Source: Halorussus rarus
GTDB taxonomy: Archaea; Halobacteriota; Halobacteria; Halobacteriales; Haladaptataceae
DNA: 64,000 nucleotides
Direction: 5' to 3'
Assembly (NCBI RefSeq): GCF_003369835.1
Contig: NZ_QPMJ01000002.1
Span: 930,001 to 994,000 of the forward strand
Position 1 is the first letter of the stretch. Each line of letters starts with the position of its first letter. Below are positions 1-64,000 of this stretch, one piece after another. Made by a program: the position numbers and the translations under genes. The notes below the pieces were generated by a model. That model saw only the letters and a list, made by a program, of their open reading frames with translations, did no database searches and was not told where the DNA came from.

Positions 1-70
1 AGCACTCGACCCCCTGTTCGCCAACACTGCCAATATCCATATATAGCGGCTGAGAGATGGATGAAAGCGA

Positions 71-1174
71 TTAGAACGAAAGCTCAAAATGGTCCGTGTC
101 GGGGTCAGTGGAAGTCATCTCGTAGTCGGGTACTGCGGTACAGTACTCCAGCATCTCTGGAAAGAGGTGTGCAAACGAGATGGCGAGGGAGTGTGTTACC
201 GAATTAGCCGATGCATCGGTGTACTCCGCTGCGAACCCAGAAATTGCGTCACTATCGAATCGCCCCGAATCTCCGTTACCCGGTGCAACGGTGAAGTCAG
301 CAATTTTCCCGTCAGAGATTGCTACAGCAATCTTCTCGGTAGTGGATGTCATGACCGCAAGTTCGATGTCTACTGAAGTCTGGTAGTGGCGAAGATCCTG
401 AACGCGGAAGGATAGAATATTCTCCATCGAAAGATGATCTTCATCGTATATTGCTGTGAGTATCGGCTGATTCGGATCGTCAGTCGAATCTACAACAGAA
501 TCCTCCTGAATTGTCACCGAGGAGACTGTCCACGGATGGGCGGCGTGCGAGTCAAGAAGTAGCTCGTGATCTGGAGTCTGAAGCAGATCAACCAAATGGT
601 CGTATGGAGACTTTCCGAAACCTTCCCCATCAAGGTGCTCGTCACACGCCTTCCGATCCGCTTCATCCATTACTGCGGAAGGAAGCCACTGCTGGATCCG
701 TCGCTTCGTCTCCCTCGTGAAATCCTCTGAAACGGTACTGAAATCCACCGGGGGAGTTCGTTCAAACAATTCCTGCAAGTCGAAGTCGGAATCCGCTTCC
801 GACTGTGTACTAACTTCGATGCGGTCTGCCAACTGTTCAAGATCTTCAGCATACTCGCCAGTATATGAATCGACGTATTGCTGAATACGTTCGACATCCT
901 CCTGTGCGAGAACTGGTGCCGACTCTCCCGTTGGTTTAGAAGCGTCCGAGCGAGAAATGCCACTCTCCCCCGTCCAGTGGAGGTCCAGTTCGTATAGTGC
1001 CCAGACGAGTTGGTCCGGAATCTGATCACCGGCAGTGTAACCAGTGGATTGGTAAAAATCCGCAATCTCATCAGGGGTCTGAAGTGGGATAGGGTGATCA
1101 GCCCCCGGTATAGAGATATGCACGTAGTAACCCTCTTTCTCGTATCCCGATGAGTATTCCTTGAAAACAGCCAT
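71..1174 (-). CDS. Hypothetical acidic protein, unknown function
   Basis: A 367-residue acidic protein that I do not recognise. It starts MAVFKEYSSGYEKEGYYVHI and is soluble throughout, with no signal peptide, membrane segment or cysteine motif. The middle (about residues 90-210) is rich in Glu, Asp and Gln and looks helical; the C-terminal third looks like a mixed alpha/beta domain with stretches such as LSFRVQDLRHY and IELAVMTSTTEKIAVAISDG. It is transcribed toward the left edge and lies divergent from the AAA ATPase gene, with about 230 bp between them. The location in the accessory island hints at a defence or mobile-element role, but nothing in the protein itself shows one. Confidence 0.6.
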   Translation of the reverse strand: MAVFKEYSSGYEKEGYYVHISIPGADHPIPLQTPDEIADFYQSTGYTAGDQIPDQLVWALYELDLHWTGESGISRSDASKPTGESAPVLAQEDVERIQQYVDSYTGEYAEDLEQLADRIEVSTQSEADSDFDLQELFERTPPVDFSTVSEDFTRETKRRIQQWLPSAVMDEADRKACDEHLDGEGFGKSPYDHLVDLLQTPDHELLLDSHAAHPWTVSSVTIQEDSVVDSTDDPNQPILTAIYDEDHLSMENILSFRVQDLRHYQTSVDIELAVMTSTTEKIAVAISDGKIADFTVAPGNGDSGRFDSDAISGFAAEYTDASANSVTHSLAISFAHLFPEMLEYCTAVPDYEMTSTDPDTDHFELSF

Positions 1175-1408
1175 ATATCAGATAACCTACCGTCCGCCTC
1201 TTCAATCTGGTGTGTTAGCCATACCTGACCCCCGATCAGAATGCTCGGTGGAGTGTTCGGCCATTGATGATGCCGATGCAACCTCAAAGATGTCTCTCGG
1301 AAGGGGCCACAGTACGCCAGTCACCCTTCCAAGAGGAATTTAGAGAAGTACAAGGAACTGTTATCACGTTCGAGTGTCAGTTGGCTGTATACAGACTCTG
1401 AGGGCACG

Positions 1409-2635
1409 ATGGTTGATAATCTAATTCTCACTGTGAAGGATGTCGTTGAAGATGGAAACGAACTGGTTGTCGCATTTGGCAATCAGAACACAATTCTGGT
1501 GTACAATGACACAGGGGAAGAACTATCTCCCGGAGCAACGGTGCGGCTTGATGAAGACCAGATTAATGCAGTAGAGGTGATCCAGCCAGATGGATCCGAT
1601 TCGGGAAACTTAGTCGGTGTCGTCAAGCGAATATCTTCTGAGAGAATAATTGTTCAGACAGAGAATACACACCTCAGCGTGTTGTATCCCGATGAATTGG
1701 ATCTAAGTGTTGAGGACACTGTTGAGTTGGATTCTACTTCTGGAAGAATACTAGGTAAGATTGAGGATATTGATCCACCCACGTTTGATTCTTCGAACGA
1801 AATCTCCGATTTAAGTCGCTACCGAACAGAGAATCCGGACAATTCTTTCGACGATATTGGAGGGTTAGAGACCATCAAGGAGCGAGTTAAAGAGGTGGTC
1901 GAATTACCATTGAGCAAAAGCGACGAGTTTAGCGAAATCGGAGCAGATCCACCAACCGGTGTTCTATTCCACGGTCAACCAGGAACAGGTAAGACGCTGT
2001 TCGCAAGGGCTGTTGCTGATAGTCTGGAAGACGGAACGTTCTATAATATAAATGGCCCAGAAGTGCTTAGCAGATGGTACGGAGAAAGTGAACGAGAAAT
2101 TCGGCGGATATTTGAGGATGCTAGTCAGAGAATTGGGCCATCAATAATTTTCATTGACGAAATAGAAAGCATTGCCTCTTCGCGGGAGGGGGCAAGGGAG
2201 GTCAACCGTCGAATTGTAACTCAACTGTTGACGGTGATGGATGGGTTCGATGAATTCGAAGATGTAATTGTTATCGCTGCGACAAACCGTCCGGAGGATA
2301 TTGATCAGGCATTACGCCGTCCGGGTAGATTCGACCGTGAAGTAGAATTCCCTTCTGAGTTACCGATGGAGGACCGGGTTGATATATTAGAAACCGTCTC
2401 AGAGCAAGAGGAAATGAATGTCGCAGATTCAGTTGACTTTACCGGAATTGCAGAGGAAACCGAAGAATGGACCGGTGCTGAATTAAAGCGGCTATTGAAT
2501 GATGCAGCAGTATCGGGTGTAAAGGACAGCCGAACAACGATTATACCAGAAGATTTGGCACTAGCGTTAAGGCGGATCGAGCGATCACGGCGTGGGAAGA
2601 AAAATGAATCCGGAGGTGGGGAAAACAATGCCTGA
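1409..2635 (+). CDS. AAA ATPase, Cdc48/PAN-type single ring
   Basis: A 408-residue protein with an N-terminal beta-rich region (about 1-125, possibly OB-like, as in proteasome-activating and Cdc48-type ATPases) and one AAA module (about 145-390). Visible motifs are FDDIGGLETIKERV at the module start, Walker A GQPGTGKT, Walker B IIFIDEIES, and the second region of homology AATNRPEDIDQALRRPGRFDRE with its two arginine-finger positions, then a small helical lid. All catalytic residues look intact, so it should be an active hexameric remodelling ATPase. The last 8 nt overlap the next gene, so the pair is surely co-translated. The coding sequence is AT-rich for a haloarchaeon, which suggests recent transfer. 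The substrate is unknown. Confidence 0.88.
   Translation: MVDNLILTVKDVVEDGNELVVAFGNQNTILVYNDTGEELSPGATVRLDEDQINAVEVIQPDGSDSGNLVGVVKRISSERIIVQTENTHLSVLYPDELDLSVEDTVELDSTSGRILGKIEDIDPPTFDSSNEISDLSRYRTENPDNSFDDIGGLETIKERVKEVVELPLSKSDEFSEIGADPPTGVLFHGQPGTGKTLFARAVADSLEDGTFYNINGPEVLSRWYGESEREIRRIFEDASQRIGPSIIFIDEIESIASSREGAREVNRRIVTQLLTVMDGFDEFEDVIVIAATNRPEDIDQALRRPGRFDREVEFPSELPMEDRVDILETVSEQEEMNVADSVDFTGIAEETEEWTGAELKRLLNDAAVSGVKDSRTTIIPEDLALALRRIERSRRGKKNESGGGENNA
2612..2618 (+). promoter_or_regulatory. Strong ribosome binding site deciding the start at 2628
   Basis: GGAGGTG lies inside the end of the AAA gene, 9 nt before ATG 2628. It favours that ATG over the in-frame GTG 2592 and ATG 2604 and points to translational coupling. 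Such a clear Shine-Dalgarno site is uncommon in haloarchaea, where many transcripts are leaderless. Confidence 0.7.
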
Positions 2636-3878
2636 TATGCCAATGTGGGTCCCCTCTTTCTTGAAATCAGAGGACGAAGATGAAGATGAGTTGCCTCTGC
2701 GTGAGTTCATATATCTTGACGAGGTGAGTGTAGTTAGCTTGTTAGCCTCGTTGACGCGGGAAGTGACGGAAGCTCGCACAGATATCGATATGACAGAGAA
2801 CCGAAAGCGATGGCGGTTTCGACTGAAAGCCGCTCTTTCACATCTCCCGGTTGTTGGGGGCGGAAGTGCGAGCCGTGAGACAGTGAGTGTCGATAGAGAT
2901 ACTGAAGAAGTTGTTCGTCGGTCTCAGATCGAGTCTAAATTCGATGAATTATATGCCGAAACATCTCCCCATCTCCAGTTGACTGAGAAGGATACTAAAT
3001 CAGGCTTTCCCGCGTCTAATCTCTCTAAAGGAGGTCTCTTGGAGGTAGATGTCGAATTTTCTGGTCATGAGTTATTTCACTACTACAAAGCATTCCAGTA
3101 TCTGATTGATGTTGCTGAAGACGCTGAATACGAGTTTGATGATCAAGAGAAGCAGGCTATCGAGTTGATGGGCTCACTTTTTGGAGATCAAATTCCCGTC
3201 GTTGGTGAATTAGAGAATTATGTATTGGTTGACGGTGCGATTCAAGAGAAAGATGAGAACGTAGATGTTGAAGATGCGGAAAGTATCTGGATTGCTGGTA
3301 CTCTAGACCCAGAGATGCTTTGGCAAGAGCCTAGCCAATTCTTATATGAGGAAAACAAGTTTACAGCGTACGTTAGAGTGTCAGAAGCGCAGATCCAGAA
3401 GGACTGGGATCCAATTAAGCTGACTCGTGTTATCAAGAGTATCTCGAAGCCGATTGGGAATCAATTAAGTTCCGTTATTGATGCTGCATTTTCACAAGCA
3501 AAAGAGGAGTTCGATACTTCCGAGTTAGAAGAAGATGATCCAGATAGTATCGTAACGGACCATCATAACGAATATTTTGACTACATTGAGGAAGATGGAA
3601 ATCTGAGTCTGTCTTCAGATCGCCGTGAAGAGTTACTGGTCACCGCATACAGTGAAACAACAATACAACCGGATGAGTCGGAGTATGAACTTGAAACCCG
3701 GTTGCTAAGGGAGCTAACTCAAGTTGTGGAGGACGAGGAAGACGTGGACTTAGACCATGACACACTTGCTCAGCGAAGATCCGGAATAGTCGATAACGAG
3801 GAAAGTGTTACAGATTCCGACTCAAACACGTCCAAACGAAATTATCTTGAGGTGAGTTTTGTTGCAGTTTACTGGTGA
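2628..3878 (+). CDS. DUF6414-like protein coupled to AAA ATPase
   Basis: A 416-residue soluble acidic protein. The N-terminal segment (about 25-45) reads REFIYLDEVSVVSLLASLTR, which resembles the opening of the DUF6414 family, whose function is not established. A basic stretch follows (ENRKRWRFRLKAAL), then a long acidic mixed domain ending in EVSFVAVYW. No catalytic motif is visible. The start is chosen from the GGAGGTG site 9 nt upstream; the ATG overlaps the AAA stop by 8 nt. The tight overlap implies a fixed partnership in which the ATPase may remodel or load this protein. The family assignment rests on one motif only. Confidence 0.65.
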   Translation: MPDMPMWVPSFLKSEDEDEDELPLREFIYLDEVSVVSLLASLTREVTEARTDIDMTENRKRWRFRLKAALSHLPVVGGGSASRETVSVDRDTEEVVRRSQIESKFDELYAETSPHLQLTEKDTKSGFPASNLSKGGLLEVDVEFSGHELFHYYKAFQYLIDVAEDAEYEFDDQEKQAIELMGSLFGDQIPVVGELENYVLVDGAIQEKDENVDVEDAESIWIAGTLDPEMLWQEPSQFLYEENKFTAYVRVSEAQIQKDWDPIKLTRVIKSISKPIGNQLSSVIDAAFSQAKEEFDTSELEEDDPDSIVTDHHNEYFDYIEEDGNLSLSSDRREELLVTAYSETTIQPDESEYELETRLLRELTQVVEDEEDVDLDHDTLAQRRSGIVDNEESVTDSDSNTSKRNYLEVSFVAVYW

Positions 3879-4039
3879 GGGTGATCTGAGTGACTTTGGT
3901 CACCTCCCACAAGGGAAACCTCAGCCAGCACTAATCTGGGGACTGTCCTGTAGGATATGCTAGATGAGACAGACAGTAACGAAATCGTCGTCGAAGCCTT
4001 AGTCAGAAACGCCGACGCCGACCAGTAGAAGAAGCGGAG

Positions 4040-7000
4040 TTACTTCTGGAAGGTGATCTCGATCTTCAGGCTTGACGCCTCCTCGGGCATCCGCTCGAAC
4101 AGGTCTTGGACCTTCGTGTAGTCCTGTCCGGATCGCAGCGTCAGGCTGACTTGCGTCCGCTCGACGTCGGCGGTCCCCTGAAGAGCGCCGGGAACACCCT
4201 CCCGGTCTGGTAACATGAATGTGACGTCGCCGTAATCGACACTTCCTGTCTGGTGGTTATTCCGCCACTTGCTCCGCATCGCGGCAACGTCGTCGCCGTT
4301 GTACTCGAAGCGCCACGTGGGAATCTCTGTGTCTGCCTTCCGGAACGGGTACCCAGGGACCCAGTCGGAGGCTTTCTCCGAACCGGTCGTGTTGACGACG
4401 TACTCGGGCTCTTCGTCCTTCCCGATGTTCTCCAGCAGGTACGTCCGCACCATATACTCGGTAACACTGCTGTCGAACCGATCTGTGACCTTGTTCACCG
4501 TGAACTGGTCTCCGGGTTCCAGATCCTCGATGTACTCCAGGATCTGGTCGCCGATCCGCTCGGGAACGGTCGGAACGATCTTTACCGTCGTCGGGTCACG
4601 GTCTCCCAGCGATCCGAGGTAACGACCGCCAGCTTCCAAGACGTAGTCGTCTACGAGGAATTCGTTAACCGCCTCGCGGGCGACGGACTCGGTCTCGTCC
4701 GGCGGCAGAAACATCGACTCCTCGGCACGGATTTCGCCGATGATCGTGTCGAGGTTCGCGTAACCGTCGTCGTCGATGTGCGTCTCGATGCGGTCTACGA
4801 GAGACGATGCACCGACGACCTCCGCACCGCCGACGTCGCGGACCGTCGCGTCGGATTGGGGCTTATCGAGGATCTCGTTCCCTTTGACGATGACGTACTG
4901 CTCCTCACGAGCGAGCCGACCGATGGCCCGCATCACGACGTCGTGGCTGTCGCCGTCGATCCAGATCTCGCCGTCTTCGACGAGTTCCAGTTCGAAGTCA
5001 CCGATATCGAGGGCGGTCGTTCCGCTCCCGAACCGCTGACGCAGTTCCTGCTCGACATCATCGACACCCCACACGTCCACGTCGTCTTGCTGGACGAGGA
5101 CGGTGTCCAGCGAACTCCCGGAGAGATCATCGCGGAACCCTCCAGTGTCACGGGCGAGCACCGGTTTGTCCGAGAGCGCTTTGACAGTCGCATTTAGGAC
5201 GTCGTTCGCACTGCCAGGGATCGGAAGGTCCGGGTCGCGGAGGAACTGCTCGTAGATATCTTCTACCGAGATCTCTCCGCGACGTTCTAAGAGATCTTCA
5301 GCGATCTCCCAGACGTGCGACTGGAGGTCGAATGGATCTGCGGACGCTGAGTCCGCGATGTTCGAGGCATTCAGCTCTGCCTCGTCGTGAACGTACACGT
5401 CAAGTTCCATTGGCGTCATCTGCTCCCAGTCGTTGAGCAGATCGTTCCCGTCAAGCACCTCACCGTACAGGAGTTGGAGTTCTTCACGGAGTTCATTCTC
5501 CTCCTGCTCCCGCATTCCCTGGATCGACGTCCGAATTTCGTCATCGAGGGATTCGTCGGCGAGTACCTGCCGTGCGCCCTCGATGTACCGCGCCTTATCG
5601 ATGTACCGTGTCCCCGACTCGATGGCTTTGTCGCCCGAGGGTTGGACGAACACGAGCGTGTTACGCCACTCCCGGCCACGCCCGTCGTTCGTGATGACCT
5701 TCTCGACTTCCTCGTTCGTCCACTGGTCGTCCTTCACGACGACCTTGACCTCGCGGTCGTCCGGGATGTCCTGCATATCGTTCGTCCGGAATCCGACCGG
5801 ATGCGCGTTCGACCCGAAAATATCGGTGATGAAGTCCGCGACTTCAGCCTTCGCCGACGTCTCGGAGACGTCCACGGCCGCGTTCCGGATGAGCGCGTTC
5901 GGGTTCTGCCGGTCGCGGATCGCGTACTTCCCGTTCAGCTTGTGGAGATGCCACGCGACACCGTGGAGACGTTCGAGATTGAGGACAACGTCGGAGACAA
6001 GATCGCCAGTCTGGTAGGCACCCATGACGATCTCCGAGACCTCCGCGCCCTCGCCCTCGCTCGGCTTCAGCGAGTACAGGAGGATCGTGTTCAGAATACG
6101 TCGGCCGTGGGGAACATCGTCTTCATCGATGCGGCTTTTGATGTCGCCCGTCGCCGCGTTCAACCGCTCGTAGTTGATCTTCGCCAGCTCGTCCTCAAAC
6201 TCGATAGCGTCGATATCACCGTGCGTGATCAGATCCGTCTGATCCTGCATCTCCAAGAGAACCTTCGAGAAGAGGTAGATCATCCCCCGCGTGTTCTGGT
6301 TATCTTCGTCAGCGTAGTACCGCGTCTCAAGCGCGTCCAAAAGCACGGGATGGAACGGATACAGATCGTGCATCTCCGACAGCAGATCATCGGGAATGGA
6401 GACGTGATCCGACTGGTCGTACGCGTCGTAGTACCCATTGACGATTTCGCGGGCGGCGTTCTCGTTCACTGAATCGATCAGGCGGTGACGCAGGACCTCG
6501 CGTTTGTCCACCTGATTATTCATGTTGACCTCGACCGCCTGTTCCCGGTTCAGGATGTCGTGGACCTCGGAGCCCTCACGGAGGACAGAGACGATAGTGT
6601 ATAGTTCGAGATCGGAGAGCGCCGTCGATTCGAGGAGCGACTGGAGGAAGGCTTTGTTCGCACTTTTCCGGTCGCCCTGGAGTGTATCGAACCAGTCCTC
6701 CAGTTCGTCCACGAAGAACGCGACCGTGTCGTCGCCGACGGCCTCCTGAATCGTCTGCATATCGGGATACCCGCCCGAACTGAACGTTCCAGGATCGTAA
6801 TCGAGCGCCTCGAAGAACGGTTCCCAGAGATACTCATACTGCTCGTTCTGCATAGCGACTGTGACCGGCGTCGCCGACTCGGGAAGTGCCGTGTCGAAGC
6901 CTTCGACCGAGTCGCTTGCCCACGTACCTGCTGCGTCGGGGTCGTCGAAGCAGTGGTACAGCGCCACCATCTGGTGGGACTTCCCACTGCCGTACGGACC

Positions 7001-7246
7001 GTAGAGGATGTGCGTCCCACGCGGGTCATCGCCCGTGAGCGAATCACGGAGAATCGAAAGCGCCTCACGGAGCCCCTGGGTCATCAGGGTTCGCTCGAAG
7101 AAGAGTTCCGCGTCTGACTCGAACTCGTCATCGTCATCCACGTTGTAGAGCTTCACCTGGCCATCGATCTGCCCCTCTTCCCGAAGCTCACGGCTGAGAG
7201 TTACCGTGTCTTCGAGGGTGTTCGACAAGGATCCTGTCTGTGCCAT
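4040..7246 (-). CDS. Large P-loop ATPase, DUF499/BrxC/PglY-like
   Basis: A 1068-residue protein. Near the N-terminus it reads FFERTLMTQGLREAL (about 49-63), then Walker A GPYGSGKS (83-90) followed by HQMVALYHCF, and Walker B VAFFVDE (175-181). This arrangement of FF-x-RT, GxGSGKS-H and ALYH is typical of DUF499 and of the BrxC/PglY ATPases of BREX systems, which have similar length. The C-terminal half is acidic, has several possible winged-helix segments and ends in a beta-rich tail. ATG 7246 is preferred over an upstream TTG at 7279. It is divergent from the SNF2 helicase gene with a 143-bp gap. No PglX, PglZ or BrxA/B gene is in the window, so it is not a complete BREX locus here. Function in defence is inferred from family and context. 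Confidence 0.72.
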   Translation of the reverse strand: MAQTGSLSNTLEDTVTLSRELREEGQIDGQVKLYNVDDDDEFESDAELFFERTLMTQGLREALSILRDSLTGDDPRGTHILYGPYGSGKSHQMVALYHCFDDPDAAGTWASDSVEGFDTALPESATPVTVAMQNEQYEYLWEPFFEALDYDPGTFSSGGYPDMQTIQEAVGDDTVAFFVDELEDWFDTLQGDRKSANKAFLQSLLESTALSDLELYTIVSVLREGSEVHDILNREQAVEVNMNNQVDKREVLRHRLIDSVNENAAREIVNGYYDAYDQSDHVSIPDDLLSEMHDLYPFHPVLLDALETRYYADEDNQNTRGMIYLFSKVLLEMQDQTDLITHGDIDAIEFEDELAKINYERLNAATGDIKSRIDEDDVPHGRRILNTILLYSLKPSEGEGAEVSEIVMGAYQTGDLVSDVVLNLERLHGVAWHLHKLNGKYAIRDRQNPNALIRNAAVDVSETSAKAEVADFITDIFGSNAHPVGFRTNDMQDIPDDREVKVVVKDDQWTNEEVEKVITNDGRGREWRNTLVFVQPSGDKAIESGTRYIDKARYIEGARQVLADESLDDEIRTSIQGMREQEENELREELQLLYGEVLDGNDLLNDWEQMTPMELDVYVHDEAELNASNIADSASADPFDLQSHVWEIAEDLLERRGEISVEDIYEQFLRDPDLPIPGSANDVLNATVKALSDKPVLARDTGGFRDDLSGSSLDTVLVQQDDVDVWGVDDVEQELRQRFGSGTTALDIGDFELELVEDGEIWIDGDSHDVVMRAIGRLAREEQYVIVKGNEILDKPQSDATVRDVGGAEVVGASSLVDRIETHIDDDGYANLDTIIGEIRAEESMFLPPDETESVAREAVNEFLVDDYVLEAGGRYLGSLGDRDPTTVKIVPTVPERIGDQILEYIEDLEPGDQFTVNKVTDRFDSSVTEYMVRTYLLENIGKDEEPEYVVNTTGSEKASDWVPGYPFRKADTEIPTWRFEYNGDDVAAMRSKWRNNHQTGSVDYGDVTFMLPDREGVPGALQGTADVERTQVSLTLRSGQDYTKVQDLFERMPEEASSLKIEITFQK

Positions 7247-7358
7247 CTTGATACTTAAACACACCTCTTGGACACCCAATAAACACTATGGTCCTGCGAA
7301 CTTCCTCGCTTCTCAGGACCAATCAGACGTGCTCGCCTGCTTCGGTCGGTCACAAAAC

Positions 7359-7366
7359 GTATTTCA
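7359..7366 (+). promoter_or_regulatory. Probable TATA box of helicase operon
   Basis: GTATTTCA is centred about 28 nt before ATG 7390, the spacing of leaderless haloarchaeal promoters. It supports ATG 7390 rather than the in-frame start at 7288. Confidence 0.45.
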
Positions 7367-7389
7367 CGCGAACCTGTCTCTACGAGACT

Positions 7390-9144
7390 ATGGGAAGTTA
7401 CGACCTCGTTGATGTTGAGGTCACACACGAGTCTGCGGACGATTTTCTCGATTCATTGTCTGAGGATGGTGCAGAGGAGGATCATTTACAGAGCATCCAA
7501 GCTGTTCGTCTCCAAGCGGGCCAGCCGGACTCCGAACTTCGCTCGCTGAAAGAGTTGGACGAAAACTCCGTCAAGCTACTGGAACATCAGGTGGATGCAG
7601 CCTATCGGGCTCTCTTCGAAATGGACGGGAAGGCCCTTCTCGCTGACGAGGTCGGGCTCGGGAAGACCATCGAAGTTGGGATGATTCTCAAGGAGATGCA
7701 CTTTCGAGAGACGGACGAGTCAGTCCTCATCCTCACGCCTGCGCAGCTGGCGAAACAGTGGCAGGCTGAACTCCGGGAGAAGTTCGGCCTTGAATTCGTC
7801 TGCAACTACGACGATGAATTCGAGGACTTCGACGCGCATGACTACATCATTGCGAGCATCGACACCGCGAAGAGTGAGAGGCACCGCCAGACGGTTCTCG
7901 ACCGTGACTGGGACGTTCTGGTTCTTGACGAGGCGCACTACGTCAAGAACGAAGAGACGGATCGATACGACTTGATCGACCGACTTTCGTATAATTACGC
8001 GTTCTTCCTCACGGCGACGCCGATCCAGAATGAACTGACGGACCTGTATAACGTCGTCTCGCTTCTCCGTCCCGGACTGTTCGGCACACGCGACGTCTTC
8101 CACCAGTACTTCGTGAACAGCAATCAGGAGACGTTGGTGAACCGGGACGAGCTACAGGACCGGTTGAACAAGGTGATGATTCGGAACCGGCGAGAGGATA
8201 CGGATATCGACTTCACGGACCGAACCATCGATACACGGACATTCGATCCGACTCCGAAGGAACGTGAACTCTACCAGGCAGTCTCTGACTACGTCAAGGG
8301 TGCCTACAGCCAGGATCAGGGTCAGAAGCTCGTGTTGATGCTCCTTCAGAAGGAAGTCGTTAGCAGTCCCGTAGCGCTCAAGGAAACAATCGAGAAACGA
8401 CTCTATGAGCAGTCTGAACTCACCCACGCGGACGAACTAGAGTCAATTCTGGATCTGATCGAAGAGATTGATACAGTAACGAAACAGGAGCGCCTTCTGG
8501 ATATCGTCGAAGAAGCTCGTGACACCGTCGAAATGGGGCGTGTGATCGTCTTCACCCAGTTTCGGGCGACTCAACGCCAAGTACTTGATCGCCTCGCCTC
8601 AGAAGGGTATACCGTCCACGCGTTCCACGGTGGACACTCCAGTAGTGAAAAGGAACAGATCGTGGAGGACTTCGAGGAAGAAGGTGGAATCCTTGTTTCA
8701 ACCGATGCAATGAGTGAAGGTCGCAACCTTCAATTTTGTAACATAATGGTGAACCTGGATTTACCGTGGAATCCAATGCGCGTCGAACAGCGAATTGGAC
8801 GTGTTCACCGGATCGGACAGAAACGAAACGTCTTCATTTTCAACATGGCGCTAAAGGACACTGTTGAAGAATACGTACTGGAGCGGCTCTACCACAAAAT
8901 CGACCTGTTCCAACAGAGCGTGGGCGAGCTAAGTTCAATTTTGAGTCGGTTAGAAGAGTCCGGTACGAGCTTTGAAGATCAGATTTTCGACCGACTGGTT
9001 AATGCTGGTTCAGAGGTCGATCTGGAGAACGATTTCGATGCGATGGCCGTTGATCTGCAGGAACAACGTGAACTTGCGGATAAACTGGAGGAGTTCAACA
9101 ACGGAGTCTTCGAAGGATTCGACCTGGGGGAAAGCGATGACTGA
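7390..9144 (+). CDS. SNF2/RapA-type DEAH helicase
   Basis: A 584-residue superfamily 2 ATPase of the SNF2 type. It shows the Q-like region LLEHQVDAAYRAL, Walker A DEVGLGKT (86-93), motif Ia ILTPAQLAKQWQAEL, DEAH (180-183), motif III FFLTATPIQN, and in the second RecA lobe VIVFTQFRATQRQVLDRL, VSTDAMSEGRNLQFCN and motif VI EQRIGRVHRIGQ. All ATPase motifs are intact; there is no nuclease domain. The C-terminus (about 510-584) looks helical. It probably translocates on duplex DNA. The stop overlaps the next gene by 8 nt. Related SNF2 proteins (DrmD, BrxH) act in DISARM and BREX, and the divergent DUF499-like gene supports a defence role, but this is inference. Confidence 0.9.
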   Translation: MGSYDLVDVEVTHESADDFLDSLSEDGAEEDHLQSIQAVRLQAGQPDSELRSLKELDENSVKLLEHQVDAAYRALFEMDGKALLADEVGLGKTIEVGMILKEMHFRETDESVLILTPAQLAKQWQAELREKFGLEFVCNYDDEFEDFDAHDYIIASIDTAKSERHRQTVLDRDWDVLVLDEAHYVKNEETDRYDLIDRLSYNYAFFLTATPIQNELTDLYNVVSLLRPGLFGTRDVFHQYFVNSNQETLVNRDELQDRLNKVMIRNRREDTDIDFTDRTIDTRTFDPTPKERELYQAVSDYVKGAYSQDQGQKLVLMLLQKEVVSSPVALKETIEKRLYEQSELTHADELESILDLIEEIDTVTKQERLLDIVEEARDTVEMGRVIVFTQFRATQRQVLDRLASEGYTVHAFHGGHSSSEKEQIVEDFEEEGGILVSTDAMSEGRNLQFCNIMVNLDLPWNPMRVEQRIGRVHRIGQKRNVFIFNMALKDTVEEYVLERLYHKIDLFQQSVGELSSILSRLEESGTSFEDQIFDRLVNAGSEVDLENDFDAMAVDLQEQRELADKLEEFNNGVFEGFDLGESDD

Positions 9145-10303
9145 GGCAGCACTCGCGGTCACGCAGTCTCTCGTTGAGAGATTCACCGAGAACTACTTGG
9201 AGTCACTCGGTGGCACCATTGAGAAACGAGGGGACACCTGGGAAGTTACGATACCAGACAATGAGGATACGGAATTGCCGGCGGGAAGCCTATCGTTGCT
9301 TTGTGGCGCAGACAGAGACGAAGATGCTACTGGAGAGTCTCTTCATCCAGAGAGTGAGTTTTTTCAGCGGATTCTCAGAGAGGCAACTGAGCGTCACCCT
9401 ACCGGGAAACTATCGATAGAAGCCGATCAGGATGACGTGGAAATCCCACAGTGGATCAAAGAAGGCGACGTCGAAGCCAGGGAGGCACAGTTCACTCCGT
9501 ATTACGACCGCACAGCGATTGTGGTCCTCTTCGAGGTGAGTATCGAAACCGTCAGTGAGTACCAACAAGAGCTCCTTCGCGCCATCGCTATCGACCATCG
9601 CTCGGAACAGAGACTTCCAGCGTTGGAAGAGACGTTCCTTCATATGACGTCGATAACCACGAACGGCTCTCCCACTACCACGCAATCGTCATTGGCGGAG
9701 ACAGACGCACGATCACTGCTTAACACAGCCCAGGATCAGCTGATGAAGGGCATCCAGAACGAGATTGAGGAGGTCCATAATGAGGCATCCAGAGCAGCGG
9801 ACGCAGAGGTCGAAGAGTACCGCCAACTGCAACAACAACGGATCCAAGAGCTGGAGGAGGAACGTTCTAAGCTGTCCTCAAAGATCGATGAGCTGAGTGA
9901 AGCGATCAATGGCAGTGATCAGGACGATCGCGTGGCGAGACTGAAGAAGCGGAAAGAGGCAAAATCTGAGTATGAAGAGGTCGATTCGGAATTGAGTACT
10001 CTGCACGAACGACGAGACCAGGGGTTTCCCCAGAAGCAGGAAGAGATACGAAAGCGGCATGCGTTGGATATTCGGGTGACTCCCCTCACGGTAACACAGG
10101 TAGAGTACGAACGGGGAGAGATCGATATCGAACTGGCTGAGCAAGGAGTTTCCCGAACGGTGACGCTCGGATATGGGAGCGGGATCGGAACTATGGACAC
10201 CGTCCAGTGTTCTTCATGTGATAGTGTGTTGAGCGTAGATAACCCTCTGAAGACGATCAAAGGCTCGCTTCAATGCAGAGCCTGCAGTTCTTCTAACGAC
10301 TAG
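9137..10303 (+). CDS. Coiled-coil protein with C-terminal zinc ribbon, helicase partner
   Basis: A 388-residue protein with an N-terminal mixed domain (about 1-200), a long charged coiled coil (about 215-330, with runs such as RIQELEEERSKLSSKIDEL), a short beta region and a C-terminal zinc ribbon built from CSSC and CRAC separated by about 20 residues. I do not recognise a named family. ATG 9137 overlaps the helicase stop by 8 nt (TGA at 9142-9144), so the two are co-translated and probably form a complex in which the coil and zinc ribbon provide dimerisation or target recognition. It stops about 30 bp before the convergent end of the next gene. Confidence 0.75.
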   Translation: MTEAALAVTQSLVERFTENYLESLGGTIEKRGDTWEVTIPDNEDTELPAGSLSLLCGADRDEDATGESLHPESEFFQRILREATERHPTGKLSIEADQDDVEIPQWIKEGDVEAREAQFTPYYDRTAIVVLFEVSIETVSEYQQELLRAIAIDHRSEQRLPALEETFLHMTSITTNGSPTTTQSSLAETDARSLLNTAQDQLMKGIQNEIEEVHNEASRAADAEVEEYRQLQQQRIQELEEERSKLSSKIDELSEAINGSDQDDRVARLKKRKEAKSEYEEVDSELSTLHERRDQGFPQKQEEIRKRHALDIRVTPLTVTQVEYERGEIDIELAEQGVSRTVTLGYGSGIGTMDTVQCSSCDSVLSVDNPLKTIKGSLQCRACSSSND

Positions 10304-10330
10304 AGTAGGTACAGCAAAAATAATCGAATG

Positions 10331-10918
10331 TCAGTAATCATCGTGTGAGAGCAGATCTTTTCCTTCGACATTCTTTGGGAGTCCATCTGCTGCGTCAAGC
10401 GGACGGAAGAGGTAGGTGTCGTTGAGGTAGTCGTTGTTGAGGGCCTCCCGGAGTTCGACGAATGTTAGGCTCTCTCCCTGCTGGAGCTTTCGTTGAATTC
10501 GGGCTTGTGCTTCGCGTGGGAGGCCGTACTGTAGGTCGAGGTTAAAGTCAAGAACAGTTTGGTCCTCTGTAAGTCCTTTCTCGACCCCGTTCTTGAGGAT
10601 GTCACGGAACCGATCGTCGGGTGGATATGACTTTGAGTTGGGTGCGTGCTGGCAGAGGGAGAACAGGAACGCGATCGCATCTTCTGCGGCGGTGAATAAC
10701 TCTTCGTCGGCAATCCCGTCGTCCACAGCTAGTTGGGTTCTGTCTTTGCTTGCTAGTTCTGTTGCGAGGTATTCGAAGTCGTAGAGTGCGTTCCGAGCTC
10801 GGTTCCGGATCCGGAGCCGCGCGTTCCGTTCACTATCTTGATTTAGGTTCTTTCGCCCGAGCAGGTATTGTCTGTCATCTTTCGTCAGAACTCCACGGTT
10901 TCGGTCCAGTCCAGTCAT
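10331..10918 (-). CDS. Conserved haloarchaeal protein, unknown function
   Basis: A 195-residue protein beginning MTGLDRNRGVLTKDDRQYLL. The opening, with RGVLTKDDRQYLLGRK and then ERNARLRIRNRARNALYDFE, is a recurring haloarchaeal module that I know only as an uncharacterised domain of island and mobile genes. It looks all-helical and has no catalytic signature. The ATG at 10918 fits the module boundary better than the longer frame from 10948. It runs convergent with the helicase operon and is separated by about 130 bp from the divergent protease gene, so it is likely monocistronic. It may bind nucleic acid, given the basic helical N-terminus, but this is a guess. Confidence 0.65.
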   Translation of the reverse strand: MTGLDRNRGVLTKDDRQYLLGRKNLNQDSERNARLRIRNRARNALYDFEYLATELASKDRTQLAVDDGIADEELFTAAEDAIAFLFSLCQHAPNSKSYPPDDRFRDILKNGVEKGLTEDQTVLDFNLDLQYGLPREAQARIQRKLQQGESLTFVELREALNNDYLNDTYLFRPLDAADGLPKNVEGKDLLSHDDY

Positions 10919-11049
10919 AATCCGATTCAGTCTACAATCTCGCTCCAATATAAGTATATGGCATAATTCGTCATCTGATTCCGATGACGGCGTTCCCGAT
11001 TTTACTAACAGGCTACCGGATTGGGTGGTACATGGATACGAACTGAACT

Positions 11050-11793
11050 ATGAAATTGGCAAAAATAGACCCTCACGTCAGCTGTCCGATCATCTGTGGC
11101 GGATACATGCGCGCAAGCGGCTTCTTCTTCAACGCCGAGGATCAAACCTACCTCATTACCGCTCGCCACAACCTCCTGCCCACAGACGCGTCAACCCTCG
11201 CCACGGGCCAACTCTCGCTTTCTTACCGAACCGAGGACTACCTCCCAACGATTGATATCTACCTGCGAGATGATCCCGCCTTCACGGTGAAACGGGTCAA
11301 TCTCACCGAACAATCAGGCATTCTTCTTGATGCCGGCATTGACGTGATCGGCGTCCCCATTACCTTCTCGCCCGAAGACTACGGGTATGTCGTCTGGACG
11401 CTTGATGACATTACCCCCGAGAACTCGCCTGAATTCCTTGATATCATCGGCTACCCCGGACCATCCTTCCCGGACCCCGACCCGTACGACAGGGAGACCT
11501 ACGCACAGACGATCACTGAGCCGTACATTCTCACGCTTCAAGACGACTTCCCCACTCACCAAGAGGTATCACCTTCCACCGATCAGATTGCATTGGGAAT
11601 CGTTAGCGGTGTAGATGATAGTACTCCCAGCTACAGGGGGTACAGTGGTTCGCCTGTCCTCGGAGACAACCTCGCAGGCATTCACTGCGCAGATGTCGGA
11701 ATAACGGCGATAAACCCAGATACTGGCGAAAAGAGCGCACATCCGGCTATCGCCTACTGGCAGGCAGACGTCCTCGGACAACTCCTGAAATAA
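11050..11793 (+). CDS. Trypsin-like serine protease domain protein
   Basis: A 247-residue protein with a chymotrypsin-fold layout. The triad candidates are His40 in YLITARHN, Asp98 in GIDVIGVPI and Ser199 in YRGYSGSPVLGD, followed by LAGIHC as expected for the last beta strand. The usual GDSGSP is GYSGSP here, so the residue before the serine is changed, but the triad is kept. There is no signal peptide or transmembrane segment, so it should act in the cytoplasm. Stand-alone cytoplasmic trypsin-like proteases occur in microbial defence islands, where some are activated by a sensor. No partner gene is fused or overlapping here. Function as an effector is inference. Confidence 0.75.
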   Translation: MKLAKIDPHVSCPIICGGYMRASGFFFNAEDQTYLITARHNLLPTDASTLATGQLSLSYRTEDYLPTIDIYLRDDPAFTVKRVNLTEQSGILLDAGIDVIGVPITFSPEDYGYVVWTLDDITPENSPEFLDIIGYPGPSFPDPDPYDRETYAQTITEPYILTLQDDFPTHQEVSPSTDQIALGIVSGVDDSTPSYRGYSGSPVLGDNLAGIHCADVGITAINPDTGEKSAHPAIAYWQADVLGQLLK

Positions 11794-12138
11794 TCCCGAC
11801 TTCTGGATGCAGCCACAAGGCCTGAACACCCAGTGGGCAACTTTCCAACTTTATATAGTAGTCTAAGAGCCACGGTCTGTATGCGAAACAAAGGGCAACT
11901 CAGACATCGGGAACCGGGTCTTCGAGGCCGACCCCACGGTTCACACGGCGATGTCAGCAGTGGCTTCGATGTATGCACGCCAATGTATGTACCACCCGGA
12001 CGAACGTGCATAGATTCGTCCTCGCCACCGCCCATGTTGCCACGGCCGCGACGCGGCGGAGAAGCACCGCATATAAACAAAACCGGGTTCAGTCACCGCA
12101 GATTCACGCTCTGACGACCCCCGTATGCACAACGCCTT
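11794..12138. other. Gap without a confident gene; possible coding relic
   Basis: There is a TATA-like CTTTATATAG at about 11850 and another, CATATAAAC, at about 12070. Between them a plus-strand frame is open for about 46 codons, ending at TAG 12005-12007. It reads FEADPTVHTAMSAVASMY and then ends in CMYHPDERA, which looks protein-like, yet no start codon opens it except an internal ATG that would give 20 residues. It may be a truncated gene or a micro-protein. I see no RNA gene. Confidence 0.3.
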
Positions 12139-12402
12139 ATGACGACTGACCGCACTACTCTCCGACTCAGCGACGACCGGAAGCGGCTGCTTGACCAGGC
12201 GAGCACGATCGTAGCCTCCGACCCGACGGACGACCCGCCGATGTCGGACGTCATTGATGCCGCACTGACGCACCTTATCGAGTCACATGAGAACATAGAG
12301 GATGTCCGCGATCAGTACCCGGCGAAGCAGGTTAAACAGTGCTGTAACACGTCTGTGCTTAGATTGCGATACCGAACGTCCATCGAGTCGAAGTGGCGGT
12401 AG
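12139..12402 (+). CDS. Small ribbon-helix-helix-like protein
   Basis: An 87-residue protein opening with TTLRLSDDRKRLLDQAS, followed by a helix MSDVIDAALTHLIES. A beta strand then two helices is the plan of a ribbon-helix-helix DNA-binding unit, often found as antitoxin or regulator in haloarchaea. The C-terminal part (KQCCNTSVLRLRYRTSIESKWR) is an extension also seen, as far as I recall, in haloarchaeal relatives. It sits alone, convergent with the TIR gene 53 bp further on, and could regulate it, although no operator is evident. Confidence 0.6.
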   Translation: MTTDRTTLRLSDDRKRLLDQASTIVASDPTDDPPMSDVIDAALTHLIESHENIEDVRDQYPAKQVKQCCNTSVLRLRYRTSIESKWR

Positions 12403-12455
12403 CTACGTCAACAGGCCGAATATCGACGAAAAACCGGATATTCTTCCACCGTCAG

Positions 12456-12926
12456 TTAAGATCGTCCGCAGCCGGCACCTGCACGTCCTCTAACGGTAGA
12501 CTCACCGACCTTGCTCCTCTGGCTCGCTGCCCTGTCGATTGCATCAGCGAACTCGTCCGGATTCCAATCGACAATTTCTGCACCGTTCTCTTTCAATTTG
12601 TCAGGCACGTCCTCATCAGTGATGTTGTCATCCACCTTGATAGCCACCAGACCATTCCCGTCTTTCAGTGACCGTTCGATCTCGTAGTCCACCCAGTCGC
12701 TGTCCTTCGTGTTCTCGCCTACTAAGACCACCGTAGTGGAGGTTCCCTTGATCTCATCCCGGATACACTGCTGGATGTACCCTCTGTTCGTGCTGTCAAC
12801 AGGATCCAGAAGGTGTCGGTCCTGGAACTCAACATCGACGTTTTTGTTCCATCGAAGCAGCCGGAAGCCCTTTGCTTTCATCCGATCGCTTCCTTCGTAA
12901 CTAATAAAGACTCGACGGGTGGTCAT
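12456..12926 (-). CDS. TIR-domain protein, ThsB/DUF1863-like
   Basis: A 156-residue protein made of one TIR-like domain of the DUF1863/ThsB type. It starts RRVFISYEGSDRMKAKGF (strand A and box 1), has FQDRHLLDP, and carries the predicted catalytic Glu82 in SDWVDYEIERSL; the C-terminus is a short basic tail. Such domains in Thoeris (ThsB) convert NAD into a cyclic nucleotide signal after phage recognition. It is the last gene of a minus-strand set: SLATT protein (44 bp upstream), MazG-like protein and zinc protein. No ThsA is present, so the SLATT protein is the obvious effector candidate. The domain call is firm; the signalling role is inferred. Confidence 0.82.
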   Translation of the reverse strand: MTTRRVFISYEGSDRMKAKGFRLLRWNKNVDVEFQDRHLLDPVDSTNRGYIQQCIRDEIKGTSTTVVLVGENTKDSDWVDYEIERSLKDGNGLVAIKVDDNITDEDVPDKLKENGAEIVDWNPDEFADAIDRAASQRSKVGESTVRGRAGAGCGRS

Positions 12927-12970
12927 TATTTCATCCGGCCTGGTAAGCCGTGCTTATTGACACAACGTGA

Positions 12971-13411
12971 CTAGGCCTCTTGTGCTTTTCGCGTAGTAAT
13001 CTCCCAGTACCGATTCTCCTGACTCGTGAGCGCCATCACCCGCTCGACAAACATCTTCTCGGGATTCTCCGCGCCCTCGTATTCCTTTGTCCCGGTTTTG
13101 AACATCTGCTCTTCCCGTCGAAGCCCTTCAGCGGTGGTCCGATAGTTCATCCACTTCTTCTGATAGTTCAGGTACGATTCGAGGGCTTCGAGGATGATAA
13201 GTAGAACAGAGGCGATGATGATGGTATTCTGCCAAAACGTGCTGGAAGTTACCGGGAACAACGTGACGGCAACGGGAAGAAGCGCAGCTAAAGCAATCTG
13301 GGATATCTTCATCCATCGGTGATACTTCTTGTTGCTGATTGCCTTTGTATCGTACCACTCGAATTGTGGCTCATAGAATTCTTCGTAGAATTCGTCGAAG
13401 TTCTCTACCAT
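12971..13411 (-). CDS. SLATT-family (DUF4231-like) two-TM protein
   Basis: A 146-residue membrane protein with two predicted helices (about 36-53 and 61-76) between cytoplasmic helices. The opening WYDTKAISNKKYHRWMKI, followed after the second membrane helix by NYRTTAEGLRREEQMF, matches the SLATT signature (SMODS and SLOG-associating two-TM effector). SLATT proteins are predicted pore-forming effectors that respond to nucleotide second messengers in several immune systems. It begins 15 bp after the MazG-like gene ends and is followed 44 bp later by a TIR gene, so one transcript is likely. The pairing with a TIR enzyme suggests membrane disruption triggered by a NAD-derived signal; this is a hypothesis. 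Confidence 0.75.
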   Translation of the reverse strand: MVENFDEFYEEFYEPQFEWYDTKAISNKKYHRWMKISQIALAALLPVAVTLFPVTSSTFWQNTIIIASVLLIILEALESYLNYQKKWMNYRTTAEGLRREEQMFKTGTKEYEGAENPEKMFVERVMALTSQENRYWEITTRKAQEA

Positions 13412-13426
13412 ATGTGATGCCCTGTG

Positions 13427-13999
13427 TTACAGAATGGACTCTTCTTCAATTTTGGTCCATCGGTCGCTTAGGATCTGCTCAAGGTCGGTACCCAGGTTCT
13501 CCGCAGCGATGAGAAGGTTAGAGACGGTTTCTACTGTCTCCTCTTCCAAGACCTCGCGGGTGTTCATCGGTTCCATGTGGTCCAGCGATTCCATCGCGTT
13601 CGCCATACGACCCGCCGGAGAGGCCATTCGCGTGAACAGCCACTCTTTCAGTTCCTCCGAATCCATCACTTCATCGGAAGGATTCAGCGCTTCTCCCCAT
13701 TCAGCGACTCCGTCTGCCTCAAGGCCGAACATCTCCTCCAGCTCACTTTGCAAGTCCAAATTAAGTGTGTTCGCCGCTGCCAGTCCGACGATGAAGCTGT
13801 CAGCAAGCGTCTTTTCGATTTGTTCAATCCGCATATCATCATCGGAATAATCACGGGACATACGGCCTACGTACTTCGAAAAGTGATGCACGTAGTGGTT
13901 CATCCTGTCCGGATATGGGAGTGTAAAGATATCTCGGTGATGCTCCTTATCGTGTTCTTGCTGCCGTTTCTGCAGGTCAAGTAGTGTGGTGTTGCTCAT
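13427..13999 (-). CDS. All-alpha MazG-like protein, possibly degenerate
   Basis: A 190-residue all-helical protein. Two segments resemble the C-terminal half of MazG-type NTP pyrophosphatases: EKTLADSFIVGLAAANTLNL followed by DLQSELEEMF, and ETVSNLLIAAENLGTDLEQI with a following DRWTKIEEE. The repeated pattern suggests two tandem MazG-like units. The canonical EExxE metal-binding motif is not clear, so it may be a sensor or inactive relative rather than an enzyme. Its ATG overlaps the stop of the upstream zinc protein gene (13996-13999, ATGA), showing translational coupling, and the SLATT gene follows after 15 bp. An alternative is an unrelated helical family. Confidence 0.5.
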   Translation of the reverse strand: MSNTTLLDLQKRQQEHDKEHHRDIFTLPYPDRMNHYVHHFSKYVGRMSRDYSDDDMRIEQIEKTLADSFIVGLAAANTLNLDLQSELEEMFGLEADGVAEWGEALNPSDEVMDSEELKEWLFTRMASPAGRMANAMESLDHMEPMNTREVLEEETVETVSNLLIAAENLGTDLEQILSDRWTKIEEESIL

Positions 14000-14913
14000 G
14001 TGTTGATCGCTCTTGCGGGAATAATTCCCCCACCATTATCACAGTTAGGGCACAGTTTCAGTGGAGCCTCATTTTCAAACTCGTGGTCACATATCAGACA
14101 GAACCAGTTGGACACGCTCTCTGAGGCGATAAGAGATGGGTCAATGTTCATCGTCTCCATTTTTGTTTCAAGAATCTGCTTTGTTTCGTTATCTTCCCCG
14201 GCTTGCATCGTCCCCACGTAGCTCTGGACAGATTCCCAGTCGAATCCGGCTTCTCTCTCCCAAGTTGGGTACCGGTATTCGTGATACCGCTTGTTGATAA
14301 GTTCCAGTCGTCGGATCTCGTTCAGGTACTGTTGGGAACAATCCTCCCGATCATCGAAGAGATCAAGAAGAGCGTCGGTTGTCTCGGAGGAGATGAGTTT
14401 CTTTCTGAACCCGGTCAAAATCCCGTCGAACCCAGTTTCATCGGCTACGGTTTCGAAGCTGATCGGTGGGTAGATCCACTTCATCTGGTCCGCCACGAGA
14501 CGGTAGTCGTCCTGGATACTGCCGTTCCGGTAATTAGTGAGCAGCGGTGGACCCAGCGAGTACCAGCCAATATGGTAGTACCCGGCAAGATGGCGCTCAC
14601 CTTTGATGTTTGTGCAGAAGAAGAGGTAGGGGCGGTTGTTCTTCACCAGGCCGGATCGAATGTCCCGGGTGCAGGTAGAGCACAATCCGTAACTCATCGT
14701 CTCAAGGTTCGGGTCGCTCTTGTTGTCGTTGACCTTGGTCACCTCTCGGACGGGATATTTGCTGATCTCGTCCTCACAGTAGTAGAGTGTCAGATAGCTT
14801 TGGGCATCTTCCGATGCCTGATGCTCCTCCCACGATCCGTTAGGAGGCGCGTAATCAGGTGCCCCATCGGATTCATACCTCATTTTACGTCTGGGTTGAT
14901 GTATTCTCCCCAT
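13996..14913 (-). CDS. Unknown protein with C-terminal zinc ribbon, first gene of TIR/SLATT unit
   Basis: A 305-residue protein that I do not recognise as a named family. The N-terminal half contains YLTLYYCEDEISKYPVREV, a pair of cysteines in YGLCSTC, and RPYLFFCTNIKGERHLAGYY, which has the feel of a PUA/EVE- or Nmad-like reader of modified bases, though this is weak. The middle is helical. The C-terminus holds a zinc ribbon CLIC plus CPNC, 17 residues apart from first to first cysteine. ATG 14913 is chosen for an AGGAG-like site upstream; ATG 14883 is an alternative. It leads the four-gene minus-strand unit and is divergent from the HMUDK_hel-type gene across about 90 bp. Confidence 0.6.
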   Translation of the reverse strand: MGRIHQPRRKMRYESDGAPDYAPPNGSWEEHQASEDAQSYLTLYYCEDEISKYPVREVTKVNDNKSDPNLETMSYGLCSTCTRDIRSGLVKNNRPYLFFCTNIKGERHLAGYYHIGWYSLGPPLLTNYRNGSIQDDYRLVADQMKWIYPPISFETVADETGFDGILTGFRKKLISSETTDALLDLFDDREDCSQQYLNEIRRLELINKRYHEYRYPTWEREAGFDWESVQSYVGTMQAGEDNETKQILETKMETMNIDPSLIASESVSNWFCLICDHEFENEAPLKLCPNCDNGGGIIPARAINT

Positions 14914-15001
14914 AAAGTGTTTCTCCTGCCTAATATTCGGTGAGGACAAGTGTGTCGTAAGATTCAATGAGTCAACGATTGGCTTTCAGAACATACGAGT
15001 A

Positions 15002-16015
15002 ATGTCTGAGTCCTTGATACAGCCCGATGATATTCGGAATAGTCTTGACGAGGAATCACTTGATCTGTTCTGGCAGTTCATCACCGAACGGCAGCAGGTA
15101 TGGTATCGTCGGGTCATTGAAGGCCGACCGTCACCATGGACTGATGACGAGATTTTGCAGGAGTACCGGTTCACGAACGTTTACCGCGAGCTGGACCCCG
15201 GGACACAGTACGTGATTCAGAAAATCTTGGAGGCGGACGCCTCGCGTCAGGACAAGATTCTGAACGTGATGCTATACCGGTTGATCGGCCGGCTCGAAAC
15301 CCACGAGTATCTCGGGTTTCAGTCACTGGAGACCTTCGATGCAGCAGAGTTCGAAGAGGAACTGAAACATCGACGGGACGACTTAGAGGAGACGGTATTC
15401 ACCGGGGCGTACATGGTGAGCGGCTACAATCAGATGGGTTCTTCTGATAAGGTGGAAAATGTAGCTTCGCTTTTCAATGAAATCACGGATGAGACAGAGT
15501 TCTTTGACAACATGCTTTCTACCGAATCTCTGGAAGAGGCCTACAAGCTAATCCGTTCACAGCACGGGTTCGGGAATTTCCTTTCGTACCAAGTTCTTGT
15601 CGATCTTCTGTATCCTGTAGACTACTACGATGGCGACTCTGTACTCTTGTTTTCTCCGGATGACTGGTCGGCTCCCGGCCCGGGTGCTCAGAAGGGGCTA
15701 AAACAGCTTGTCACAGAGTTCAATGGTTTTGATCGTCTTGACGTGATGCGGTGGCTCCGCCAAAACCAGCAACAGGAGTTCGAACGATTGGACCTGGACT
15801 TTCCTTACCTGGAGACAAAAGACGGGGATCGTTTGGAGCTGTCATTAGCAAATATCCAGAACTGCCTCTGTGAGTTCTACAAGTACCATAAGATTCTGCA
15901 CTCGAACGGCCGTGCCCGGCGCTGCTTCCGGAATACCGAAGCACGCTCATATGACGAACTGCGTGACCTATATGAAGGATCACCTGTGATTAGCCTCCCA
16001 AACACCGCCGAATAG
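15002..16015 (+). CDS. HMUDK_hel/aGPT-type DNA base hypermodification-like protein
   Basis: A 337-residue soluble helical protein. Residues about 23-73 read FWQFITERQQVWYRRVIEG, then PWTDDEILQEYRFTNVYREL and DPGTQYVIQ. This W-x-F-x-x-ER, PW-x-D, RFTNVYRE-x-D pattern is characteristic of the alpha-glutamyl/putrescinyl thymine pyrophosphorylase or 5-hmdU DNA kinase helical domain family, found with enzymes that build hypermodified thymines in phage DNA and in microbial islands. A second conserved block is HGFGNFLSYQVLVDLLY, similar to the helix-hairpin-helix-like part of the family. No kinase P-loop is fused. It starts divergent from the zinc/MazG-like/SLATT/TIR unit and is close to Nmad3-like genes, so a role in sensing or making modified bases is plausible but unproven. 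Confidence 0.78.
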   Translation: MSESLIQPDDIRNSLDEESLDLFWQFITERQQVWYRRVIEGRPSPWTDDEILQEYRFTNVYRELDPGTQYVIQKILEADASRQDKILNVMLYRLIGRLETHEYLGFQSLETFDAAEFEEELKHRRDDLEETVFTGAYMVSGYNQMGSSDKVENVASLFNEITDETEFFDNMLSTESLEEAYKLIRSQHGFGNFLSYQVLVDLLYPVDYYDGDSVLLFSPDDWSAPGPGAQKGLKQLVTEFNGFDRLDVMRWLRQNQQQEFERLDLDFPYLETKDGDRLELSLANIQNCLCEFYKYHKILHSNGRARRCFRNTEARSYDELRDLYEGSPVISLPNTAE

Positions 16016-16171
16016 ATGATTTCGGCTTTGTTGGAACTCTTATATAGTGATATATTCAGACACGGTTACGGTCAGTACAGGGCGCATATTCAGCATTCCA
16101 GATCGCCGGTCAGAATGAATAGCCAGTGGCCAGTATAGTCTATTCTCTCCTCAGCCCGACTGATTAGCGGT

Positions 16172-16658
16172 TTAGGTTAGCTTCTTTACTTCTCCTTGGT
16201 CAACTATTCTCAAACCTTCCCATTTCAATATATTATTCAAGTTCTCTACAATTTGTTCTCTTTCTTTATCATTCCTCATATAGTGTATAGGATGAGCTAA
16301 TTTTCCAATAATAGATATTATATTTGACGGGTTTTCTTTATTTAGCTCTTTGAGTTTTTCTAAAATCGTGCTCTTCCTTGCACTCTCTAGATCTACTCCC
16401 ATTTCTTTAGCCTCAACTGGAAATGTTGCAACCCACTCATGTATACTGCCTTCTTTTGCATCATCCCAATCTATCTCAAAATTTAATCGCTCAAAAAATC
16501 TTTTGATTTCCGTCCCTTGTTTTACATCTCCGATAATTTCCGCGATATAGTCCAGGGATTCAGGATCAAAATCTTCCAAATCGCTATTTGTTAGCGGTTT
16601 TGTGCGACTTTCCAATATCTCTTGGTAGAGTTCCTGGGCGACCTCGGAAACAGACATT
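16172..16658 (-). pseudogene. C-terminal part of an IS-interrupted TIR gene
   Basis: This open stretch encodes 161 residues from MSVSEVAQELYQEIL to GEVKKLT and is AT-rich. It is not a separate gene: removing the IS element and one copy of the 8-bp duplication joins it in frame to the TIR domain at 17971-18329, giving one 281-residue protein. The first 15 residues are the last TIR helix. The remaining domain is helical and ends IIGKLAHPIHYMRNDKE then LNNILKWEGLRIVDQG, a layout like the AbiJ-type N-terminal modules of defence proteins (HP motif, then an N-x-x-L-x-x-x-G strand). Its own ATG might still allow expression of the orphan domain, but no promoter is obvious. Confidence 0.8.
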
Positions 16659-16666
16659 GAATCTCC
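16659..16666. repeat. Target-site duplication, left copy
   Basis: GAATCTCC directly precedes the left inverted repeat of the IS element and is repeated exactly after the right end at 17971-17978. An 8-bp duplication fits the ISH1 group of the IS5 family. Confidence 0.92.
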
Positions 16667-16683
16667 GGCTCTGTTGAAACCCT
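16667..16683 (+). repeat. Left terminal inverted repeat of IS
   Basis: GGCTCTGTTGAAACCCT is the exact reverse complement of 17954-17970. Similarity stops right after these 17 bases. Related partial copies occur at 18593-18604 and 21919-21930. Confidence 0.93.
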
Positions 16684-16718
16684 CAGAGAGTTACAGGTTG
16701 GGCCGGTAGTCTGACCGG

Positions 16719-17540
16719 ATGGAAGCCCTCCCGAAGTCACGGTTGCTCCGGTTCGTTGAGCAGGCGTATCACTTGGCTCGACGAGCTGTTGCTCGCTACT
16801 CCTCAAAGTTCTCGAAACGACGGTACACACTTCATCAACACATCGTCCTCCTCTGTCTCAAGGTTCGGAAGAATACGACGTATCGAACGCTTCTTGACGA
16901 ACTTATCGAGATGCCCCGGATTCGGAGTGCCATTGATCTGACGGAACTCCCCTCACCTTCGACGTTGTGTAAGGCGTTCAAGCGACTCGACATGGCTGTT
17001 TGGCGGGTTCTTCTCAACCTCTCAGTCACGCTTCTCCCGACCAATGGTGTCGTTGGGATTGATGCCTCCGGTTTCGACCGGAGTCACGCCTCGAAACACT
17101 ATACAAAGCGAACGGAGATGACGATTCAGCAGTTGAAAGTCACGCTCCTCGTAGACACAAGGTCGAACGCAATCATTGACTTACACGTGACGACGACACG
17201 AAAACACGACTCACAGATCGCACCGTCGCTCATCAAGCGGAACTACGGTGACGTAGAGATTCTCCTCGGTGACAAGGGATACGACGATCAGAAGATTCGT
17301 GTCTTAGCTCACGAGGAGGGTGTTCGCCCGCTCATCAAGCACCGCGAGTTTTCGTCGCTACACAAGGCGTGGAACGCTCGGTTGGACGCTAACCTCTATG
17401 GTCAACGGAGTCAGAACGAGACAGTAAACTCCCGCCTCAAGCGCAAATACGGTGCATTCGTCCGCTCACGCTACTGGTGGAAACAGTTCCGTGAACTCGC
17501 TATTGGCTGTCTCACACATAACATCGACAAGACACTCTGA
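16719..17540 (+). CDS. IS5-family DDE transposase
   Basis: A 273-residue transposase with all the expected residues: Asp115 in VVGIDASGFD, Asp185 in LLGDKGYDD, and the IS5 signature Y-2-R-3-E-6-K as Tyr227, Arg230, Glu234 and Lys241. The N-terminus is basic and helical and probably binds the inverted repeats. Length and motif spacing match haloarchaeal ISH1-type elements. The frame is uninterrupted, so the enzyme should be functional. It starts 36 bp inside the left inverted repeat and is oriented opposite to the TIR gene that the element disrupts. Confidence 0.93.
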   Translation: MEALPKSRLLRFVEQAYHLARRAVARYSSKFSKRRYTLHQHIVLLCLKVRKNTTYRTLLDELIEMPRIRSAIDLTELPSPSTLCKAFKRLDMAVWRVLLNLSVTLLPTNGVVGIDASGFDRSHASKHYTKRTEMTIQQLKVTLLVDTRSNAIIDLHVTTTRKHDSQIAPSLIKRNYGDVEILLGDKGYDDQKIRVLAHEEGVRPLIKHREFSSLHKAWNARLDANLYGQRSQNETVNSRLKRKYGAFVRSRYWWKQFRELAIGCLTHNIDKTL

Positions 17541-17615
17541 GCGTTAGATACCGGTAGTACACTTATCGCGCTGTACAAGCCAATTATATAATGGATGGGG
17601 AGCATAGTATTCGAC

Positions 17616-17867
17616 ATGGGCGACTCCGACAACCTCCCCGAAGCCGAAATTCGGCGCGCTGTGCGAGAAGAGATGTCAAGAGCGGGGCGGTCAGTTCTCT
17701 CAACTGTCTTTTGGACGATACTAGCAGCATTCACGGTTCTCGTTGGCCTTCAAGCGGTTCAAATGGCATTCTACACAACTGGCTTGGCTGCTGTGGCCTT
17801 TATTGCGGTTGGTATACTCGTTACGGGCGCTAGCATCTATCTCCTTTATCTCCTTCACTGGGCCTAG
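17616..17867 (+). CDS. Two-TM passenger protein inside the IS
   Basis: An 83-residue protein starting MGDSDNLPEAEIRRAVREEM, with a short charged helix and then two membrane helices (about 29-50 and 56-78: VFWTILAAFTVLVGLQAVQM and then LAAVAFIAVGILVTGASIYL). A TTATATA box at about 17583-17589 lies 30 nt before ATG 17616, typical of leaderless promoters, so this start is preferred over ATG 17591 or 17595. It lies between the transposase and the right inverted repeat and thus travels with the element. I do not know a function; similar small membrane proteins seem common near haloarchaeal mobile elements. Confidence 0.72.
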   Translation: MGDSDNLPEAEIRRAVREEMSRAGRSVLSTVFWTILAAFTVLVGLQAVQMAFYTTGLAAVAFIAVGILVTGASIYLLYLLHWA

Positions 17868-17953
17868 CAACGTGATGATACGATTGTAGAATTGAATCGA
17901 CCATCCGCAGTCCTATCTAACGGCAGATTCATCCGGGGAGCTATCAAAACAAT

Positions 17954-17970
17954 AGGGTTTCAACAGAGCC
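17954..17970 (-). repeat. Right terminal inverted repeat of IS
   Basis: AGGGTTTCAACAGAGCC on the plus strand, the exact complement of the left end at 16667-16683, followed at once by the second target-site copy. Confidence 0.93.
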
Positions 17971-17978
17971 GAATCTCC
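17971..17978. repeat. Target-site duplication, right copy
   Basis: GAATCTCC, identical to 16659-16666, directly follows the right inverted repeat. Confidence 0.92.
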
Positions 17979-18329
17979 AGAAATCAGATATCGTTTGCCC
18001 AATAGCTTGTGATGGGACAGTACATCTTTCGGTGAAATGTCATAACAAACGGGAAGAATGACTTTATCCATCTCATTCACATCCCGTTGGATTAGTGAAT
18101 CTAATTCCTCTTGTGTCCAACTCTTCTCAAAGAAAGCTTCAGAAAGGACAACAATACCATGATCTGAGTTATGTAAACCGCGCTGAATTTCGTTCGGAAT
18201 ACTATCTCCGACAGAGAGCTCAAAATCATCATACCATACGTTTAGACCGCAATTTTCCAACTCCTTAGCCAGTGGTTCTACAAATTCATCTTTATCTTCT
18301 CCCGCATGGCTTACAAAAGCATCCCACAT
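17971..18329 (-). pseudogene. N-terminal TIR domain of an IS-interrupted gene
   Basis: Encodes the first 119 codons plus two bases of a TIR protein: MWDAFVSHAGEDKDEF (box 1), GLNVWYDDFELSVGDS (BB loop region), HGIVVLSEAFFEKSW and the predicted catalytic Glu75 in SWTQEELDSL, then PVCYDISPKDVLSHHKLLG. Beyond 17971 the frame runs into the IS and stops at 17913. The two leftover bases plus base 16658 rebuild a serine codon and continue in frame at 16657, so the undamaged gene encoded 281 residues: TIR plus an AbiJ-like helical domain. TIR effectors with this layout usually degrade NAD. The truncated TIR might be made but lacks its last helix and partner domain. Confidence 0.88.
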
Positions 18330-18723
18330 ATTTCAGTTACTTATTGTCATTATTGCCCCAGGAGTTAAAAACTCATCTGTGAAAATGGTCAATACCTGGT
18401 CCATCCAGTTGGCACAAGTTGAGCGCGCGATCAGAATCCCGGTCTCAGAACTAAGCGAGAATAGTGTCTTGTGCGAGCGCTCCGTCAAACAGCTAACTTT
18501 CCATAGTTGGATTGTGCTACATTGTTGAATTGGGCAGTACGCACTCTTCAGCGACCGGCTGTTTCAGACGATAGTGTGTCTGAGGAAGAGGATTTCAACA
18601 GAGCATGATTCCATTTCGTACGCCTTCACGGAATACTGTAGAGGAAACATCTCGTCATTGACGACGGACACCGCGAGGTGGTGAATTTAATCCTAACCCG
18701 TATGCGATGCAGAGACGACCCAG
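18330..18723. other. Gap with IS-end remnant, no gene seen
   Basis: About 390 bp without a credible coding frame on either strand. It should hold the promoter of the TIR gene at its left end. At 18593-18604 it carries TTTCAACAGAGC, matching the right end of the neighbouring IS, which suggests the scar of an older related insertion. Confidence 0.55.
18593..18604 (-). repeat. Partial IS terminal repeat (remnant)
   Basis: TTTCAACAGAGC is identical to 12 bases of the right end of the IS at 17957-17969. No transposase or partner end is found nearby, so it is probably a solo end left by decay or deletion. Confidence 0.45.
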
Positions 18724-19524
18724 TCACCGGAGTTCTGGTGTCTTGCTACGGAATTTCTCCGAGGTTATATCACACCAAAGTGGATCCTTAAATCCGAGCC
18801 ATTCTTTATCGTCCTTTTCTGCTCCGTCGTGATCATGACCGCGGACGCGGAATTCATCAGCGAAGTCATCAGTGAGGTAGTACTGGCTAGAGCCGAATCG
18901 ATCATACGAACTAATTTGGAGTGCTCGTGAGAGCAATCCTCCTGGGTCTGTGCCATCAATTATTACGACGTCATCGTGCTTTGACTCCCCCTCACCCTGG
19001 AAACGGAGTGAGTGAGCATTATTCGGGGACTCATTAAGCAACTCAGCCTGACGCTCGCCTCTATGATGTTCTAAGTCGATTACGTTGTTGACGGTGAAAT
19101 GGCCAATCACATAGCGATGTTTTCGGCCTTCATTCTGAAGCCCCGCATAGAAGCCGAGAACATCCCCTTGCCGTAGTTTTTTGAGTTCCCTACCGGTTCC
19201 GTTATCTCCTTTCTTGTCTCCAAAGGTAAGCGCCTCAAAATTCGGGTCTCGATGGAAAGGATGGTTATCGAGTTCGTCTCCTTGAATCCACTCTTCGTCT
19301 TTATTCGGCCGTATACGACGGAAGTAGGTTGCTGCTGTCGTGTCTTGGTACGCAAACCCCCAATTCGCGTAGGTCATAGGTTCGGCTGTTCCTGTCTGTG
19401 TTTCAGGGATCGGGACGTACTCAAACGTCCCATTATCATAGATGGGAGGAAGTGGCTTTGTATTAGTGCCATCAGCTCCGATTCCAATTAGTAAAACCTT
19501 GGAGCCTTGATTTCCTTCAGACAT
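18724..19524 (-). CDS. Nmad3-like nucleotide-modification-associated protein
   Basis: A 266-residue soluble protein starting near KVLLIGIGADGTNTKPLPP, soon followed by GTFEYVPIPE. A leading hydrophobic strand, a G-x-D motif and F-E-Y-x-PIPE are features of the Nmad3 domain (nucleotide modification associated domain 3), predicted from gene neighbourhoods to act with DNA base modification enzymes. Further blocks are LRQGDVLGFYAGL and RYVIGHFTVNNVIDLEHH, which suggest a PUA-like beta barrel. It is divergent from the next gene (85 bp apart) and lies a few kilobases from the HMUDK_hel-type gene. The biochemical activity of Nmad3 is unknown; it may read or process modified nucleotides. Confidence 0.65.
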   Translation of the reverse strand: MSEGNQGSKVLLIGIGADGTNTKPLPPIYDNGTFEYVPIPETQTGTAEPMTYANWGFAYQDTTAATYFRRIRPNKDEEWIQGDELDNHPFHRDPNFEALTFGDKKGDNGTGRELKKLRQGDVLGFYAGLQNEGRKHRYVIGHFTVNNVIDLEHHRGERQAELLNESPNNAHSLRFQGEGESKHDDVVIIDGTDPGGLLSRALQISSYDRFGSSQYYLTDDFADEFRVRGHDHDGAEKDDKEWLGFKDPLWCDITSEKFRSKTPELR

Positions 19525-19608
19525 ACTTGCATCAACTCATCCCTTACTCATCAACTCAATGGAACCAAGCTTCAAGAATTATCACTACGCAGGATAATTC
19601 CTAATAAC

Positions 19609-20481
19609 ATGCGTTCACTCACGGAACACGACTACTCTATTGAAGCGGAACGAGGGGAAGAGCCAGACTCCTCTGAGTTTAGAACACCCAATGACATCCG
19701 AGACTGGATGTCTAACAAAGCGAGAGACTATGCTGATGTATACGATGTAGAAGGCACAAATCCACGAGGTCGGTTTTACGTTGCAAAAACAATCGAGTAT
19801 CAACCAGAGGCTGGGCTAACACAGACGGGAAGCGCTCCGGGGTACCATGGCGGAACTTGGTCTCTAGCCACCTGTAAAAAGACAATGCGAGGGTACGGAA
19901 CGGTTGACAGGCAATTTCGATCAAAGACAGAAGATGGCGTTCGACGTCCGAAGTACCCTTTCTTTGTAGCGGTTTTCGGAACTCGTGATCCGGATCGGTA
20001 CCACACAACGCCTCCAGAAGCACAGAAGCACCAGAATTGGCTCGTTTCGGTTGCTCTCGTAACTGCCGGTTTCGAACGTATGGATGAGATGGCAGATTAT
20101 ATCTCGGAAAATCACTCCGAAGCTGCTCTACTCCACCGTCGAACTGCCGCGAGTGATAGTACTCCGCGTGCAAGGAACAGAGGCGATCTCCACGTTGATG
20201 ACGACCACTCTGTAATGTATCCCCCAGAAGACCACCAACACGGACCCAACAAAACGGACACCTCCAGTCATTGTGGTTGTTCTCACCAACAGTCCGAGAA
20301 TCGGAATCCGCTAGAGCACGAGGACAACCAGCATAGTCACATCAAAATGGTTTCGGACCCCGGTGATTGGATCGCGTGGCGTCAACCGACCGTGGCATTT
20401 GAAGGTGGGTTGGAGCAGGGGAATCGAAAACTGGACGGGAGCTACGATTCACTAATTAGCAATCTTACATCAGTTCAATAG
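19609..20481 (+). CDS. Possible Nmad2-like protein with His-rich C-terminus
   Basis: A 290-residue protein. Residues about 50-130 contain GRFYVAKTIEYQPEAGLTQT, APGYHGGTWSLATCKKTMR and YPFFVAVFGTRDPDRYH. The pattern of a gly-rich loop followed by SLATCK-x-x-MR recalls the Nmad2 domain (SLA-x-CK-x-x-IR), but this is a weak, motif-level match. The C-terminal part is rich in His and Cys (HQHGPNKTDTSSHCGCSHQQ), possibly metal-binding, then DPGDWIAWRQP. ATG 19609 is preferred over a longer frame from 19507 that would overlap the divergent Nmad3-like gene. Its location next to Nmad3 supports a shared modified-base theme. Confidence 0.5.
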   Translation: MRSLTEHDYSIEAERGEEPDSSEFRTPNDIRDWMSNKARDYADVYDVEGTNPRGRFYVAKTIEYQPEAGLTQTGSAPGYHGGTWSLATCKKTMRGYGTVDRQFRSKTEDGVRRPKYPFFVAVFGTRDPDRYHTTPPEAQKHQNWLVSVALVTAGFERMDEMADYISENHSEAALLHRRTAASDSTPRARNRGDLHVDDDHSVMYPPEDHQHGPNKTDTSSHCGCSHQQSENRNPLEHEDNQHSHIKMVSDPGDWIAWRQPTVAFEGGLEQGNRKLDGSYDSLISNLTSVQ

Positions 20482-20512
20482 AGGTCCGCTGTACGTATCA
20501 TCCAAGAGTAGC

Positions 20513-20518
20513 CATTAA
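20513..20518 (+). promoter_or_regulatory. TATA-like box of the Cas4-like gene
   Basis: CATTAA is centred about 27 nt before ATG 20543, which supports that start over the in-frame GTG 20528. Confidence 0.35.
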
Positions 20519-20542
20519 GCCCCAGAAGTGCAACTTCGGTGT

Positions 20543-21298
20543 ATGAATATCAGGAGCGTTCGGGCGAAACACGACTCGCTCTTCGAACAACTAGCGACAT
20601 CTGAGGGCTCTTCACTCGCACCAAGCCGGATTGCTGGCCAATTTTATTGCGAAAAGAAGGTTGACCTCACACGCGAACACGGAGATATAGAAACCCCAGC
20701 AAAGACACGGGGCAGTAAGACTCACGAAAAGGCGGCAGAGGATTCCGAGGAGGTTTCTGACGAAGAGTTCTGGAACGCACTAGAGACTGGCGATCGACAA
20801 GTAATCGTGGAGAGTCCATTCGTTGGTGAGGCAGCCGACTTCCTCATCGGTGGAATTCCGGACGCCGTGCTCTTCGAGAGCCAGAAGCCACAGCTGATCT
20901 TTGAGCGAAAGACAACATCGAGACCAGATCACCTGTACAAGAATCAGAGTATCCAAGCGTGGCTTTACGGATTCATCCTCGATAGTTTGGGATTCGAGAC
21001 AGACGATCTGAAGATTGCTATCCTCAGTCACGAACAATCACTTGCGCCCGAAACTGGCAAGGAACTCCAACAGTCGGTTATCGCCAGCTACAACAAATGG
21101 GAGTTCGGAGACCAGAAGCTGACTGAGTCACCGAAATCTGTTCTTCATCTCTCCGAGTTTTCGAAGGTAGAGTACCTGGAAGATCTTAATTGGGCTCTCG
21201 GCTACTGGCGGGACGAACGTGAACCGATACCGACTAAGAAGGCTGGAAAGTGCCGTGCGTGCGAGTATAATAACGTTTGCCCGGACTCTCGGGCTTGA
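20543..21298 (+). CDS. Cas4/RecB-type PD-(D/E)XK nuclease
   Basis: A 251-residue protein with RecB-nuclease motifs: an early FYCEKK (Cys36), GGIPDAVLF with Asp107, LIFERKTT with Glu121 and Lys123 (the E-x-K pair), QAWLYGF (Q-x-x-x-Y, residues 138-142), and a C-terminal CRACEYNNVC. One early cysteine plus three late ones is the Cas4/AddB layout for a [4Fe-4S] cluster. It is probably a metal-dependent exonuclease. No cas1, cas2 or CRISPR repeat is present, so it is a stand-alone Cas4-like protein as seen in many archaeal islands and viruses. It follows the possible Nmad2-like gene by about 60 bp on the same strand. Confidence 0.82.
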   Translation: MNIRSVRAKHDSLFEQLATSEGSSLAPSRIAGQFYCEKKVDLTREHGDIETPAKTRGSKTHEKAAEDSEEVSDEEFWNALETGDRQVIVESPFVGEAADFLIGGIPDAVLFESQKPQLIFERKTTSRPDHLYKNQSIQAWLYGFILDSLGFETDDLKIAILSHEQSLAPETGKELQQSVIASYNKWEFGDQKLTESPKSVLHLSEFSKVEYLEDLNWALGYWRDEREPIPTKKAGKCRACEYNNVCPDSRA

Positions 21299-21355
21299 AA
21301 GCTCTTACTGTACATCTTGGCGGTTCGTCAGAAGCGAAATCCCGATAAACCGGTG

Positions 21356-21817
21356 ATGAGATTGCCAAATATGGCATTAGTTTCCAGCCTTCCCTCTCGG
21401 CCCCTAACCGATGATGAACTATACGCCCTTCACACCAGCGGGAAGTTCGTCGCAGTGGTCCCGATTAACGCCGTCACGGATCCGGATAAAGACCGGAGGA
21501 GATCGTTAGTTGTGGGAGCAATCTTTGTCACGGAAAGCACTATCGTCTCAATCGAATACCTTCCGGATGAGCGAAGTTGGTCTAAGGTATTCCGGGACAG
21601 GAACGGGCCGGAGTCGGAGAAGAATGCTGAGGGCGTCGTGGACTCGGTCTTTGACGAGGCTGAGGCAGCCCTTGAAGAAGCAGCTGCCAAGATGGAAGCC
21701 AGCGGCGACGTGAGTGAAGTAGTTGAGCGACAAGTGGATTCCGATGGAGAGGCAGCTTTCCGGGATGCGGCAGAATTCGGAGAACTTCTACAGCAACAAT
21801 ACGACAACGCCACCTAA
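21356..21817 (+). CDS. Hypothetical acidic protein
   Basis: A 153-residue protein that I do not recognise. The first half (SLPSRPLTDDELYALHTSGK, FVAVVPINAVTDPD, SLVVGAIFVTESTIVSIEYL) looks like a small beta-rich domain; the second half is a long acidic helix (FDEAEAALEEAAAKMEASGD). The start could be ATG 21356 or ATG 21371. It follows the Cas4-like gene by about 60 bp on the same strand and may be cotranscribed. It is the last gene of the accessory island before the tRNA. Confidence 0.5.
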   Translation: MRLPNMALVSSLPSRPLTDDELYALHTSGKFVAVVPINAVTDPDKDRRRSLVVGAIFVTESTIVSIEYLPDERSWSKVFRDRNGPESEKNAEGVVDSVFDEAEAALEEAAAKMEASGDVSEVVERQVDSDGEAAFRDAAEFGELLQQQYDNAT

Positions 21818-22291
21818 TCTTGGACATGCCATCCTGAGTGATGCCGCTGGCTTATAGACGTCTTTCTTTGGAGGTGTGATTTGTCTTACCGCGAGACCCA
21901 TCATTCTGATGCGGGCCCAGCTCTGTTGAAGTGACCAAGGTGAGAACAACGATCATGGCAGTAACTAGGAGGATGGTGGTAGTAACGGTGAGCAGGGCAC
22001 GCTCACAGGATTCTAGCGCGCAGCTGACTGGTGAAGCCGGATCGGGCGATCGGCCGACCCGCCAAAGTGCTTGCGCTGCAGGCACCCCAAGCACAACACA
22101 TCCTTTCTAGTCAACTCCCCACCCCACGGTTGAACCCCCACTTTCACCGCGCCGACTCTCGCAAAACCACCAGACGGCGCGACCCGCAACATGAGTCATG
22201 TTCGACTCTCACCTGCCAAACCGGCGATCGAGACCCCGAACCCCAAGCTATACGGGGATTATCCTCGACTCTCAGAAAACACGGGCGAAAG
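21818..22291. other. Gap at island edge with IS-end remnant
   Basis: About 470 bp with no convincing gene. GCTCTGTTGAA at about 21920-21930 matches the inner part of the IS end seen at 16667. A minus-strand frame (21852-22094) could encode a short hydrophobic peptide but has no similarity that I recognise and looks like relic sequence. The stretch next to the tRNA 3' end should contain the integration junction of the island. Confidence 0.45.
21919..21930 (+). repeat. Partial IS terminal repeat (remnant)
   Basis: AGCTCTGTTGAA matches the IS end GGCTCTGTTGAA except for the first base. No transposase follows, so it is at most a decayed end, and a chance match cannot be excluded. Confidence 0.3.
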
Positions 22292-22364
22292 TGGGCCGGC
22301 GCAGATTCGAACTGCGGTTACGGCCACCCGAAGGCCGAAGGATACCAAGCTACCCCACCGGCCC
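22292..22364 (-). tRNA. tRNA-Pro (CGG)
   Basis: The minus strand folds into a full cloverleaf: acceptor GGGCCGG with CCGGCCC, anticodon stem CGGCC with GGCCG around loop TTCGGGT (anticodon CGG, proline), T arm CGCAG-TTCGAAT-CTGCG, discriminator A, no encoded CCA and no intron. The 3' end faces the accessory island, as expected for an element that integrated at the tRNA 3' end. Confidence 0.93.
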
Positions 22365-22425
22365 GCAGGTAGAACAAGAGGCGTCCGAACTTTAACCCTT
22401 CCGGATTCTGCCGACCGCCGGAGGG

Positions 22426-22731
22426 CTACGCGGCGCGGTAGTACTCGACCTTCTCGCCACCGTCGAAGACGACGCGCTTCTCGAGTTCGCCGGCGTGGAC
22501 GAGGTACTCGAACGCCCATCGGTACTTGTCCTCGGCCGATTCCCCGCCGAGGAACGCGCCGACGTCCTCCCACGTCGACGCCGAGCCGCGCTGGGCGTTG
22601 GCCTCGGCCGCATCGAAGATTTCCTCGATGGAGTACGCCGTCGGCTTCTCGTCCGCGAGGAAGCCGTAGATGAGCGCGATGACGCTGTCGTCCGGTTCGG
22701 CCTGCTCCCACTGGGATTCAGAGAGTGGCAT
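22426..22731 (-). CDS. Small conserved haloarchaeal protein, winged-helix-like
   Basis: A 101-residue protein with the order of a small helical domain and a C-terminal beta hairpin: SVIALIYGFLADEKPTAYSI, then EEIFDAAEANAQRGSA, then WAFEYLVHAGELEKRVVFDG. The plan resembles a winged helix, so nucleic-acid binding is possible. It lies 61 bp upstream of the tRNA-Pro gene on the same strand and may be read through into it. It is GC-rich like the core genome and marks the start of the core region. No known name comes to mind. Confidence 0.65.
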   Translation of the reverse strand: MPLSESQWEQAEPDDSVIALIYGFLADEKPTAYSIEEIFDAAEANAQRGSASTWEDVGAFLGGESAEDKYRWAFEYLVHAGELEKRVVFDGGEKVEYYRAA

Positions 22732-22831
22732 TACGTCACGTAGCGGACGGACGTCCTTGAGGGTTGTCGCGGTGCCCGGAACGGCTGTCGCGGCTGCGAG
22801 ACAGCGGGACGCTTCGCGCCGGACGGCCCGG

Positions 22832-23275
22832 CTATTCAGTGGCCGACTCGACGTACTCTACTGCCGCGCGAGGCGAGTCGACCGGTTCGACCCCCGGCGC
22901 GTCGTGGGTGTCGAGGCCGGCGACGGGCCGGTCGTACACGCCCGCGAAGCCGACCTCCGAGAGCGTGCCGACCCCGCCGTCGACCGCGACGACCGCGTTG
23001 CCGTTCATCACCACGAGCGCGTTCCTGGCGTGGCCCAGTCCGGTGGCGATAGCGGTGTCGACGTGGGGGTTGGCCGCGGCGAGGTCCTCGCCGGGGAGGA
23101 TGCCGATGGTCCGCCCGCCGGCCTCGCTCGCGCCGCGGCACGCCGCCGCCATGACGCCGCCGAGGCCGCCGCAGACGACTGTGTGGCCCCGCTCCGCGAG
23201 GAGCCGCCCTACCGCCTCGGCGTCCGAGGCCTGCTCGTCGGTGACGGTGCTGCCGCCGATGACGCTGACTCGCAT
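22832..23275 (-). CDS. TIGR00725/LOG-like Rossmann protein
   Basis: A 147-residue protein with a nucleotide-binding Rossmann fold: MRVSVIGGSTVTDEQ, HTVVCGGLGGVMAAACRGA, TIGILPGED and VVAVDGGVGTLSEVGFA. This order fits the TIGR00725 branch of the LOG (lysine decarboxylase-like) superfamily, whose better known members release free cytokinins or degrade nucleotides. The GGVGTLSE motif is close to the PGGxGTxxE active-site motif of LOG enzymes. The start is the ATG that opens the first strand; longer frames upstream overlap unrelated sequence. Substrate unknown; likely cytosolic. Confidence 0.82.
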   Translation of the reverse strand: MRVSVIGGSTVTDEQASDAEAVGRLLAERGHTVVCGGLGGVMAAACRGASEAGGRTIGILPGEDLAAANPHVDTAIATGLGHARNALVVMNGNAVVAVDGGVGTLSEVGFAGVYDRPVAGLDTHDAPGVEPVDSPRAAVEYVESATE

Positions 23276-23346
23276 GGATGGAAGTGCTGGTCGCGGGACC
23301 GTGAGCGTGTCGTTCGTGGGACCGGTCCGCCGGAGTCGTCCGGGCG

Positions 23347-23901
23347 TCACCCGAGGAGGTACCGGGTCCACGGATAGCGCTCGACGAGCGGTCGCCCGCC
23401 GACCCCGTACCGCTCGATGTACGAGTCCAGCCCGAGAATCCGGCCGGCGCCGAAGGCGGCGACCGAGAGGAACACCAGCATGTACGCGAAGTCGCCGTTG
23501 ATGTAGCCGTGGGCGATGTCCCAGTTGCCGAGATAGAACAGCAACATCATGAACGCGCCGAAGAACGCCGCGAGGCGAGTCAGCGCGCCCACGAGCAGTC
23601 CGAGGCCGATGAGAATCTCGCCCCATGGCACGGCAATGTCGACGAAGGCCACGAACCACGGGGTGTTCCCCATCGAGACGAAGAGGTCGGCGACGGGGCT
23701 CCCGTTCGCGGTCGGCGCGTTCAACAGGTAGCCGCTGGCGGAGAACTCGCCCGACAGCACCTTGTCGAGACCGCTCTGGAGGAACGCCAGCCCCATCATG
23801 AGCCGAAGCGCGAGGATGAACCACACGCTGAGCGTGTGAAGTTTGCCCGCCGCCGTGAACCCCGCGACCGTGCTTCGAAGTGCCACTTCTCGATCTGACA
23901 T
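23347..23901 (-). CDS. DoxX family membrane protein
   Basis: A 184-residue membrane protein with four predicted helices (about 22-45, 80-105, 107-127 and 135-155). Key segments are FILALRLMMGLAFLQSGLDK, WGEILIGLGLLVGALTRLAA and FAYMLVFLSVAAFGAGRILG, followed by DSYIER. This matches DoxX-type proteins, some of which are subunits of thiosulfate:quinone oxidoreductase, while most have no proven role. It is monocistronic by spacing and follows the LOG-like gene on the same strand. Confidence 0.85.
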   Translation of the reverse strand: MSDREVALRSTVAGFTAAGKLHTLSVWFILALRLMMGLAFLQSGLDKVLSGEFSASGYLLNAPTANGSPVADLFVSMGNTPWFVAFVDIAVPWGEILIGLGLLVGALTRLAAFFGAFMMLLFYLGNWDIAHGYINGDFAYMLVFLSVAAFGAGRILGLDSYIERYGVGGRPLVERYPWTRYLLG

Positions 23902-24022
23902 TGTAACACCGGATATCAGTCAGTTCGGACACTTCGTTCTTGGGGACGGAATCCGAGGGGACGAGCCGGTCACTCGGCCGCAGGAAACGCGTCACCCGCG
24001 TCCAGTTTGTTCCGGGCCGACC

Positions 24023-24619
24023 CTAGTACTCCGCGAACCCCTCGGTGTCGAGGAAGTTGTGCGCGACCGTGATGGCGTGGTCGGCGTGGAGCAACTCCGG
24101 GCCCAGCCGCACGCGCTCGTCGGCGGCCGCCGCGAGCAGGTCCGCCTCCCCGTCCGCGAAGTCGTGGTGGTCCGAGAGCACGAAGACCGGATCCTCTGGC
24201 GGTTTGACGTCGACCACGGGGGCGCCGTCCTCGTGGAGCTGGATTACGGTCCCGTCGCGGGCTGCCTCCTCCAGGACCGGCTCGAACCCGCGCTTCGAGA
24301 GGTGGACGCCCGGCGAGCTCTCGGTCTCCATGTGGCCGATGGCCTCGTCCTTCGCGTCGAGCGCGTTGCGGATGAGGGCGGCTGTGCTGCGCTCGTCGGG
24401 ATTGAGCCGCCGGAGCTCCGACCCTTTGAAGCGGACGGTCACCTCGTCGGCCAGCACGAGGTGGACCCGCACGTCCTCCCGGATGGCGTGCGAGAGGAAG
24501 AATGCGGAGTTGACGCACCGACAGAGCACGTCGAGGCGGCCCGCACCGCCCGCGAGGTCGTCCAGCGAGAAGTCGGGGGTCGTCGGGGCGTCGTGGCCCA
24601 GGACGATGAACTGGCGCAT
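24023..24619 (-). CDS. trmY: tRNA (pseudouridine(54)-N(1))-methyltransferase TrmY
   Basis: A 198-residue protein starting [20 protein letters not shown] and continuing [19 protein letters not shown], the opening of archaeal TrmY, a SPOUT-fold enzyme that methylates N1 of pseudouridine 54 in the tRNA T loop. Later segments [15 protein letters not shown] and [16 protein letters not shown] form the knotted S-adenosylmethionine site. ATG 24619 is preferred over a longer frame from 24709 because the family begins with this strand. Length is typical. It stands alone, divergent from cetZ. Confidence 0.92.
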
Positions 24620-25001
24620 GCGGTCGGCTACTCGCGCCGGCGTAATACGGGCGTCGAAGCTCGCGGGCGGAGTCGCCCTCTCGGAAGAGAGGTCGGGACG
24701 ACTACACACTCGGTGGTAAGCGGTCTTTACTGTCGAGAACCGCCGGACGGCGCCGGAGCGTTCCGCGAGGTTCGACGGACAGGGAGGTCGAGAGCGGCCG
24801 TCGAACAGACCGCCTGCCGCCGCGCCCCGCCGGTCGCTCGCCGGGGCGAGAACTCGTGTGGCACCGCCTGAAACCCCGTGTGCCGCCGTATAACTATGGG
24901 TACGACTCCCCTCGTGAGCAGGTACAGCCGATAGGCCCGGCCCGACGCGCAGTCAGTGACCGGGTACCGTTCGCACATCGGCGTTAGGGAGGCACCAAAA
25001 C
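24620..25001. other. Divergent intergenic region trmY/cetZ
   Basis: About 380 bp between two divergent core genes; it should hold both promoters. AT-rich spots are TCTTTACTG near 24730 and CGTATAACT near 24888, both too far from the starts for leaderless transcription, so untranslated leaders are possible. No RNA gene is recognised. Confidence 0.45.
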
Positions 25002-26165
25002 ATGAAGCTCGCAATGATCGGCTTCGGACAGGCCGGCGGGAAGATCGTGGACAAGTTCGTGGAGTACGACCGGGAGACGGGCAGTGACGTCGTCCGGTCG
25101 GCCATCGCAGTCAACACCGCGAAGGCGGACCTCGCGGGGCTCGAGCACGTCCCCGAGCGAAACCGGGTGCTCATCGGCCAGGCCCGCGTGAAGGGCCACG
25201 GCGTGGGCGCCGACAACGAGCTCGGCGCGGAGATCGCCGAGGCGGACATCGACGAGATCCAGGGCGCGGTCGACCAGGTACCGGTCCACGAGATCGACGC
25301 GTTCCTCGTGGTCGCGGGGATGGGCGGCGGCACCGGGTCAGGCGGCGCGCCCGTGCTGGCCAGTCACCTCAAGCGCATCTACACCGAACCCGTCTACGGG
25401 CTCGGCATCCTGCCCGCCGAGGACGAGGGCGGCATCTACACGCTGAACGCCGCCCGGTCGTTCAAGACGTTCGTCGACGAGGTCGACAACCTCCTCGTGT
25501 TCGACAACGACGCGTGGCGCGAGACCGGCGAGTCGGTCCGGGGCGGCTACGACCGCATCAACGAGGAGATCGTCCGACGGTTCGGCGTGCTGTTCTCGGC
25601 CGGCGAGGTCCAGCAGGGCGAGGACGTCGCCGAGAGCGTGGTCGACTCCAGCGAGATCATCAACACGCTCTCGTGCGGCGGCGTTTCGACCATCGGGTAC
25701 GCGACCGAACAGGTCGACGCCGCGGGCGGCGGGCTGCTCGGCCGGTTCTCCGACGAGGAACTCGACGCCACCGAGACCACGAACCGCATCACGAGCCTGA
25801 TCCGGAAGGCCGCGCTCGGCCGGCTCACCCTGCCCTGCGAGGTCCGGAGCACCGACCGGTCGCTGGTGGTCGTCGGCGGCCCGAAGGACCACCTCAACCG
25901 GAAAGGGATCGAGCGCGGCCGGAAGTGGCTCGAGAACGAGACCGCGAGCATGGAGGTCCGGGGCGGCGACTACCCGATGGCCGGCACAGACCGCGTCGCG
26001 GCGGTGACGCTGCTGTCGGGAGTCACCGACGTCCCGCGCATCAAGGACCTCCAGGGCGTCGCGGTCGAGACCCAGGACAACCTCGAGGCCATCGAGGAGG
26101 AAAGCGACCAGAACCTCGAGAGCCTCATCCGGGACGACGGCGACGAACTGGAGGCGCTGTTCTGA
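25002..26165 (+). CDS. cetZ: CetZ tubulin-like GTPase
   Basis: A 387-residue tubulin/FtsZ superfamily protein. The opening MKLAMIGFGQAGGKIVDKF and the G-box GMGGGTGSG (106-114) are intact, followed by VYGLGILPAEDEGGIYTLNA and NTLSCGGVSTIGYA. The N-terminus and the tail without an FtsZ-type C-terminal peptide identify CetZ, a haloarchaeal cytoskeletal GTPase that controls cell shape and motility, rather than FtsZ. The C-terminal tail is short and acidic (EEESDQNLESLIRDD). Which CetZ paralog this is cannot be told from sequence alone. It is probably monocistronic. Confidence 0.93.
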   Translation: MKLAMIGFGQAGGKIVDKFVEYDRETGSDVVRSAIAVNTAKADLAGLEHVPERNRVLIGQARVKGHGVGADNELGAEIAEADIDEIQGAVDQVPVHEIDAFLVVAGMGGGTGSGGAPVLASHLKRIYTEPVYGLGILPAEDEGGIYTLNAARSFKTFVDEVDNLLVFDNDAWRETGESVRGGYDRINEEIVRRFGVLFSAGEVQQGEDVAESVVDSSEIINTLSCGGVSTIGYATEQVDAAGGGLLGRFSDEELDATETTNRITSLIRKAALGRLTLPCEVRSTDRSLVVVGGPKDHLNRKGIERGRKWLENETASMEVRGGDYPMAGTDRVAAVTLLSGVTDVPRIKDLQGVAVETQDNLEAIEEESDQNLESLIRDDGDELEALF

Positions 26166-26442
26166 GGCCGGACTGACCCCGCTCCGAGTCCGGGCGGCGG
26201 CGTCGATTGATTCTTGGTTTGGTTGGGTCGACGCGGCCGCCCGGTGCCGTCTCTGCGGTGCTGGTTTTCTTCGACGGATTTATCGTTCTTCTCGTTTCGG
26301 CGCCTCGAAGTCGTACTTATTTCTATCGAGTCGGCCGCGATATCCGCGCGCCGAAGCGGATAGTATAAACAATACCGGATCAATTTGAATATATACAATA
26401 TTTTTACTATCCTCGGGTGACCTGCCCTCACTAGTTACCACC

Positions 26443-27633
26443 ATGACCACTCCCCACGCGCTCCGAGATCTCGCGACCCTCATCGAGACCATCGACGACG
26501 CCGACATCTCTATCGACGGCGTGCGAACGCCCGAGGGGTCGCTCGTCGACGGCCCGACGCTCACCGCGGAGCTGACCGTGCGGCTCGACTGGGGTGCGCT
26601 CGACGACGTCGGGAGTCCGGTCTCGGTCGCGCTTCCGGACGACGGCGAGGTCGAGTCCGACGAGTCGGGGGTCGCGTTCCCGCTGGACGTCGAACTCGAC
26701 GTCGGCGACGGCGAGACGGAGACCGAACCGGTCGCAGGAACCGGAAAGACCGCGGAGACTGCGAAGACGCAGGTCACCGACGGCGGCGTCGCGATGGTCC
26801 GGAGCGACGACCCGGCCGACGCGGACGCAGACCGCGACGCGGAAACCGACGCGCCGGAAGCCGACGAGGAAACTGGCGCGACGGAGGCCAAAGAGGAGAC
26901 CGGAACAACAGAACGCGAAGAACAGATCGATGCGGCGGAGAGCACCGAGACGTCGGACGAGGCGGACACCGACGACGGCGCGGAGGCGGACGCGACGCCG
27001 GAGCCCCACCGCGACCCGGAGCGGCTCCGCGAGGCCTACGAGTCGTGCGACACGTTCCCGGAGATGGCCGAGGCGCTGGGCGCCAGCGTCACGCCCCAGA
27101 CGGTCCGATACCACGCCATCGAACTGGGCATCCACCGACCGCACGAGCGACCCAGTTCCGCCGGTCGAGCGGAGGTCGAATCAGCCGGCGACGAGTCCTC
27201 ATCGGCGGACCACTCGGACGAGCGTCACGCCGAAAGCGAGCGCGAGTCGGTCGATTCGGGGTCCGAAGCCGAGTCGACCGTTTCGGCGACTGACGATCAG
27301 CCGAGCACACCCGGGACAGAGAACTCGGCAGCGGCAACCGAGACAGCGGACGACGAGGGGGAATCCCGACCGCCCGAGCCGCGGACCGAGGACCTGCCGG
27401 CCGACGTCGACCTGCCCTCGCACGTGACGCTGGCCGACCTCCGGGACGCGGTCAGCGACGCGACGACGCTCTACGAGGTCCAGCGCGACCTCCGGGTCGA
27501 CAGGAGCGCGGCGCGGCGACTCCTCCGGGACCTGAACCTGCTCGACCTGGTGACCGGCCGCGCGGCCACCGCCGACGAGCGGAGCACCTCCGCGGCGAGC
27601 ATCGACGAGCGGATCCGTCGGGCCTGCGCGTGA
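26443..27633 (+). CDS. Acidic haloarchaeal protein with HTH segments
   Basis: A 396-residue, extremely acidic protein. The N-terminal domain (about 1-90) is beta-rich (LTAELTVRLDWGALDDVGSP); a disordered Glu/Asp/Thr-rich linker follows. Residues about 190-227 form a helix-turn-helix (RLREAYESCDTFPEMAEALG, TPQTVRYHAIELGIH), a second disordered linker comes next, and a C-terminal helical module (VTLADLRDAVSDATTLYEVQ, RSAARRLLRDLNLLDLVTGR) looks like a second HTH. It is likely a DNA-binding protein of unknown target. Two AT-rich tracts in the 277-bp gap before it (near 26365 and 26400) are candidate promoters. Confidence 0.75.
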   Translation: MTTPHALRDLATLIETIDDADISIDGVRTPEGSLVDGPTLTAELTVRLDWGALDDVGSPVSVALPDDGEVESDESGVAFPLDVELDVGDGETETEPVAGTGKTAETAKTQVTDGGVAMVRSDDPADADADRDAETDAPEADEETGATEAKEETGTTEREEQIDAAESTETSDEADTDDGAEADATPEPHRDPERLREAYESCDTFPEMAEALGASVTPQTVRYHAIELGIHRPHERPSSAGRAEVESAGDESSSADHSDERHAESERESVDSGSEAESTVSATDDQPSTPGTENSAAATETADDEGESRPPEPRTEDLPADVDLPSHVTLADLRDAVSDATTLYEVQRDLRVDRSAARRLLRDLNLLDLVTGRAATADERSTSAASIDERIRRACA

Positions 27634-27681
27634 AAAACGGGGAGTAGCGGTCGGGCGATTCGGGTCCGTCGCGGCGCGGCA

Positions 27682-27846
27682 TCACCAGACGCGGGCGGCC
27701 GGCGTGCCGCAACTCTCGCAGACCACCGCGTCGTCGCCCTTGAACGAGTCGCGCGCCAGCGTGCCGGTCGCGCACCACGCGCAGCCGTCGCCGACGAGCG
27801 GCGCGAGGAGGGCGTCGGGGTCGACCTCTGAGGATACGGATTGCAT
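27682..27846 (-). CDS. Small zinc finger protein, HVO_A0556-like
   Basis: A 54-residue protein with CAWC and CESC spaced by about 18 residues, ending GTPAARVW. The order of CxxC, then F-K-G-D-D-A-V-V-C-x-x-CGTP and a final Trp is what I recall for the HVO_A0556 family of haloarchaeal mini zinc fingers, whose function is unsettled. ATG 27846 is chosen because the longer frame to 27957 adds residues unlike the family. It runs convergent with the acidic HTH gene, about 50 bp away. Confidence 0.7.
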   Translation of the reverse strand: MQSVSSEVDPDALLAPLVGDGCAWCATGTLARDSFKGDDAVVCESCGTPAARVW

Positions 27847-28014
27847 CGTTCGAAGGCGCACGGCAGCGAACCATGAAAGTGTCGGAATTGAAACCACAAC
27901 TGACATGTCGTCGGTGAGAACTGGATTGGAATCGAGCCCTCGCTCGACTTCAATCAACCTGCCGGTGTGGAAATATAATGTAGATTTATTATTCAGTAGA
28001 CAGACATAGCTACC

Positions 28015-28134
28015 GTGTCGATCTACACGAGAGTGTGTGACTGCTGCGGAAACGCAGTGGAGAGAGGCAAAGGCGACTTCTGTCGTCGGTGCAGGGCGGC
28101 GGATTGCGGCGCGGACGAGGCGAACTGCGGCTGA
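28015..28134 (+). CDS. Possible 39-residue zinc-binding micro-protein
   Basis: A short frame starting at GTG 28015 encodes 39 residues with the cysteine pattern CDCC, then FCRRC after 12 residues, then DCG and NCG. The spaced Cys pairs and basic residues are typical of haloarchaeal mini zinc fingers. The AT-rich tract ATGTAGATTTATTATT at about 27978-27993 centres roughly 28 nt upstream of the GTG and could be its promoter. Codon-level evidence is limited by the short length; translation is unproven. Confidence 0.5.
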   Translation: MSIYTRVCDCCGNAVERGKGDFCRRCRAADCGADEANCG

Positions 28135-28267
28135 GCGCTCGCGACCGGGAGGAGACCCGAGCGGCCGCGTCCGGAGTCCGGGAAACTGACGCCCTGCCGG
28201 ACGTCCGACGACCGAGTCCCGAAGCCGACTGGTGACCGCCGAAGGACGCGTGTTGGACGGTACGCAA

Positions 28268-28558
28268 TCACTCCAGCTCGACCGTCTCGTACACGCCGGG
28301 GATTCCCGTCTCCTCGACCGTCGCGGTCACCTCCCGTCCCTCCCCGGCGGCCGTCTCGGTGACGAGCGTCGCGGGCTCGATGGGCCGGCGCGTCAGGAAC
28401 GCCCGCACGCGCTCGACCCACGACGGGGCGCCGCCCTTCCGGCAGACCAGGACGTACCGCGACTCCGCCAGCGTTCGCAGCTCCTCGTCGAGGTCGTACT
28501 CGTCCAGTTCCTCCGGCGCGACGACGTGGAGCACCTCGGCCCGCAGCGTCTCGGTCAT
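28268..28558 (-). CDS. Conserved haloarchaeal protein, unknown function
   Basis: A 96-residue acidic protein: MTETLRAEVLHVVAPEELDE opens it, ESRYVLVCRKGGAPSWVERV follows, and VTATVEETGIPGVYETVELE closes it. The pattern is one I recall from conserved haloarchaeal proteins of a DUF7526 type, with no known role. It appears to be a small beta-rich domain. It follows the MFS transporter gene on the same strand with an 86-bp gap, so it could be cotranscribed with it. Confidence 0.7.
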   Translation of the reverse strand: MTETLRAEVLHVVAPEELDEYDLDEELRTLAESRYVLVCRKGGAPSWVERVRAFLTRRPIEPATLVTETAAGEGREVTATVEETGIPGVYETVELE

Positions 28559-28644
28559 ATCGGAACGAACTGCTCGGCGTGGATACGTCTTGCTCGTCGG
28601 GGCGAGGGAGTCGCACCGGACGTCACCGCGTTCGGAGAAGCCCG

Positions 28645-29865
28645 TCACCGCAGCTCCGGGAGGAAGGCGAAGATGGCCGCGACGACGGCGAGCAGGCCGC
28701 CCAGCACCAGCATCGCGCCGTCGAAGTAGCCGGCGTCCGCGAGCACGCCGACGAAGAACGACCCGGTCGACGCGACGAGGAAGTAGCTGGTCCGGATGAG
28801 CCCCCAGGCTCCGTTGCGGTCCTCGGGCGGGAGGGCGTTGATGATGTAGGTGTTGGTCACCGGCGCGATGCCGAGCTGGACGCCGGCGAGGGCGACGACG
28901 GCGGCGATGGGGAGCGGCCCGGAGACGTACGGCAGCGCGAGCAGCGGCGGGACTCCGACGCCGGCGAGCGCGACCAGGACGGTCCGGTTCCCGAAGCGGG
29001 TGACCGCCCGGCCGCCGGCGACCTGCGCGACCGCGCCGCTCACGAACAGCAGCGAGAACAGCGCGCTGGCGGTCACGCCGTCGAGCCCCTTGACCGTGAT
29101 GAGGTACGTCGGGAGGAACGCGGTGAGGCCCTGGTAGACGAACACGCGAACGGTCTTTCCGCCGACGCCGAGCAGGACGGACCGGCTGCCGACCGCCGAC
29201 CCCAGGCCGCGGAGCCGACCGCGGACCGACGCGCCGGCAGCGTCGGCGGGGGTCGTCGACGGGACGACGCGCCAGGCCAGCACCGTCGTCGCGAGGAGCA
29301 GCGGCGCCGCGCCCGCGATGGTCGCGCGCCACCCGAACCGGGTCGTGGCCGCGCCGGCGACGACCGGCAGCGCCGCGGCACCCAGGCTCCCGACCGCGAG
29401 CGTGACGCCGATGGCCGTGCTGTCGTTGTCGGGGTAGAGCGACGAGAGCAGCGTCCCGCGCGTGGGGCCAAATAGCCCGTTGCCGACGCCGACGAGTGCG
29501 GCGGTCACGAGGAAGACCGCGAACAGCGGCGCGGCCGCGAGCGCGACGATGCTCACGGTCATCACCGCCAGGCTGGCGACCAGCACCGTCCGGTCGCCCA
29601 CGCGGTCGCTCAGCAGGCCGGCCGGGAACTGCGACAGCCCGTACACCGCCCAGATGACCGTGACGGTGACGCCGGCGGTCGCGTTGTCGATGCGGAACGT
29701 CGCCTTGATGCCCGGCAGCAGCACCGGAATCGTGATTCGGGTCCCGAGAATCAGCAGCCACCCCAGCGCGATGGCGACCAGCGCCCACCCGCGGCCGTCG
29801 CCCTGCAGCGGCGCGACCACCCGTTCGACCCGGTCTCGTAACGGTGCCGTAATCGTCCCGACCAT
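28645..29865 (-). CDS. MFS transporter
   Basis: A 406-residue polytopic protein with about 12 membrane helices. It opens after a short cytoplasmic segment with WALVAIALGWLLILGTRITI, has the loop 2-3 motif GLLSDRVGDRTVLV (the MFS G-x-x-x-DRxGRR type) and a repeated GRAVTRFGNRTVLVAL in the second half, as expected for the two six-helix bundles. The substrate cannot be read from sequence; drug or metabolite efflux and sugar-type transport are possible. It is divergent from the 3-hydroxyacyl-CoA dehydrogenase gene 153 bp away. Confidence 0.88.
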   Translation of the reverse strand: MVGTITAPLRDRVERVVAPLQGDGRGWALVAIALGWLLILGTRITIPVLLPGIKATFRIDNATAGVTVTVIWAVYGLSQFPAGLLSDRVGDRTVLVASLAVMTVSIVALAAAPLFAVFLVTAALVGVGNGLFGPTRGTLLSSLYPDNDSTAIGVTLAVGSLGAAALPVVAGAATTRFGWRATIAGAAPLLLATTVLAWRVVPSTTPADAAGASVRGRLRGLGSAVGSRSVLLGVGGKTVRVFVYQGLTAFLPTYLITVKGLDGVTASALFSLLFVSGAVAQVAGGRAVTRFGNRTVLVALAGVGVPPLLALPYVSGPLPIAAVVALAGVQLGIAPVTNTYIINALPPEDRNGAWGLIRTSYFLVASTGSFFVGVLADAGYFDGAMLVLGGLLAVVAAIFAFLPELR

Positions 29866-30018
29866 TCGGTGCGGTGCGTTACCACCACTCTGACGACCGC
29901 ATTATACGTTCCGGCCTCGGCAACCGGGAACGCGTTTCGACACGACCGAGGCGGAACGCCGAACCGCGGCGGACGCCGCCGTCCCAAGAGCAATGGTGGT
30001 GTGCGGTGATACGGGGAT

Positions 30019-30963
30019 ATGAGCGACCTGTGCGAGGTATCGATCGTCGGCGCCGGCGCGATGGGTCACGGGCTGGCCGTGCAGTGTGCGGTGTGCGACC
30101 GGGACGTGACGCTCGTCGACCACAGACGGGCGAATCTCGACCGCGCCCGCGGGCAGGTCCGGGACGCGGTCGCGTTCCTGCACGACGAAGGGCTCACCGA
30201 CCGAGTGCCCGACAGCGTCCTCGACCGTATCGAGTTCACGCTCGACCGGGACGAGGGCGTCGAATCGGCCGACGTCGTTCTGGAGACGATATCCGAGGAC
30301 CTGGCCGCGAAGCGCGACCTCTTCGCGGACCTCGCCGAAGCCGCCCCGGCGGACGCGGTGCTCGCCTCCAACACGTCGAGCATCCCCATCACCGACATCG
30401 CCGAAGGCGCGCCCGACCACGCCGACCGCATCGCCGGCTGTCACTGGTGGTACCCGCCGTACCTTCTGACGCCCGTCGAGGTCGTCAGGGGCGAGGCGAC
30501 CGCCGACGGGACCGTCGAGCGACTCCGGTCGTTCGTGGAGGCGGTCGACCGCGACCCGATTCTGGTCGAGCGCGACGCCCCGGGGTTCGTCTGGAACCGC
30601 GTCCAGTTCGCCGTCGTCCGGGAGTGCCTCCACATTGTCGAGCAGGGCATCGCCTCGGTCGACGACGTGAACCGGGCGATACGGGACGGGTACGCGACCC
30701 GGACGGCCGCCATCGGCCCGTTCGAGACGATGGACATCGCGGGGCTGGACCTGTTCGAAACCATCGCCGAAGACCTCTATCCCGACCTCGCGACCGACGA
30801 GTCGCCCCAGGCGGAACTCCGGGACCGCGTCGACGAGGGCCGGACCGGCATCGACGCCGGCGCCGGGTTCTACGAGTACGACGACGCGCCAGGGGAGGTC
30901 ACCCGCCGGCGCGACGAGACCGTCGCGGCGATTCGGCGAGCGCTCGAGGAACGCGCGGACTGA
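30019..30963 (+). CDS. 3-hydroxyacyl-CoA dehydrogenase
   Basis: A 314-residue NAD-dependent dehydrogenase. The N-terminal Rossmann domain has VSIVGAGAMGHGLAVQCA (G-x-G-x-x-G) and an acidic residue after the second strand (VTLVDHRR) that favours NAD; SNTSSIPITDIAE and GCHWWYPPYLLTPVEVV follow, where the catalytic His of the HFFxP-type motif is present as CHWW. The C-terminal helical domain has GFVWNRVQFAVVREC and GPFETMDIAGLD. It should oxidise a 3-hydroxyacyl-CoA or a related 3-hydroxy acid; WWYPPYLL differs from the common HFFNPVP motif, so a lambda-crystallin or other short-chain 3-hydroxyacid dehydrogenase activity is also possible. Confidence 0.85.
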   Translation: MSDLCEVSIVGAGAMGHGLAVQCAVCDRDVTLVDHRRANLDRARGQVRDAVAFLHDEGLTDRVPDSVLDRIEFTLDRDEGVESADVVLETISEDLAAKRDLFADLAEAAPADAVLASNTSSIPITDIAEGAPDHADRIAGCHWWYPPYLLTPVEVVRGEATADGTVERLRSFVEAVDRDPILVERDAPGFVWNRVQFAVVRECLHIVEQGIASVDDVNRAIRDGYATRTAAIGPFETMDIAGLDLFETIAEDLYPDLATDESPQAELRDRVDEGRTGIDAGAGFYEYDDAPGEVTRRRDETVAAIRRALEERAD

Positions 30964-31036
30964 CGGACGAATCCGCGGCCGGAGATCGACTCGATGACCG
31001 GAGGCGGGATTGCGAATGTTACGCGCCGAAACGCTA

Positions 31037-31690
31037 CTAGCCAGGTCCGAAGGCCGCGATATCGGCGCCCACCGTCGCCAGTGCGTCGGCGGGGTTCGGG
31101 TCGCTGTCGGCCAGATGCGTGTACCGGTGGTCCGGGATGCTCGACAGCGCCGCCGTGACGGCCTCGCTGTACGTCTCGACGCCCGGTTCCGTCGGGTCGT
31201 CGCCGCCCCAGACGTCTCGGATGACCGTCATCGAATCGATGCGCACCTCCAGCATGCGAGGTTCGTAGCGAGCCAACAGTTCCGAAAGCCCGAGCTGGAG
31301 GGCGACGTACTCGGCGGTGTTGTTCCCCGTCCGGGAGCCGACGGGCCGGCCGAGACGGGCGAGTTGATCCTCCGAAGCGTCCATGATGACAGCGCCCGCG
31401 CCTGCGGGGCCGGGGTTGCCGCGTGAGCTGCCGTCGACGTAGAGGACGAAGGTGTCGCTCGTCGGCTCGGAAACGGGTGGCCGTGTGAGTCCCGACCCCC
31501 GCAGGCTTTCGAGCGCGCGACGCAACTCGTCGGAGGTGGTCGCGGGGTCGAAGAGACCGCCGTAGCCGGGGACAGCGTCGTCGATAGCGTCGGTGGCGGC
31601 GGGCATCTCGTAGCCGACCCCCGCGAGTACCTCGTCGACGAGCGCGGCGAGCGGCGAGAGGTGTTCGGCCGGGAGGCGGTCGTCGGTCAC
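31037..31690 (-). CDS. rnhA: Ribonuclease HI
   Basis: A 217-residue protein. The C-terminal half is an RNase H fold with LYVDGSSRGNPGPAGAGAVI (first Asp), NNTAEYVALQLGLSELL (Glu) and VRIDSMTVI (second Asp). The N-terminal 80 residues (SPLAALVDEVLAGVGYEMP) are a haloarchaeal extension. The start is GTG 31690, the haloarchaeal family start; the longer frame to 31768 adds unrelated residues. It removes RNA from RNA-DNA hybrids during replication and repair. No partner genes are evident. Confidence 0.88.
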   Translation of the reverse strand: MTDDRLPAEHLSPLAALVDEVLAGVGYEMPAATDAIDDAVPGYGGLFDPATTSDELRRALESLRGSGLTRPPVSEPTSDTFVLYVDGSSRGNPGPAGAGAVIMDASEDQLARLGRPVGSRTGNNTAEYVALQLGLSELLARYEPRMLEVRIDSMTVIRDVWGGDDPTEPGVETYSEAVTAALSSIPDHRYTHLADSDPNPADALATVGADIAAFGPG

Positions 31691-31975
31691 GTCACGTCCC
31701 CCTTCGGGCTTCGGTTCCGGGGCCTCACACCCTCGCTCCCGGATACTCTCGTTGGCTGGTCGCACCACTGCATACAGATTCTCGGTGGGCGAGCGGGATA
31801 ATCCCTTCCGGTGGCACCGGTGGCGGGCCGTCTGGAATCAGTCGCCCCCTCGGAATCCTCAGCGGCCGGTGCAAACGGCCTGCTGCATATGCGCCCTGAA
31901 TCCGGCACGGCTCCAACATCCAGCACCGCTCAAGAGTTCGACAGAGTCAACAGACTGAAAACGCGTTCGGTGGGT

Positions 31976-32350
31976 TCACGCGAGGTCCTCGACCAGTTCG
32001 AGCACGTACCCGTCGGGACCCTCCAGGAACGCGACCCGGGCATCCGCGTCGTCGACGGTCATCGGCCCCTCGACCACGTCGCACCCGGTCTCGTCGACGA
32101 TGCGCTCGCACTCGGCGTCGACGTCGTCGACCGAGACCGCGATGTGGTCGACGGTCGACCGGTCGGGCTCCGGGTCCGGGCGGTCGGGGTCGTGGCGGAG
32201 CTGTATCTCGCCGTGCTCGCCGCCGACGTAGACGTTCTCGACGCCGTCGAGGGTGAACGACCAGTTCTCCGAGAGGCCAACCGCGTCGACGAAGAACTCG
32301 CGGGCCTCGTCCAGGTCCGATACCCAGATGGCCGTGTGGATGACGTCCAT
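31976..32350 (-). CDS. VOC family protein (glyoxalase-like)
   Basis: A 124-residue single vicinal-oxygen-chelate domain: MDVIHTAIWVSDLDEAREFF, the second module from STVDHIAVSVDDVDAECERI, and a final FLEGPDGYVLELVEDLA. The His in the first strand, His in the second beta-alpha-beta unit and the C-terminal Glu fit a metal site. It is the lactoylglutathione lyase-like type, but haloarchaea usually lack glutathione, so a gamma-glutamylcysteine or other thiol substrate is more likely. It is one of four VOC genes in the window. Confidence 0.85.
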   Translation of the reverse strand: MDVIHTAIWVSDLDEAREFFVDAVGLSENWSFTLDGVENVYVGGEHGEIQLRHDPDRPDPEPDRSTVDHIAVSVDDVDAECERIVDETGCDVVEGPMTVDDADARVAFLEGPDGYVLELVEDLA

Positions 32351-32510
32351 GGGCAGAGGACAGGCCGAAGGATAGTAAATCTCGCTCCGGTCGCGCCCGC
32401 CGGACCGCCAGTGTCGTCGAACCTCGGGAGTCCCGATACCTCGTAACGCCGGTCGCCGAACCGCCCCGACGCTGACCGACCCCAAGCCGTATCCCGTTCG
32501 ACCCGAAACG

Positions 32511-32930
32511 ATGACCAGCACCATGACCTTCGACCCGACCGACCAGGGGCTGGACGCCGACGAAGCGCGCGACCGCGTCGACGAGGCCATCGCGGAGAAC
32601 GAGGTCGTCCTCTTCATGAAGGGGGACGCGCGGATGCCCCAGTGCGGCTACTCGAAGCGCGCGCTCGGTCTCGTCCGGACGTACCGGGACGACGTCGAGA
32701 CGGTCGACGCGCTGCAGAACCTCGACGCCTTCCGGGAGGCGCTCGAAGCCCACAGCGGGTGGGAGACCATCCCCCAGACGTTCGTCGACGGCGAGTTCGT
32801 CGGCGGCAGCGACGTGCTGGCCGAACTCGACGAGCGCGGCGAGCTCGCGGAGACGCTGAACGCCGACCCCGCCGAGGGTGCCACGGAGCGGGCCGGCGGG
32901 GACGACGCCGGCGTCGACGCCCCCTTCTGA
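32511..32930 (+). CDS. Monothiol glutaredoxin family protein
   Basis: A 139-residue protein with a Grx4-type thioredoxin fold. VVLFMKGDARMPQCGYSKRA contains the active-site CGYS (Cys45), a variant of the usual CGFS, and later IPQTFVDGEFVGGSDVLAEL gives the cis-Pro and glutathione-site GGSD. Monothiol glutaredoxins of this type carry or deliver [2Fe-2S] clusters. The C-terminal tail (AEGATERAGGDDAGVDAPF) is a disordered acidic extension. It runs convergent with a VOC gene, only 10 bp apart. Confidence 0.9.
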   Translation: MTSTMTFDPTDQGLDADEARDRVDEAIAENEVVLFMKGDARMPQCGYSKRALGLVRTYRDDVETVDALQNLDAFREALEAHSGWETIPQTFVDGEFVGGSDVLAELDERGELAETLNADPAEGATERAGGDDAGVDAPF

Positions 32931-32940
32931 CGCCCTGGAG

Positions 32941-33309
32941 TCACTCCAGCGACTCGACGAGTTCGACCCGCCGACCGTCGGGGTCGCGGACGAACGCCAC
33001 GCGGGCGCCCGCCTCCGGATGATCAGTGGGCTCCTCGTCGACCCCGTAGTGGTCGATCTCCTCGAAGACCCGGTCGACGTCGTCGACGCCGATGGCGAGG
33101 TGGTCCCACGCCGAGCCGGGCTCGAAGTCGGTCTCGCCGTCGGTGTCCGAGAGCTGGAGCTCGACGCCGTTGTCCGCGGCGATGTACCGATTGCGGGTTT
33201 CGCCGTCGGCGGTCTCGAACTCCCAGGTCTCCTCGAAGCCGAGCTGCTCGTAGAAGGCTATCGTCTCCTCGGCGTCCGCCACGTTGACGTTCACGTGGAT
33301 GAGATCCAT
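32941..33309 (-). CDS. VOC family protein (glyoxalase-like)
   Basis: A 122-residue vicinal-oxygen-chelate protein: MDLIHVNVNVADAEETIAFY, then ETWEFETADGETRNRYIA, DHLAIGVDDVDRVFEEIDHY and ending FVRDPDGRRVELVESLE. Metal ligand candidates are His5, Glu in the middle strand (VELQL), the His of DHLAI and the terminal VEL Glu, as in lactoylglutathione lyase GloA. It probably acts on a hemithioacetal of a haloarchaeal thiol such as gamma-glutamylcysteine with methylglyoxal. It lies between the glutaredoxin gene (convergent) and a small hypothetical gene (divergent). Confidence 0.87.
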   Translation of the reverse strand: MDLIHVNVNVADAEETIAFYEQLGFEETWEFETADGETRNRYIAADNGVELQLSDTDGETDFEPGSAWDHLAIGVDDVDRVFEEIDHYGVDEEPTDHPEAGARVAFVRDPDGRRVELVESLE

Positions 33310-33395
33310 GCTATCGAATCGCTCGCCCGTCGGATAACCGCCGCGGTCGTGGCAAGACGTGTAAACGACTTGGTCGCGGAGGACATGGCCGACGT

Positions 33396-33692
33396 ATGGA
33401 CCCGGACCCAGATGCGATTCGCGACCGCCTGCGGGTCGTGCACCTCGACGAACAGCTCTCGCTGGGCGAGGGCGCGGTCGTGTACGCGGAGGGCCCGGAA
33501 ACGGGGTGCATCGGGCTCGGCGAGGCCGAGGCCGAGGCCGAGGCGGTCGGAAACGCCGTCGCGGTTGTCGCCAGGTACGAGCGCGAGGAGCCCGGTAGCA
33601 TCCCGTACGTCAAGGCGCCCGGGCGAGTGATCGAGAAGAAGTGGGAAGACGACGAGTCGGGGCGGTTCGGTTCGGTCCGGGACCGGCTGTAA
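33396..33692 (+). CDS. Conserved haloarchaeal protein, unknown function
   Basis: A 98-residue protein. It has a helix-strand opening (IRDRLRVVHLDEQLSLGEGA), an alanine- and glutamate-rich repeat GEAEAEAEAVGNAVAVVARY, and a C-terminal segment SIPYVKAPGRVIEKKWEDDE. It is well conserved in feel and soluble, but I do not know a name. The AEAEAE run comes from a short GGCCGA-like DNA repeat around 33521-33545. It is on the same strand as the downstream VOC gene, 58 bp away. Confidence 0.65.
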   Translation: MDPDPDAIRDRLRVVHLDEQLSLGEGAVVYAEGPETGCIGLGEAEAEAEAVGNAVAVVARYEREEPGSIPYVKAPGRVIEKKWEDDESGRFGSVRDRL

Positions 33693-33750
33693 CTGGTGGA
33701 CGCGGCGCGGAAGCTTTTGTGGACCGAGGGTGTGGGATGGAGTGGCAACC

Positions 33751-34185
33751 ATGCAGCAACTCCAGACCCACCACGTCGGCGTGGTCGTGAGCGACCTCGA
33801 CGAAGCGGTCTCGTTCTATCGGGACGCGCTCGGCCTCTCTGTGACCGACGAGTTCACGCTCGCCGAGGACGGCATCGGGACCGCAATCGGCGTCGACGGG
33901 GCGACCGGGGACTTCGTCCACCTCGACGCGGGCGGTGACGAGGGTGACGGTACCCGAATCGAACTGATCGAGTACGACCCCGCCGGCGAGGACTGCATTG
34001 CGGACGCGATAAATCAGGTCGGCGCGAAGCACGTGGGTTTCGCCGTCGACGACATCGGCGAGTTCTACGAGAATCTCCCCGACGAGGTCGAACCCATCAG
34101 CGACCCGCAGGCGATCGAGATCGACACTTCGATCCTGTTCTTCCGGGACCCGGAAGGCAACTTCGTCGAGGTCGTCGAGGTGTAG
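33751..34185 (+). CDS. VOC family protein (methylmalonyl-CoA epimerase-like)
   Basis: A 144-residue vicinal-oxygen-chelate protein with two beta-alpha-beta-beta-beta modules: MQQLQTHHVGVVVSDLDEAV opens the first, and GAKHVGFAVDDIGEFYENL opens the second; the end reads SILFFRDPEGNFVEVVEV. His7 or His8, His in KHVGF and the final Glu are candidate metal ligands. The spacing is like methylmalonyl-CoA epimerase or bleomycin-resistance types, and the actual substrate is unknown. Six bases separate it from the MoaD-like gene, so the two are probably cotranscribed. Confidence 0.82.
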   Translation: MQQLQTHHVGVVVSDLDEAVSFYRDALGLSVTDEFTLAEDGIGTAIGVDGATGDFVHLDAGGDEGDGTRIELIEYDPAGEDCIADAINQVGAKHVGFAVDDIGEFYENLPDEVEPISDPQAIEIDTSILFFRDPEGNFVEVVEV

Positions 34186-34191
34186 CGGGAG

Positions 34192-34527
34192 ATGGACCGA
34201 GCGCTTTTCGAGCGCGTCCTCGTACTGGTAGCCGTGCAGGTCACCGCGTACGGACCGCTTCGGAGCGCCACGGGCGGGAAGACGGTCGAGTTCGAATTCG
34301 ACGGCGGCACGGTGCGGGACGCGCTCGCCGTCCTCGTCGAGGAGTACCCGCGGGCCAAATCACAGCTCTACGACGACGAAGACCGGCTCCGGACCAGCGT
34401 CCGCCTGTCCGTGAACGGCGAGCGCGTCGACCCGGACGACGAGTGCCCGGCGGGCGCCGAGCTGACAGTGTTCCCGGCAGTCCAGGGCGGTAGATGGCGT
34501 CGCCAGAAAAGCCGCAGTCGGCGTTAG
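34192..34527 (+). CDS. MoaD/ThiS-type ubiquitin-like sulfur carrier with basic tail
   Basis: A 111-residue beta-grasp protein: VQVTAYGPLRSATGGKTVEF, then GTVRDALAVLVEEYPRAKSQ, LRTSVRLSVNGERVD and AGAELTVFPAVQGG. MoaD and SAMP-type carriers end at the diglycine, which is adenylated and thiolated. Here the GG (residues 99-100) is followed by eleven mostly basic residues (RWRRQKSRSRR). A TAG sits one base out of frame right after the second Gly codon (34491-34493), so a single lost base could have removed the normal stop; otherwise the tail must be clipped. The start may instead be GTG 34234, where the family usually begins. It ends convergent with, and 4 bp inside, the formamidase gene. Confidence 0.75.
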   Translation: MDRALFERVLVLVAVQVTAYGPLRSATGGKTVEFEFDGGTVRDALAVLVEEYPRAKSQLYDDEDRLRTSVRLSVNGERVDPDDECPAGAELTVFPAVQGGRWRRQKSRSRR

Positions 34528-35831
34528 AGGCCGTACTGCTCGCGGACGAGGTGGTCGAGGCCGCGCTCCTCCAGCCGGTCCATCGGCGCCAGCATCGAGA
34601 GCTGGACCACGCCCGGGAGCCGGCCGATCTCGACGCCGCCGGTGAAGGTGCAGCGGGCGCGGACCTCGCCCTCGGTCATGTCGAGGAGCGTGCCCGCGCG
34701 GTCGAAGGCGTTGTCGGTAGCGTCGTTGATGGTCGCGCCGCTGCCGACGACCTGGAGCGGGCCGAGCTCGTCGACGCCGTCGACGTCATACTGCTCGGCG
34801 AGCCGTTCGCCGCGCTCGCGCTCCTCGTCGGTGTGAGGTTTGGCGATGTGCGGGAGGTCCTCCTCGTTCGGCAGCAGCAGCGGGCCGTCGATGTCGAGAT
34901 CCTTGATGACCTCCACTTCGAATTCTGCGCGCCCGCTCACGTCGGTGGTGTGCAGCGAGAGCTCGCCGTCGCCCTGGTTGGCGTGCATGTCGCCGACGTA
35001 GACGCCGCCGCCGTCGACCTTGACCGGGCAGACCAGCACCGCGCCCTCGCGGACCGCGTTGATGTCCATGTGGCCGTCGGTGCGCTGGGCGAGCTCGTCC
35101 TCGCTTTCGAGGCCCCAGTCGTGCTCGGCGCCGATGAGGAACTGCCCGAAGTCCCCGGCGTTGTGCGAGTCGGGCAGTTCGACCGGCGGAGTCGTCCCGA
35201 TGTTGCCGATGAACGGCCGGAGGTGGCCGAGCGTGCCAGGCATCTCCGAGGGCTTGTAGAGTAGGATGGGGTGCTGGCGGGAGTTCTCGGGGAGCGCCAT
35301 CGCCTCGTCGGCGCGGTTCGCCAGGTCGTCGGCGCCGCTTTCGCCGACGGTCAGCCCGACGCTCCGGTCGTCGTCGAAGGCGACGGTGTAGCCGTACTCG
35401 AACCCGAACGAGGAGGCGTTCGCGCCGCACTCGGCGCACTTGATCGACTCCTCGCCGGTCCCCTCGACGACGCTCTCGGGCCACTCGGTCCCGCACTCCG
35501 GGCACCGGTGGTCGACGAAGGGGTCGTCGCCGAACGCGCCCTCGCGCTCGGCCATGCTCCCGGTGCTGGTCGCGACGCTCGTCACCTCGATGTCCTCGAT
35601 TTTCAGCGCGATGGCGTCGCCGACCTCGGCGTTCTCGACGCGGATGGGCCGGGTCACCTCGTGGCCGCCCCTGAATTCGGGCGTAATCATCGGGCCCCAG
35701 CACGCGGGCGGGGTGTGGGTCCTGATGGTGCCGCCGTCGGCGACGGTGCCCGCCCACTCCTGGTCCGGGCCGACGAGGCCGAGCGTGTACCGGTCGACCG
35801 ACAGCTCTTGCTGGACTTCTTGCTGTGCCAT
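34524..35831 (-). CDS. Acetamidase/formamidase family protein
   Basis: A 435-residue protein. The family hallmarks are visible: VGPDQEWAGTVADGGTIRTH near the start, GPMITPEFRGGHEVTRPIRV, GHLRPFIGNIGTTPPVELPD, HNAGDFGQFLIGAEHDWG, VYVGDMHANQGDGELSLHT and DMTEGEVRARCTFTGGVEIG. A zinc-ribbon-like insertion (CPECGTEW with a later CAECG) sits at about 115-145, which many bacterial formamidases lack. It hydrolyses short amides to ammonia and a carboxylic acid. It lies at the end of a minus-strand run after the 2-oxoacid dehydrogenase genes (138 bp gap) and near a Liv-type importer, which suggests use of imported amides. Confidence 0.88.
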   Translation of the reverse strand: MAQQEVQQELSVDRYTLGLVGPDQEWAGTVADGGTIRTHTPPACWGPMITPEFRGGHEVTRPIRVENAEVGDAIALKIEDIEVTSVATSTGSMAEREGAFGDDPFVDHRCPECGTEWPESVVEGTGEESIKCAECGANASSFGFEYGYTVAFDDDRSVGLTVGESGADDLANRADEAMALPENSRQHPILLYKPSEMPGTLGHLRPFIGNIGTTPPVELPDSHNAGDFGQFLIGAEHDWGLESEDELAQRTDGHMDINAVREGAVLVCPVKVDGGGVYVGDMHANQGDGELSLHTTDVSGRAEFEVEVIKDLDIDGPLLLPNEEDLPHIAKPHTDEERERGERLAEQYDVDGVDELGPLQVVGSGATINDATDNAFDRAGTLLDMTEGEVRARCTFTGGVEIGRLPGVVQLSMLAPMDRLEERGLDHLVREQYGL

Positions 35832-35968
35832 GGTTCCAGGTGAGAGGTTGGTTCGGCAGTAGCTTAAACAGTCGTTCAAGATTTCCGAGTTCCGAGCCTC
35901 GAACGCAAGCGTCGGTGGTCGCCGACTCGACGGACAGAGAAAGCAGTGTTCGGGTTCGCCGGCCGGAC

Positions 35969-36751
35969 TCACCGGTCGGGAACGAACTGCTCGGCGTCGG
36001 TCACCTCGTCCGCGAGCGTATCGAGGAACCGCGCGGCGTCGGCGCCGTCGACGACCCGGTGGTCGAAGCTCAGGTCGAAGTTGAGCTGGCGACGGAACTC
36101 GACACCGTCTTCCCCGCGCTCGGCGCGTTCCCGTATCCGGTTGACGCCGAGGATCGCGACCTCGGGCGGATTGATGACCGGCGTGAACGAGTCGACGCCC
36201 AGCACGCCGAGGTTGGTGACGGTGAACGTGCCGCCGCGGAGGTCGCTCATCGAGTACTCGCCCGCCTGGACGTTCTCGGTCAGTTCGCGGCGCTCGGCCG
36301 CAAGGTCGGCGAGCGACGTCGAACCGACGTCGCGGAGCACCGGCGTCACCAGTCCGGCCTCGACGTCGACGGCGACGCCGACGTTGTGCTCCTCGTAGAC
36401 GCGGTGGGTCTCGTCCTCGAACGTCGCGTTGAAGGCGGGGTGCTCGTCCAGCGTCGCCGAGAGCGCGCACAGCACGAGGTCGACAAGCGAGACGTCGGCG
36501 TCGAGTCGGTCGTCCGCCGCCTCGGTCGCGGCGACCAGCGCCTCCGCGTCGATTTCCCGGCTCGCGGTCACGTGAACAGCGTTCTGATAGCTCTCCTGCA
36601 GGCGGTCGGCGATGGTCCGGCGCATCGGGGAGAGCGACCGTTCCTCGCTGACGGTCCGGCCTTGTTCGTCGGTGTTCCCTGGCTTCTGTTCGTCGTCTCG
36701 GTCGGCCTCGGTCTGATCGTCGCTGTCGGATTCGGTATCGGTAGGTGGCAT
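35969..36751 (-). CDS. 2-oxoacid dehydrogenase E2 catalytic domain, no lipoyl domain
   Basis: A 260-residue acyltransferase core. After an acidic disordered N-terminus it has SPMRRTIADRLQESYQNAVH, then FNATFEDETHRVYEEHNVGV and the active-site stretch FDLSFDHRVVDGADAARFLD (DHRxxDG). There is no lipoyl domain or peripheral subunit-binding domain; the lipoyl domain is a separate gene 48 bp upstream. ATG 36751 is preferred over TTG 36775. It should transfer the acyl group from the lipoyl protein to CoA. It is shorter than normal E2 proteins (400 residues or more). Confidence 0.85.
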   Translation of the reverse strand: MPPTDTESDSDDQTEADRDDEQKPGNTDEQGRTVSEERSLSPMRRTIADRLQESYQNAVHVTASREIDAEALVAATEAADDRLDADVSLVDLVLCALSATLDEHPAFNATFEDETHRVYEEHNVGVAVDVEAGLVTPVLRDVGSTSLADLAAERRELTENVQAGEYSMSDLRGGTFTVTNLGVLGVDSFTPVINPPEVAILGVNRIRERAERGEDGVEFRRQLNFDLSFDHRVVDGADAARFLDTLADEVTDAEQFVPDR

Positions 36752-36799
36752 GCTCTGTAGCGTGAAATCGTTCAAAACACGGTGAAATGCCGAGGGCGC

Positions 36800-37063
36800 T
36801 CAGTCGGGGCGAATCCAGGCGAGCGTGGCGCCGCGCTCGAACTCGTCGTCCTCGTCGAGTGCGATCTCGTCGAGGGTGCCGGCAACCGGGGCGGGCACGT
36901 CGACGCTCACCTTCTCGACCTGGAACTCGCAGAGGTCGTCGCCCTCGTCGACGTGGCTCCCTTCGCCCGCGAACCAGTTGACCACGACGCCCTCCTCCGC
37001 GTCGGCGTCCTCGGGCCAGACGTCCTCCGTGTCGACGGCGACGCGGTCGTCGTCCTCACTCAT
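36800..37063 (-). CDS. Stand-alone lipoyl domain protein
   Basis: An 87-residue protein that is essentially one lipoyl domain: GVVVNWFAGEGSHVDEGDDL, CEFQVEKVSVDVPAPVAGTL and DEIALDEDDEFERGATLAWI. Lys51 in VEKVSVDV is the lipoylation site; the usual motif is DKA, changed to EKV here. It forms the swinging arm between E1 and E2. The gene sits between the E1 beta gene (17 bp upstream) and the E2 core (48 bp downstream), so the multidomain E2 is split into two polypeptides. Confidence 0.88.
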   Translation of the reverse strand: MSEDDDRVAVDTEDVWPEDADAEEGVVVNWFAGEGSHVDEGDDLCEFQVEKVSVDVPAPVAGTLDEIALDEDDEFERGATLAWIRPD

Positions 37064-37079
37064 GCGCGGTGCTCCCGGC

Positions 37080-38117
37080 TCATTCTTGGTGGGCGTTTTG
37101 GACGGCCTGGCTGATGTCCTCGACGCCCGGAATCACCTCGTCCTCCATCGGTCGCGCGTACGGGATGGGCACGTCGGGCACCGCGACGCGTTCGACCGCC
37201 TCCAGGTCGCCGAGACCCTCTTCGGCCGTCCGCGCGACGATCTCGCCGGTGACGCCGAACGACCGGTAGTCCTCGTCGACGACGACGAGGCGCCCGGTCT
37301 TGGCCACCGACTCTCGTACGGTTTCCATGTCCAGGGGGACGAGCGTCCGGAGGTCGACGACTTCGGCGTCGATACCGTCGTCGGCCAGCGATTCGGCGGC
37401 CTCCATGGCCCGGTGGACGTGGAGGCCGAGCGTGACGACGGTGACGTCCTCGCCCTCGCGCTTGACGTCGGCGCTGCCGAACGGGATGGTGTAGTCGTCC
37501 TCGGGGACGCCGGTCTTCGGGCCGTCGGGCGCGGGCAGCCAGCCGATACCCATCAGGCGCTTGTGGAACAGGTAGACGACCGGGTCGTCGTCGCGGATAG
37601 CGTTGTGCATGAGGCCCTTCGCGTCGTAGGCGGTCGACGGGACGACGACTTTCATGCCGGGCAGGTGGGCGAAGGTGCCGTAGAGGGTCTGGGAGTGCTG
37701 GGCGGCGTCGTTGTAGGTGCCGCCGACCGCGGCCGTGAGCACCATCGGGACGCTCACGTTCCCGCCGCTCATGTAGGTGTTCTTCGCCATCTGGTTGTAG
37801 ATCTGGTCCATCCCGACGCCGAAGAAGTCGACGAACATCAGCTCGGCAATCGGGCGCATCCCCTGCTGGGCCGCCCCGACCGCCGCGCCGATGTACGCCG
37901 TCTCGCTGATGGGCACGTCCATGATGCGGTCGTGACCGAACTCGTCGAGGAGGCCCTCGGTGCTGTCGAAGATGCCGCCGTAGTCGGCGACGTCCTCGCC
38001 CATGTAGAACACCTCGTCGTTCTCGCGCATCTCGTGGGCGATGGCCTCGACCATCGCCCGGCTCATCGTCAGCGACCGGTCGGTCTGGCGCGCCGCACCC
38101 TCCTCCTGCTGAGCCAT
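37080..38117 (-). CDS. 2-oxoacid dehydrogenase E1 beta subunit
   Basis: A 345-residue thiamine-diphosphate enzyme subunit: MSRAMVEAIAHEMRENDEVF, MGEDVADYGGIFDSTEGLLD, DVPISETAYIGAAVGAAQQG (the PISE motif) and FMFVDFFG-type AELMFVDFFGVGMDQIYNQM, with transketolase C-terminal segments EVVDLRTLVPLDMETVRESV and GVTGEIVARTAEEGL. It pairs with E1 alpha to decarboxylate a 2-oxoacid and reductively acylate lipoamide. The ATG overlaps the alpha stop by one base (TGATG). Similarity of pattern is to acetoin/pyruvate/branched-chain types; the substrate cannot be fixed. Confidence 0.9.
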   Translation of the reverse strand: MAQQEEGAARQTDRSLTMSRAMVEAIAHEMRENDEVFYMGEDVADYGGIFDSTEGLLDEFGHDRIMDVPISETAYIGAAVGAAQQGMRPIAELMFVDFFGVGMDQIYNQMAKNTYMSGGNVSVPMVLTAAVGGTYNDAAQHSQTLYGTFAHLPGMKVVVPSTAYDAKGLMHNAIRDDDPVVYLFHKRLMGIGWLPAPDGPKTGVPEDDYTIPFGSADVKREGEDVTVVTLGLHVHRAMEAAESLADDGIDAEVVDLRTLVPLDMETVRESVAKTGRLVVVDEDYRSFGVTGEIVARTAEEGLGDLEAVERVAVPDVPIPYARPMEDEVIPGVEDISQAVQNAHQE

Positions 38118-39157
38118 CAGTCGTCACCTCCCGTGACCTCGGCCGACGGCTCGTTATCCGTGACCCCCGAGGGCGGATTCACGAAGACGTCCTCGTAGGC
38201 GTCGTCCGGGTCTGGTTCGGGCTGGTCCTTGGCCCACTCGATGGCCTCCTCGACGCGGTCCTCCGCGCGGTCGCGAATCTCGTCGAGATGGTCGTCGTCG
38301 ACGCCGTGGGCGCGGAGGTCCTCGGCGAGTCGCTCGATGGAGTCGCGCTGTTCGGCGGCGGCCTTGTCCTCGTCGGGGCGGTAAGTTTCGGGGTCGCCCA
38401 TGAAGTGGCCCATGCGCCGGTGGACCTGGACTTCGAGGAGCGTCGGGCCGTTGTTGTCGCGGGCGCGGCCCACGGCTTCCTTGGCCGCATCGTAGATGGA
38501 GACGGCGTCGTCGACGTCGACGCGCTGGCCGGGCAGGTCGAAGCCGCCGGCGCGCTGGGCGCCGTCCTCGACGTCGGTGACCCGCTCTTTGGGCATGCTG
38601 ATGGCCCAATCGTTGTCCTCGACGACGAAGACGACCGGGAGGTCCCGGACCGCCGCCAGGTTGAGCGATTCGAGGAAGGCGCCCTGGTCGATGGCGCCCT
38701 CGCCGATGTAGGCGACGGCGACGCTGTCGGTGTTGCGCTTCTTCGCGGCCAGGCCGGCGCCGACCGCGGGCGGGCAGCCCTCGGCGATGATGCCGCTGCA
38801 CGCGAAGTTGACGTCCGGGTCGAACAGGTGCATGTGGCCGCCTTTCCCCTTGCTAAGACCGGTTTCCCGCCCGAATATCTCGGCGGTCATCCGCTTCAGG
38901 TCGACGCCCTTCGCGATGGCGACGTGGTGCGGGCGGTGGGGCGCAGTGACCGTGTCGTCGTCCCGGAGGTGCTGGCAGACACCGGCGCCCGCGGCCTCGT
39001 GGCCCGCGGCGAGGTGGAGTTCGCCCGGGATGGGGCCGGCCGAGATGTCGAACGCCGGCTGTTTCCCCTCGAGGTACTCCTCCTGGAGGCGCTCCTCGTA
39101 GTGACGCGCGGTCACCATGTCCTCGTACATCTCTTGCAGTTCGCTAACTCCTACCAT
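38117..39157 (-). CDS. 2-oxoacid dehydrogenase E1 alpha subunit
   Basis: A 346-residue protein with the thiamine-diphosphate motif GEGAIDQGAFLESLNLAAVR through VEDNDWAIS (GDGx...N type; here GEG), preceded by EIFGRETGLSKGKGGHMHLF and followed by HRRMGHFMGDPETYR. The GKGG-x-MH pocket is typical of acetoin dehydrogenase and branched-chain/pyruvate E1 alpha. It is the first gene of the alpha-beta-lipoyl-E2 set and was probably transcribed together with it. No E3 (dihydrolipoamide dehydrogenase) gene is in the window; it must be supplied from elsewhere. Confidence 0.9.
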   Translation of the reverse strand: MVGVSELQEMYEDMVTARHYEERLQEEYLEGKQPAFDISAGPIPGELHLAAGHEAAGAGVCQHLRDDDTVTAPHRPHHVAIAKGVDLKRMTAEIFGRETGLSKGKGGHMHLFDPDVNFACSGIIAEGCPPAVGAGLAAKKRNTDSVAVAYIGEGAIDQGAFLESLNLAAVRDLPVVFVVEDNDWAISMPKERVTDVEDGAQRAGGFDLPGQRVDVDDAVSIYDAAKEAVGRARDNNGPTLLEVQVHRRMGHFMGDPETYRPDEDKAAAEQRDSIERLAEDLRAHGVDDDHLDEIRDRAEDRVEEAIEWAKDQPEPDPDDAYEDVFVNPPSGVTDNEPSAEVTGGDD

Positions 39158-39243
39158 GGTTGCTCAATGAAGTGACGGTGGGAGCCGACAAATAGCTAGG
39201 GAACCCCGGCCCTGGGTGGGACCTGGAGAACGACGGCCCGGCG

Positions 39244-39963
39244 CTACCCGATGCCGAGGTACAGTTCCATCAGTTCGTCCTCGTCCGAGAGGTCGGCCGG
39301 CGGGCCGTCGAACTGGAGGTCGCCCTCCGCGAGGATGTAGACGTGGTCGGCGAGTCGGAGCGCCGCGGTGACGTTCTGTTCGATGAGGACGACCTGGGCC
39401 CCGCGGTCGACCAGCCGGGAGACGAGTTCGAACGCGTCGTCGACCAGCGCGGGCGCGAGCCCCGCGCTCGGTTCGTCCAGCAGGTAGGTGTCGGCCCCGG
39501 TCATCATCGCTCGGCCGAGGCTGACCATCATCTGCTGGCCGCCTGAGAGCGAACTGGCCTTGGCTTCGAGCTTCTCCCGGAGGTCGGGGAACACGTCGAG
39601 GACGTCGTCGATCCGCTCGTCGAGGACCGCCGGGTCGTCGACGGTGAATCCGCCGACCCGCAGGTTCTCCTCGACCGTCAGCGTCCCGAACACGCCACCG
39701 CCCTGGGGCAGGCTGGCGATGCCGGTCTTCACGATGTCCTCGGGCGTGGCGTCCGTGAGGTCGCGTTCGCCGTACCTGATGGCTCCCGACCACACCGGGA
39801 CGACCCCGTTCATCGTCTTCATCAGCGTCGACTTGCCGCTCCCGTTCGGCCCGAAGATGCAGGTGACGCCGTCGTGCGAGCGGACCGAGACGCCGTGGAT
39901 CACCTCGTGCTGGTCGTAGCCGGTGACGACGTCCTCGGCGACGAGGACGGGCGGGTCGCTCAT
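39244..39963 (-). CDS. livF: Branched-chain-type ABC transporter ATP-binding protein LivF
   Basis: A 239-residue ABC ATPase: Walker A FGPNGSGKSTLM, signature LSGGQQMMVSLGRAMM, Walker B TYLLDEPSAGLAPALV and the H-loop region VVLIEQNVTAALRLADHVYI. The short LivF form, ending soon after ILAEGDLQFDGPP, matches high-affinity branched-chain amino-acid or urea/amide importers. It overlaps livG by 4 bp (39960-39963) and is the last gene of the importer operon. It works with LivG on the cytoplasmic face of the LivH/LivM channel. Confidence 0.9.
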   Translation of the reverse strand: MSDPPVLVAEDVVTGYDQHEVIHGVSVRSHDGVTCIFGPNGSGKSTLMKTMNGVVPVWSGAIRYGERDLTDATPEDIVKTGIASLPQGGGVFGTLTVEENLRVGGFTVDDPAVLDERIDDVLDVFPDLREKLEAKASSLSGGQQMMVSLGRAMMTGADTYLLDEPSAGLAPALVDDAFELVSRLVDRGAQVVLIEQNVTAALRLADHVYILAEGDLQFDGPPADLSDEDELMELYLGIG

Positions 39964-40691
39964 ATCGGGACCTCCTCGTCGGACGCCGCGCCGAGGTACG
40001 CCTCCCGGACGCGGTCGTCCTGCTGTATCTCGTCGAACGGCCCCTCGGCGATGTACTCGCCCCGGTCGAACACCGAGACGGAGTCGGCCATCTCCCGCAT
40101 CACGCTCATGTCGTGTTCCACGATCACGAAGGTCATCCCGTCGTCGTTGAGGTCCTGGATGTGCTCGAGGACGCGCTTCTCGAGCGCCGGGTTGACGCCC
40201 GCGGTCGGTTCGTCGAGCAGGATGCAGTCGGGGTCCAGCATCAGCACCCGGCCGAGTTCCAGCAGTTTCTGCTGGCCTCCGCTGATACCCCCGGCGTCGT
40301 TGCCCGCGATGTGGTCGATCTCCAGGAACTCGAGGACCTCGTCGGCCCGGGATTGCTTGTCGACCCGGTCGGGGGCCCGCCCCGCGAGCAGGTTCTGGCG
40401 GACGGTCATGTTCTTGAACGGCGAGACGATCTGGAACGTCCGGACCATGCCGCGCCGGGCGATGCGGTGGGGGTCCCAGCCGGTCACGTCGGTCCCGTCG
40501 AACTCGACGGTGCCCGCCTCCGGGTCGAGGAACCCCGTGACGCAGTTGAAGAACGTCGTCTTGCCGCTGCCGTTCGGGCCGATGATGCCCCGGATCTCGC
40601 CGCGCTCGACGGACAGCGAGATGCGGTCGTTGGCGGTCAGTGCGCCGAATCGCTTGGTCAGGCCGTCCGTGCTGAGTATCGTGTCGGTCAT
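39960..40691 (-). CDS. livG: Branched-chain-type ABC transporter ATP-binding protein LivG
   Basis: A 243-residue ABC ATPase: Walker A IGPNGSGKTTFFNCVTGFLD, Q-loop RTFQIVSPFKNMTV, signature ISGGQQKLLELGRVLM, Walker B CILLDEPTAGVNPALE and VIVEHDMSVMREMADSV. The RTFQ motif and the length are typical of LivG. It overlaps livM at 40688-40691 and livF at 39960-39963, showing a translationally coupled operon. It powers uptake together with LivF. Confidence 0.92.
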   Translation of the reverse strand: MTDTILSTDGLTKRFGALTANDRISLSVERGEIRGIIGPNGSGKTTFFNCVTGFLDPEAGTVEFDGTDVTGWDPHRIARRGMVRTFQIVSPFKNMTVRQNLLAGRAPDRVDKQSRADEVLEFLEIDHIAGNDAGGISGGQQKLLELGRVLMLDPDCILLDEPTAGVNPALEKRVLEHIQDLNDDGMTFVIVEHDMSVMREMADSVSVFDRGEYIAEGPFDEIQQDDRVREAYLGAASDEEVPI

Positions 40692-41743
40692 CGGAACTGG
40701 AATCGGTCAGCGAGTTCGCGGAGGTTGGTTCGCACGTCCGTACTCGTCGTCTCGCCCCTGAGGATGCCGACGATGCCGCTGGGGGCGAACAGCACGACCA
40801 GCATGATTATCCCGCCGATGAGCGGGAGGTAGAACGTGGTCTGTCCGAGGAACAGCGACGAGAGTCGCTGGAGCAGGAACACGGCGATGCCGCCGAGAAT
40901 GGGTCCGGTGATGGTGCCGAGCCCCCCGAGCAGCGCCATGATGACCATCTGGTCGGTCACGATGGCCGCCAGCACGTCGGTCGGGTGGATGAACGTGATG
41001 AAGAAGGCGTGGACGCTGCCGAACAGCGCGGCGATTACGCACGAGAGGACGTACACCTGCCGCTTGACCCGCGTGGTGTCGATGCCGAGCGCTTCGGCGG
41101 CGTCCTGGTTGTCGCGCAGCGCCTTCACCCGGTAGCCGAACTCCCGGCGCTCGAACAGGACGTACGCGAGCGTCACGGTGCCGACCGCGAGCACGAGCAT
41201 CGCGTAGTAGAAGAACGTCTCCGACGGGCCGCCGGGAATCGGCAGTCCGATGGTCCCCTCGCCGGTCGGGAGGCTCATGCCGAACGTGCCGCCGGTGATG
41301 TCGAGGACGAGCGCGAGCTGTTTGGTGGCTTCGGCGAACGCCCAGGTCGCGATGGCGAAGTACGCGCCCCGGAGCCGCAGCGTCGGCACGGCGATGACGT
41401 ACGCCAGCACCGCGCCGACGACCCCCGCGAGCGCGAACCCGCCGAGGAACGGGTAGCCCAGCGTGTTCATCCCGATGCCGGTGACGAGCGCGCCGACGCC
41501 GAAGTACGCGCCGTGCCCGAAGTCGAGGTAGCCGGCGTAGCCCCCGATCATGTTCCACGACTGGGCCAGTCCGATCCACATCAGCGCGCCGAGCGCGATT
41601 CGGGTCCAGAACGGTCCGAGCCAGATAGGGAGCAAGACCAGCGCGACCAGGATCAGACCGACGACCCAGAGCGGCGGCTCGCTGAGGCCGCGGACCCGGT
41701 CGAGGTAGGTCCCGTGGCCCCCGCTCTCCTCGTCGGTGCTCAC
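40688..41743 (-). CDS. livM: Branched-chain-type ABC transporter permease LivM
   Basis: A 351-residue membrane protein with about eight to ten helices, starting WVVGLILVALVLLPIWLGPF and including WNMIGGYAGYLDFGHGAYFG (the N-x-x-x-G-Y-x-G-x-x-x-x-G LivM motif), YRVKALRDNQDAAEALGIDT (the EAA-like coupling loop) and GGLGTITGPILGGIAVFLLQ. It pairs with LivH to form the channel. Its start overlaps the livH stop by 4 bp and its end overlaps livG by 4 bp. Confidence 0.92.
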   Translation of the reverse strand: MSTDEESGGHGTYLDRVRGLSEPPLWVVGLILVALVLLPIWLGPFWTRIALGALMWIGLAQSWNMIGGYAGYLDFGHGAYFGVGALVTGIGMNTLGYPFLGGFALAGVVGAVLAYVIAVPTLRLRGAYFAIATWAFAEATKQLALVLDITGGTFGMSLPTGEGTIGLPIPGGPSETFFYYAMLVLAVGTVTLAYVLFERREFGYRVKALRDNQDAAEALGIDTTRVKRQVYVLSCVIAALFGSVHAFFITFIHPTDVLAAIVTDQMVIMALLGGLGTITGPILGGIAVFLLQRLSSLFLGQTTFYLPLIGGIIMLVVLFAPSGIVGILRGETTSTDVRTNLRELADRFQFR

Positions 41744-42636
41744 GAGGCGTGCTCACCTCCCTTGCCGAGGATGCCGGACGGCGAGACCAGCAGCACGACG
41801 TAGATGAGCGCGAACAGCACGAACAGCACGACCTCCCCGCTCCAGTAGACGGCGGTCAGCGACTGGGCCAGCCCGAGGACGACGCCGCTCACGATGACGC
41901 CCGGCAGGTATCCCAGGCCGGCGAGCACCACCATGAAGAACGCGAACGCGGTGTACTGCAGGCCCATCCCGGGGTTGGCCGTGAATATCAGCCCGATGAA
42001 GACGCCGGCGGTCGCGGTCATGCCGGCGTACGCGCCGTAGGCGATGGACTGGTACCGGTTGATATTGATGCCCATCAGCCGGGCGTTGGTGCGGTCCTCG
42101 GCGATGGCACGGATGGCCATCCCGCCCCTGGTGTTGTAGAGGTAGTACATGAAGACCGCCAGCGCGAACACGCCGACCGCGGCGGTGACGACCCGGACGG
42201 TCGGGAAGATGCCGATTCCCGGAATCGTGACGCCGCCGACGAGCAGGTCAGACGGGACGTTCCGGTTGTTCGGACCGAACAGCGTGAGGACCGACCCCCG
42301 CACGAATATCGCCAGCCCGAACGTGAACACCAGCCCCATCAGGACGGGCATCGGTCGGTCCCCCGACGTGACGTGGTGGATGAACGGCTGTATCAGGAAC
42401 CCGACCCCGAAGAACGCGAGGAACACCAGCGGGATGACGAAGACGCCTTCGGAGCCGAAGGTCGGCGCGAGCAGCGCGCCCGCGAACGCGCCCAGCATCA
42501 CGTACTCGCCGACCGCGAAGTCGATGACCTCGAGCACGCCGAACGCCAGCGAGAAGCCGACGCCGATGCTGACGTAGATGCCCCCGAGCAGCAGCCCGTT
42601 GATGACGGTCTGGAGCAGCAGGCCGACGTCGACCAT
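41740..42636 (-). CDS. livH: Branched-chain-type ABC transporter permease LivH
   Basis: A 298-residue permease with about eight membrane helices: LLQTVINGLLLGGIYVSIGV, GFSLAFGVLEVIDFAVGEYV, the coupling loop AIRAIAEDRTNARLMGININ and VVLAGLGYLPGVIVSGVVLG. LivH-type hallmarks (G-L-x-x-G-x-x-Y at the start and the EDRT-x-A-x-x-x-G loop) are present. It sits 4 bp after the binding-protein gene and overlaps livM, so it belongs to the same operon. Confidence 0.92.
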   Translation of the reverse strand: MVDVGLLLQTVINGLLLGGIYVSIGVGFSLAFGVLEVIDFAVGEYVMLGAFAGALLAPTFGSEGVFVIPLVFLAFFGVGFLIQPFIHHVTSGDRPMPVLMGLVFTFGLAIFVRGSVLTLFGPNNRNVPSDLLVGGVTIPGIGIFPTVRVVTAAVGVFALAVFMYYLYNTRGGMAIRAIAEDRTNARLMGININRYQSIAYGAYAGMTATAGVFIGLIFTANPGMGLQYTAFAFFMVVLAGLGYLPGVIVSGVVLGLAQSLTAVYWSGEVVLFVLFALIYVVLLVSPSGILGKGGEHAS

Positions 42637-42640
42637 CGGG

Positions 42641-43945
42641 TCAGCGCTCGCTCCACGAGGGCACCGGGTAGGTCGGTTCGCTCCCGCCCTCGGAGCCGAC
42701 GATGACGGGCGAGCCGTCCTGGTCGAGCTGGATGGCCAGCGGCGAGGTCTGGGTGTTGTTGTGGTAGTACTCGCCCTCGTTGTCGAAGCTGACGGTCCCG
42801 TAGAACGTCTCGACCTCGATGCCTTCGAGAATCGACACCAGTTCGTCCTTCTGCTGCTGGTTCAGCGGCGGGCTCGCGCCGAGTTGCTTGAACGCCTCGC
42901 CGAAGACGATGCCGGCCGCGGTCGAACCGGCCTGCGTGTAGTCGGGCGCGGTGTCGAACGTCGACCGGGACGCCTCGACGTAGGCCTGGGGCGTCTCGAA
43001 CAGGGTGCCCCCGCTGCGCTCGACCTGCGGGAGCCAGACGGTCGCGCCGAAGGTGTACGCCGCGCCGTTGCCCGCGCCGTCTTTGTAGCTGTCGGTGTTG
43101 ACCCCGTAGTGGAACATCATCCCGTTGGGGTTGTAGTCGAGCTGCTGGGCGGCGTTGACGAGGTTGACGTGGCTGCCGATGTGGCCGCCGTGGAAGTGGA
43201 GGTCCGGCCCGGCGTTTTTCGCCTGCGTGACGACGTTCGCGTAGTCGGTCCCGCGCGGGAACAGCTCGTAGCCGAGCACCTCAACGTCGGCGTTCTGGGC
43301 CGCCGTCCGCATCGCCTGCGCCGTGCTCTTCGAGAACGGCTCGTTGACGCCCGTGATGTAGACCGACTCGGCCTGCGGGTCGAGGTTGAGGATGTTCGTC
43401 GCCGCCTGGTCGGCGATGATCGAGACCGTCGGGATGGTCCCGAACGTGTACTTCGGTTGCTGCTGCCAGATCTGGGGCGACTCGGCGCTCCCGGTGATGT
43501 GGGGCATCCGGTTCTTCTCCATGATCGGCACGACCGCGAGCGTGACGTTGCTGGAGTACGGGCCCAGCACCGCGTCGACGTTCTGCTGGGAGATCATCCG
43601 GGACGCGGCGTCGGCCCCCGTGCTGGGACTGGACTGCGCGTCGGCGTAGACCAGCTCGACCTGGTGGCTGCTGCCGCCGACCTGGATGCCGCCCTGTTCG
43701 TTCACCGCCTGCTTCCACAGCTCGTAGCCGCGCCGGGTCACCTGACCGCCGAACCGGAGTTCGCCGGACAGCGAGGTGACGACGCCGAGTTTGAAGTTGT
43801 CCCGTCCCTGCCGAGCGCCGAGATACCCCGTCGTCGCGCCGGCGACGCCGACGCCGCCGACAGCCCGCAGGAAGTCGCGCCGTCCGGTCGCGCTGTTCGT
43901 CTCGCTACTCCGTGTCGTTTCCCCGTTCCCCCTCATGTCGTCCAT
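42641..43945 (-). CDS. livK: Tat-exported substrate-binding protein of Liv-type ABC importer
   Basis: A 434-residue type I periplasmic-binding protein. The N-terminus has a twin-arginine signal (GRRDFLRAVGG followed by VGVAGATTGYLGA), as is usual for haloarchaeal exported proteins. The mature part starts FKLGVVTSLSGELRFGGQVT and includes VNEQGGIQVGG, DAVLGPYSSNVTLAVVPIME, and FDTAPDYTQAGSTAAGIVFG. The start is ATG 43945 or ATG 43936; an AT-rich box near 43966 favours the latter for a leaderless message. The ligand is unknown: branched-chain amino acids, amides and urea are all transported by relatives. The nearby formamidase makes short amides a fair guess. Confidence 0.9.
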   Translation of the reverse strand: MDDMRGNGETTRSSETNSATGRRDFLRAVGGVGVAGATTGYLGARQGRDNFKLGVVTSLSGELRFGGQVTRRGYELWKQAVNEQGGIQVGGSSHQVELVYADAQSSPSTGADAASRMISQQNVDAVLGPYSSNVTLAVVPIMEKNRMPHITGSAESPQIWQQQPKYTFGTIPTVSIIADQAATNILNLDPQAESVYITGVNEPFSKSTAQAMRTAAQNADVEVLGYELFPRGTDYANVVTQAKNAGPDLHFHGGHIGSHVNLVNAAQQLDYNPNGMMFHYGVNTDSYKDGAGNGAAYTFGATVWLPQVERSGGTLFETPQAYVEASRSTFDTAPDYTQAGSTAAGIVFGEAFKQLGASPPLNQQQKDELVSILEGIEVETFYGTVSFDNEGEYYHNNTQTSPLAIQLDQDGSPVIVGSEGGSEPTYPVPSWSER

Positions 43946-44051
43946 TGGTAACACTGACCAATACAAATAGCTACTCGAATATTTCACAGGCCGGAAACGG
44001 TCTCACAACAGTTCTGTAAACATCTCAGCGATTTAATGGCAATAAAATGAA

Positions 44052-45422
44052 TTATTGGGCGTCGGTCGCCACTGCAATCGCGTCCGTGACGATGTCCATC
44101 CCCGTCTCCGCCTGCTCGCGGGTGAGTACCAGCGGCGGGATGATCCGCAGGACGTTGCCGTGACGACCGGCCGTCCAGACGAGCACCCCGTTCTCGTAAC
44201 ACGTCGTCTGCACGTCGAGGACGGTCTCCTTCCAGGGGTCGCCGTCCGCGTCGACGAACTCGGCACCGACGAACATCCCCTTGCCGCGGACGTCGGCGAG
44301 GTGCGGACTGCCTTCGGCGACTTCCCGGAGTCGCGTCCGGATGTACTCGCCGACCTCCCGGGCGTGTTCGAGCAGGTTTCGTCGGTCGATGTACTCGATG
44401 GCGCGCACCCCGGCGCGCATCGCGGGGAGGTTGCCGCGGTAGGTGCCGACGTGGCCGCCGGCCTCCCAGGTGTCGTACTTCTCGCGGTACATCGTCGCCG
44501 AGAGCGGCAGGCCGATGCCGCCGATGGCCTTCGCCATCGGCATGACGTCGGGCGTCACGCCCTCCCAGTCGCTGGCGAACCACTGTCCCGTCCGGCCGAA
44601 TCCCGTCTGAATCTCGTCGACGATCAGCGGGACATCGTTGTCCTCCGCGATCTCCTTGAGCCGCGGGAGGAACCCCTCCGGCGGCGCGACGACGCCGCCC
44701 TCACCCTGAATCGGCTCGACCCAGATGCCGGCGGGGTTGGCGAGCCCGCCATAGGGGTCCTCGAGGATGGAGCGGACGTCCGCGAGCGACCGTTTCATCG
44801 CTTCCTCCTCGCTCACATCGTGCCTGAAGGCGTAGGGGTACTGGGCGTACTGGACGTCGCTCAGCAGCGGCGTGTACTCGCGCTTGAACTTCTTGGCGCC
44901 GGTCAGGCTGAGCGCGCCCGAGGTCGCGCCGTGGTACGACCCCCGGAACGCGACGAGGCCGTCGCCGCCGGTGTTGTACTTCGCGAGTTTGATGGTGGCC
45001 TCGATGGCGTCGCTCCCGGTCGGCCCGCCGAACACGACGCGGTTGTTCCCCGAGAGGTCGCCCGGCGCGATCTCCCCGAGCTTCTCGATGAGGTCGAGGC
45101 GGGGTTCGGTCGGGAAGTCGATGGAGTGGACCAACTGTTCGGTCTGGTCGTTCACCGCGTCGACCACGTAGGGGTTCGAGTGGCCAACGTTGAGGACGCC
45201 GATGCCGGCGAAGAAGTCGAGGTACGTGTTCCCGTCGACGTCGCGGAGGGTCGCGCCTCGGCCCTCCTCGAAGGCTATCGGGACTCGGTCGGGATAGGCG
45301 ACCGCGCTGCTGTCGAGTTCGCGCTGTCGGTCGAGTAGTTCCCTCGAGTTCGGTCCGGGGACCGACTCGACGCTCGGCGCCTCGTCGAAGTGCAGGTCGT
45401 GTATCGGTGGTGCGTCCCCCAT
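44052..45422 (-). CDS. Class III aminotransferase (GABA/diaminobutyrate type)
   Basis: A 456-residue PLP enzyme. Features: [96 protein letters not shown] and the PLP lysine in [15 protein letters not shown]. The order and lengths match 4-aminobutyrate or L-2,4-diaminobutyrate:2-oxoglutarate aminotransferases; ornithine is also possible. A TATA box and an inverted repeat lie directly before ATG 45422. It is upstream of, and co-directional with, the Liv importer genes about 100 bp away, so it may be part of the same catabolic theme. Confidence 0.9.
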
Positions 45423-45429
45423 AGGACAA

Positions 45430-45446
45430 CGTGTGGTAATCACACG
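45430..45446. promoter_or_regulatory. Operator-like inverted repeat before aminotransferase gene
   Basis: CGTGTG-GTAAT-CACACG is a perfect 6-bp-arm inverted repeat placed between the TATA box and the start codon of the aminotransferase gene. A repressor bound here would block transcription start. Confidence 0.5.
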
Positions 45447-45456
45447 CATATATGTT
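45447..45456 (-). promoter_or_regulatory. TATA box of aminotransferase gene
   Basis: GCATATATGT (ACATATATGC on the minus strand) is centred 29 nt before ATG 45422, the expected distance for a leaderless haloarchaeal transcript. Confidence 0.55.
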
Positions 45457-45764
45457 CGCTAATGTAGCATTTCAGATAGTCCAGACGTGCATCGCGGCGG
45501 AGCACGCCGTACCGTATCCCGATTGCTCCGCAGGAGATACCAGTCGCGCCTGGAACACCCGAACTACCGTGCAGCGCGCACTCGGAGTGCGTCGCGCTTT
45601 GACCAGGCCGGGACCAGAAAGTATTCAAGGACTACCGAGATCTTATTACTCATGTCTCCGGTGGGTGACCAAGGGAGAGAACCGCAGCCGATACACCTGC
45701 TCGCGTCCGCCGGTCGAGTCGCGGCCCGGGCAGGCAACGTGACCGCGAAAAGGAGGCGACGACC
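45457..45764. other. Gap without a gene
   Basis: About 300 bp with several open frames but none with haloarchaeal character; I consider them chance. AAGTATTCAAGG near 45627 and CTTATTACTC near 45642 are possible promoter boxes for the small gene at 45765. Nothing else is seen. Confidence 0.4.
45751..45756 (+). promoter_or_regulatory. Shine-Dalgarno site AGGAGG
   Basis: AGGAGG lies 8 nt before GTG 45765 and decides this start. It implies a leadered transcript. Confidence 0.6.
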
Positions 45765-45983
45765 GTGAACCTCGACAGCGAGATGCTCCACCAGCTCGGC
45801 GGCATCACGGGGATCGGGTGGACGGCGTCGGTGCTCGGATACGCCACCACGGTCGTCGGCTACGGGAGCGGGTACCTCTCGCGGCTGGCCACCGAGCCCC
45901 ACTCGTTCCTCTACGCCGGCGGCGTCCTCTTCCTGGCGACGCTCGGCCTCGACCGGCTGGCGAAGTCCGACGCCGACGAGTGA
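45765..45983 (+). CDS. Small haloarchaeal membrane protein
   Basis: A 72-residue protein starting at GTG after a perfect AGGAGG site. It has two hydrophobic segments: GGITGIGWTASVLGYATTVV and, after LSRLATEPHS, FLYAGGVLFLATLGLDRLA, with a short charged tail. It is probably a two-helix inner-membrane protein of unknown role. It stands alone before the threonine synthase gene (97 bp away, same strand). Confidence 0.65.
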   Translation: MNLDSEMLHQLGGITGIGWTASVLGYATTVVGYGSGYLSRLATEPHSFLYAGGVLFLATLGLDRLAKSDADE

Positions 45984-46080
45984 GGCCACCCGCGCTCGCG
46001 GCATGCGAGACTGCGCACCCCGTTTCGTCCAGCCCCTTTTAGAGAGGTAGCTTCTCCTATCTCCACCTCCATGGCGTTCC

Positions 46081-47322
46081 ATGGACCACGTAACTGCGCT
46101 GGAGTGTACGCTCTGCGGAGACCGATACGACCCCGGAGAGATCATCTACACCTGCCCGAACCACCCCGGCGTGAAGGGGATTCTCGACGTCCGGTACGAT
46201 TACGACCGTATCGCCGACCGGTTCGACGAACCCCTCGACGGTGGTATCGACTCGCAGTGGAAGTACCGCGCGTTCCTCCCCGTGCCGGCGGACGCCGACC
46301 CGGTCACGCTCGGCGAGGGCGGGACCGACCTGCTCGACGCGCCCCGGCTGGGCGAGGCGCTGGGCGTCGACGCGCGAGTCAAGGACGACGGCCGGAATCC
46401 GACGGGCGTGCTGAAGGACCGCGCGACGTCGGTGTCGGTGACGAAGGCCCGGGAGTTCGACCGCGAGGTCGTCACGTGCGCGTCGACGGGAAACGCCGCG
46501 GCCTCGCTGGCCGGCTACGCCGCTCGCGCCGGTCTGGACTGCCGACTGTTCGTCCCGGGCGACGCGCCGGCGGGGAAGCTCGCCCAGCCGCTCGTCTACG
46601 GGGCGGACGTCCTCGGCGTCGAGGGGAGCTACGACGAGGTCTACGACCTCAGCATGGCGGCGACCGACCGGTTCGGCTGGTACAACCGGAACGCCGCGGT
46701 CAACCCGTTCCAGGTCGAGGGCAAGCGCACCGTCGGCCACGAACTCGCCGAACAGACCCGCGGCGACGTCCCCGACTGGGTTGTGTTCTCGATGGGCGAC
46801 GGCTGCACGATCGCCGGCGGGTGGAAGGGGTTCCGCGAGTTCGCCGACCTCGGCTACGTCGACGAGACCCCGAAACTGCTCGGCGTGCAGGCCGAGGGCG
46901 CGAGCGCCATCCACGACGCGTTCCACGAGCACGGGGACGCCGACGATGTCGCGGAGACGCTCGCCGACAGCATCGCGGTCGGTCGCCCCCGCAACACGGT
47001 CAAGGCGTGCACGGCGCTCGACGAGAGCGGTGGGACGTCTGTGACCGTGAGCGACTCGGAGATACTGGACGCCGAGGCGCTCCTGGGTCGCACCGAGGGA
47101 ATCTACGCGGAGCCCGCGGGCGCGGCGCCGGTCGCCGGCGTTCGGAAGGCCCGCACCGAGGGCGTCATCGAGGCGGGCGAATCGGTCGTGGTGGTCGTGA
47201 CCGGCAACGGGCTGAAGGACACCGAGAGCGCGATGCGGGCGGCGGGCGAGGTCGAGTCCATCGCACCGGATATCGATGATGTCATCGAGCGCTACGGGGC
47301 AGACGGTGGGATCGCCGAATGA
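46081..47322 (+). CDS. thrC: Threonine synthase
   Basis: A 413-residue PLP enzyme. The N-terminus has a zinc-ribbon-like ECTLCGDRYDPGEIIYTCPN, a feature of archaeal and plant-type threonine synthases; next come DPVTLGEGGTDLLDAPRLGE, the PLP lysine motif NPTGVLKDRATSVSVTKAR, the serine/asparagine loop STGNAASLAGYAARAG (here ASTGNAA) and EGIYAEPAGAAPVAGV. It converts O-phospho-L-homoserine to threonine in the cytosol. Length is typical. A threonine dehydratase or related PLP enzyme is a less likely alternative. Confidence 0.88.
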   Translation: MDHVTALECTLCGDRYDPGEIIYTCPNHPGVKGILDVRYDYDRIADRFDEPLDGGIDSQWKYRAFLPVPADADPVTLGEGGTDLLDAPRLGEALGVDARVKDDGRNPTGVLKDRATSVSVTKAREFDREVVTCASTGNAAASLAGYAARAGLDCRLFVPGDAPAGKLAQPLVYGADVLGVEGSYDEVYDLSMAATDRFGWYNRNAAVNPFQVEGKRTVGHELAEQTRGDVPDWVVFSMGDGCTIAGGWKGFREFADLGYVDETPKLLGVQAEGASAIHDAFHEHGDADDVAETLADSIAVGRPRNTVKACTALDESGGTSVTVSDSEILDAEALLGRTEGIYAEPAGAAPVAGVRKARTEGVIEAGESVVVVVTGNGLKDTESAMRAAGEVESIAPDIDDVIERYGADGGIAE

Positions 47323-47466
47323 GGACCGGCTTCCGTCGGCTTCTCGTCCGGTTCCGTAGCGCGGTCAGAGGAGACGTTGGCGACGATTTCGCTCTCGTCA
47401 AGGATGTAGTGGTGTCGAGCATATTGTCGTCCACTTTTCGAGCGCAGTCGACTCAAGCAGCCGAAC

Positions 47467-47474
47467 CCTTATAC
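47467..47474 (+). promoter_or_regulatory. TATA-like box of hicBA
   Basis: CTTATACT is centred about 29 nt before ATG 47500, which fits a leaderless promoter for the toxin-antitoxin pair. Confidence 0.45.
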
Positions 47475-47499
47475 TGCTCATGCCGTAACTACGACTATA

Positions 47500-47769
47500 A
47501 TGGCCAGTTCGTCGCAGGACGGGGGTGCACACGATAGTGAGATCCGCTTGTGGCGTGAGGACGACTGGTGGATTGCGAAAGACGTCGACACGGGTGTGAC
47601 CTCTCAAGGGCGATCTCGAGAAACTGCGCTGGAAAACCTCGACGAGGCTGTCGCGCTTCACAGAGACGAAATCGGTCGTGAGCCGACCGACGAGGAACTC
47701 CGCGACTTAGGGATTGACCCGGCAGAGAACTCGACGGGTGACGAACAGCCACCGGACGTCCTCGAGTAG
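47500..47769 (+). CDS. hicB: HicB-like antitoxin
   Basis: An 89-residue protein with the partial RNase H-like HicB fold: EIRLWREDDWWIAKDVDTGV, TSQGRSRETALENLDEAVAL, and a following acidic helix HRDEIGREPTDEELRDLGID. The pattern of two strands, a G-x-S-x-x-E-A-x-x-N-L helix and an acidic tail is characteristic. It neutralises the HicA RNase encoded 3 bp downstream. No DNA-binding domain is fused, so autoregulation may depend on the acidic region or be absent. Confidence 0.87.
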   Translation: MASSSQDGGAHDSEIRLWREDDWWIAKDVDTGVTSQGRSRETALENLDEAVALHRDEIGREPTDEELRDLGIDPAENSTGDEQPPDVLE

Positions 47770-47772
47770 TCG

Positions 47773-48024
47773 ATGGGACGGCGCACGTTCTCCGGGATGG
47801 AAGTCGTGAAGGTGCTGGTAAACGCCGGCGGGTTCGAGTGGCGACGGACAGTCGGTGATCACGCCCAGCTGTACTACGAACACCCAACGAACGAAGACGA
47901 CCGCCGACGAGTGACGGTTCCGCTGCACGACGAACTCCGGACGGGGACGCTCCGGGAAATCGCCGAAAGCGCTGGTGCCAAGGACTTCGAGGCGTTCTGT
48001 GACTGGGTCGACCACAACGCGTAG
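47773..48024 (+). CDS. hicA: HicA-like toxin (mRNA interferase)
   Basis: An 83-residue basic double-stranded RNA-binding-like protein: MGRRTFSGMEVVKVLVNAGG, FEWRRTVGDHAQLYYEH, and VTVPLHDELRTGTLREIAES. HicA toxins use a His in a G-(S/D)-H-x-x-(Y/F) motif, here GDHAQLYY, to cleave mRNA. The neighbour upstream, 3 bp away, is the matching antitoxin, so antitoxin precedes toxin here. Confidence 0.87.
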   Translation: MGRRTFSGMEVVKVLVNAGGFEWRRTVGDHAQLYYEHPTNEDDRRRVTVPLHDELRTGTLREIAESAGAKDFEAFCDWVDHNA

Positions 48025-48080
48025 TCGCACCGCAACTCACCGTCGCTCTGTCACCACGACCGAGCAGGACTGCCAGCGCG

Positions 48081-48710
48081 TCACGCGTCGGTGTCGCCGC
48101 TCGATTCCGGCGGAACGCGAGGATACGACTGGCGGTGCCCGGTGGAGTTTCGCGCGAGTATTTGGGTGAGGGCGCCCGTGCGGCCGTCCGACCGCTCCTC
48201 CGTTCGCTCGTCGTAGTAGAGGACAGTCAGGTCCAGGCAGGCGTGGAGGAGTTCGTTCGCGGCGAACCGGTAGCGGTCGCCGCTGGGGCCCGAGTCTACG
48301 GGGTCGGACGTGCGCAGGTGGTGCTGGACGAAGAGGACGCCGCCGGGCGCGAGCGCCTCCGTGATGTCCGGAAAGCGGTCGACCGCGCGGTAGAAGCTGA
48401 TCGTGATGACGTCATAGGTCGCGTCCGGGAACCCGTACGTCGGCACGTCCGCTTGAATCCAGTTCGTCCGGTCCGCGACGCCGCGGTCGACCGCGTTCTC
48501 GCGGGCGATCTCCAGCCCCGCCCGCGACTGGTCGATGCCGTCGACCTGATAGCCGTGCGCGGCCAGGAACACCGCGTTGCGGCCCGTGCCCGTCGCGACG
48601 TCGAGCGCTCGGCCGTCCGGGAGCGCATCGATATATCTGCGGAGCACCGGCGACGTCTCCGGATTCTGGGGGTACTCACCCTCGCGAAAGCGTTCGTCCC
48701 ACATCGTCAT
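48081..48710 (-). CDS. Class I SAM-dependent methyltransferase
   Basis: A 209-residue methyltransferase with motif I ALDVATGTGRNAVFLAAHGY, acidic residue VDGIDQSRAGLEIAREN, motif II-like IQADVPTYGFPDATYDVITI and post-III GGVLFVQHHLRTSDP. The MWDERFREGEYPQNP opening is typical of the TehB/thiopurine-like group that acts on small molecules such as tellurite or thiols. The start is ATG 48710 or 48704. It is transcribed on the strand opposite to the HicBA pair, convergent with it. Confidence 0.85.
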   Translation of the reverse strand: MTMWDERFREGEYPQNPETSPVLRRYIDALPDGRALDVATGTGRNAVFLAAHGYQVDGIDQSRAGLEIARENAVDRGVADRTNWIQADVPTYGFPDATYDVITISFYRAVDRFPDITEALAPGGVLFVQHHLRTSDPVDSGPSGDRYRFAANELLHACLDLTVLYYDERTEERSDGRTGALTQILARNSTGHRQSYPRVPPESSGDTDA

Positions 48711-48809
48711 ACGGGAACTAGGGGAGGAGAGCACGTCAAAGGTCGGGACGGTTCGCCGAACTGCGCGTTGCAACTGAGATACTGAGCGCGTCGGTGTATT
48801 GCGATATCG

Positions 48810-50102
48810 CTACCAAGTTAACCCTTCGTAGGTCAGACCGTCGCGGCGGTCGACGATTCTGCGGCCGTCCACGACGACCGAGTCGGCCATCGCGTCGAAC
48901 TCGTCGTCGAGCGCCGCGAACTCGTCCCAGTCAGTGACGACCAGCGCGCCGTGGGCGTCGGCGAGCGCCGCCGCGGCCGAGTCGGCGTACTCGACGTCGG
49001 GGAAGCGCTCGCGCATGTTCTCGGTGGCGACCGGATCGTAGGCCACGACTTCGGCATCGCGTTCCTGGAGGCCCTCGATGATGGGGATGGCCCGGGAGTT
49101 GCGGGTGTCGTCGGTGCCGGGCTTGAAGGCGAGGCCGAGGACGGCGACGCGTCTGCCGGCGTGATCGACGTGGCGTTCGAGCAGGTCGAGCATGCGCTCG
49201 GGCTGCTTGTCGTTGACCTCGACCGCGGCGTCGAGCAGAGTCGGCTCGTAGTCGGCGTCGCGGGCGGCGGCGATGAGCGCGGCGGTGTCCTTCGGGAAGC
49301 AGCTGCCGCCCCAGCCGACGCCCGACCGGAGGAAGCGCTCGCCGATGCGGTCGTCGAGGCCGATGGCCTCCATGACCTCGTAGGCGTCGACGCCGTACTC
49401 CTTGCAGACGTTCCCGAGTTCGTTGACGAGGCTGACCTTCGTGGCGAGGAAGGCGTTGTTGGCGTACTTGATCATCTCGGCTTCGCGGAGGCCGGTCTCG
49501 ACGAGCGCGGCGTCCGAGTCGGCGAGCAGCGGGTCGAAGACCTCTCGGAGGCGTTCGTTGGCGAGGTCGGTTCGCGTGCCGAAGACGACTTTGTCCGGGT
49601 TCTGGAAGTCCTCGACTGCGCTCCCCTCGCGGAGGAACTCGGGGTTCATCGCGACGTGGGTGTCTTGGTCGAGCGTCTTGCCCGAGGTTTCCTCGAGAAT
49701 CGGGGCGATGGTGTCCTCGGTGGTGCCCGGAACGACGGTGGACTTGACGACGACGACGTGCGGGTCGTCCTTCGCAGCGAGTGCCTCGCCGAGCGACCGC
49801 GCGCCGGCTTCCATGATGTCGAGATCGATGCTGCCGTCGTCTCGCGAGGGCGTGGGGAGTGCGAGGAACGTGACGTCGGTGTCGCGGACCGCGGCGTAGT
49901 CGGTGGTCGCGTTGAGTTGGTTGCCGCCGTACTCGGCGACGAGGTCGTCGAGGCCCGGTTCGTGAATCGGGGCTTCGCCCGCGTTGATTGAGTCGACGGT
50001 TGACTCGTCGATGTCGACGTTCGTTACCTCGTGGCCGTAGTCGGCGAGGCAGGCGGCGACGGTGGTGCCGACGTAGCCGCTGCCGACGATGCTGACGTTC
50101 AT
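48810..50102 (-). CDS. aglM: UDP-glucose 6-dehydrogenase
   Basis: A 430-residue nucleotide-sugar dehydrogenase. The N-terminal NAD domain is [20 protein letters not shown], with [19 protein letters not shown] and [20 protein letters not shown] in the middle, the catalytic cysteine in [20 protein letters not shown], and a C-terminal UDP-binding domain with [20 protein letters not shown]. It oxidises UDP-glucose to UDP-glucuronate for the haloarchaeal Agl N-glycosylation pathway. ATG 50102 is chosen because the family starts at the first NAD strand. It is near aglF, as in other haloarchaea. Confidence 0.9.
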
Positions 50103-50181
50103 TAGGAAATTAGTCTGCGTCGCTGGCCTTGAGCGTTCGGATGCCCGACTAAATGACCCCACCCTTGCGTTGGTCAACTGA

Positions 50182-50465
50182 ATGGGACACGCCGTCACGG
50201 ATACTGCCACTCCCGACGATTTGTACGCTCACCTACGACGTCCCTCGAAAACGCTCTTACGGCTCGAATCGGCGGCGACGTAGTCCCAATTGGGCCGTTA
50301 GAACTCCAGATTGCCTACAAACTACACCTCGGCGCGCAGAAGGACATCGAGGATGCGGTCCACCTCTACACGCTTTTCGAGGAAAGCCTTAGTGTCTCCC
50401 ACCTCGAAGAGTGGGTAACACGACTCGACGTCGAAGACGAATATGAGCGACTCAAACGCGCGTGA
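50182..50465 (+). pseudogene. Frameshifted, truncated nucleotidyltransferase-like relic
   Basis: The 5' part, from ATG 50182, reads [20 protein letters not shown]; then a frame change of one base around 50240-50250 is needed to reach SLENALTARIGGDVVPIGPL and ELQIAYKLHLGAQKDIEDAV, LYTLFEESLSVSHLEEWVTR and the stop at 50463-50465. The second part is the well-kept C-terminus of a haloarchaeal nucleotidyltransferase-like protein. The normal gene is longer at its N-terminus, so this is both truncated and frameshifted. Its end overlaps the next gene by 23 bp, as in intact pairs. A sequencing error could explain the shift but not the missing 5' end. Confidence 0.7.
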
Positions 50466-50706
50466 GCAGCTCGACGCGAAGCACGAACGCAACCGTGAGC
50501 AGCGCATCGAGGGTATCAAGCGCTGGGTCGAGTACATTCAATCAGAGCCACCGGAGACGTGGGGGCCGCAACAGAACGCGGTCGTCAACGACCAACTTGA
50601 CGCCGCCCAAAGCGTGCAGATGTCAGCCGATCACCAGCAACAGGTGGCGGACATAGCGAAGGAAATCGTCGAAGCACGAGACGCTTCCGGCGAATCGTCG
50701 GAGTAG
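50443..50706 (+). CDS. Small helical partner protein of the relic
   Basis: An 87-residue, mostly helical and charged protein (EQLDAKHERNREQRIEGIKR, WVEYIQSEPPETWGPQQNAV, VADIAKEIVEARDASG). It begins inside the end of the nucleotidyltransferase-like relic, the way the intact two-gene pair is arranged in other haloarchaea as far as I recall. It could be the toxin or antitoxin half of a MNT/HEPN-like pair, but its length is small for a HEPN toxin. The frame is intact. It probably has no function here without the partner. Confidence 0.6.
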   Translation: MSDSNAREQLDAKHERNREQRIEGIKRWVEYIQSEPPETWGPQQNAVVNDQLDAAQSVQMSADHQQQVADIAKEIVEARDASGESSE

Positions 50707-50749
50707 TCTGAGGATTGGAAGCGGGCTTGCTGCGATTTCAAGACTAAGG

Positions 50750-50756
50750 TATTTAG
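50750..50756 (+). promoter_or_regulatory. TATA box of aglF
   Basis: TATTTAG is centred 28 nt before ATG 50781, the standard leaderless distance. Confidence 0.5.
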
Positions 50757-50780
50757 TACCCTCGTACGAGTCGAAGATAC

Positions 50781-51527
50781 ATGAAAGCCGTCGTGCTCGC
50801 TGCCGGTGAGGGAACTCGCCTGCGGCCGCTGACCGAAGACAAACCCAAGGGGATGGTCGAAGTCGACGGAAAACCAATCCTGTCCCACTGTTTCGAACAA
50901 CTGGCCGAACTCGGGGCGGACGAGTTCGTCGTGGTGGTGGGCTACCGCAAGCAGGACATCATCAGCCACTACGGCGACGCGTTCGAGGGCGTTCCGATCA
51001 CGTACGCCCACCAGCGCGAGCAGAAGGGGCTGGCGCACGCCCTGTTGACCGTTGAGGAGCACATCGACGACGACTTCATGCTGATCCTCGGCGACAACAT
51101 CTTCGACGCAAATCTGGGTGACGTAGTCAAGCGCCAGCGCGAGGATCGTGCGGATGCCGCGTTCCTCACCGAGGAGGTCCCGTACGAGGAGGCCGGCCGG
51201 TACGGGGTCTGCGACACGAACGACTACGGCGAGATTACGGACGTAGTCGAGAAGCCCGAGGACCCGCCGTCGAATCTGGTGATGACCGGGTTTTACACGT
51301 TCACACCCGCCATTTTCCATGCGTGCCATCTGGTTCAGCCGTCGAACCGCGGCGAGTACGAGATCAGTGAAGCAATCGACCTGCTGATTCAGAGCGGGCG
51401 GACCATCGACGCGATTCGGATGGACGGCTGGCGCGTCGACGTCGGCTACCCCGAGGACCGTGACCGGGCGGAGCGGCTGCTCCGTGGCGAGGACGTCGAA
51501 CCGGAGTCCGACTCGGCCGAAGCGTAG
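50781..51527 (+). CDS. aglF: Sugar-1-phosphate nucleotidyltransferase AglF
   Basis: A 248-residue nucleotidyltransferase. It opens MKAVVLAAGEGTRLRPLTED with the GEGTRLRP metal/nucleotide loop, then KPKGMVEVDGKPILSH, FMLILGDNIFDANL (the GD metal site), and VVEKPEDPPSNLVMTGFY with EAIDLLIQSGRTIDAIRMDG. It makes UDP- or dTDP-glucose from glucose-1-phosphate; in Haloferax AglF forms UDP-glucose for the N-glycan. It lies 680 bp from UDP-glucose dehydrogenase, a sensible pathway neighbour. Specificity for UTP or dTTP is not readable. Confidence 0.9.
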   Translation: MKAVVLAAGEGTRLRPLTEDKPKGMVEVDGKPILSHCFEQLAELGADEFVVVVGYRKQDIISHYGDAFEGVPITYAHQREQKGLAHALLTVEEHIDDDFMLILGDNIFDANLGDVVKRQREDRADAAFLTEEVPYEEAGRYGVCDTNDYGEITDVVEKPEDPPSNLVMTGFYTFTPAIFHACHLVQPSNRGEYEISEAIDLLIQSGRTIDAIRMDGWRVDVGYPEDRDRAERLLRGEDVEPESDSAEA

Positions 51528-51607
51528 ACACCATTCTCATTCCGTCGCAGAATTACGTCTTGATGGACCCGCCAGAGGTCGATTATAGTAGAAGGACTAT
51601 CAAACAA

Positions 51608-52039
51608 CTAATCCCAGAACGCCTGAATTCGAGCATCCAGCTCCTTCAAGACCGTCGTTAACACATCCCGCCAATCATTTGAATAGTTTTCGTCCTTCCC
51701 TGGCGTTGCTGCATCCGGCGGTGGATGAAAGTGGTCTCGCGAGTTGTGATCGTTCAGATGGCGGTCCCACCGACACTCCCACGATTTCTCATCACCGTAC
51801 TGCTCGGAGTAGTGGACGCTGAAATCGTTCGTTTCGAACCACCGGATTCGAAGATACACACGGTCGATGCCTGACGGAAAATACCCCGTATCGTGTTCGG
51901 CCACCACTGAGTTGAGAGCGTACTCCGGCCGAGAGACGACCCCGTCGAACCGGCTACTCCCCCGGAGACGCCGAGCAACCCGCTCGAGTACTTCAGTATC
52001 GACTGCACCGACGTCTCCATTCGACTCGTCCTCAGGCAT
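51608..52039 (-). CDS. Possible TumE-like partner of HTH protein
   Basis: A 143-residue protein with SGIDRVYLRIRWFETNDFSV, HYSEQYGDEKSWECRWDRHL, and HNSRDHFHPPPDAATPG, ending in a long amphipathic helix (VLTTVLKELDARIQAF). The cluster of beta strands with R-I-R-W-F and W-D-R-H-x-x-x-H-x-x-x-x-HF-H-PPP fits what I recall of haloarchaeal TumE/DUF6516-like proteins encoded behind HTH antitoxins. Its ATG overlaps the upstream HTH stop by 8 bp, so the two are coupled. The toxin role is inference from that pairing. Confidence 0.6.
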   Translation of the reverse strand: MPEDESNGDVGAVDTEVLERVARRLRGSSRFDGVVSRPEYALNSVVAEHDTGYFPSGIDRVYLRIRWFETNDFSVHYSEQYGDEKSWECRWDRHLNDHNSRDHFHPPPDAATPGKDENYSNDWRDVLTTVLKELDARIQAFWD

Positions 52040-52601
52040 CGATACGCCCGACGTCCCCACCCGGCGTATATTCGTCTCGGCGTGCCGCATCCAACAACGC
52101 CGCTCGCTGTTCTAGCGTCTTCCATTCGGAGAGTGCTTCCCACACTTCCTCTACCTCCCCGTCACGGTTCGTGTCTACCAACGATACCTGATTCGGACTG
52201 TTCGCGTCGAACTGCTCTCGGTACTCTCTGGCAGCCTCTATTGTCTCCGCGAGTTCCTCAACAATTTCCTCCTCCGAATACTGGTTCCGGATCTGCTCGA
52301 CTCTGCGCCACCGCAGATACGAGTCGTTCCGCACGTATCTGACGGGCCGGCCGACGATCTCTCTGACCATCCCCATCGACGCGAACCACTCCAGATAATC
52401 CCGTGCAGTCTCCGTATCACAGTCGGCTCTGTCAGCTATCGTCGAGACCTTGGTCGGTTCGCGCAACTGCAGTACGACGTCGAGCATCCGCTCTCGCGTC
52501 GACCCGCCTTCCAGCACCTCCTCCGGGTCGGCCCACTCGTCGAAGTCAGGCGGTTCCTCATCGGTATCGCGAACATCACCGGGAGTATCGGTCAAATCCA
52601 T
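52032..52601 (-). CDS. HTH protein, DUF7342-like
   Basis: A 189-residue acidic protein with a winged helix-turn-helix at about 33-90 (STRERMLDVVLQLREPTKVS, TIADRADCDTETARDYLEWF, GMVREIVGRPVRYVRND), then helices (EEEIVEELAETIEAAREYRE) and a coil-like tail. It matches the haloarchaeal HTH proteins of the DUF7342 type that pair with a downstream TumE-like gene. It is first in a two-gene unit; the partner starts 8 bp before its stop. It may repress its own operon. Confidence 0.7.
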   Translation of the reverse strand: MDLTDTPGDVRDTDEEPPDFDEWADPEEVLEGGSTRERMLDVVLQLREPTKVSTIADRADCDTETARDYLEWFASMGMVREIVGRPVRYVRNDSYLRWRRVEQIRNQYSEEEIVEELAETIEAAREYREQFDANSPNQVSLVDTNRDGEVEEVWEALSEWKTLEQRAALLDAARRDEYTPGGDVGRIDA

Positions 52602-52774
52602 CCCTCCTCACCTCTCTACGAGAACTAAGCTATGATCGGTGAAATATCTACCGCTAACTGAATTATTCCAGTATATCTGGCGTGGTGGTAGCGATGAATA
52701 TGCCGAGACGGTGTAACGGGGAGGCGGGGAAGAAGGAAAGAGACGCTCACAAGGGAACGTAAACTCGGGTCGCA

Positions 52775-53194
52775 CTATGCCTCGATAAGTTCGACCAGAT
52801 TGTCCTCGGGGTCCCGGAGGAACAGGATTCGCGTCCCGCTGACGGTCGTCTTGGGCTCACTCAGCGTTTGGACGTCGGACGGAAGGTCTTCGTAGAAATC
52901 GTCAAGGTCGTCGACCACGAGGCCGAGGTGTTTTGCGCCAGGCTGGTTGACGTGTTCGGTGTCGCGGTCCTCGCCCTCGGGGTCGTACTCGACGAGTTCG
53001 ACGCGGGCCGACCCGGCGTCGAGGTGGGCGAAGTTCCCAGTCGCCCCCTCAACGTCGACGCCTTCCGAGAAGGTCTCTCCGGACACCGAGAAGCGGTCAA
53101 GCATGTCGAGACCGAGCGTCTCCTCGTAGAACTCTACTGCACGGTCAAGGTCCGTTACCGTCACGCCAAAGTGATGTGCAGATGGTTCCGTCAT
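52775..53194 (-). CDS. VOC family protein
   Basis: A 139-residue vicinal-oxygen-chelate protein: HHFGVTVTDLDRAVEFYEET, GATGNFAHLDAGSARVELVE, GAKHLGLVVDDLDDFYEDL and a C-terminal ILFLRDPEDNLVELIEA. The two modules and the Glu near the end keep the metal-site plan. The sequence is close in style to the VOC protein at 33751, including the GATGxFxHLDAG and SxTRILFLRDPE parts, so the two may be paralogs. Substrate unknown. It is monocistronic. Confidence 0.82.
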   Translation of the reverse strand: MTEPSAHHFGVTVTDLDRAVEFYEETLGLDMLDRFSVSGETFSEGVDVEGATGNFAHLDAGSARVELVEYDPEGEDRDTEHVNQPGAKHLGLVVDDLDDFYEDLPSDVQTLSEPKTTVSGTRILFLRDPEDNLVELIEA

Positions 53195-53268
53195 GTATCA
53201 TACCGAGAGAGATACTGGGAAAGGTCTGTCCCTGTATTTGGGTACCTGAGTTGAATCACTTGAGGTAG

Positions 53269-53275
53269 ATTTATG
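53269..53275 (+). promoter_or_regulatory. TATA-like box deciding VanZ start
   Basis: ATTTATG is centred 28 nt before ATG 53300, which supports that start over the in-frame ATG at 53273 that it would overlap. Confidence 0.4.
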
Positions 53276-53299
53276 TCTAGTGACGGAAGGGCTCAGTGT

Positions 53300-53725
53300 A
53301 TGTCACGACTCCCGTTTCCGTTGGTTCCACGTTGGCTTCGGTGGACCGGTGTATTGGCAGTTGCGACCGTGATCGTATACTTCTCCGTGTTCCAGACTGT
53401 TCCTGCGCCGCCGAGCGGTCCGATGGGTTTGGCCCAGATCTGGGACAAGAAGCTCCATTTTGCCGCGTATGCTGGCTTTGCGTACTCGCTCGCGTATGCA
53501 ACCGTCGAGTCTCGCGACCGTCCGCGAAGACGGATTGGCGGTGTTCTCGCCACCGCGTTACTGTTCGGACTGGCAATTGAGCTCGTACAAGGGCCACTCC
53601 CGATGCGGTATTATAGCGTCGCCGACCTCCTCGCAAATTGCATCGGCGCAAGCCTCGTTGTACCGTGGTTCCTCGTAGAATCACAGGTCCGGTATTGCAG
53701 TCCACGACGGGCGTTCGAAACGTAG
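53300..53725 (+). CDS. VanZ-like membrane protein
   Basis: A 141-residue membrane protein with about four helices: WTGVLAVATVIVYFSVFQTV, DKKLHFAAYAGFAYSLAYAT, GGVLATALLFGLAIELVQGP and DLLANCIGASLVVPWFL. The DK-x-x-H-F-x-A-Y and E-x-x-Q-x-x-x-P-x-R-x-x-x-x-x-D-x-x-AN motifs are VanZ-like. VanZ proteins contribute to low-level teicoplanin resistance in bacteria; in archaea they are linked to envelope or lipid metabolism with no proven role. It lies near the surface glycan cluster. Confidence 0.83.
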   Translation: MSRLPFPLVPRWLRWTGVLAVATVIVYFSVFQTVPAPPSGPMGLAQIWDKKLHFAAYAGFAYSLAYATVESRDRPRRRIGGVLATALLFGLAIELVQGPLPMRYYSVADLLANCIGASLVVPWFLVESQVRYCSPRRAFET

Positions 53726-53918
53726 ATGCCAGCCACGAGTTGACGCGCGAGTCGCGGTGGGTCAACCGAACCAGATGCTCGGGCTACCAGACGGTGGCCC
53801 TCAGCCCGTCAGGATCCAGAATCAGACGGCGGTAGCGATGCACCCCCGATTCTCCGGAACGTGAACTCGTCCGCCGTGTGAGGGGCGATCACCGTTTCGG
53901 AACGAGTCTCGCTGACAC

Positions 53919-55499
53919 TTACTCGACACGAGTTCTGCTCTGCTCGCGCATGAACTGCTGAAGATACCAGTAGCCACCTGCGAACTTCCCGGTCGTCCCG
54001 GAGAACTTCCAGCCGCCGAAGGGTTGTGCCTGGACCAGCGCGCCCGTGGTCGCGCTCTGGGACCGGTTCGCGTAGCACATCCCGGCCTCGGTCTCGTCGA
54101 ACCAGCGGTCGATTTCCTCGTCGTCCTTCGAGAAGAGCCCCGCACAGAGGCCGTAGTCGCTGCCGTTGGACTTTGCGATGCCCTCTTCGAGGTCGGAGAC
54201 CGGGTGAATCGTCACGAACGGGAGGAAGTGTTCCTCCCGGGCGAGGTCGTGTTCGTGGGGGATATCGGTGACGACGGTCGGTTCGACGTACCGCCCGTCG
54301 GGGAGGTCGTCGTCGACGACGGCCCCGCCCGTCCGGACCGTCCCGTCGGTCCGCGCCCGCTCGGTGATCGTCCGGTAGCGTTCGAGTGCGCTGTCGTCGA
54401 TCACGGGGTTGACGACGGTCTCGAGGTCTTCGCCGGGCCCGATTCCCAGTTGTTCGGTCGCGTCCACGACTCGGTCGGTGAACTCGTCGTAGACGTCCTC
54501 GTAGACGTACACGCGGGAGGTCGCGGAGCACTTCTGGCCGCTGTACGAGAACGCCCCCATCGTGACGCCGTCGACCGCGCCGTCGAGGTCGGCCGCGTCG
54601 CTGACGATGACCGGGTTCTTCCCGCCGAGTTCGGCGATGACGGGCCCGCGTTTGCCCTGCTCTCTGAACGTCCGCTCGATGCCGAGGCCGACCTCACGGG
54701 AGCCCGTGAACGCGACACCGGCGACGTCCTCGTGCTCGGTGAGGGGTTGGCCGACTGCGCTGCCGCCGCCCGTGACCAGATTGAACACGCCGTCGGGAAG
54801 CCCTGCGTCGTCGAGGATGTCGGCGTACTTGTGGGCGATGAGGGGTGTCGCGCTCGCGGGCTTGGCGACGACGGTGTTGCCGGTGACCATCGCGCCGGTG
54901 GTCATCCCTGTGAGGATGGCCAGCGGGAAGTTGAACGGGGCGACGACCGCGAAGACGCCGTACGGTCGCAGCAGGTTCGTGGTGTGCTGGTGTGGCGTCG
55001 GCTGGCCGGTGTCGAACTGGTAGCCGTTCGAACGTTCGAGTTCGAGACTGTAGAACCGGAGGAAGTCGATGGCTTCGTCGACGTCGGCCATCGCCTCGGT
55101 CCGGTTCTTCCCATTCTCGAGCGAGAGCGTCGCCGCCAGCTCGAACTTGCGGTCCCGCATGCAATCGGCGGCCGTCCGGAAGATGTCGGTGCGCGAATCG
55201 ACGTCGTGGTGCTCCCACTCCGGGAACGCGTCGGCGGCGGCGCTCACCGCGGCGTCGACTTCTGCGTCGCCACCTGCGGCAAACTCACCGATTTCGAGGT
55301 CGAAGTCGCCGGGGCTCGTCACCGCGAATCGGTCCTCGGTGTCGACGTGAGCACCGTCGATGCGGAGGGCGTGGTACTCCCCCAGGTCGGCCTTGACTGT
55401 TTCTACGGCCGCCTCGTAGGCGTCGTGGAACTTGTCTTCGTCGCCGTCTTGCTGGTAGGTGAGCAGCGTCAGTTCGTTCTCGAACTCGACTGGTTGCAC
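53919..55499 (-). CDS. pruA: L-glutamate gamma-semialdehyde dehydrogenase
   Basis: A 526-residue aldehyde dehydrogenase. Features: VVAPFNFPLAILTGMTTGAM (the NFP motif), VVAKPASATPLIAHKYADIL (NAD site), VAFTGSREVGLGIERTFREQ, catalytic Glu in IAELGGKNPVIV and catalytic Cys in FSYSGQKCSATSRVYV, with a C-terminal GALVQAQPFGGWKFSGTTGK. The N-terminal extension and the ELGGKNP/GQKCSA motifs fit 1-pyrroline-5-carboxylate dehydrogenase, the second step of proline breakdown to glutamate. No proline dehydrogenase gene is in the window. It is monocistronic. Confidence 0.9.
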   Translation of the reverse strand: MQPVEFENELTLLTYQQDGDEDKFHDAYEAAVETVKADLGEYHALRIDGAHVDTEDRFAVTSPGDFDLEIGEFAAGGDAEVDAAVSAAADAFPEWEHHDVDSRTDIFRTAADCMRDRKFELAATLSLENGKNRTEAMADVDEAIDFLRFYSLELERSNGYQFDTGQPTPHQHTTNLLRPYGVFAVVAPFNFPLAILTGMTTGAMVTGNTVVAKPASATPLIAHKYADILDDAGLPDGVFNLVTGGGSAVGQPLTEHEDVAGVAFTGSREVGLGIERTFREQGKRGPVIAELGGKNPVIVSDAADLDGAVDGVTMGAFSYSGQKCSATSRVYVYEDVYDEFTDRVVDATEQLGIGPGEDLETVVNPVIDDSALERYRTITERARTDGTVRTGGAVVDDDLPDGRYVEPTVVTDIPHEHDLAREEHFLPFVTIHPVSDLEEGIAKSNGSDYGLCAGLFSKDDEEIDRWFDETEAGMCYANRSQSATTGALVQAQPFGGWKFSGTTGKFAGGYWYLQQFMREQSRTRVE

Positions 55500-55867
55500 G
55501 GGCCTAGAAGGCCGTTGATGCGTTTATACCTTCGTCTCAGCGTCGTGGGTGGTTGCTCAGTCACTAGCGCGTTCTCTGGGGGCACGTTTTGCCCTTTGTG
55601 GCAAGTGTTTCGCCACGTGATACATGGATTAGTGCAGTCGACGATGTCGGACGAGATACCAGCTCAGGTGGTTAGCCCGGAATCCAGTCGGTACTGGTAG
55701 TTAGAAGCCAGGCTTCCGGATATCGGTAGGAAGTAGTTGCACCGGTGTGGGTGACGATGACGCATACCCGTGGACGTCTCCCCCATACTGTAGTTTCCGG
55801 TGGAATTGCGCATCTAGTCTGCGGAGCAAGTTCACAGGTTTTAAGCTATCCTGCTTTGCGGGATTGA
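55500..55867. other. Gap between pruA and sugar transferase
   Basis: About 370 bp containing both divergent promoters. TTTTAAG at 55839-55845 lies 26-29 nt before the sugar transferase start and is its likely TATA box. No gene or RNA is recognised in the rest. Confidence 0.45.
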
Positions 55868-55870
55868 GTG

Positions 55871-57277
55871 ATGGTCTCCGGGTTGCGGTATCGCGTGCTA
55901 AGTGTCGTCGGCACTATTTTGATTACCGTTCTTGCGGTGATGATTGCGAATCTCCCCGCTGTACAGTGGTTCCTATCGACAGCCGTGCCGGTGGTTCAAC
56001 GATTGCCCGCGACCGTGCTCACCGGAGAGAAACTTACCGTGGCCGTGGCGACGGCCGTGGTGGTCGTCGTGTTGAATCTCATTCCGCTGTTCAAGCCACG
56101 GCCGCGCCGGATCCTCGATACGATGTTGGTGACCCAGCGGCGCGTGCTCATCGCCGGGCTCGCGTTAGCGACGATCGGCTACTTCGATTACTCCTACCAG
56201 CTTCCGCGCTCGACGCTCGTCCTGACGACGGTCGGCCTCCTCGTCTACCTCCCGCTGTGGTTCGTGACGATTCGTCGTCGCCCGTCCGAGCGGGACCGAG
56301 CAATCATCGTCGGCGATGACCCTGAGGAGATTGCAGACGTGCTAGAGGAAATCGATATTCCAGTTCTTGGCTACGTCTCACCGCCGAGTCCGTACTACAC
56401 CGACCGCGAGCCGGTCGCGGGTGGGCCTGCGGTTGCCGACGGCAGCGGTGAAGCGTTACTCAACGATCTCGACTGTCTTAGCGGGCTGTCGCGCCTCGAC
56501 GAGGTGCTGGTCAACTACAACATCGATACGGTCGTGCTGGCGTTCGCCCATCCTGACCGCGCGGAGTTCTTTGGGGCGCTCGACACCTGCTACGAGCACG
56601 GTGTCGACGCGAAGGTACATCGGGAGCACGCCGACGATGTGCTGACGACGACGGCCGCTGGGGACGAGGTCCTCGTTGATATTGAGTTGGAGCCGTGGGA
56701 CTGGCAGGACTACGTGTTCAAGCGGGCGTTCGACGTGGTGTTCGCGGTGAGTGGTCTGCTGGCATTTGCTCCCTTTATGACGGTCATCGCAGTTGCGATC
56801 AAACTCGACAACCCAGGGCCGGTGTTATATCGTCAAGAACGCACGGCAGAGTTCGGGGACACGTTTACCATCTACAAATTCCGGACAATGGTTCCCGAGA
56901 ACGAATCCGCGACTCCCGTCGAAGATGAGGAGAACGACCGAATCACTCGCGTCGGACGTTTGCTCCGTAACACTCATCTCGACGAAATTCCGCAACTGTG
57001 GTCAATTCTGATTGGCGAAATGAGCGTTGTGGGTCCACGAGCCGTCTGGACGAACGAAGAACAGTTGCTGGAGGAAACAACGGACATGTGGCGCAAGCGC
57101 TGGTTCGTCAAACCTGGGTTGACCGGGTTAGCGCAAATCAACAATGCAAAAAGTACAAACCCAACTTCGAAACTCCGCTACGACCTCGAATACATCCGTC
57201 GACAGTCCTTCTGGCTCGACGTGAAGATCGTCATTCGACAAATCTGGAAGGTTTTCGAGGACTTGTATCGAACGTGA
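55871..57277 (+). CDS. Polyprenyl sugar-phosphate transferase
   Basis: A 468-residue membrane protein: four to five N-terminal helices, a CoA-binding-like cytoplasmic domain (about 140-250, IIVGDDPEEIADVLEEIDIP), then the bacterial sugar transferase domain starting KRAFDVVFAVSGLLAFAPFM, with KLDNPGPVLYRQERTAEFGD, FTIYKFRTMV, and TRVGRLLRNTHLDEIPQLWS, VGPRAVW and KPGLTGLAQINNA. It links a sugar-1-phosphate to a polyprenyl or dolichyl phosphate at the membrane to start a glycan or exopolysaccharide. The start could be GTG 55868 or ATG 55871. It heads the glycan cluster. Confidence 0.92.
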   Translation: MVSGLRYRVLSVVGTILITVLAVMIANLPAVQWFLSTAVPVVQRLPATVLTGEKLTVAVATAVVVVVLNLIPLFKPRPRRILDTMLVTQRRVLIAGLALATIGYFDYSYQLPRSTLVLTTVGLLVYLPLWFVTIRRRPSERDRAIIVGDDPEEIADVLEEIDIPVLGYVSPPSPYYTDREPVAGGPAVADGSGEALLNDLDCLSGLSRLDEVLVNYNIDTVVLAFAHPDRAEFFGALDTCYEHGVDAKVHREHADDVLTTTAAGDEVLVDIELEPWDWQDYVFKRAFDVVFAVSGLLAFAPFMTVIAVAIKLDNPGPVLYRQERTAEFGDTFTIYKFRTMVPENESATPVEDEENDRITRVGRLLRNTHLDEIPQLWSILIGEMSVVGPRAVWTNEEQLLEETTDMWRKRWFVKPGLTGLAQINNAKSTNPTSKLRYDLEYIRRQSFWLDVKIVIRQIWKVFEDLYRT

Positions 57278-57352
57278 GTGTCGAACCGGGTATGTAATTG
57301 ACTGCTTAGTCTTCTCTCTCGAGGAACACTGTCAGCATCGAGTGTCGCAGGC

Positions 57353-57358
57353 TTTAAG
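57353..57358 (+). promoter_or_regulatory. TATA box of aglB-like gene
   Basis: TTTAAG within GGCTTTAAGCACC is centred 28 nt before ATG 57383. Confidence 0.5.
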
Positions 57359-57382
57359 CACCGCTCACGTAATGCGACTCTC

Positions 57383-59797
57383 ATGACCGACGTACGCGAG
57401 GCGACCGACGACCTCGTCGCGGAGCGGCCGGACCTCGAGGCTGATCTCCGCGAAGTCCTCGCGGTCGACGAGCGCACTGATGGGTGGACCTTCGATGATG
57501 TCCCCGTCGATTCGGGGACGTTCGGCGAACTCGTCTCTCGGGATATCGTCGTTAAGGATGGCGATGAGTACGAGGTTTCTGACCCTGGTAGTGTCCGAGC
57601 TGGACTCGATGGCGACGCGGAGGCAAACCAGGCATCCGACACGGGAAGCCAGTTGCGGCTGTCGACAGTATCACTACCGTCGGTGTCTCGCGTGGAGGCC
57701 GGAGCGCTCGGCGGTGCATTAGCGGTCGTCCTCCTGATGCGTACGTACATCTTCCCGAGCGTCTTCCGGGGGGAGTACGTTGTCCTTCCCTCGAACGATC
57801 CCTACTACTATCGGTACTGGGTCGAACAACTTTCGGCCGAGGCGACCGGTGTCTTCGACTTCAGCGTTCTCTCCGGACTTCCTGGTGCGGTGGCTAAAGG
57901 TGAACCCCTGATGGTGGGAACGCTGTGGTGGTTTACGAATCTACTCGGTGGAGCTGACGCTTCGGGGTGGGTTTTATCGTGGTATCCCGTCGTCTCAGCG
58001 CTCGTAGTGGGTGTGCTGATCTACGCGATGACGGCCCGTGTGACCGGCGATCGTCGAGTTGGCCTGGCTTCCGTCGTCTTCCTCGCAGTGATTCCGGCAT
58101 TCGCGTATCGGACGGGACTCGGGTTCGCCGACCACCACGCCTTCGACTACCCCTGGCTCGTGTTGACGGCATTATCGCTTGTTTGGGTGGCCGACGTGGA
58201 CCGCGAGAGCCTTCGAGAAATCCGGCTCTGGTTCGTGTCTGGGTTGCTCGGCATCGCCGTGGCCGGGCAGGTGATGGCCTGGGAGGCTGGACCGCTGCTC
58301 ATCGGTGCACTTGGAGTCTACGTCGCGGTCCGTGCCGCCGCGGACGTGCGCGCCGATCGGTCACCACTCGTCGCGAGCATGCCGATTCTCGCTGGACTGA
58401 TGGTTGCGTCCCTGCTCTCGCATCTCACCCATACTGGCTTTGGATGGCACACTGATGTTGTCGCCTACTCGCCGGCGCTGTTGTTCGTCAGTGTGCTGGG
58501 CGTCTCGCTCATCGGCGAGGGAGTTCGTCGAACGGGAATGCCGGCATTCGTTCTGGGTGCGACCGAAATTGCGGTCGGGCTGAGTGGGCTTGCAGTTCTT
58601 CGAGTCCTGTTGCCGACGTACGGTGATAGACTATTCCAGCAGCTCGATATTCTCCTCTTCAATTCGGGTGCAGCCGAAACGCGATCGCTGTTCGCTGGCG
58701 GTCCGGCTGGGTTCTTCCTCGGTCCTATTCTTGAGCTGGGCTTTGCGTGGTTCCTCGGCCTGGCAATGCTTGCACTGATCTCGTGGCGGGCCTACCGCCG
58801 TGAGGACTCAACGTGGCTCGTGGTCTGTACCTACGGCTGGTATTTCCTCGTCTTAACGGCGTTCCAGCGCCGGTTCGTCGGTGAACTTGCGCCCTTCATG
58901 GCGATACTGGCGGGATACGGATTCGTCGTCTTCGCTGTGAAACTTGACGTGCTGTCACCACTGGCGCTCGACGGCGACCGACATAATCGGCGGTTGGCCA
59001 GCGACGGGGCAGGGTCGAACGCTCGGAAGGACGAGGACGGTCAATCGCTCGGTTTGCCCACTCGAAGCACGGCCACAACAGTTGCTGTCCTTCTGCTATT
59101 CGTCACCAGTGCAGGCGCGGCCCAGACCGCAGTCCGACACGAGCAGGTGAAGATTGCCGACGAGAAATTCGATGCGGCAGTGTGGATGGACGAGTACGCC
59201 GAGGACCGCGCCTGGGAATACCCTGAGAACTACGTGTTGAGCAAGTGGGGTCGCAACCGGATGTACAACTACTTCGTGAACGGTGAGTCAGAGTTTTACA
59301 ACTTTGCATACGATAACTATGAACAGTTCCTCTCGTCGACAGATCCTATAGCCCAGTACAAGCGACTTCGTGGCGATGTTGGATTCATCGTCACGAAAAA
59401 CGTGAAGGTAAGCGGGAAGGTTTCGCCGAAGACAAACTACGCCCGCCTTCACAAGCGGTTCGGCAGTACTGGTCCCGATGGCGCGTCCGGTGCGGGCCAC
59501 TACCGGGCACTCTACGCGAGCAAGGATGGTTCGGTGAAAGTGTTCTCGTTGGTTCCCGGTGCTAACATCAGCGGGACACTCTCACCAAACAAAACCGTAG
59601 TTCTCTCAAAGCAGGTCAAGATCCAGGGCACGTCATTCGAGTATCGACGCACCATCACCGCTGGTGCTGACGGGAACTTCTCGGTGATCGTTCCGTACGC
59701 TGGTGACTATACCCTTGGGAATCGGAAAGTACAGGTCCCGAAGGACGCGGTCGAAGACGGTGGGAACGTCAGCGTCGATAAGTTCCAAGACTCTTGA
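57383..59797 (+). CDS. aglB: AglB/STT3-like oligosaccharyltransferase, variant motif
   Basis: An 804-residue membrane protein. A cytoplasmic acidic N-terminal domain (about 1-100) precedes about 12 to 13 helices with the catalytic loops VLPSNDPYYYRYWVEQLSAE (first D-x-x-Y-Y region) and GLGFADHHAFDYPWLVLTAL (the DHH-x-F-(D/E) motif), and AETRSLFAGG in the fifth loop. The C-terminal extracellular part has YVLSKWGRNRMYNYFVNGES where classical STT3/AglB has WWDYG. A Thr/Ser-recognition role of that motif would be changed, so specificity may differ. It has a signal-like final domain that is beta-rich. It transfers a lipid-linked glycan to Asn in N-x-(S/T) of surface proteins. Confidence 0.85.
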   Translation: MTDVREATDDLVAERPDLEADLREVLAVDERTDGWTFDDVPVDSGTFGELVSRDIVVKDGDEYEVSDPGSVRAGLDGDAEANQASDTGSQLRLSTVSLPSVSRVEAGALGGALAVVLLMRTYIFPSVFRGEYVVLPSNDPYYYRYWVEQLSAEATGVFDFSVLSGLPGAVAKGEPLMVGTLWWFTNLLGGADASGWVLSWYPVVSALVVGVLIYAMTARVTGDRRVGLASVVFLAVIPAFAYRTGLGFADHHAFDYPWLVLTALSLVWVADVDRESLREIRLWFVSGLLGIAVAGQVMAWEAGPLLIGALGVYVAVRAAADVRADRSPLVASMPILAGLMVASLLSHLTHTGFGWHTDVVAYSPALLFVSVLGVSLIGEGVRRTGMPAFVLGATEIAVGLSGLAVLRVLLPTYGDRLFQQLDILLFNSGAAETRSLFAGGPAGFFLGPILELGFAWFLGLAMLALISWRAYRREDSTWLVVCTYGWYFLVLTAFQRRFVGELAPFMAILAGYGFVVFAVKLDVLSPLALDGDRHNRRLASDGAGSNARKDEDGQSLGLPTRSTATTVAVLLLFVTSAGAAQTAVRHEQVKIADEKFDAAVWMDEYAEDRAWEYPENYVLSKWGRNRMYNYFVNGESEFYNFAYDNYEQFLSSTDPIAQYKRLRGDVGFIVTKNVKVSGKVSPKTNYARLHKRFGSTGPDGASGAGHYRALYASKDGSVKVFSLVPGANISGTLSPNKTVVLSKQVKIQGTSFEYRRTITAGADGNFSVIVPYAGDYTLGNRKVQVPKDAVEDGGNVSVDKFQDS

Positions 59798-59921
59798 GAA
59801 AACAAAACACGATACGGGAGAACGTAGATTAGCACCTCGTTGAGCGAGATCAAGGCATCTACGGATTGGTCGTGAATGACTCGGTAGATTTTTGTGGGGA
59901 GGATTCGCGGTCCCCGACATA

Positions 59922-60908
59922 ATGCAAATCCTCGTAACTGGCGGCGCGGGTTTCATTGGAGGTCATCTTGCCGAGCAGTTTACCCGCCTGGGCCATCATG
60001 TGGTCGCACTCGATAACTTCGAACCGTACTACGATATCGGCATCAAGGAACACAACGTCGAATGCAGTCGAACCGTCGCCAGCGAGGGCAGCGGGAGTTA
60101 CGAACTTGTTCAAGGTGATATTTGCGATGCAGACTTTGTCAGTAAATACGTCAATAATGCCGACATCATCTTCCACCAAGCGGCACAGGCTGGCGTCCGG
60201 ACAAGCGTTGAACAGCCCCAGAAGGTCAATGACATCAACGTCGGTGGCACGTTAAACATCCTGGAGGCGGCCCGCGATTCGGAGACTAAGCGTGTGGTTG
60301 TCGCGAGCTCATCGTCGGTGTACGGCAAGCCCGAGTACCTCCCCTACGACGAGGAGCACCCGACCACGCCCGTGAGTCCCTACGGTGCGTCGAAGCTAGC
60401 CGAGGAGCAGTACACGCGGGTGTACCACGAGGTGTACGGCTTGCCGACAGTGTCCTTGCGTTACTTCACGGTGTACGGGCCACGGATGCGCCCGAACATG
60501 GCAATATCGAACTTCGTCTCACGGTGCATAAACGGAAAGTCGCCAGTCATCTATGGCGACGGTATGCAAACGCGGGATTTTACTTACATCGATGACGTGG
60601 TACGCGCGAACGAGACGTTGCTGGAGACTGACACCGCCGACGGCGAGATACTGAACATCGGAAGTACGGACAATATCGAAATTCGGACCTTGGCCGAGGA
60701 AATCCGCGACCAGCTCGCGCCCGAAATCGACTTGGAATACGACGAGCGCCACGACGCCGACGCTGAACACACTCACGCGGACATCTCTAAGGCGAGGGAG
60801 CTGATTGGGTACAAGCCAACAACGACAATCCGAGAGGGCGTCAAGCGGTTCACCGAGTGGTATCGAGAGAACCGCGGATGGTACGAGCCGCTGGTACAGA
60901 GTTCTTGA
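59922..60908 (+). CDS. NAD-dependent nucleotide-sugar epimerase
   Basis: A 328-residue short-chain dehydrogenase/reductase of the extended type: MQILVTGGAGFIGGHLAEQF (G-x-x-G-x-x-G), FHQAAQAGVRTSVEQPQKVN, catalytic SSSSVYGKPEYLPYDEE with the YxxxK pair in SPYGASKLAEEQY, and RYFTVYGPRMRPNMAISNF. It most resembles UDP-glucuronate or UDP-glucose 4-epimerases. The start is the ATG that opens the first strand. It lies between the aglB-like and GT4 genes on the same strand and probably supplies a sugar nucleotide to the glycan. Confidence 0.9.
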   Translation: MQILVTGGAGFIGGHLAEQFTRLGHHVVALDNFEPYYDIGIKEHNVECSRTVASEGSGSYELVQGDICDADFVSKYVNNADIIFHQAAQAGVRTSVEQPQKVNDINVGGTLNILEAARDSETKRVVVASSSSVYGKPEYLPYDEEHPTTPVSPYGASKLAEEQYTRVYHEVYGLPTVSLRYFTVYGPRMRPNMAISNFVSRCINGKSPVIYGDGMQTRDFTYIDDVVRANETLLETDTADGEILNIGSTDNIEIRTLAEEIRDQLAPEIDLEYDERHDADAEHTHADISKARELIGYKPTTTIREGVKRFTEWYRENRGWYEPLVQSS

Positions 60909-60996
60909 TTCACGTATTCGCTCGGCAACCGTCTATAAGGCTTAGAGACAAAGAAGTCGACAGGATATTAATGGAGAGTCAAAAACCCAGGTCTAC

Positions 60997-62109
60997 ATGC
61001 GGATACTCCGTGTCGCACAGAAAGTGTACCCCGACGTGGTAGGCGGCGGTCCCTACCATGTTCACGCGCTCAGTCGTGACCAAGCTGCCGCGGGCCACGA
61101 CGTAACAGTGTTAACGGTCGGGGACGGCCCACGTCAGGAGGAACACGAGGGTTACACGATTGTGCGCAGGAAGCCTACTGCGACAGTCCTTGGGAACGAT
61201 ATCTCAGTCGGGATTGGACGCTTCCTTCGAATGGCGAACGAATACGATGTCGTCCACGCTCATTCGCATCTCTACTTCTCGACCAACCTCACAGCACTAA
61301 ATCGACAGCTCGGCGATACACCACTGGCAATTACGAACCACGGACTGTATTCTCAAAACGCTCCCGAATGGCTTTTTGACATGTATTTACGGACTCTCGG
61401 CCGATGGACGTTCAACAGCGCCGACGTAGTATTCTGTTATACTGCAGAAGATAAACACCGAGTCCGCAACTTCGGCGTTAGAACAGATATCGAAGTCATT
61501 GCGAACGGCATCGACCAGACAAGATTCACACCGGACGGGCCAGAGAGCGACCTTGTGGACGCCGATGGTCCGATTGTGTTGTTCGTCGGCCGCTTGGTCG
61601 AGGGGAAGCGACCGGTAGATCTCCTCGAAGCGGTTGCTCAACTACGGAGTGCTCACCCGGACGTCGAGCTCTACATATGTGGCGACGGACCATTACATAC
61701 GGAACTGGCTCAGCGAGCGGGAAAGCTCGATATCCGTGACGCGGTGACATTTCTCGGCCACGTTTCGTACGACGAGATGCCGAAAGTATACCGTGCAAGC
61801 GACGTACTCGCATTACCGAGTCGGGCGGAGGGGCTTCCACGGACCGTCCTAGAGTCGTTGGCGTCAGGGACGCCAGCGGTGACAAGCGACCTTGAACAGG
61901 TTGCACCAATCGTCGATGGGGTGGGCCTCACCGTGCCTGTCGGCGACTGTGAAGCGCTCGCGAACGCGTTGGGGCGACTACTCGCTGACGACCAACTCCG
62001 GGCCCAGTACAGTCAGGAGGGCCGTCAGCGCGTACAGACGGGATTTACTTGGAGCGAGACGGTCGACCGAACGACGGAGACGTTACGAAACCTCATTAGA
62101 CAACAATGA
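60997..62109 (+). CDS. GT4-family glycosyltransferase
   Basis: A 370-residue GT-B fold enzyme: MRILRVAQKVYPDVVGGGPY, HVHALSRDQAAAGHDVTVLT, ADVVFCYTAEDKHRVRNFGV, IVLFVGRLVEGKRPVDLLEA and the E-x7-E donor motif as LALPSRAEGLPRTVLESLAS. It should transfer a sugar from a nucleotide donor onto a lipid-linked acceptor in the cytoplasm. An AT-rich GATATTA near 60964-60970 is 30 nt before the ATG. The stop overlaps the next small gene. Confidence 0.92.
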   Translation: MRILRVAQKVYPDVVGGGPYHVHALSRDQAAAGHDVTVLTVGDGPRQEEHEGYTIVRRKPTATVLGNDISVGIGRFLRMANEYDVVHAHSHLYFSTNLTALNRQLGDTPLAITNHGLYSQNAPEWLFDMYLRTLGRWTFNSADVVFCYTAEDKHRVRNFGVRTDIEVIANGIDQTRFTPDGPESDLVDADGPIVLFVGRLVEGKRPVDLLEAVAQLRSAHPDVELYICGDGPLHTELAQRAGKLDIRDAVTFLGHVSYDEMPKVYRASDVLALPSRAEGLPRTVLESLASGTPAVTSDLEQVAPIVDGVGLTVPVGDCEALANALGRLLADDQLRAQYSQEGRQRVQTGFTWSETVDRTTETLRNLIRQQ

Positions 62110-62390
62110 CTGGAGATTCGACCATTTACTCGACGTTCACAACTGCTGTCTACAACTCACGAATCTACTCCACCATCGGGGCTGTAAGGCAGTGGAGTAG
62201 CCATAGCACCGTCGTCCGCATCCTTGACACTCCAAGGATACTCGTCGGACTGCTGCTAATCGTCGTTCTTGCAAGCTTCTTGCGGGTATTGTCTTCGGAT
62301 CTTCACGCGGCGTTAAAGTTCATGAGTTTCGTTGTCCTGTTTGTCGTACTCGCCACGTTGCTGTGGCCATTGTTGGAGCTCGTCGAGTAG
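62106..62390 (+). CDS. Small two-TM protein, overlapping convergent gene
   Basis: A 94-residue protein whose ATG overlaps the glycosyltransferase stop (ATGA). The N-terminal half is polar and Ser/Thr-rich (STIYSTFTTAVYNSRIYSTI), and the C-terminal half has two hydrophobic segments (ILVGLLLIVVLASFLRVL, KFMSFVVLFVVLATLLWPLL). It overlaps the convergent membrane protein gene by 78 bp. The coupling to the glycosyltransferase favours a real gene, but the function is unknown and codon evidence is limited. Confidence 0.5.
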   Translation: MTGDSTIYSTFTTAVYNSRIYSTIGAVRQWSSHSTVVRILDTPRILVGLLLIVVLASFLRVLSSDLHAALKFMSFVVLFVVLATLLWPLLELVE

Positions 62391-63545
62391 TAAACGCTCC
62401 CATCGCTCGACGACCGGGGCGGCGAAGACGACCATCAGTAGGACGAACGGGATGCGGTGGCGGATGGTCGTCCCGAAATTCGAGTCGATGAGACCGTATC
62501 CTACTACGCCACCGCCGTACACGATTACTAACGTGATTAAGATAGCGTCGTCGAATCGGCACTGAGAGAACGACCGAAACGCGACCACCGTGAGTGCGAT
62601 AAGGAGCGGGAGCGAGAGCATTCCCACGAAATCGAATACAGAAGTGACGTGAAGAGGAAACGGTGCATACTGGAAGTAGATTGCCCGGATCGGTGCAACA
62701 AGTAACACGTCGAGCCATGACTGATACTGCAGTTCCGTGAGGTAGGCAGCTCCGCCCGTACGGCGGAAAGCGACCCGTGACGTCAGCGTCGCAAGCGGAT
62801 ACTGATAGGTGAACAGAGAGAAACCTATCGCCCCACTGAAGACAGCGATCCCAGAGAGCATCGTGAGCGAAATCGGGCGTCGAGCGACGCAGTTTATTGC
62901 ATTGAGAGTCGTGCCTGCGGCGCAGCCCAAAACGACCAGAATTGCTAACTCCGGGCGAAGGAGGTAGAGCATGCCGAGACAGGGGATGCCCAACGCTGCG
63001 GCGATACCGTCCCAGCGTCGAAAGGCCCGCACGCCACACGCAAGCGTCGCAAATGTGAGCGCGACCGTCATCGAATCCCGCATCGGGAGTGATAGGAAGA
63101 CGAACGAAACTGGGAGGTACAGCACTACGACGGTGAGGCCCTGCGTCGATTCGACATCGGGATAGAGCCTCGTCGCGAGATATGCGACGGGAAGCGGGAG
63201 GAGAACCGCGAAGAGCGCGTTGAGAACGGAGACGATGGTCGGATCGGGTGTAAATATCGCGTACGCCGTTGCTTGGAATCCGCTGAACGCGCCGACCGTA
63301 CTGGAGGCCTCCGGCAGCCGTCCCCCCGCGAGCACGGTCGCGACCTCGTGAAACTGGTGGATGTCCCACCCGTACGGAAGTTTGGGCAAGATAAATAGCG
63401 AGAAGAGGACGTGAAGCGCCAATGCGATAATACCGGATACCCAGTAGACGCCGCTGCCGTACCGTCGTGCGATGAGTCGAAATACGAGCGTGACCGTCGC
63501 GATCGCGAACAGCAGCGAACTCGCCTGAACGAGGAGGTCGTACAT
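62313..63545 (-). CDS. Polytopic membrane protein, likely glycan-related
   Basis: A 410-residue protein with about 11 membrane helices. It opens MYDLLVQASSLLFAIATVTL and has a large extracellular loop KLPYGWDIHQFHEVATVLAG, then GFQATAYAIFTPDPTIVSVL and SLPMRDSMTVALTFATLACG. This topology fits PMT-like or O-antigen polymerase-like proteins that use lipid-linked sugars, but no catalytic motif can be pinned down. ATG 63545 gives a sensible first helix; the longer frame from 63638 overlaps the asparagine synthase gene. It lies between genes of the glycan cluster. Confidence 0.7.
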   Translation of the reverse strand: MYDLLVQASSLLFAIATVTLVFRLIARRYGSGVYWVSGIIALALHVLFSLFILPKLPYGWDIHQFHEVATVLAGGRLPEASSTVGAFSGFQATAYAIFTPDPTIVSVLNALFAVLLPLPVAYLATRLYPDVESTQGLTVVVLYLPVSFVFLSLPMRDSMTVALTFATLACGVRAFRRWDGIAAALGIPCLGMLYLLRPELAILVVLGCAAGTTLNAINCVARRPISLTMLSGIAVFSGAIGFSLFTYQYPLATLTSRVAFRRTGGAAYLTELQYQSWLDVLLVAPIRAIYFQYAPFPLHVTSVFDFVGMLSLPLLIALTVVAFRSFSQCRFDDAILITLVIVYGGGVVGYGLIDSNFGTTIRHRIPFVLLMVVFAAPVVERWERLLLDELQQWPQQRGEYDKQDNETHEL

Positions 63546-63558
63546 GAACACGAATTCG

Positions 63559-64000
63559 TTATGGGTTGAGTACGCCCTGCCGTCGCATTTGCTCGTGCCA
63601 CTGCGCGAAGACGTAGACGCTCCAGAGGAACTTCCCATGTTCGCCGCGACCGGTACAGTGCTGTTTGAAGATATTAAGGACCGCCGCGGTATCCAAGAGA
63701 TCTGTCTCCAGCGACCGAACCGCCCCCTCGAATTCGCCCGCTAGTTCGGTCTTGAACCACTCGCCGACGGGCATGTCGAATCCCTGTTTTCCTCGATCGA
63801 GAATCGGCTGTGGAAGGAGGTCGGCGAATGCTTTTCGGAGGACGCGCTTCCGTGAACGACGGGTGTGTTTGTACGACGTCGGGAGGGAGAACGCGTACTC
63901 AGCGACGTCGACGTCCAGCATCGGAACGCGGACTTCGAGGGAGCTGTACATACTCGCGAGGTCTACCTTCTGTAGCATCTGGTTCGGTAGGGTATATCGG
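63559..64000 (-). CDS. Asparagine synthase-like protein, C-terminal part
   Basis: The gene enters from beyond the right edge; only about 147 C-terminal codons are here, ending at TAA 63559-63561. The stretch YTLPNQMLQKVDLASM, then SSLEVRVPMLDVDVAEYAFS and LPTSYKHT plus GKQGFDMPVGEWFKTEL, is the end of the ATP-pyrophosphatase domain of glutamine-hydrolysing asparagine synthase (AsnB type). Paralogs like this are frequent in haloarchaeal glycan clusters, where they are thought to amidate uronic acids. The glutaminase domain, if any, lies outside the window. Confidence 0.85.
   Translation of the reverse strand, partial: RYTLPNQMLQKVDLASMYSSLEVRVPMLDVDVAEYAFSLPTSYKHTRRSRKRVLRKAFADLLPQPILDRGKQGFDMPVGEWFKTELAGEFEGAVRSLETDLLDTAAVLNIFKQHCTGRGEHGKFLWSVYVFAQWHEQMRRQGVLNP

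Follow-up and report, generated by a model that had tools for sequence, protein, structure and literature searches.

The window, that is, the whole stretch of 64,000 nucleotides from Halorussus rarus that was analysed, carries a glycan gene cluster in which an ORF with an ATG start encodes a divergent member of the AglB/STT3 family. The genes and features are as follows:

48810..50102, − strand: UDP-sugar dehydrogenase, AglM-like by eye (sequence inspection)
50781..51527, + strand: nucleotidyltransferase, AglF-like by eye (sequence inspection)
55871..57277, + strand: PF02397 phosphoglycosyltransferase (204 bits), directly upstream of the paralog
57383..59797, + strand: AglB/STT3-family paralog without WWDYG, 804 aa (profile matches, structure model)
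57464..57610, + strand: N-terminal domain of the paralog, residues 28-76, common to an EMC3/TMCO1-like insertase of the same genome
57797..57799, + strand: D139 in N-D-P, the first DXD; by homology a ligand of the metal (alignments)
58130..58135, + strand: D250-H251 of the second DXD (D-H-H) (alignments)
58676..58678, + strand: E432, TIXE-type glutamate in external loop 5 (alignments)
58871..58873, + strand: R497 of the Q-x-R-F segment (alignments)
59234..59284, + strand: VLSKWGRNRMYNYFVNG (residues 618-634), the WWDYG position, with its own signature V618, W622, R626 and N629 (alignments)
59558..59707, + strand: AglB_L1 peripheral domain, residues 726-775 (PF18079, 40.9 bits)
59922..60908, + strand: NAD-dependent sugar-nucleotide epimerase/dehydratase (PF16363/PF01370)
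60997..62109, + strand: GT4-type glycosyltransferase (PF00534/PF13439)
62313..63545, − strand: membrane protein inside the glycan cluster, 0 Pfam families matched

Further along, the cluster also contains FdtA, a DegT aminotransferase and additional glycosyltransferases, and it may be guessed that the membrane protein at 62313-63545 is a polymerase or flippase. The 804-aa protein matches STT3 (PF02516) with 31.5 bits (Pfam cut-off 24.5) and exceeds the cut-off of 23.6 for AglB_L1; against TIGR04154, the model of the archaeosortase-system archaeal STT3, it reaches 169 bits vs the curated cut-off of 450. The AlphaFold2 model, which was built from 30 relatives, has a mean pLDDT of 83.4, and its closest solved structure is AglB of A. 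fulgidus (7e9s; Z 37.4, rmsd 4.0), matched over 650 aligned residues (100-804 of the model), with eukaryotic STT3 and PglB ranking behind. The membrane domain, the two DXD motifs and the TIXE/SVSE glutamate, which are the hallmarks of STT3, are all present. In addition, pairwise comparison of the N-terminal domain with the N terminus of the insertase (G000:C2:721482-721676; PF01956, E 8e-46) gives 38% over 55 columns (E 4e-9), and one may guess that the paralog acts co-translationally through this EMC3-like domain. Matches to the same domain or the insertase, in ORFs some 300 aa long, were seen in roughly 20 of the 59 genomes searched.

The residues on which catalysis depends are kept. N138-D139 of the first DXD occurs in 30/30 aligned relatives, and D139 in all of the 80 loci listed out of 137 found; D250 is Asp in 28 and Glu in 2 of the 30, and Asp in 67 and Glu in 13 of the 80; H251 and R497 are each present in 30/30 and 80/80; and E432 is found in 29/30 (the 30th has a Glu shifted by one column) and 79/80. 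The accessible parts of PMC8342417 describe the metal-binding and catalytic roles of the DXD and TIXE-type positions. Since these residues are kept, the paralog should move a lipid-linked glycan onto asparagine; that is to say, it would take such a glycan as donor and transfer it to an Asn. The paralog could also be imagined as a regulator or chaperone, of AglB or of the S-layer, without catalysis of its own, because mutating the motif that is lost here abolishes glycosylation in other OSTs (PMC2952790, as far as its available text goes), but nearly all of the 80 listed loci retain the metal and catalytic residues, as expected of an enzyme, and such a role is very improbable.

The motif position itself lies in YVLSKWGRNRMYNYFVNG (residues 617-634, bases 59231-59284), where K-W-G-R-N takes the place of WWDYG and VMSWWDYGHW of AglB corresponds to VLSKWGRNRM. 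This placement rests on the local context (EYPENYVLSKW vs DYPEGAYGVMSWW) and on the model of the paralog, in which KWGRN sits between a strand and a helix. The paralogs share a family signature, V-x(3)-W-x(2)-N-R-x-Y-N, of which V618, W622, R626 and N629 do not vary among the 30 aligned relatives; among the 80 listed loci, V618, R626 and N629 are each present in 80, W622 in 78, N625 in 69 and Y628 in 73. At the Asp of WWD the aligned paralogs have G (26), W (2), P (1) or D (1), and the single one that keeps D is without the first W, so that WWD is found in 0/30 aligned paralogs as well as in 0/80 listed loci (of 137 found). The original prediction had read the locus as an AglB-like protein whose WWDYG is replaced and whose membrane-loop catalytic acids are kept, and both halves agree with the alignments (K-W-G-R-N at the motif; D139, D250 and E432 conserved). 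Of the +2 Ser/Thr pocket, the part formed by WWDYG is gone. Judged from these alignments, the motif loss is a family-wide feature beyond chance. Together with this part of the pocket, DK/MI seemingly is gone too: columns 668-677, the expected DK/MI site, have no conserved D/K or M/I, in a region where the alignment to canonical AglB is weak.

Another explanation is that the motif has been misplaced, the acceptor site using another W-x-D segment and the enzyme being an ordinary AglB. It draws on the WMD at 601 of the window paralog and on the weak profile alignment of the C-terminal part: the motif stretch alone gave no significant score in profile-profile alignment for KWGRN on WWDYG, and with small windows the expected register came up next to alternatives without significance. 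The whole C-terminal domain was aligned as well; this was set aside, only the L1 part being confident and KWGRN not being placed on WWDYG. The model of canonical AglB is poor around WWDYG (pLDDT <50 at 537-616), so no decision on the motif register is taken from it. On the other side, a sequence scan for W-x-D-x-G, whose presence in the acceptor site would have told against the original prediction, found none in any of the 30 aligned paralogs, that of the window included, and canonical AglB is a different gene of the same genome; this explanation is extremely improbable. Among the 80 listed loci W-x-D-x-G occurs elsewhere only in L109 (829) and L115 (541); a WDYG at 295, within the membrane part, is seen in L101 and L107.

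The canonical AglB with SWWDYG is encoded at G000:C1:1510597-1513350 in the window genome, which provides the second aglB with WWDYG whose search had been proposed earlier. Of the earlier alternative, another sequon or a paralog, the second part is supported, and use of another sequon is conjecture. Among 59 searched genomes, the window's own being one of them, 30 have a full-length paralog without WWDYG; each of these 30 also encodes a canonical AglB that scores above the TIGR04154 cut-off, and WWDYG is present in 30/30 and 20/20 canonical copies inspected, the two sets being partly the same genes. At E 1e-60 or better the paralog is found in 95 of the 195 genomes of the order, in a few of them as a fragment, in keeping with the earlier mention of similar variants in other haloarchaea; and in the phylogeny that had been called for, one branch with 100/100 support divides 30 variants from 30 canonical proteins in a tree without outgroup. 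In one Halorussus genome (G004:C1:3136-12224, 3534030-3543057), several copies of the paralog are present, of which some are interrupted by stops or frameshifts. By distribution and tree, the paralog is a conserved haloarchaeal family, distinct from the canonical AglB of the same cell, and the earlier interpretation as a whole is partly supported.

Compared with AglB (A. fulgidus 7e9s; Hbt. salinarum VNG1068G), the paralog has in common the STT3 fold over 650 residues, AglB_L1, the two DXD motifs, the TIXE-type Glu and the R of Q-x-R-F. It differs in being without WWDYG and without conserved DK/MI columns (weak alignment), in its extra N-terminal domain, in being about 140 residues shorter between motif and L1, in its score under the TIGR04154 cut-off and in its neighbourhood. 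Several STT3 paralogs per cell are also known from the AglB paralogs of A. fulgidus and from eukaryotic STT3A/STT3B; these are not known to lack WWDYG, whereas it is lost throughout the haloarchaeal paralog family.

As for the donor, PF02397 enzymes make polyprenyl-pyrophosphate sugars, and the one at 55871-57277 would make a pyrophosphate-linked first sugar. A PF02397-type gene (BLAST) is near the paralog in 47 of the 80 listed loci, at <1 kb in 25 of those, and is not in reach in the other 33, the loci reaching at most 8 kb beyond the paralog in either direction and 13 of the 80 being <17 kb long. When 20 genomes were compared pairwise, such a gene was found in 11/20 paralog surroundings vs 0/20 canonical AglB surroundings (p 1.5e-4), two of the latter being short (15.4 and 11.9 kb). 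Because of the PF02397 gene in its surroundings, a pyrophosphate-linked donor is suggested for the paralog, most likely a polyprenyl- or dolichyl-pyrophosphate repeat-unit glycan that would be begun by the adjoining PF02397 enzyme. PF02397 enzymes commonly start exopolysaccharides too, which is why the strongest rival is an active GT-C transferase of surface polysaccharide/EPS, moving a pyrophosphate glycan to lipid, a sugar chain or Ser/Thr. The window cluster resembles a heteropolysaccharide locus (PF02397, glycosyltransferases, FdtA, DegT aminotransferase), the upstream enzyme best fits an NCBIfam exopolysaccharide model (TIGR03025, 279.9 bits, just below the cut-off of 295.55), and Haloarcula hispanica makes an acidic EPS according to the part of PMC9943897 at hand. 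Such a transferase is nevertheless unlikely, given the retained AglB fold and PF18079 peripheral domain, the S-layer genes near some paralogs and the association with N-terminal Asn, both of which are described below.

The paralog is present in 4 of the 13 Halobacterium genomes examined. Genome G075 is taken as Hbt. salinarum because one of its proteins matches bacteriorhodopsin with 100% identity over residues 3-262; between its paralog (141 bits against TIGR04154, cut-off 450) and the S-layer gene there are 3.3 kb. The genes follow one another as S-layer glycoprotein (TIGR04216, 1181 bits), CARDB protein, ABC ATPase, permease, paralog, glmS, two glmU-like genes (TIGR03992, over cut-off) and a PF02397 transferase, the whole set spanning <14 kb, with the ABC ATPase, permease and glmS assigned by eye. 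The canonical AglB with SWWDYG is on a different contig. S-layer-like genes (by PGF-CTERM) were found near the paralog in 7 of 100 loci examined (two locus sets sharing some genomes), namely in some Halorubrum, Halobellus and Halobacterium loci; csg synteny is thus not general, and these neighbours, like the adjoining S-layer gene of Hbt. salinarum, speak against the transfer to polysaccharide. Two S-layer glycoprotein genes each, over the TIGR04216 cut-off, are present in G070 (C1:210483-218261) and G073 (C1:1141945, C3:30564), and both copies of G073 have an Ala-Asn start.

In the accessible sections of PMC2952790, Asn-2 of the Hbt. salinarum S-layer protein bears a repeating-unit N-glycan that is linked via GalNAc and built on dolichol pyrophosphate; bacitracin blocks its transfer, and the glycan survives exchange of Ser-4 to Val, Leu or Asn. 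The canonical AglB of the species uses a dolichyl-monophosphate glycan as donor (PMC8674786, in the portion available), and the AglB-dependent tetrasaccharide is the subject of recent work as represented by the available portions of PMC6591318, PMC8674786, PMC11239922, PMC11980604 and PMC13308652. Several OSTs were suspected in Hbt. salinarum and a single OST gene was recognised, again in the sections of PMC2952790 at hand. The mature S-layer protein of G075 is predicted to start A-N-A-D, where the old work had N-A-S and not N-A-D, so the Asn is kept without Ser at +2. The predicted pyrophosphate donor, the acceptor position and the +2 tolerance of the paralog are all like those of the Asn-2 glycan, which for its part has no known transferase within those sections, the link to the gene being our own. 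On gene order and predicted donor, the paralog of Hbt. salinarum is a candidate OST of the Asn-2 glycan.

Whether this position is of wider use was examined in S-layer-type signal-peptide proteins (TIGR04207 over cut-off) of 25 genomes with and 25 without the paralog, with matches in 24 and 23 of them, respectively. The mature N terminus was taken after the A-x-A site, the cleavage being set by motif. The counts comprise all 74 matches that exceed the curated cut-off, 12 rows below it having been dropped beforehand, and leave aside three pattern-only Halorussus proteins (L321 DSAAND, L322 NYGSDA, L327 ADLTDG). Asn at mature position 1-2 is found in 19/38 proteins with the paralog vs 2/36 without (p 2e-5), or 16/24 vs 2/23 genomes (p 6e-5), where position 2 was prompted by the Hbt. 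salinarum literature, the cut at 1-2 was chosen after looking at the data and the species are related. Such an Asn outside N-x-S/T, as in the mature starts VNER and ANLD, occurs in 16/38 vs 0/36 proteins (p 4e-6). When the uncertain "yes" rows (two G050 proteins, nearly identical and unlike S-layer proteins, plus L288 in G003 and L284 in G065, both with an uncertain cleavage site) are set to "no", the counts become 13/24 vs 2/23 genomes (p 0.0013), 15/38 vs 2/36 proteins (p 6e-4) and 12/38 vs 0/36 for non-sequon Asn (p 2e-4). Stratified by genus, over the three genera that include paralog-bearing as well as paralog-free genomes, the association has a one-sided p of 0.0095 (0.013 with G065 as "no"), and with wider limits the genome counts are 19/24 vs 8/23 (positions 1-3, p 0.003) and 22/24 vs 8/23 (positions 1-4, p 6e-5). 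Asn at 1-2 is missing in 8 of the 24 paralog genomes, and the S-layer-like proteins seen in the window's own genome are without an N-terminal Asn. A surface protein with the mature start x-x-N-A-G-P-E (L260, L263, L293) was observed in Halobacterium genomes of both kinds, paralog-bearing and paralog-free.

These counts bear on a further possibility, a second OST that keeps N-x-S/T, with the pocket rebuilt from other residues, and differs from AglB in donor only. The retained TIXE-type Glu, DXD motifs and fold would suit such an enzyme, as would the N-A-S or N-H-S at some N-terminal Asn and the reading of the sequon main chain by the TIXE motif too (PMC8342417, same accessible parts). It has to contend with the absence of WWD in 80/80 listed loci and the unconserved DK/MI columns, with the 16 of 19 paralog-genome proteins whose Asn at 1-2 is without +2 Ser/Thr, and with the tolerance of the Ser-4 exchange in Hbt. 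salinarum (PMC2952790, sections as above), and it is likewise unlikely, coming next after the transfer to polysaccharide.

The paralogy, the loss of the motif, the retained catalytic residues and fold, the linkage of genes and the statistical association are shown, and what best joins them is a second OST of STT3/AglB fold, independent of +2 Ser/Thr and serving N-terminal Asn, whose activity, donor and acceptor we infer and to which a chance just short of even is given. The family motif W-x-x-N-R-x-Y-N would stand in place of the pocket that reads +2 Ser/Thr; as this pocket is replaced, the acceptor Asn should be chosen by something other than N-x-S/T, and it would be picked by its position near the N terminus. 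The likeliest acceptor would be an Asn at or beside the N terminus that signal-peptide cleavage exposes in the S-layer protein, like Asn-2 of Hbt. salinarum. A fuller proposal, in which an OST family freed from N-x-S/T puts pyrophosphate repeat-unit glycans onto N-terminal S-layer Asn, perhaps at the translocon, and includes the missing Asn-2 enzyme, is made tentatively, with a probability clearly below one half.

Among the open-access papers listed in searches on haloarchaeal OSTs, WWDYG and Hbt. salinarum glycans, none describes the paralog family by its title or in the portions consulted. Nikolayev 2020 is said to survey AglB across Archaea and could mention it. The low-salt Agl15 pathway of Haloferax is likewise an AglB-independent N-glycan pathway without an identified OST in the available part of PMC8241124, and no Haloferax locus is among the 80 paralog loci listed of 137.

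In N-glycosylation, recognition of N-x-S/T via WWDYG is treated as general. If the proposed reading is true, a conserved family with an intact catalytic site but no reader would mean that the N-x-S/T rule can be lifted, and a sequon-free transferase would, if true, be of interest to glycoengineering. For Hbt. salinarum, the Asn-2 glycan that ignores the sequon and is without an enzyme in the sections of PMC2952790 at hand becomes, through the paralog, a puzzle that may be tested by gene deletion in a genetically tractable organism.
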